Source: Candidatus Firestoneibacteriota bacterium
Lineage (GTDB): Bacteria > Oederibacteriota > JAAXVQ01
Reading direction: 5' to 3'
Assembly: GCA_013335425.1 (NCBI GenBank)
Contig: JAAXVQ010000003.1
Coordinates: forward strand, 1 to 17,075
DNA length: 17,075 bases
The notes under the pieces: generated by a model
What the model was told of the DNA's origin: nothing
Databases searched by the model: none
What the model saw: only the letters and a program-made list of their open reading frames with translations
Translations under genes and position numbers: made by a program
In this document: positions 1 to 17,075 of the stretch, in pieces
How the letters are laid out: every line of letters starts with the position of its first letter
How positions within the stretch are numbered: the stretch's first letter is position 1

Positions 1-1326
1 GTCCAGGGTCTCGCCGCCCAAGCTGGCGAACAATTCCGCGGCGGTGGTGGCCTTCTTGGAGGCTTCCACGGGCGGGAAATAGCTCTCCACCACGGCGAGA
101 ATCTTCTCCGCCGTTTTGGGGCCCACACCCGGGATCTCCTTCAATTGCTCCAAGGTCACACCCTTGAGGGAGACCAAGTCCGCATAACCCGCGGCCTTCA
201 ATTTTTCCACATTCTTGGCGCCCAAGCTTTCAATGTCGTCCAAGGCCGGTGCCGACTTCAAGAACGCTTCCTCGGCTTTGCGGCGCAGTTCTTCCTTGCG
301 CTGGCTGTCGCTCAAAATATCGATACGCCGGCCGGTCAGCTTGGCCGCCAGACGGACGTTTTGCCCGTTCTTGCCGATGGCCAGGGAAAGCTGATCGTCG
401 GGCACCACCACCGTGGCCTGATCGCTGGTCGAAGACATTTCCACTTTCAGCACCTTGGCAGGCTGCAACGCGGCCTCCAAAAGGGTGGCGGTGTTTTCCG
501 AGAACAGGATAATGTCGATTTTTTCACCGCGGATCTCGCGGACAATGGCTTGGACACGCGCGCCCTTGATGCCCACACAGGCGCCGACCGGGTCCACGTT
601 TTTGTCCTTGGACGTCACGGCGATCTTGGAGCGCGAGCCGGCTTCCCGGGCCACGGTTTTGATCTCCACCGTCCCGTCGGCAATTTCCGGAACTTCAGTC
701 TCAAACAGGCGTTTGATCAAATTCGGGTGCGAACGCGAGACGATGACCTGCGGCGTGCGGCTGGTTTTGCGCACATCCACGATGAGCACCTTCACCCGGT
801 CGCCGTTTTGGTAAAACTCGCGGGGAATCTGCTCGCGGGCCGGCAAAATCGCCTCCGTGTCCCCCAAATCCAGGATCACATTGCGCTGCTCAATGCGCAG
901 CACCACGCCGTTGACGGTCTCACCTTGGCGGCGCAGAAATTCCTCGTAAATAGCGTTGCGTTCCGATTCCCGCACGCGCTGAACCACCACCTGCTTGGCG
1001 GTTTGCGCGGCAATGCGCCCGAATTCCGAGGGCGCAATCGATATTTCGATTTCCTCGCCCACGGCCACGTCGGCGCGCAGGCGGCGGGCTTCTTCCACAG
1101 AAACTTCCCGCCAGGGTTCCTTAACCTCGGAAACCACGGATTTCTTGACCAGGGCCACCAAATCGCCGGTTTCGCTGTTGAAAACCACCCGGATATCCTG
1201 GGCCGCACCGTTGCTTTTACGCGAAGCCGAAATCAAAGCCGCCCGAATGGCCTCCAACAAGACTTCCTTGTCGACCTTGCGGGAGCGCTCGATTTGGCGG
1301 ATCATTTCTATAAGGGGCAAATTCAT
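1..1326 (-). CDS. nusA: Transcription termination/antitermination factor NusA (3' part cut by window edge)
   Basis: NusA binds RNA polymerase and nascent RNA and modulates pausing, termination and antitermination in the cytoplasm. The frame is open for 442 codons from the ATG at 1326 to the window edge, so the C-terminus is missing. Visible in order: an N-terminal RNAP-binding domain (about residues 1-125), an S1 domain (about 136-200, with VILDLGDTEAILP), KH1 (about 243-272, VGACVGIKGARVQ), KH2 (about 305-335, LAIGKNGQNVRLAAKL) and a helix-hairpin-helix segment (about 366-413, IPGVGPKTAEKIL). The start is fixed by AAGGAG six bases upstream and by the typical NusA N-terminus. It is the first gene of its transcript: no rimP lies upstream, only a 232-base gap to divergent murB. 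A promoter and a hairpin with a T-run precede it. The family call is secure. Confidence 0.97.
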   Translation of the reverse strand, partial: MNLPLIEMIRQIERSRKVDKEVLLEAIRAALISASRKSNGAAQDIRVVFNSETGDLVALVKKSVVSEVKEPWREVSVEEARRLRADVAVGEEIEISIAPSEFGRIAAQTAKQVVVQRVRESERNAIYEEFLRRQGETVNGVVLRIEQRNVILDLGDTEAILPAREQIPREFYQNGDRVKVLIVDVRKTSRTPQVIVSRSHPNLIKRLFETEVPEIADGTVEIKTVAREAGSRSKIAVTSKDKNVDPVGACVGIKGARVQAIVREIRGEKIDIILFSENTATLLEAALQPAKVLKVEMSSTSDQATVVVPDDQLSLAIGKNGQNVRLAAKLTGRRIDILSDSQRKEELRRKAEEAFLKSAPALDDIESLGAKNVEKLKAAGYADLVSLKGVTLEQLKEIPGVGPKTAEKILAVVESYFPPVEASKKATTAAELFASLGGETLD

Positions 1327-1367
1327 GTGTTTCTCCTTGCGTTGGCATGCTTTTCCCTGAAAATAAA

Positions 1368-1395
1368 AAGAGTGGGCAAAAAGCTCCCCACTCTT
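1368..1395 (-). terminator. Leader hairpin with U-run ahead of nusA (likely attenuator)
   Basis: Read on the minus strand, AAGAGTGGG and CCCACTCTT form a 9-bp stem with a loop of about ten bases, followed at once by TTTATTTTC, which with the end of the stem gives a run of five T. It lies between the predicted promoter and the nusA start codon, so most transcripts would have to read through it. NusA-dependent attenuation of nusA operons is known in other bacteria; that it happens here is inference. Confidence 0.7.
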
Positions 1396-1422
1396 CAAAG
1401 GGTATTAGGGTGAAGCAACTTT

Positions 1423-1451
1423 AGCATAGACCCCGTAAAAGGGGCAAGCAA
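1423..1451 (-). promoter_or_regulatory. Sigma70-type promoter for nusA
   Basis: On the minus strand there is a -35 element TTGCTT (1451-1446), a 17-base spacer and a -10 element TATGCT (1428-1423). Transcription would start near 1416 and give a leader of about 90 bases that contains the attenuator-like hairpin. The spacer holds the small inverted repeat CCCC-N6-GGGG (1431-1444), which could be an operator. Confidence 0.6.
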
Positions 1452-1469
1452 AAAAACGGTGAAAAAGCA

Positions 1470-1498
1470 TTGCAATTATGACCGGTTTTGACTAAGCT
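1470..1498 (+). promoter_or_regulatory. Possible promoter for murB
   Basis: TTGCAA (1470-1475), a 17-base spacer and TAAGCT (1493-1498) give a weak sigma70-like match, about 60 bases upstream of the murB start. The -10 element matches poorly. It is back to back with the nusA promoter, in the divergent intergenic region. Confidence 0.3.
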
Positions 1499-1558
1499 TT
1501 GGCATGCTTCCTCACGCTGCCGGGCAACCGGCCGAAAAAACCGCCTGACAGGTAACGC

Positions 1559-2473
1559 ATGACCTTGGACCCGAACGCCCTTGCCGAACAATTGACCCGC
1601 GCCGCCCAAACCCCGGTGGTGGAAAACCATCCGCTCTCAGGAGAATGCTCTTTCCGCCTGGGGGGGCGCGCCCGCTATTTCTGCACCCCCGAAACCCCGG
1701 AGGCCCTGCGCGCCGTCTGGCTCAAAGCCCGGGAACTCGCGCTGCCGGTTTTCATCCTGGGCGGCGGGTCCAACGTCCTGTTTAAAGACGAGGGTTTTGC
1801 CGGTGTGGTGATTGCCACCAAAAACCTGCGGCAAATCACCGCCACACCCGCGGGCGCGATCCGGGCTTATGCCGGGGCCCGCAACGCGGACATGACGGCC
1901 CTCACGCTGGACCGGGGATTGACGGGTTTTGAATGGGCTTCAGGACTGCCCGGGTCCGTAGGGGGCGGCGTTTACATGAACGCCCGCTGCTACGGACATT
2001 CGTTTTCCGACATCGTTACCTCGGTAAGGGTGTTTACCCTCGAGGGCCAATGGCTGACCCTCTCGGCCCCGGAATGCCGGTTTGCCTATAAAGACTCGGT
2101 TTTCCAACACGAACACTTCATTATTGTAGAAGTGGAACTGGCCCTCGCCCCCGGCGAACCGGCAGCCATCCGCACCCGCAGCGAACACACCCTGGCCGAC
2201 CGGCAAAAACGTGGGCAATTTGAGTTTCCGTCCGCCGGCTGCGTGTTTAAAAACGCGATGGCCATCAACCAACCGGCCGGAAAACTGATTGAGGACTGCG
2301 GTTTGAAAGGACTTGTGAAAGGCGGCGCTCAGGTTTATGAAAAACACGCCAACTTCATTATTAATAGCGGAACCGCCACCACCCAAGACGTCACGGACCT
2401 AATCGGAATCATTAAAACCCGGGTACGGGAAAAACATCATTTCGAACTTGAGGAAGAAATCAAAATCGTTTGA
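1559..2473 (+). CDS. murB: UDP-N-acetylenolpyruvoylglucosamine reductase MurB
   Basis: MurB is the cytoplasmic FAD enzyme that reduces UDP-GlcNAc-enolpyruvate to UDP-MurNAc with NADPH, an early step in peptidoglycan precursor synthesis. The 304-residue protein has the FAD-binding motifs LGGGSNVLF (from residue 67) and ASGLPGSVGGGVYMNA (about 128-143), the FAYKDSVF motif and SAGCVFKN near residue 228. The size and motifs fit the shorter type II form. The proton-donor position, Ser in E. coli, is Cys228 here, and the Arg of the usual YR-D-S motif is Lys. The likely catalytic Glu is in EEIKIV at the extreme C-terminus. The start has AGG seven bases upstream and the usual N-terminal length. It stands alone, away from any division/cell-wall cluster, divergent from nusA and convergent with the flavoprotein gene. 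Confidence 0.96.
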   Translation: MTLDPNALAEQLTRAAQTPVVENHPLSGECSFRLGGRARYFCTPETPEALRAVWLKARELALPVFILGGGSNVLFKDEGFAGVVIATKNLRQITATPAGAIRAYAGARNADMTALTLDRGLTGFEWASGLPGSVGGGVYMNARCYGHSFSDIVTSVRVFTLEGQWLTLSAPECRFAYKDSVFQHEHFIIVEVELALAPGEPAAIRTRSEHTLADRQKRGQFEFPSAGCVFKNAMAINQPAGKLIEDCGLKGLVKGGAQVYEKHANFIINSGTATTQDVTDLIGIIKTRVREKHHFELEEEIKIV

Positions 2474-2480
2474 ATGTCGT

Positions 2481-2503
2481 AGGGGCGTATGGCCATTCGC
2501 CCC
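2481..2503. repeat. Intergenic palindrome AGGGGC-N12-GCCCC, copy 1
   Basis: Arms GGGGCG (2482-2487) and CGCCCC (2498-2503) sit between the convergent ends of murB and the flavoprotein gene. There is no T-run on either strand, so it is not a standard terminator, although it may act as one or stabilise 3' ends. A second palindrome of exactly the same layout and length lies at 3131-3153. Similar GGGGC...GCCCC palindromes are, from general experience, dispersed in many bacterial genomes. Confidence 0.55.
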
Positions 2504-2508
2504 ATCAA

Positions 2509-3084
2509 TCACGCCTTTACTTTTTTCAGCAACCACGCCATGTTCTCGCCCAGCACCTGCATGGTGCGCATGCCCTCTTCGTCCTTTTCCACGGCCCCGG
2601 ACTCCCGGCCGATACCGATATTCCAATAACTGGACCCGGGAATGATCATCTGCCCGATGGTGAAAAAATGGTTCAAACTGTCCCAGGCGTGTATGGCGCC
2701 CCCGCGCCGGACCGCGACCACGGCCGCGCCCACCTTGCGCCGCAGGCAAGAGTCGTTGCTGCGCGACACCATGCCCGCCCGGTCGACCAGTGCCTTCATC
2801 TCCGAGGTGATGTCCGAGAAATAAACCGGCGAGCCCAAAAGAATACCGTCGGCCGCCGCCATCTTGGCCACGCACTCATTGAGCACGTCGTTGGCCAGCA
2901 CGCATTTCAAGTCCTTGGTCTTGCCGCAGGTGCCGCACCCCGTGCAGCCGCGCAGGGTCTTCCCCGCCAATTGCACCAGCTCGGTTTCCACCCCCGCTTT
3001 TTCCAGCTCCGCAAACACGGCCCGGATTAAAATCGCCGTATTCCCGTCCTTGCGCGCACTGCCGTTGAACGCCACAACCTTCAT
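2509..3084 (-). CDS. Iron-sulfur flavoprotein / NADPH-dependent FMN reductase family
   Basis: This 191-residue flavodoxin-fold protein begins with the FMN phosphate loop [10 protein letters not shown] (residues 7-16). Cys47, Cys50, Cys53 and Cys61 (C-x2-C-x2-C-x7-C) match the compact cluster-binding motif of Isf-type iron-sulfur flavoproteins, which carry FMN plus a 4Fe-4S cluster and shuttle electrons in redox or oxidative-stress metabolism. [19 protein letters not shown] is the usual second flavin-binding segment. No signal peptide or membrane segment is seen. The start has GGAG nine bases upstream. The gene lies 76 bases downstream of polC on the same strand and converges on murB, with an AGGGGC-N12-GCCCC palindrome on each side. 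The electron donor and target cannot be told from the sequence; a plain NAD(P)H quinone/FMN reductase is the alternative. Confidence 0.87.
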
Positions 3085-3130
3085 AATGAATTCTCCTTAT
3101 TTAGGCGGAAATATTTATCGCGTTTTTGGC

Positions 3131-3153
3131 AGGGGCATGACCTGTCATGCCCC
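3131..3153. repeat. Intergenic palindrome AGGGGC-N12-GCCCC, copy 2
   Basis: The perfect arms GGGGCATGAC (3132-3141) and GTCATGCCCC (3144-3153) flank two bases, and an outer GGC/GCC pair (3128-3130 and 3154-3156) extends the stem around a bulged A. It lies between the polC stop and the start of the flavoprotein gene. In the polC direction it is followed by an A-rich stretch and not by T, so a canonical Rho-independent terminator is unlikely. Confidence 0.6.
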
Positions 3154-3160
3154 GCCAGTA

Positions 3161-6100
3161 TTAAAATAATGTAGTCTGGTCGGTTTTGGGCAGGACGCCC
3201 AGGCAGCCGTGCTGCGCTAAAATTTCAATTACGTTTTTGTTCGCACCGGTACGGCGGGACAAATCTTCTTGGGAACGGAACGGACGCCCCGGGCGTTCGG
3301 CCACAATGCGGTCCGCGCAGGTGGCGCCTAAGCCTGCCAGGGCGCACAAGGGCGGCAATAGCTCGCTGGGGCCCGTAAGCGTGAACAACCGTGCGTCGGA
3401 TTCCATGAGTGCGACCGGGCGGAAACGGATGCCGCGCGCCAGGGCTTCGCGCACCACTTCCAACACCACCACCTCGTCTTTTTCCTTGGCCGTCAAGTCC
3501 TGCCGGGCTTTGAGTTCCGACAAGTGCGCCACCACGGCCTGACGCCCGCGGACCACCAAGTCCGCGTCGAACGCTTCGGCGTTGAGCGTGAAGTAGTTGG
3601 TGTAAAACGCCGCGGGGTGATGCACCTTGAAGTAGGCGATGCGGAAAGCCATGATGCAGTAGGCCACGGCGTGCGCCTTGGGAAACATGTATTTGATTTT
3701 TTTGCAGGACTCGATGTACCACTCGGGCACCTGGGATTTTTTCATTTCCGCTTCCTGGTCCTCGGCCACGCCCTTGCCCTTGCGCACGTTTTCCATGATT
3801 TTAAAGGAGAGTGCCGGTTCCATGGATTTGGAAATCAAATAATTCATGATGTCGTCGCGCGCGGAAATGACCGACGAAAGGGTCGCGGTTTTGTTGCTGA
3901 TCAAATCCGCGGCATTGTTGAGCCACACGTCCGTGCCGTGGGAAAGGCCCGAAATGCGCACCAGTTCCGAAAACCGGGTCGGCTTGGTGGCTTCCAGCAT
4001 CTGGCGCACAAACTCGGTGCCGAACTCGGGGATGCCCAGCGTGCCCAAACCCGTGCCGATGTCCGCGGCCGTAATGCCCAAAGTTTCCACGCTCGAAAAT
4101 ATCTTCAGCGTCTCGGGGTCGTCCAGGGGAAGCGAGCGCACGTCCAAGCCCGTCAAGTCCCCCAAACGGCGCAACGAAGTGGGGTCGTCGTGCCCCAGGA
4201 TGTCGAGTTTCACCAGCGAGTCGTGGATGGCGTGGTAGTCAAAATGCGTGGTAATGATGTCGCTGGTCTTGTCATCGGCCGGATGCTGGATCGGGGTGAA
4301 ATCGTAAACATCCAGATCCTCGGGTACGATCATGATGCCGCCGGGGTGCTGCCCGGTGGTTTTTTTCACACCCGAACAGCCGCGCGTCAAGCGGTTGATC
4401 TCAGCCTCGCGCAGCACCAGCTTGTGCTCTTCCAAATACTTTTTCACGAAGCCGTAGGCAATGCGCTCGGCCACGGTGGAAATGGTCCCGGCCTTGAAGA
4501 TGTGCTTGTTGTCAAAAAGTTCCTCCACGTACTTGTGCATGGTGGATTGGTAGTCGCCGGAAAAGTTCAAGTCAATGTCCGGCACCTTGTCGCCCTTGAA
4601 ACCCATGAAAACTTCGAAAGGAATGTCGAAGCCGTCTTTGGTCAACAGGGTCCGGCAAGTTGGGCACTCGCGGTCCGGCAAGTCCGCGCCAATGCGCCGG
4701 GCGGTGTCGATTTCAAAAAAGTGACAGGCCGGGCAGAGGTAATGCCCGGGCAGGGGGTTGACCTCGGTAATGCCCAGCATGGTGGCCGTAAGCGAGGAGC
4801 CCACGGACCCGCGCGACCCGACCAGATACCCGTCCTCCAAAGATTTTTTAACCAGTTTGCGCGCGATTAAAAACAGCGACGCATAATTGTTGCCGTTGAT
4901 GGCCTTGATCTCGCGATCCAGCCGGGTCACCACCGCCTCGGGCAGGGGTTCGCCGTACTGGGACTTGGCTTGCGCCTGAGCCATGGTCTGAAGTTCGCTC
5001 TCGGCGTTTTTCAATTTGGGCGGATGGAACGTGTTCTTCAAGGGCTGGATGGCGTCCACACTCTCGGCCACAGCCTGCGGGGCCGTGACGACCACTTCGC
5101 GGGCCGCGTCTTCGCCCAGGTAAGCGAACTCCGCCAACATCTCGTCCGTGGTTTTCAAATAAAGCGGCGCCTGCAGGGCCGCGTCCTCGTAACCCATGCC
5201 GGATTGCAAAATAGAGCGGAACACCTCGTCCCCGGGTTCCAAAAAGTGCACGTCCCCGGTGGCCACAACGGGTTTGCCCAACCGGCGCCCCAGCGCATAA
5301 ATGCGTTGGTTCATGCCCAAGAGTTCTTCCTCGCTTTTGAGCACTCCCGAGCGCAGCAAAAACCCGTTGTTGCCGCGCGGCATGATCTCCAGGTAATCGT
5401 ACTTTTGGGCAATGCTTTCCATTTCCGCTTCCGTCGCGCCTTCGAGCATGCGCCGGAAAAGCTCCCCGTTTTCACAGGCTGTACCCAACAGCAGCCCTTC
5501 GCGGCATTCGGCCAACAGGCTCCGGGGAATGCGGGGGTTGCGGTAATAATGTTTCAGGTGCGCTTCCGAGACCATGCGGTACATGTTCTTAATGCCCGCG
5601 GGGCGGGCGATGAGAATGCTGATGTGATAGGGGCGCACGCTCTTGTCCTGCCCCCAGTTGTCCTCGACCAAATACCCTTCCATGCCGAAGAGCACTTTAA
5701 TTTTATGTTTGACCGCGGCGGCGGCCGCTTCGGGAAAGGCTTGCACCACGCCGTGGTCGGTGATGGCAATAGCCGGGTGCCCGAAGGCCGCGGCCTGGGC
5801 CACCAAGTTCTCCACGCTGGCGAGCGCGTCCATGGCGGAAATTTGCGTGTGCGCATGCAGTTCCACGCGTTTCTCCGCGGCCTGGTCTGTCCGTTTGGGC
5901 TTGTCCCCCAGGGAAATGTCCTTCATAAACAAAGTCAAATCCTGGGTGAACTTATCGAACTGGACCGTGCCGCGCAGGCGCGCATAGGACCCTTGCTTGA
6001 GTTCCGGGGGCAGGTGCTTGCCCGCGTCCACGAAAAAACGGGCGTTGATGGTACCGGTCTTGTCGTAGACGTCCATGAGCACCAACAACCGCCCGGTGCG

Positions 6101-6895
6101 CAGGGTCTTGCATTCGTAGGTGATTAATTCGCCTTCGATGACGACGTTGTCTTCTTCTTCGGTGATTTGAATGATGGGCTTCGGGGGCGAGGCCACTTTG
6201 CGTCCGTAGATGGGACGCCAAACGGCCCGGGGCGCGGCCGGGGAGCCTTCGCTTCCGCCGCCTGCGGGCGCTTCCTCATCGCTCTCGGCCTGCAGTTTCG
6301 CCAGTTCTTCGTGAATGCGCTGCTGGTAGAGCGCTTCGCGTTTCTGCACTTCCTCGCCGCAATCGCCGATCTCCAGGCGCACGCTGACCTCCCCGCCAAC
6401 GCGCTCGGTCAACAGACGGCTCAAAGTTTCCTCGCCTTGGCGCCGTTGCAGGGCGGCCAAGGACATTTCGTTGGGGACGCTGATGCGGATGCGGTTGCCG
6501 TCGCCGTTGCGGAAACGGGCGATGGAAAGATACGCCCCGGCCATGTTCACATCGCGCGAGAGCAAATCCACCACGTCGGACCAATGTTCGGTCAAATATT
6601 GAAAGGGACTGACCCGCCCCTCGGGGTAATGCACGTCCCAGGTTATATGAAAGTTCGGAGGGCTCCCCAGCGCCTTGGTCACTTCCGCGCGCACGCTCTC
6701 GAGGCCCGCCTTGGACAACAACTCGCCCGAGAACAGGTCGATGGTAACGCTCCCGTTGCCCGGAGAAACCAGGATCGCCTGGGGTTGGGCGTTGAGCAGC
6801 GTTTTTTTCGCGTCGTCGGGGATTTCCAGGGCTTCGATTAGAGACCGCAACCGGGGGGTGAACCCTTCGGGTTTGACACTGACGTCCGGGCGCAT
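3161..6895 (-). CDS. polC: PolC-type DNA polymerase III alpha subunit without the inserted exonuclease domain
   Basis: This is a replicative DNA polymerase of the C family, PolC branch, 1244 residues. Order: an N-terminal region (1-230); an OB fold (about 248-335); a PHP domain starting at about 345 with H347-A-H349, ITDHG and ATGDVH (about 545); the palm with VGSRGSVGSS (about 690); a four-Cys zinc site (CPAC...CPTC, about 720-745); catalytic Asp773 and Asp775 in PDIDLNF and probably Asp898 in LDILGHDD; a fingers segment YMFPKAHA; and the C-terminal clamp-binding peptide QTTLF. Bacillus PolC is about 1437 residues and has a DEDD 3'-5' exonuclease inserted in PHP after the GMEA-type motif. 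Here GMEGYLVED runs through a short linker into PYHISIL, so the insert is absent, which explains the roughly 190-residue difference. ATG at 6895 was chosen over TTG at 6907 because GGAG stands six bases before it. It has its own strong promoter. Confidence 0.96.
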   Translation of the reverse strand: MRPDVSVKPEGFTPRLRSLIEALEIPDDAKKTLLNAQPQAILVSPGNGSVTIDLFSGELLSKAGLESVRAEVTKALGSPPNFHITWDVHYPEGRVSPFQYLTEHWSDVVDLLSRDVNMAGAYLSIARFRNGDGNRIRISVPNEMSLAALQRRQGEETLSRLLTERVGGEVSVRLEIGDCGEEVQKREALYQQRIHEELAKLQAESDEEAPAGGGSEGSPAAPRAVWRPIYGRKVASPPKPIIQITEEEDNVVIEGELITYECKTLRTGRLLVLMDVYDKTGTINARFFVDAGKHLPPELKQGSYARLRGTVQFDKFTQDLTLFMKDISLGDKPKRTDQAAEKRVELHAHTQISAMDALASVENLVAQAAAFGHPAIAITDHGVVQAFPEAAAAAVKHKIKVLFGMEGYLVEDNWGQDKSVRPYHISILIARPAGIKNMYRMVSEAHLKHYYRNPRIPRSLLAECREGLLLGTACENGELFRRMLEGATEAEMESIAQKYDYLEIMPRGNNGFLLRSGVLKSEEELLGMNQRIYALGRRLGKPVVATGDVHFLEPGDEVFRSILQSGMGYEDAALQAPLYLKTTDEMLAEFAYLGEDAAREVVVTAPQAVAESVDAIQPLKNTFHPPKLKNAESELQTMAQAQAKSQYGEPLPEAVVTRLDREIKAINGNNYASLFLIARKLVKKSLEDGYLVGSRGSVGSSLTATMLGITEVNPLPGHYLCPACHFFEIDTARRIGADLPDRECPTCRTLLTKDGFDIPFEVFMGFKGDKVPDIDLNFSGDYQSTMHKYVEELFDNKHIFKAGTISTVAERIAYGFVKKYLEEHKLVLREAEINRLTRGCSGVKKTTGQHPGGIMIVPEDLDVYDFTPIQHPADDKTSDIITTHFDYHAIHDSLVKLDILGHDDPTSLRRLGDLTGLDVRSLPLDDPETLKIFSSVETLGITAADIGTGLGTLGIPEFGTEFVRQMLEATKPTRFSELVRISGLSHGTDVWLNNAADLISNKTATLSSVISARDDIMNYLISKSMEPALSFKIMENVRKGKGVAEDQEAEMKKSQVPEWYIESCKKIKYMFPKAHAVAYCIMAFRIAYFKVHHPAAFYTNYFTLNAEAFDADLVVRGRQAVVAHLSELKARQDLTAKEKDEVVVLEVVREALARGIRFRPVALMESDARLFTLTGPSELLPPLCALAGLGATCADRIVAERPGRPFRSQEDLSRRTGANKNVIEILAQHGCLGVLPKTDQTTLF

Positions 6896-6930
6896 AGCCG
6901 ACTCCAAGAACCAACAATTCCAACGAAGCG

Positions 6931-6960
6931 ATTATAATCTCACGATCTTTTGCACGTCAA
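6931..6960 (-). promoter_or_regulatory. Near-consensus sigma70 promoter for polC
   Basis: On the minus strand TTGACG (6960-6955), an 18-base spacer and a perfect TATAAT (6936-6931) precede polC. Transcription would start near 6924, giving a leader of about 30 bases. It is the best promoter match in the window. Confidence 0.75.
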
Positions 6961-7149
6961 GACCAAAGCCCAAAAGCCGGGAATCGCCAAGAAATATGGG
7001 GCGAAAAATTTTCGAAAAATACGCTCCGGCATCGTTGCGCCCACACCGTCGGGGTTCCGCCACTGCTTTTTTCGCTTTAGCGCCCCGGCCTTGCTTCCGT
7101 AACTAAAAATGTGCGATTGAAAAAGATCTTGAATCCCGGGAGGCAGGTT
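6961..7149. other. Intergenic region between divergent polC and the first receptor gene
   Basis: I see no gene here. It holds a short palindrome CGAAAAATTTTCG (7002-7014), a small CGCT/AGCG hairpin near 7070-7080 and no convincing sigma70 promoter for the rightward receptor gene. An in-frame GTG at 7111 would extend the receptor by 13 residues but has no ribosome-binding site and no counterpart in the paralogue. Confidence 0.4.
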
Positions 7150-7962
7150 ATGCGCAATAAAATTCACAGTTTGGGCGTCAAACTCACGTTGAGCTTTATG
7201 TTCCTGATTTTATTCGTCACGGCTCTGATGTATGCCTTAACGCTGACCGAGATTAAAAAAGCGCTCAAGGAAGTGGTGCGTTCGGAATTATCCGCTATTT
7301 CCCAGATGATGGCCCTGGAATTAAACGGAGCCGATGGCGATGTCATGCAAAAGCTGCAAGCCGGCGATGAAAAAACCGAACTCTATGCGCGCATTAAAAC
7401 CAAACTCAAATCTTTCCAAGGCGTCCACCCGGACATCAAATACATCTACACGATGAAAAAGAACGGCTCTGAAGTGCAATTCATCGTGGACCCGATGTAC
7501 GGCGATGCCGCAGACCCGGGTGCGGCTATTGGGGAAAAATACGCGGACGCCAACCAGATCCTGCTGGGCGGGTTTGAAAAATCCTCCACCGACGCCGATT
7601 ATCACGCGGACAAATGGGGGACCTTTTTATCGAGTTATGCGCCCGTGCGCGATTCCAAAAACGAGCTTATCGGCCTGGTGGGGGTCGACATGTCCGCCAC
7701 CACTGTGATTCAAAAACAAAACTTCATCGGCATGATGATCTATTTGGCCACCGGGATCGCCGTGCTGCTGGCCACGGTCATTATCTTTATTTTTTCCGTG
7801 ACCATCATCAAGGACATTCATAAGCTCAACCGCGCGGCCAGCGACATCAGCCTGGGAAAAACCGACGTGGAGATCGGCGTGGTGCGTAAGGATGAAATCG
7901 GAGATCTGGCGGAGTCTTTCGGCCGCATGGTGACCTCGCTTAAAATTATGATGCAAAAATAA
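7150..7962 (+). CDS. Cache-like sensor receptor ending at HAMP, copy 1
   Basis: This 270-residue membrane receptor has no recognisable output domain. TM1 is at about residues 8-32. An extracytoplasmic Cache/PDC-like domain (about 35-190) follows, with HPDIKYIYTMKK, FIVDPMYGD, WGTFLSSYAPVRDS and LIGLVGVDMSATT, a pattern common in ligand-sensing Cache domains. TM2 is at about 191-217. A HAMP domain with DEIGDLAESFGRM ends the protein. The HAMP position usually held by Pro at the start of its first helix is Asp (TIIKDIHKL). The start at 7150 is supported by GGGAGG six bases upstream and by alignment with the paralogue at 9227, about two thirds identical by eye. With no kinase, methyl-accepting or GGDEF domain, it presumably signals through a separate partner; the small gene that follows is the candidate. 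The ligand is unknown. Confidence 0.88.
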   Translation: MRNKIHSLGVKLTLSFMFLILFVTALMYALTLTEIKKALKEVVRSELSAISQMMALELNGADGDVMQKLQAGDEKTELYARIKTKLKSFQGVHPDIKYIYTMKKNGSEVQFIVDPMYGDAADPGAAIGEKYADANQILLGGFEKSSTDADYHADKWGTFLSSYAPVRDSKNELIGLVGVDMSATTVIQKQNFIGMMIYLATGIAVLLATVIIFIFSVTIIKDIHKLNRAASDISLGKTDVEIGVVRKDEIGDLAESFGRMVTSLKIMMQK

Positions 7963-7976
7963 TTCAATCATCCCAA

Positions 7977-8011
7977 CCGCCACCTGGCGTATCGCTTCGC
8001 CGGGCAGGCGG
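7977..8011 (+). other. GC-rich hairpin between receptor 1 and its small partner gene
   Basis: CCGCC (7977-7981) pairs with GGCGG (8007-8011), and CCTGGCG (7983-7989) pairs with CGCCGGG (7998-8004) with one G-U, giving 12 pairs around a small internal loop. No T-run follows. It may set the ratio of receptor to small protein by partial termination or mRNA processing, or it may be a dispersed palindrome. Confidence 0.5.
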
Positions 8012-8037
8012 CAACCGAAACAAGGATGGGACCGATC

Positions 8038-8283
8038 ATGAGCAACTCACTGTCCGAACGGGTTTACGAAGCCAGCGTTCCCTATTTGGGGCCGGCGGCC
8101 ATGGTGTTTCTCAAACGCCAAACCGCCACCCATATGGGGGGCCTGAATTTTGAGCAGATTACCCTTACGGATCTTCCCGAACTGCTGGGTTGGATACTTA
8201 TTTCAGGGAGGCTGCTCATCGGCCCCAAAGCCGACGACTTGGTCGGGAAACTGCAAAACGAGTTTAATGTCAGACTGCAATAA
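8038..8283 (+). CDS. Small conserved protein paired with the HAMP receptor, copy 1
   Basis: I do not recognise this 81-residue family. The protein is soluble, has no signal peptide or membrane segment and looks mostly helical. It shares about 46 of 81 residues by eye with the product at 10141, including YxGPAA, FLKRQTxTHMGGL, FEQIT and WILISGR. This conservation is stronger than expected for spacer translation and supports a real gene. The start at 8038 was chosen because it aligns with the paralogue and has AAGGA and GGGA upstream; an in-frame ATG at 8026 is weaker. It follows receptor 1 by 75 bases and precedes the barrel gene by 24 bases, so the three are probably co-transcribed. A cytosolic partner that receives the HAMP signal is the natural guess, but no function can be assigned from sequence. 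Confidence 0.82.
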   Translation: MSNSLSERVYEASVPYLGPAAMVFLKRQTATHMGGLNFEQITLTDLPELLGWILISGRLLIGPKADDLVGKLQNEFNVRLQ

Positions 8284-8307
8284 AATCCCGTTTAAGGAGA
8301 CAAACCT

Positions 8308-9060
8308 ATGTTTAAGCTCAAAAAATTCGCTAGTCTGATGATGTTTCTGGCTCTGACCTCCCCGACAGGGGCATTCGCCGCGGGAATTTTAAACGATACC
8401 GGACTCGCTTTCACCGGAACCATTGATGGGTATTCCCGTTACATTTGGCGGGGGTTCACGGTAGAGTCCAAGCCGGTACTGCAGCCGGGTCTCACGCTCA
8501 GCGGTTACGGCGCCAACGTGAACCTTTGGGGGTCCATGCCCTTGCGCGGCAATTCCGAAACCGCGCCGAGCGATGAAATCGATTTGACTGTGGGTTATGC
8601 TTTTGAGTTTGCGTCCCTCGGCTTTTCCGCGGGTTATCTGGCTTACACCTACCCTTATGCCGACAACCTGGCGACGCACGAAGCCTCGGTCGGCGTCGCG
8701 TTGGGAAAATTTTTGCCGTTTGATTTGAACCTGACGTATTACTTCGGTTTGGAAAACCAAGAGGGCGGCAACGAGTCCTACGGGTCCGTGGATGCGGCCA
8801 AAACCTTCACCCTGGGTTCGGCCCCGGATTTTACCCTGGCGCTGCACTATGGTTGGTTGAGAAATTACGATTTCGGAGCAGGGTTGGGTAACGGCGGCGA
8901 TGCCATGATCTCACTTAAAGCCGCTTTGTCGTTAGGGGAAAAAGTCAGTCTGACACCGACACTGGCCTACGTCTATCCTTTCGGTGATGTGGCCGATGAA
9001 AACCTCGGAGCTCAGAGCCCTACGTTTTTCGGAGGCCTCAGTTTTGGTTTCGGTAATTAA
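8308..9060 (+). CDS. TorF-like putative outer-membrane beta-barrel protein
   Basis: The 250-residue protein starts with a signal peptide (KLKK, hydrophobic LMMFLAL, cleavage probably after AFA at residue 24). The mature part is rich in Gly, aromatic residues and alternating polar/hydrophobic stretches typical of beta-strands. The early motif YSRYIWRGF followed by PVLQPGL resembles the TorF family of putative porins, in which a similar Y-WRG segment opens the barrel. It ends in GLSFGFGN, not in the classic terminal Phe. The start has AAGGAG eight bases upstream. It sits between the two receptor cassettes on the same strand, 24 bases after the first small gene, suggesting that it brings the sensed compound through the outer membrane or is regulated with the sensors. 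Family placement is fair; substrate unknown. Confidence 0.78.
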   Translation: MFKLKKFASLMMFLALTSPTGAFAAGILNDTGLAFTGTIDGYSRYIWRGFTVESKPVLQPGLTLSGYGANVNLWGSMPLRGNSETAPSDEIDLTVGYAFEFASLGFSAGYLAYTYPYADNLATHEASVGVALGKFLPFDLNLTYYFGLENQEGGNESYGSVDAAKTFTLGSAPDFTLALHYGWLRNYDFGAGLGNGGDAMISLKAALSLGEKVSLTPTLAYVYPFGDVADENLGAQSPTFFGGLSFGFGN

Positions 9061-9095
9061 TTTCATAAAGGTCGTTTCATACTCTTTTTAATTTT

Positions 9096-9116
9096 CCTCT
9101 CCCCTTGTGGGAGAGG
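9096..9116. repeat. CCTCTCCC/GGGAGAGG palindrome
   Basis: The perfect 8-base arms (9096-9103 and 9109-9116) flank a five-base loop, followed by GGGAGGGG. The wording closely resembles the widespread CCTCTCCC...GGGAGAGG intergenic repeats seen in many bacterial genomes. There is no T-run after it on either strand, so termination is uncertain. Confidence 0.5.
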
Positions 9117-9226
9117 ATTAAAGGGAGGGGAATTTATTAAAAAGATTTTTAACACAAAATTAATTTGTTTAAAAAGTCCGGAGGCGGGGACCAACCGCCT
9201 CGTCTGCCGTTTCCAGGAGTCGAATC
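9117..9226 (+). other. AT-rich leader of receptor 2 with hairpins
   Basis: The stretch 9131-9176 is strikingly AT-rich compared with its neighbours and contains TTAAAAA-GA-TTTTTAA (9137-9152) and an ACAAA/TTTGT inverted repeat around 9154-9168, possible regulator sites. A hairpin GAGGCGG/CCGCCTC (9181-9187 and 9195-9201, loop GGACCAA) follows just ahead of the ribosome-binding site. No sigma70 promoter could be chosen with confidence. Confidence 0.35.
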
Positions 9227-10144
9227 ATGAACTTCAAGCTTAACAGCTTGGGCGTCAAGCTGACCTTGAGCTTTCTGCTGTTGATCGGTTTCGTAACCGT
9301 CCTCATGTTCGCGTTAACCCTCACCCACACCAAAAATGCGTTGAAAGAGGTTGTGCGTTCGGAACTGACGGCGGTTTCGCAATTGATGTCGCTGGAACTA
9401 AGCGGCGCGGACGCGGATGCCATGAAAAAAATGCAGGCGGGCGATGAAAAGACCGCGGCCTACGATCGTATTCGGGCTAAATTGAAAAAATTCCAATCCG
9501 TTCACCCGGACATCAAATATATTTACACCATGAAAAAGACGGGTGCCGAGTTGCAGTTTATCGTGGACCCGATGTACGGCGATCCTCACGACCCGGGCGC
9601 GGGTATTGGGGAAAAATATGCGGATGCGACCCCCTGGATGGTGGCCGGTTTTGAAGACATCTCAACGGAGGAAAATTACAGTTCGGATAAATGGGGGCAG
9701 CTCCTTTCCAGTTACGCGCCGGTATGCGACTCAAGAGGTGAGCGCATCGGCCTGGTGGGCGTCGACATGTCGGCAGCCACCGTGATCCGCAAGCAAAAAT
9801 TCATCGGTCTGACCATCTATCTGATCGCGGGCATCGCCGCGGCACTCGCTGCGGCTATGATCTTCGCCTTTTCCGCCACCATCATCAAGGACATTCATCA
9901 ACTCCAACGCGTGGCCAACGATATCAGTCAGGGTAAAGCCTCGGTGGAAATCACCGTGGTCCGGCAAGATGAAATCGGAGAACTCGCAAGATCCTTCAGA
10001 CGCATGGTGGCATCGTTGAAAATTATGATGCCGCCAAAAACCCCGCAGCCGGAGGGGTTGAGTACAACGTCCCGCTCCCCAGCCGGCGTTCCGGGGAAAC
10101 CCCGGACGCAGAAAAAAAAATCTCGGGGTCGGAGTTTGCCATGA
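9227..10144 (+). CDS. Cache-like sensor receptor ending at HAMP, copy 2, with a basic tail
   Basis: This 305-residue paralogue of the receptor at 7150 has the same layout: TM1 (about 8-32), Cache/PDC-like extracytoplasmic domain with HPDIKYIYTMKK, FIVDPMYGD and LLSSYAPVCDS, TM2 (about 191-217) and HAMP with DEIGELARSFRRM. The usual HAMP Pro is again Asp (TIIKDIHQL). Unlike copy 1 it continues about 37 residues past LKIMM in a Pro/Lys/Arg-rich, low-complexity tail ending KKKSRGRSLP. That part matches no domain and looks like a translated former spacer. Its stop overlaps the next start (ATGA). Nine A in the tail (10112-10120) precede this overlap and could allow slippage into the next frame. 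The start has AGGAG about eight bases upstream. No output domain is present. Confidence 0.88.
   Translation: MNFKLNSLGVKLTLSFLLLIGFVTVLMFALTLTHTKNALKEVVRSELTAVSQLMSLELSGADADAMKKMQAGDEKTAAYDRIRAKLKKFQSVHPDIKYIYTMKKTGAELQFIVDPMYGDPHDPGAGIGEKYADATPWMVAGFEDISTEENYSSDKWGQLLSSYAPVCDSRGERIGLVGVDMSAATVIRKQKFIGLTIYLIAGIAAALAAAMIFAFSATIIKDIHQLQRVANDISQGKASVEITVVRQDEIGELARSFRRMVASLKIMMPPKTPQPEGLSTTSRSPAGVPGKPRTQKKKSRGRSLP
10090..10106 (+). other. GC hairpin in the tail of receptor 2
   Basis: The perfect arms TCCGGGG (10090-10096) and CCCCGGA (10100-10106) flank AAA. It lies six bases before the run of nine A, inside the coding sequence, at the place corresponding to the intergenic hairpin of cassette 1. 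It could influence slippage or be what is left of the spacer. Confidence 0.45.
10112..10141 (+). other. A9 run linking receptor 2 to its small partner gene by a possible -1 shift
   Basis: The receptor frame reads the nine A as three Lys codons. The frame of the small protein is the -1 frame and is open from the A-run to its ATG at 10141 (codons for EKKISGSEFA). One extra A in the RNA, or in the true DNA sequence, would therefore join receptor and small protein into one polypeptide. Whether this happens is unknown; runs of nine or more A are known sites of polymerase slippage and of sequencing error. Confidence 0.4.
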
Positions 10145-10401
10145 CAAACCCCTTGGCGGAACAAATTCACCTTACTTGCGTTGAATACTTCGGGCCGGCG
10201 GCTTTGGAATTTTTAAAACGCCAAACCATCACCCATATGGGCGGTCTGGATTTCGAACAGATCACGCCCCCGGACCTCCCCAAGTTGCTTCACTGGATTT
10301 TGATTTCCGGCCGCTTTATCATCAACGCGCAGGCCGATGAACTGGTGAAAACTTTGGAAGACCAGTTGCATGTCAAAGCGACCATGAAAGTGAAAGCCTA
10401 A
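10141..10401 (+). CDS. Small conserved protein paired with the HAMP receptor, copy 2
   Basis: The 86-residue protein is the paralogue of the product at 8038. It shares EYFGPAALEFLKRQTITHMGG-type wording, DFEQIT, the WILISGR segment and an A-D-x-LV near the end, and adds five C-terminal residues (MKVKA). There is no membrane segment or signal. The start codon overlaps the receptor stop in ATGA, which indicates translational coupling; no clear ribosome-binding site is present apart from GGAG nine bases before. The coupling, and the conserved order receptor then small gene in both cassettes, argue that the two products act together at the membrane. The family is not one I can name, so no biochemical role is claimed. 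Confidence 0.84.
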   Translation: MTNPLAEQIHLTCVEYFGPAALEFLKRQTITHMGGLDFEQITPPDLPKLLHWILISGRFIINAQADELVKTLEDQLHVKATMKVKA

Positions 10402-10594
10402 TCCCCTCCAAATCCGAGTTTGGGGATGCCGCCAAAAAACGCCTTGGACCCTCACGAGTACCCGCCAAATAAAAAATGCAACTTTTTCCCGCCGAAAACG
10501 TCTAAGCGAGGACCGGGGAGGTTTCTTTTTCTGCGGTTGGCGATTAGCTTCCTAAGCATCTCTAACCGATAGAAGAAATTCGCAAAAATTCTTC
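10402..10594 (+). other. Intergenic stretch after cassette 2
   Basis: I see no gene in 10402-10725. Directly after the stop there is an imperfect hairpin (TCCCC-bulge-AAA with TTTGGGGA, 10402-10426) without a T-run. The rest up to 10594 has short CGCCAAA/CGCCGAAA wording repeated three times and an A/T-rich patch, with nothing I can assign. A terminator and a promoter follow at 10595-10649. Confidence 0.4.
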
Positions 10595-10622
10595 TTGTGG
10601 ATTTTAGGGATTATGCTATGAT
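10595..10622 (+). promoter_or_regulatory. Extended -10 promoter for the reductase gene
   Basis: TTGTGG (10595-10600), a 16-base spacer and TATGAT (10617-10622) preceded by TG (10614-10615) form an extended -10 promoter. Transcription would begin near 10629, about 97 bases before the reductase start. The -10 box touches the left arm of the terminator hairpin at 10621. Confidence 0.5.
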
Positions 10623-10649
10623 TCGCCGGTTAAAATCGGTGAATTTTTT
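10621..10649 (+). terminator. Rho-independent terminator candidate
   Basis: ATTCGCCG (10621-10628) pairs with CGGTGAAT (10637-10644) with one G-U, the loop is eight bases, and six T (10644-10649) follow. It would end transcripts coming from the sensor block before the reductase gene. Confidence 0.6.
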
Positions 10650-10725
10650 AACATATTTAGCTTATGCGCCAAACCTCATATACATCCCTACGGCCAAAAA
10701 TCAATTCCGTTTTTGGAGGGCTTAC

Positions 10726-11904
10726 ATGCTTCAGCGTTTAATTACCGGCGCCACAGGTTTGGTGGGACGCCATCTGCTTTTCGAATCCTTGAAGGAACTC
10801 CTCCTCGAAGGGCGCACTCTGCGTATTTTCGTGCTCTTGCGCGGCAGTGCGACCGCCACGGCGCAGGTGCGTCTGCAGACGCTTTTAGACGGTCCGCGCC
10901 CGGATTATTTAAAGCCCTTTTCCACCGAGCAGCTCATGCGCCACGTGGTCTGCCTTTCCGGCAGCCTTAACGACGCCAACTTGGTGTTGCAATGGGCGGG
11001 GCACCTCGACCCGACGCAGGAACTCACAGTCCTGCATTCCGCCGGATCAGTCACGCTCTACTCCCACGAAGCCAGCGAACAGGAACTTTACCAAACCAAT
11101 TACCAGGGCACCTTCAATCTGATCCATGCCTTAAACGGGTTTAAGTTTAAATTCTGTTTCATCAGCACGGCTTTCTCGGCCGGCATCCGCACGGGCCTGA
11201 TCGCCAACGAACTGCTGGAAACGCCCCGCAAACACTTCCGCAACCCCTATGAACGGATCAAAGCCAAAATCGAAAATGACCTGGATACCTATTGCCGCAG
11301 CCGAAACCTGGAACTGCAAATTTTACGTCCCAGCATCATTTGCGGCCGGCTCATTGACCCGGAACTTTATTACACTTCCAAATACGACGTCATCTACGGC
11401 GGCGCAAAATTTTTCTGGCAAGTGGCCAAAGCCAACCCGGAAGCCTCCATCCGGCTTTGGGCCCGTCCAGATGCCGGCATGAACATCATCCCGGTGGATT
11501 ATGTGGCCAAAGGCATTATCCGCGCCTCCCGGCAGGACGTCAAGGAGGTCAACCTGGTCCATTCCCGCTGCGTCCCGCATACGGTTTCCATCGGCACCAT
11601 CATGCGCGAATCGGGGTTTGTCAATTTTGAATTGGTACCCCTCATGCCCCAAGGTTTGAATAAATTTGAAAAGCTCTATTACCGGGTCGTACATCAGGCG
11701 TTGGGGCCCTACATCAGCTGCCCGGCTGCGGAATTTGACGCCTCGGTGCTGCGTAGCCTCCTGCCGGAAATCCCCGAACCGGATGTGAAGGGCAGCTTCC
11801 CCGCCCTTATCGCCCATGCGGTGAAAAATGATTTTTACGATCTGCAGAAAATAGAAACTGCCGGCAAAGCTTTGGCGGCCGATGCGGGTTCCGTTCCCCG
11901 CTAG
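10726..11904 (+). CDS. Extended SDR / thioester-reductase-like NAD(P)-dependent oxidoreductase
   Basis: This 392-residue enzyme has an N-terminal Rossmann fold with TGATGLVG (residues 7-14), the catalytic Ser147 in FISTAF, and Tyr175 and Lys179 in NPYERIKAK. The layout HSAGSVTLY, NYQGTFNLI, ISTAFSAG, LQILRPSIICG matches the male-sterility / fatty acyl-CoA reductase-like (NAD_binding_4) branch of extended SDRs, which reduce acyl thioesters, rather than sugar epimerases. No carrier or adenylation domain is attached, so it is a stand-alone enzyme. The start at 10726 was chosen because GGAGGG lies five bases before it and the Rossmann motif then begins at residue 7; longer in-frame starts reach into the promoter and terminator. 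It is monocistronic and converges on glgX. Substrate unknown; a nucleotide-sugar enzyme is the alternative. Confidence 0.82.
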   Translation: MLQRLITGATGLVGRHLLFESLKELLLEGRTLRIFVLLRGSATATAQVRLQTLLDGPRPDYLKPFSTEQLMRHVVCLSGSLNDANLVLQWAGHLDPTQELTVLHSAGSVTLYSHEASEQELYQTNYQGTFNLIHALNGFKFKFCFISTAFSAGIRTGLIANELLETPRKHFRNPYERIKAKIENDLDTYCRSRNLELQILRPSIICGRLIDPELYYTSKYDVIYGGAKFFWQVAKANPEASIRLWARPDAGMNIIPVDYVAKGIIRASRQDVKEVNLVHSRCVPHTVSIGTIMRESGFVNFELVPLMPQGLNKFEKLYYRVVHQALGPYISCPAAEFDASVLRSLLPEIPEPDVKGSFPALIAHAVKNDFYDLQKIETAGKALAADAGSVPR

Positions 11905-11914
11905 CTTACTATGG

Positions 11915-11932
11915 CGCCGGGCAATCCCGGCG
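11915..11932. terminator. GC hairpin between convergent reductase and glgX genes
   Basis: CGCCGGG (11915-11921) and CCCGGCG (11926-11932) form a perfect 7-bp stem with loop CAAT in the 49-base gap between the two stop codons. No T-run follows on either strand, so it may be a weak bidirectional terminator or a 3'-end stabiliser. Confidence 0.45.
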
Positions 11933-11953
11933 TCCGGCTTAGGGTGATTTCGA

Positions 11954-14089
11954 TCATCTTCCCAACAAAACCACCGTGCTGCGTCCATTGGCGACGTAGT
12001 GGGTCGCCGGCGTAATGACGACTTCCTGACCGTCTTCCGCCAAATCCTTCCCCGGCTCCAGACTGGTGTCGATAAGCCTAAACCATTGTTGCCCGTTCAA
12101 AACCGGCAGACTCACGCCCTGCGCCCGGTAATCGGCATTGAAGATGATAAAGAGCTGAAACTTTCCTGCTGATGACGGGTCATCGGAACCGTCCAGGCGA
12201 TAGCTGAGGATGCGCGTTTCAGGGTTGTCCCATTGCGGCACAGCGCCGTTGAGGCCGAACCAGCTGACCGCAGGAAGTCCGTTGCCGTCGTGGTCAAGGC
12301 CGTCGAGAAATTTCCGGCTTTGCAGGACGGAGTAGCGGCGGGTCAAGGCGATGGCTTTTCGGCAAAAATCGACAAAATCCTGATTTTGCTTTACCCGGTT
12401 CCAGTCAAACCAACTTAAAGGATTGTCCTGGCAATAGGCATTGTTGTTGCCGTTTTGCGTGCGCAAAAATTCATCCCCACCCAAGAGCATGGGCGTGCCT
12501 GCGGAGAACAGCAACAGACACATAAAGTTTTTGGCCTGCTGCCGACGCAGGGCCAGCACGTGCGGGTCTGCCGACTCGCCTTCCCAGCCGCAGTTCCAAG
12601 CATGGTTGTCGTTGGTCCCGTCCTGATTGTTTTCCAAATTGGCGCCGTTGTGCTTGTCGTTATAGGCGACCAAATCGTGCAGCGTGAAGCCGTCGTGACA
12701 GGTGATGAAGTTGATGCTGTTATACGCCGAGCGCCCGTCGTCGCCGTAGAGATCCGCCGAACCCGTCAAACGGCCGGCCAGATCCGGGACTTGCCCCGCG
12801 TCGCCCTTGACGAATTTCCTCACCGTGTCGCGGAACTTGCCGTTCCACTCCGACCAATCAAGGGGAAAATTTCCGACCTGATAAGTTCCCAAATCCCAGG
12901 GCTCGGCAATGAGCTTGACCCGGTTGAGCACCGGGTCCGCAGAGACGGCGTCGAAAAAGCCGGAAGTGGGTGTAAACCCCCAGCCCTCCCGCCCCAGCAC
13001 GGACGCCAGGTCGAAACGGAAACCGTCCACGTGCATGACCTCGACCCAATAACGGAGTGAATCGAGAATGAAGCGGATGACGTGGTGGTTGCTCACCTGC
13101 ACGCTGTTGCCGCAGCCGGTGTAATTCATGTAATAACGTCCGGGTTGATCCTCCGGGCCCGTCAGCACATAATAGGTGGGATTGTCGATGCCCCGAAAGC
13201 CGAGAGTCGCACCGAGTTCATTACCCTCGGCGGTATGGTTGAAGACCACATCGAGGATGACTTCGATACCGGCCTGATGCAGGGCCCGCACCAGTTGTTT
13301 GAACTCCGTGACCTGGCAGCCGGGAAAGGCCTGGGTGCCGTAGGAGGATTCGGGCGTAAAAAAACCCAGGGTGTTGTACCCCCAGTAATTGGTGAGTTTT
13401 TTGTTGAGCAGGAAATCGTCCACGTAAAATTCATGCAGGGGCAAAAACTCCACGGCATTGATGCCGAGTTGTTTTAAATAGGGGATTTTTTCGATAAACC
13501 CCAAATAAGTCCCGGGGTGCTTCACGCCCGAGGAAGGGTGGGCCGTAAAACCTTTCAGATGCACTTCATAGAGGGTTAAATCTTCCAGCGGATACAATAG
13601 GGGAGCGTCCCCCTGCCAGTCGAAGGCATCGTCCACGACCACGGACTTGGGCACCACCGGCGTGCTGTCGCGCGTGTCCACGGACAAATCCCGGTCCGGA
13701 GAGTTGGGGTCATAGCCCAGCAGCAAGTTGTCCGTGTTCCGGCATTTGCCGGCCAACGCCTTGGCGTAGGGGTCAATCAGGAGTTTATGCTCATTGAAGC
13801 GCAGCCCTTCCCGGGGACGAAAATCGCCGCGGACTTTATAGCCGTACAATTGCCCGGCCCCCAGGTCGCGGACAAACACATGCCACACATACTTAGTCCG
13901 GTTTTCGAGCCGGATCACGTCCGTCGGCACGACGGCGTCCGGGTGGTCGAACAACAGCAGAAAAACCTCGCGGGCGTTTTGCGAATAGAGCGCAAAATTG
14001 ACGCCCCCCGGCGAGAGCGTGGCGCCCAGCGGGTAAAAAAGCCCAGGGGAGATTTTCTTGTCAGTGGTTGTTTGCAACGGATCAGCCAT
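11954..14089 (-). CDS. glgX: Glycogen debranching enzyme GlgX (GH13 isoamylase type)
   Basis: GlgX hydrolyses alpha-1,6 branches of glycogen or phosphorylase limit dextrin in the cytoplasm. The 711-residue protein starts with a CBM48-like domain (LSPGGVNFALYSQNA, about residues 25-110) followed by the GH13 barrel. Conserved regions are visible: DVVFNHT (about 283-289), DGFRFDLA with nucleophile Asp360, LIAEPWD with acid/base Glu396 and FITCHDGF with Asp466. LYEVHLKGFT and YGDDGRSAYNSINF are typical of GlgX/TreX. A C-terminal beta domain ends the protein, and the length is normal for the family. AAGGAGGAG six bases before the ATG fixes the start. It lies last in the leftward group, 220 bases after the pldA-like gene, so it may have its own promoter; a 10-bp hairpin stands in this leader. 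No other glycogen gene is in the window. Confidence 0.95.
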   Translation of the reverse strand: MADPLQTTTDKKISPGLFYPLGATLSPGGVNFALYSQNAREVFLLLFDHPDAVVPTDVIRLENRTKYVWHVFVRDLGAGQLYGYKVRGDFRPREGLRFNEHKLLIDPYAKALAGKCRNTDNLLLGYDPNSPDRDLSVDTRDSTPVVPKSVVVDDAFDWQGDAPLLYPLEDLTLYEVHLKGFTAHPSSGVKHPGTYLGFIEKIPYLKQLGINAVEFLPLHEFYVDDFLLNKKLTNYWGYNTLGFFTPESSYGTQAFPGCQVTEFKQLVRALHQAGIEVILDVVFNHTAEGNELGATLGFRGIDNPTYYVLTGPEDQPGRYYMNYTGCGNSVQVSNHHVIRFILDSLRYWVEVMHVDGFRFDLASVLGREGWGFTPTSGFFDAVSADPVLNRVKLIAEPWDLGTYQVGNFPLDWSEWNGKFRDTVRKFVKGDAGQVPDLAGRLTGSADLYGDDGRSAYNSINFITCHDGFTLHDLVAYNDKHNGANLENNQDGTNDNHAWNCGWEGESADPHVLALRRQQAKNFMCLLLFSAGTPMLLGGDEFLRTQNGNNNAYCQDNPLSWFDWNRVKQNQDFVDFCRKAIALTRRYSVLQSRKFLDGLDHDGNGLPAVSWFGLNGAVPQWDNPETRILSYRLDGSDDPSSAGKFQLFIIFNADYRAQGVSLPVLNGQQWFRLIDTSLEPGKDLAEDGQEVVITPATHYVANGRSTVVLLGR

Positions 14090-14192
14090 GTAAACTCCTC
14101 CTTAAGCCGGCAGGGTGATGAAGAACTCCGGTGGCGCAGCGTTTGCGCTCCAGGTGCGCAAGTCGCTCGCCTCGGAGAGACTCGCTCGGATC

Positions 14193-14220
14193 GGAAATCC
14201 TTTTATGTATAAGGATTTCC
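14193..14220. other. Perfect 10-bp hairpin in the leader region of glgX
   Basis: GGAAATCCTT (14193-14202) and AAGGATTTCC (14211-14220) flank the loop TTATGTAT. It is about 105 bases upstream of the glgX start and about 90 bases past the end of the pldA-like gene. No T-run follows on either strand. It could be an operator, an RNA element or a processing site. The rest of 14090-14309 shows no gene. Confidence 0.5.
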
Positions 14221-14309
14221 TCAACGCTTGCTTACCTGGACCCCAAACGCTTTTTCCCCTCCGGACAGGTAAAAGACTTTTTCAGCACCCTACTAGTGCG
14301 GTCCACGGC

Positions 14310-15398
14310 TTATTGCGCAAATTCCAAACCCAGTAGGACGCTGTTCGAGCGCACATGATAGGTCGTCAAATCCGGACCATAACCGTCGAACCAATGCAGG
14401 GAGAGCGGCAGCCAGCCGCCGAGTTTGCAGGTCAAAGAAAAATCGCTGGAAGGATACCGGCCGTTGGTATAGCCCCAGCGCACGGTTTCGGAAACCCGCC
14501 AATGCTCGCTCTCCAGCACACCGCTGACCCGGATGCCGTCATAATCCGAGCGGTGGATCGGCGTGACCGTGCTTTCGTCCCAGAAATCATCTTCCTCCAT
14601 CCGACCGCCCAAGCCTTCGCCCCGGAAAAAAAGAAACTGCGCCCCCAGGGTAATGGCGGCCGCTTCGGACTTTAAACCTCCGCTGGATTTCCGTTTGAAC
14701 AGATGCTCATTGAGCCAAGCCAGCGGCTGCTGGTTGATCCAAGTCACCCAAGCAGGCGTGAGATCATCGGGGAGGAGGAACCTTTTCTTGGCGCCATAGA
14801 GCCAATAATCCCAACCGCGACTCACAAAATCCTGCGCCTGCCCGTCTTTGGCCTGACGGGCCTGATACGCCTCGCGGGTCTCGATGTCCTGCCCGTTGGA
14901 TTCGTGAAAATATCCGCAGGCGACATCCGGGCCGCCTAAAAAACCCGCAAAATCAAAATAGGCCCCGGGGTTTTGCCGGCGCGAAACCACGGGGGCCGAA
15001 TAGCGTCCGTACATAAAAAAATCATAACGCCCGTTGTAGACGAAATACAACGCCGACCGGTCCTGGTCGATCAATTTCCCTTCCGGATATTTCCACTCGC
15101 CGAACAAATCCAAATTTAGGGGAACAAGGGGATACTGCATGGAGACCTGGAACGGGATGTAGCATTCCAACTCGCGGGTGGGCGCGGAGCCGGGTTTCCA
15201 TCCAATAAATCCGAAATAGGCGGGTTCATAGCAGGATAACCCGGGACGCAGCGCGGAGTTTCCCGAATGGGGGCTGCCGGCGTTCATGCCCGCCGCCGGC
15301 AAAGCGGCTGCCGGTGGCAGCAGGTCCGCTCCGCAGGGCAGAGCCCAAAGCCAGCCGACCGCCAAAACCGCCGCCAACCAGAATCTCGCCGAGGCCAT
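14310..15398 (-). CDS. PldA-like outer-membrane phospholipase A
   Basis: OMPLA enzymes are outer-membrane barrels that hydrolyse phospholipids misplaced in the outer leaflet, using a Ser-His-Asn site and Ca2+. The 362-residue precursor has a signal peptide (cleavage probably after CGA near residue 24) and a barrel-like remainder with many aromatic and Gly residues. The active-site motif is FHESNG: His165, Ser167, Asn168, Gly169. The next motif, SRSWN in E. coli, is SRGWD here, so the third catalytic residue would be Asp197 instead of Asn. The spacing from His is 32 residues instead of 14, due to a charged insert after SNG. The Arg following SNG in E. coli is Gln170. The start has GGAGGTGA about eight bases upstream. 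It probably belongs to one leftward transcript with the glycosyltransferase and STAS-like genes. Enzymatic activity is inferred, not certain. Confidence 0.8.
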   Translation of the reverse strand: MASARFWLAAVLAVGWLWALPCGADLLPPAAALPAAGMNAGSPHSGNSALRPGLSCYEPAYFGFIGWKPGSAPTRELECYIPFQVSMQYPLVPLNLDLFGEWKYPEGKLIDQDRSALYFVYNGRYDFFMYGRYSAPVVSRRQNPGAYFDFAGFLGGPDVACGYFHESNGQDIETREAYQARQAKDGQAQDFVSRGWDYWLYGAKKRFLLPDDLTPAWVTWINQQPLAWLNEHLFKRKSSGGLKSEAAAITLGAQFLFFRGEGLGGRMEEDDFWDESTVTPIHRSDYDGIRVSGVLESEHWRVSETVRWGYTNGRYPSSDFSLTCKLGGWLPLSLHWFDGYGPDLTTYHVRSNSVLLGLEFAQ

Positions 15399-15492
15399 GC
15401 GGTTTTCACCTCCAGGGATGTTACGGTGTTGAACACTATTAACTATCGAAAAACTTCAGACCGCCGAGGCCGGCACGCCGTCAAACCGGCGT

Positions 15493-15855
15493 TTATTCGA
15501 TCAGCCAATCCTTGGCCGCTTCCATTTCTTTGAAATAGTGCATGAGCTTGTTGTTGGTGGCGGAAATGACCAGCGAAGCCAGGATGCGGTGAAAAGCATT
15601 GGCCCCCACGATGGCCAACTTGTAAACGAACTGTTTGGTGACGGCCGTGTCCTCGCGCATAATGCCGGCAATTTCGCGGGTGACGACGCTGTTCTCCAGG
15701 TTGATCAGCAGCAAAATGCGGGTCTTGCCGCAACGCTGGAGTTCACGCCCGCAGGCTCGGATGACGTCCACGAATTCCTGCCCTTTGAGGGAAGCGTAAT
15801 CCACGTAAAATATTTCATGCCCACGGTGCGTAATGAAGGATATGCGTTCAGCCAT
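15493..15855 (-). CDS. SpoIIAA-like / STAS-like small cytosolic protein
   Basis: The 120-residue protein has the alternating beta-alpha pattern of the STAS/SpoIIAA-like fold: ILLLINLENS as a core strand, KLAIVGA as the next strand after an amphipathic helix, and a C-terminal HYFKEMEAAKDWLIE, which resembles the F-x-x-x-EEAxxWL ending of the SpoIIAA-like family. The phosphorylatable Ser motif of true anti-sigma factor antagonists (D-S-S/G-type) is not visible, so a SpoIIAA-style partner switch is doubtful. The start at 15855 is chosen for GAGG eight bases upstream and for the family's usual length; an upstream in-frame start would add 13 basic residues. It sits 68 bases after the glycosyltransferase and 93 bases before the pldA-like gene, with a GGCGG-TTCG-CCGCC hairpin (15892-15879) in the first gap. 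Role unknown. Confidence 0.72.
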   Translation of the reverse strand: MAERISFITHRGHEIFYVDYASLKGQEFVDVIRACGRELQRCGKTRILLLINLENSVVTREIAGIMREDTAVTKQFVYKLAIVGANAFHRILASLVISATNNKLMHYFKEMEAAKDWLIE

Positions 15856-15923
15856 GACCGAACCTCGCTTGAAGGATAGGCGGCGAACCGCCAACGATCC
15901 CGTGCGTTACGCCCCCCGGGTGG

Positions 15924-17075
15924 TTACGGTTTTTTCCGATTGGCCACCAACGCGGCGTACTTGCCCAGCAATTCCTTGGCTTTGGCTTGGATGGACCAGT
16001 TCTGCGCCTGACGCTTGGCCTCTTCCAATTTCTCGGCATACAATTTTTTATCCGTCAGCAGACGCTGCACCGCGTTGGTGTATTCGGCCAAGTCCAAATT
16101 CACGGCCAAACCGCCGCCGTCGGCCATGACGTCTTTAACCCCCATGGCTGCCACGGCCACGCAGGGCGTGCCTGCGGCCATGGCTTCGGTCAGCACCATG
16201 CCTTGGGTTTCGGTGACCGACGCCAGCAGGTGCAATTCCGCGGCCGCGTAGAGGTCCGCCCAATCCTTGCGGTTCAAGTAGCCGATGTAAACCACTTTCG
16301 GGTCCAACCGGCGCCGCGTGACCTCGGCTTTGATTTCGTCCAAAGCCGGGCCCAAACCCGCGATCACCAACCTCGCTTTGGGCTGCAGCGGAATCATGCG
16401 CTCGAGCACGTCGAGCAAAAACGGCAGGTTCTTTTCCCGCGCCACCCGCCCCATGGCCAGGAGCATGATGTCGTCCGAAGCAAAGCCCAACTGCTTGCGC
16501 ATGCGCTCGCCGTCCAGGTTTTGAAACGGGGTTAAGTCAATGCCCGTGGGGTTGATGGCGATGGGGGCCTTGACCCCGTAGCCCTTGAGGGCGTCCGCCA
16601 TGGGAGACGAAGGCGCAATGATCAAATCGTGCTTGTTGCAGTACCAACGGGAAAACCAGGCCGCCGACGCGTGCCCGACAAATTCCGGCACCCATTTGAG
16701 GTAATTGTGCACATAAGCTTCAAAGAGCGTGTGATAGGTGTGGACCACGGGGATCTGCAAATGCCGGGCCCAGCGGATGGACGCCAAGCCCAGCGAGAAC
16801 GGCGTCTGATTGTGAATGATGTCCAACTTGTATTCGGAGAGTTTCGCGATTAAAGCCAGCGACCCCGGGTGCTTCATGTTGGCCAGCCGGTCTTCGGGAT
16901 CAAAGGACAAAAAACGCGAAGGAAAACGCACCACGTCCGGTTCCTGATCTTTAAAATCCGGAAACTCGGGAGCGAAGATCCATACCCGGTGCCCCTGTTC
17001 CCGAAACTGCTGGGCGAACGATTGGACCGAACGGGCGACCCCGTTGACGCGCGGCAGATAAGTGTCAGTAACCAA
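15924..17075 (-). CDS. GT4-family glycosyltransferase (start cut by window edge)
   Basis: This GT-B fold retaining glycosyltransferase of family GT4 has 383 codons visible. The N-terminal half begins VTDTYLPRVNGVARSV, with the glycine-rich acceptor loop and a HTYHTLFEAYVH segment. The C-terminal donor domain has LLAMGRVAREKN with the Arg and Lys that bind the nucleotide diphosphate, and the E-x7-E motif in ETQGMVLTEAMAAGTP. Wording such as TDTYLP-NGVA-S and HTYHTLFE is close to glycosyltransferases that add glucose or galactose to diacylglycerol, but mannosyltransferases share it. The first visible codon is TTG at the very edge; the family usually has a few residues more (M-x-I-x-L before VTDTY), so the true start is just outside. 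It is the first seen gene of the leftward group. Confidence 0.9.
   Translation of the reverse strand: MVTDTYLPRVNGVARSVQSFAQQFREQGHRVWIFAPEFPDFKDQEPDVVRFPSRFLSFDPEDRLANMKHPGSLALIAKLSEYKLDIIHNQTPFSLGLASIRWARHLQIPVVHTYHTLFEAYVHNYLKWVPEFVGHASAAWFSRWYCNKHDLIIAPSSPMADALKGYGVKAPIAINPTGIDLTPFQNLDGERMRKQLGFASDDIMLLAMGRVAREKNLPFLLDVLERMIPLQPKARLVIAGLGPALDEIKAEVTRRRLDPKVVYIGYLNRKDWADLYAAAELHLLASVTETQGMVLTEAMAAGTPCVAVAAMGVKDVMADGGGLAVNLDLAEYTNAVQRLLTDKKLYAEKLEEAKRQAQNWSIQAKAKELLGKYAALVANRKKP

Follow-up and report, generated by a model that had tools for sequence, protein, structure and literature searches.

The two neighbouring gene pairs located between positions 7,150 and 10,401 of the window, by which we mean the whole analysed stretch of 17,075 nucleotides from a Candidatus Firestoneibacteriota bacterium (genome of 2.59 Mb in 525 contigs), probably each encode a transmembrane receptor split in the manner of Af1503/Af1502, consisting of a receptor that ends after its HAMP domain and a separate small protein of putative STAC type. 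What is new here is a bacterial, tandem-duplicated member of an already described pairing. The features are:

7150-7962, + strand: receptor 1, 270 aa, with TM1, a single-Cache/PAS-like sensor, TM2, HAMP and a stop (ORF, Pfam HAMP, structure model)
8038-8283, + strand: small protein 1, putative stand-alone STAC type, 81 aa, starting 75 nt behind receptor 1
8308-9060, + strand: porin-like outer-membrane protein, 250 aa, between both pairs (match to TIGR02001, TorF family putative porin, below its cut-off)
9227-10144, + strand: receptor 2, 305 aa, receptor 1 paralogue (70% identity, Pfam HAMP) with a longer Pro/Lys/Arg-rich tail
10141-10401, + strand: small protein 2, putative stand-alone STAC type, 86 aa, with an ATGA overlap with receptor 2 and 57% identity to small protein 1

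The initial annotation, made from the letters alone, had described a duplicated receptor/small-gene pair, and all four genes lie exactly where it placed them. Its domain order for the receptors (transmembrane helix, Cache-like sensor, second helix, HAMP, then the end) agrees with Pfam for the HAMP and with the structure model of receptor 1 for the sensor; the identity of the small proteins, which it had estimated at about 57% by eye, was measured at 57%, with all the core motifs it quoted invariant between both, and the translational coupling it proposed for copy 2 is seen in the ATGA overlap. The receptors share 70% identity at the protein level and 72% at the DNA level. The pairs look like paralogues that arose via duplication in their own lineage, since they are closer to each other than to any aligned relative. 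The intervening porin-like gene, absent from that annotation as was the 48-residue tail of receptor 2, matches TIGR02001 with an E-value of 1e-8 and 35 bits against a cut-off of 47.15, and its position hints at sensing tied to uptake. Hairpin folding between receptor 1 and small protein 1 (z -2.7) and in the receptor 2 tail (z -1.4) led nowhere.

Pfam places the HAMP domain at residues 218-264 of receptor 1 (E 3.3e-10) and 216-264 of receptor 2 (E 3.6e-11); no output domain was found in either, and no Cache model exceeded its cut-off in them. In the structure predicted for receptor 1 (mean pLDDT 85, built on a 17-row alignment) the sensor resembles extracytoplasmic PAS/sCache domains such as that of DcuS (3by8, TM-score 0.80 by target length, 2.8 Å), with further structural matches to WalK and to formate chemoreceptor domains. 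The best NCBIfam alignments of the receptors were to WalK and SiaA, far below the cut-offs. When the receptor profile (A8) was compared with the PDB, the top match, confined to the HAMP region, was 4gn0, "Hamp domain of AF1503" (E 3.5e-9), followed by the HAMP of a sensory rhodopsin transducer (E 5.7e-8). The window receptors have the composition of Af1503-like receptors, with a sensor between the transmembrane helices, the HAMP as the sole cytosolic domain and the effector absent.

The small proteins are complete ORFs of a size within the 60-90-residue range published for stand-alone STAC proteins. Neither matched Pfam, NCBIfam or PHROGs, and small protein 1 had no match among PDB sequences; membership in a family of those three databases was rejected, the relatives giving only scattered single-member weak matches in Pfam. 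The structure model of the small protein has the four-helix bundle fold of Af1502, which was also its best PDB match (5A1Q), with a Foldseek E-value of 0.83 that is below significance. A profile of divergent members (A9) likewise placed Af1502 first in the PDB, with the match lying at the LGP motif and an E-value of 0.049, again below significance, and the main profile (A5) did not list it; A5 and A9 match each other at 99.8%, but have four rows in common. The LGPx(x)A motif between helices 1 and 2 reads LGPAA in copy 1 and FGPAA in copy 2. The G and P are invariant in the 45-row alignment A5, in which many relatives have LGPAS, a loose fit to the motif. Af1502 itself was called a sequence singleton by the authors who described it (PMC4834066, accessible part). 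The assignment of the small protein to STAC comes from several individually modest signals in agreement. Searches of the kind proposed in the initial annotation returned 73 proteins, and the known unrelated job that it named as a possible refutation was found for no member of the family in the material examined.

These 73 proteins, the window's own two included, were obtained by iterated searches at E 0.01 among 5.8 billion. In genome counts (hits at E 0.001, the own genome included where searched), the small gene was detected in 6 of 384 genomes sampled around the window, own included, in 4 of 45 from the window's phylum, in 7 of 10 from the phylum of genome G310 (weakly in G384 and G389), in 27 of 232 from the order of a Methanomicrobiales record, in 20 of 177 from the class of a Chloroflexi record and in 5 of 250 from the class of a Bathyarchaeota record. 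Both the small gene and the receptor are missing from G001, the only further genome of the window's genus. A scan of named genomes gave seven loci, including ones from Chloroflexi, Methanomicrobiales, Methanospirillaceae, Bathyarchaeota and candidate division FCPU426; on the FCPU426 contig the small protein is the same one that occurs in G035, which belongs to the window's phylum. A domain-wide search with the distant group A10 added no genomes to those already known. The family is rare and patchy.

As a separate, weak lead, the C-terminal part of a 203-204-aa protein in G384, G385 and G386 matches the family (E 5e-4 to 9e-4; profile 91%). These proteins have no GP motif and no HAMP receptor in front, and in one locus (L031) the following gene matches an ATP-synthase F-subunit. 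By eye they have the look of roadblock proteins, for which no match was obtained in Pfam.

The pairing itself is highly conserved. Among the 68 distinct small-protein matches examined, a set that takes in the neighbourhoods of a minority of the 73 database proteins and in which identical peptides were merged and close Chloroflexi orthologues counted separately, 62 lie directly behind a HAMP-ended receptor on the same strand, in bacteria and archaea alike. Left out of this set were three loci with no frame at E 0.1 (L007, L029 and L062) and three Methanomicrobiales-order hits without a locus (G525:C22, G485:C1:980097 and G522:C87), of which the first two, in L093 and L096, are both situated behind a HAMP-ended ORF. 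The six exceptions comprise the free-standing genes of G017 and G035, a fragment in G516 and, in proteins of another kind, three weak matches. With start codons picked mechanically for the measurement of gaps and tails, the gap between receptor and small gene is at most 27 nt in 61 of the 62 pairs, the exception being the 75 nt of window copy 1, and 12 pairs overlap, 11 of them by 4 nt and one by 1 nt. The genome survey suggested in the initial annotation has revealed repeated co-occurrence, and among the matches examined the small protein does not occur mostly without HAMP receptors, the pattern that would have spoken against the split receptor.

Gene order by itself is never proof of interaction, and the two genes could be coincidental neighbours in a shared operon, without joint function. 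We consider this extremely improbable, as both domains, bacteria and archaea, show this gene order again and again, with gaps under 28 nt and across unrelated sensor types. Moreover, of the small ORFs called in 40 fetched loci, 21 of 23 start at most 100 nt behind a HAMP-ended ORF against 2 of 465 other ORFs, a result on which pairing by chance was rejected. The greedy ORF calling used here missed many small genes, hence only 23 were called across the 40 loci. One of the two background ORFs (in L101) probably overlies a small gene in the wrong frame, and one of the two unpaired small ORFs should be the free-standing gene of G017 (L112).

Viewed from the receptor side, the receptor profile at E 1e-30 has a match in 87 of the 232 Methanomicrobiales-order genomes. 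The best 21 matches score 367-436 bits and all adjoin a small gene, and the next scores 230 bits, a gap that is partly due to construction, because the profile was built from paired receptors. The best two of the lower matches (G614 and G618) are, by eye, HAMP-ended receptors with a different tail and no adjacent small gene. Conversely, in G017 and G035, both from the window's phylum, the small gene has no adjacent receptor, and the sCache-type receptor profile, which would miss other sensor types, found none in these genomes at E 1e-20; the small protein can therefore work otherwise. These exceptions on both sides, like the rare and patchy distribution, count against the split receptor. A search with one query for fusions of HAMP and small protein gave none at E 1 in 39 candidates of 190-604 aa, a weak negative, because a single query was used, shared exact words were needed and the Chloroflexi fusions described below were missed.

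All 62 paired receptors possess a Pfam HAMP domain, and in none of them did Pfam detect an output domain at E 0.01, including kinase and MCP signalling domains. The polypeptide ends 13-28 residues past the invariant HAMP Phe in 61 of them, the exception being window copy 2 with 48. The sensors assigned by Pfam are dCache_1 in 18 receptors, presumably the Chloroflexi ones, 4HB in two and CHASE3 in one, so that the HAMP and its partner stay constant while the sensors vary.

Candidates for an output come from the neighbourhoods in relatives. In 17 of the 20 positive genomes of the Chloroflexi class the small domain forms the beginning of a longer frame, which in two cases is truncated by the end of the contig; in the remaining three, one contig ends inside the domain (L071) and two carry a free-standing small gene. 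The two long proteins that were scanned have TPR matches below the cut-off, and the receptors in front of the long proteins carry HAMP. This arrangement bears on the proposal that the small protein regulates the HAMP-ended receptor or stabilises it as a cap, while the receptor would signal in some other way, for instance through mixed dimers with full-length HAMP proteins. The tight translational coupling suits a subunit or a cap as well as a signal carrier, and the Methanomicrobiales-record order does contain open frames of about 440-1160 aa for longer proteins that match the receptor profile in their front half. We nevertheless regard a cap as unlikely, although it is partly compatible with the split receptor, since it leaves unexplained why the same domain starts long proteins behind HAMP-ended receptors in 17 Chloroflexi genomes.

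In some archaeal loci (L093, L099) the next genes code for a receiver-HATPase protein and for a soluble protein of HAMP/MCP-signal type; the phosphate link of these loci comes from a PhoU match in the case of L093 and from inspection by eye elsewhere. In L092 the pair is preceded by genes for a receiver-PAS protein, a STAS protein and an anti-sigma-like ATPase, and near the Bathyarchaeal pair L121 there is a gene with a sub-cut-off roadblock match. No genes for TPR-like, receiver-ATPase, MCP-like, STAS/anti-sigma or roadblock proteins were found beside the two pairs within the window. The pair of G029 is adjoined by genes for PII and an ammonium transporter; a further gene there, labelled by eye as a TorF porin, had no family match and the label was dropped, its product being 36% identical to the porin-like protein of the window over 77 residues.

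The main rival to the split receptor is that STAC mainly couples the receptor to a membrane transporter or channel, with the sensor reporting an outside substrate and STAC gating or reporting transport, since the porin-like, ammonium transporter and PII genes fit a transport link equally well. The PhoU protein near the L093 pair and a solute-binding protein near the L090 pair, PstS-like by eye, point the same way. The STAC authors propose a regulation of solute transport and mention transport components near Af1503-like receptors (PMC4834066, accessible part), and in CbrA the STAC domain docks under the SLC5 transporter, according to the available text of PMC13022988. On the other hand, many loci have, by eye, no adjacent transporter, and both the STAC-TPR fusions and the neighbouring receiver-ATPase genes speak for outputs in signalling. 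Transporter coupling, partly compatible with the split receptor, thus appears rather unlikely as the principal role of the pair; the likelihoods attached to the three rivals overlap with that of the preferred reading.

The split receptor proposed in the initial annotation is well supported by the conserved and tight pairing, and the small protein would directly contact the HAMP domain. According to the sequence and the structure model, an extracytoplasmic single-Cache/PAS-like sensor is joined via TM2 to a HAMP domain soon after which the polypeptide ends, and the next gene supplies a separate helical protein of putative STAC type. Ligand binding would alter the HAMP bundle, and the STAC protein, docked on the cytosolic end of the HAMP dimer, would pass its state to an effector of its own. 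The TPR-like extension that follows STAC in the Chloroflexi proteins may serve as the effector arm there, and at some archaeal loci the effector may be the neighbouring receiver-ATPase protein together with the soluble MCP-like protein.

More tentatively, STAC could serve bacteria and archaea alike as a general, detachable module that receives HAMP signals. Sensors of every type (sCache, dCache, CHASE3/4HB or nearly none) would be placed on a bare-ended HAMP, and a separate STAC protein, alone or fused to a TPR-like scaffold, would read that end. The outputs it feeds would be interchangeable, among them receiver-ATPase kinases, soluble MCP-like proteins, STAS/anti-sigma partner switches and roadblock-like proteins. 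This wider modularity, with its varied sensors and possible outputs, is the interesting part, and the variety of sensors, the longer partner in Chloroflexi and the archaeal receiver-ATPase and soluble MCP-like neighbours are possible additions to the known kind. With 62 natural pairs, varied sensors and candidate outputs available, the proposal is directly testable by binding and deletion experiments.

Compared with known systems, the window receptors have the same front half (TM, sensor, TM, HAMP) as Cache-HAMP histidine kinases and chemoreceptors such as WalK, CreC and MCPs; unlike these, they have no kinase, phosphatase or MCP signalling domain after the HAMP. The SLC5-STAC histidine kinases CbrA and CrbS are alike in that STAC is placed between a membrane part and a cytosolic signalling part (PMC13022988 and PMC5715377, accessible parts). 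Their STAC is internal, between the transporter-like part and the kinase, whereas that of the window is a separate protein behind a HAMP receptor, encoded by complete separate ORFs with no SLC5 fusion of the CbrA type. One study reports no obvious growth difference on deletion of STAC from CbrA and CrbS (PMC5715377, accessible part), a point against the split receptor, as is the monomeric state of Af1502 in solution (PMC4834066, accessible part).

The closest counterpart is the coupling of Af1503, a HAMP-ended receptor of Archaeoglobus fulgidus, to the stand-alone STAC protein Af1502, a coupling that extends to translation (PMC4834066, accessible part). The same source, which describes the archaeal receptor family in 2015 and points to a STAC domain paper in J Mol Biol 2015, states that Af1503-like receptors are often genomically coupled to proteins of 60-90 residues. 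The initial annotation knew of no described system of this form; given this publication and the best structural and profile matches of the window pair, that statement does not hold. As in Af1503/Af1502, the receptor stops after the HAMP and the next gene, translationally coupled, encodes a 60-90-residue helical protein with the LGP motif, and the best PDB matches are the Af1503 HAMP for the receptor profile and Af1502 for the small-protein model, the similarity of the window small proteins to Af1502 in sequence being marginal. Whereas the accessible description presents an archaeal family, the window pairs are bacterial and form a tandem duplicate within 3.3 kb, in which a porin-like gene separates the copies.

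The junction between receptor and small gene in both window pairs is unlike that in the rest of the family, where the small gene usually lies no more than 27 nt behind the receptor and the receptor ends 13-28 residues after the invariant HAMP phenylalanine. In copy 1, receptor 1 and small 1 are separated by a 75-nt spacer at 7963-8037, which is hairpin-capable (z -2.7, folding), and in copy 2 receptor 2 is extended by a Pro/Lys/Arg-rich stretch at 10027-10140. These atypical junctions are possibly inserted or drifted sequence. A further gene of the window, located on the minus strand at 15496-15894, encodes a protein of 133 aa for which a Pfam scan at E 0.01 gave no match.

The other genome of the window's genus (G001, about 99% complete) was searched for both genes and yielded neither the small gene nor the receptor, which would suggest a recent gain or loss. 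Two genomes of the window's phylum, G017 (locus L004/L022) and G035 (L005/L023), harbor a free-standing small gene, and a profile search for single-Cache (sCache)-type receptors detected no HAMP-ended receptor of this type in either of them at E 1e-20. HtpX-like and NifU-like genes were seen by eye close to this free-standing gene. Two archaeal loci, L144 (genome G614) and L145 (G618), contain what, judged by eye, are 263-aa Cache-like, HAMP-ended receptors; again by eye, they have no small partner, their HAMP tail differs and PEGA-like repeat proteins adjoin them.

The distant part of the small family is represented by the database proteins P0064-P0077, most of which possess the motif YLGPASxRFIDRQ. 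A 203-204-aa protein found in L028, L030 and L031 shows weak likeness to the family in its C-terminal part; in L031, its gene adjoins one coding for an ATP-synthase F subunit. In loci from the order of a Methanomicrobiales record (L056-L061 and L096), a divergent small protein is preceded by a TM-HAMP protein of only about 140-155 aa, so short that hardly any sensor is present in these receptors. Another protein, of 231-252 aa, recurs in the vicinity in L096, L104 and L088, and a Pfam scan of the L096 copy gave no match.

In archaeal loci L093 and L099, the receptor/small pair is followed by genes coding for a receiver-HATPase protein, seen by eye in L090 and L105 as well, and for a soluble protein that combines a HAMP_2 with an MCP-signal domain. 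Together these proteins are a candidate output pathway of the archaeal pairs. Immediately upstream of the receptor/STAC pair of L092, genes at 2683-7418 encode a receiver-PAS protein, a STAS protein and an anti-sigma-like ATPase, a set resembling a partner-switch module.
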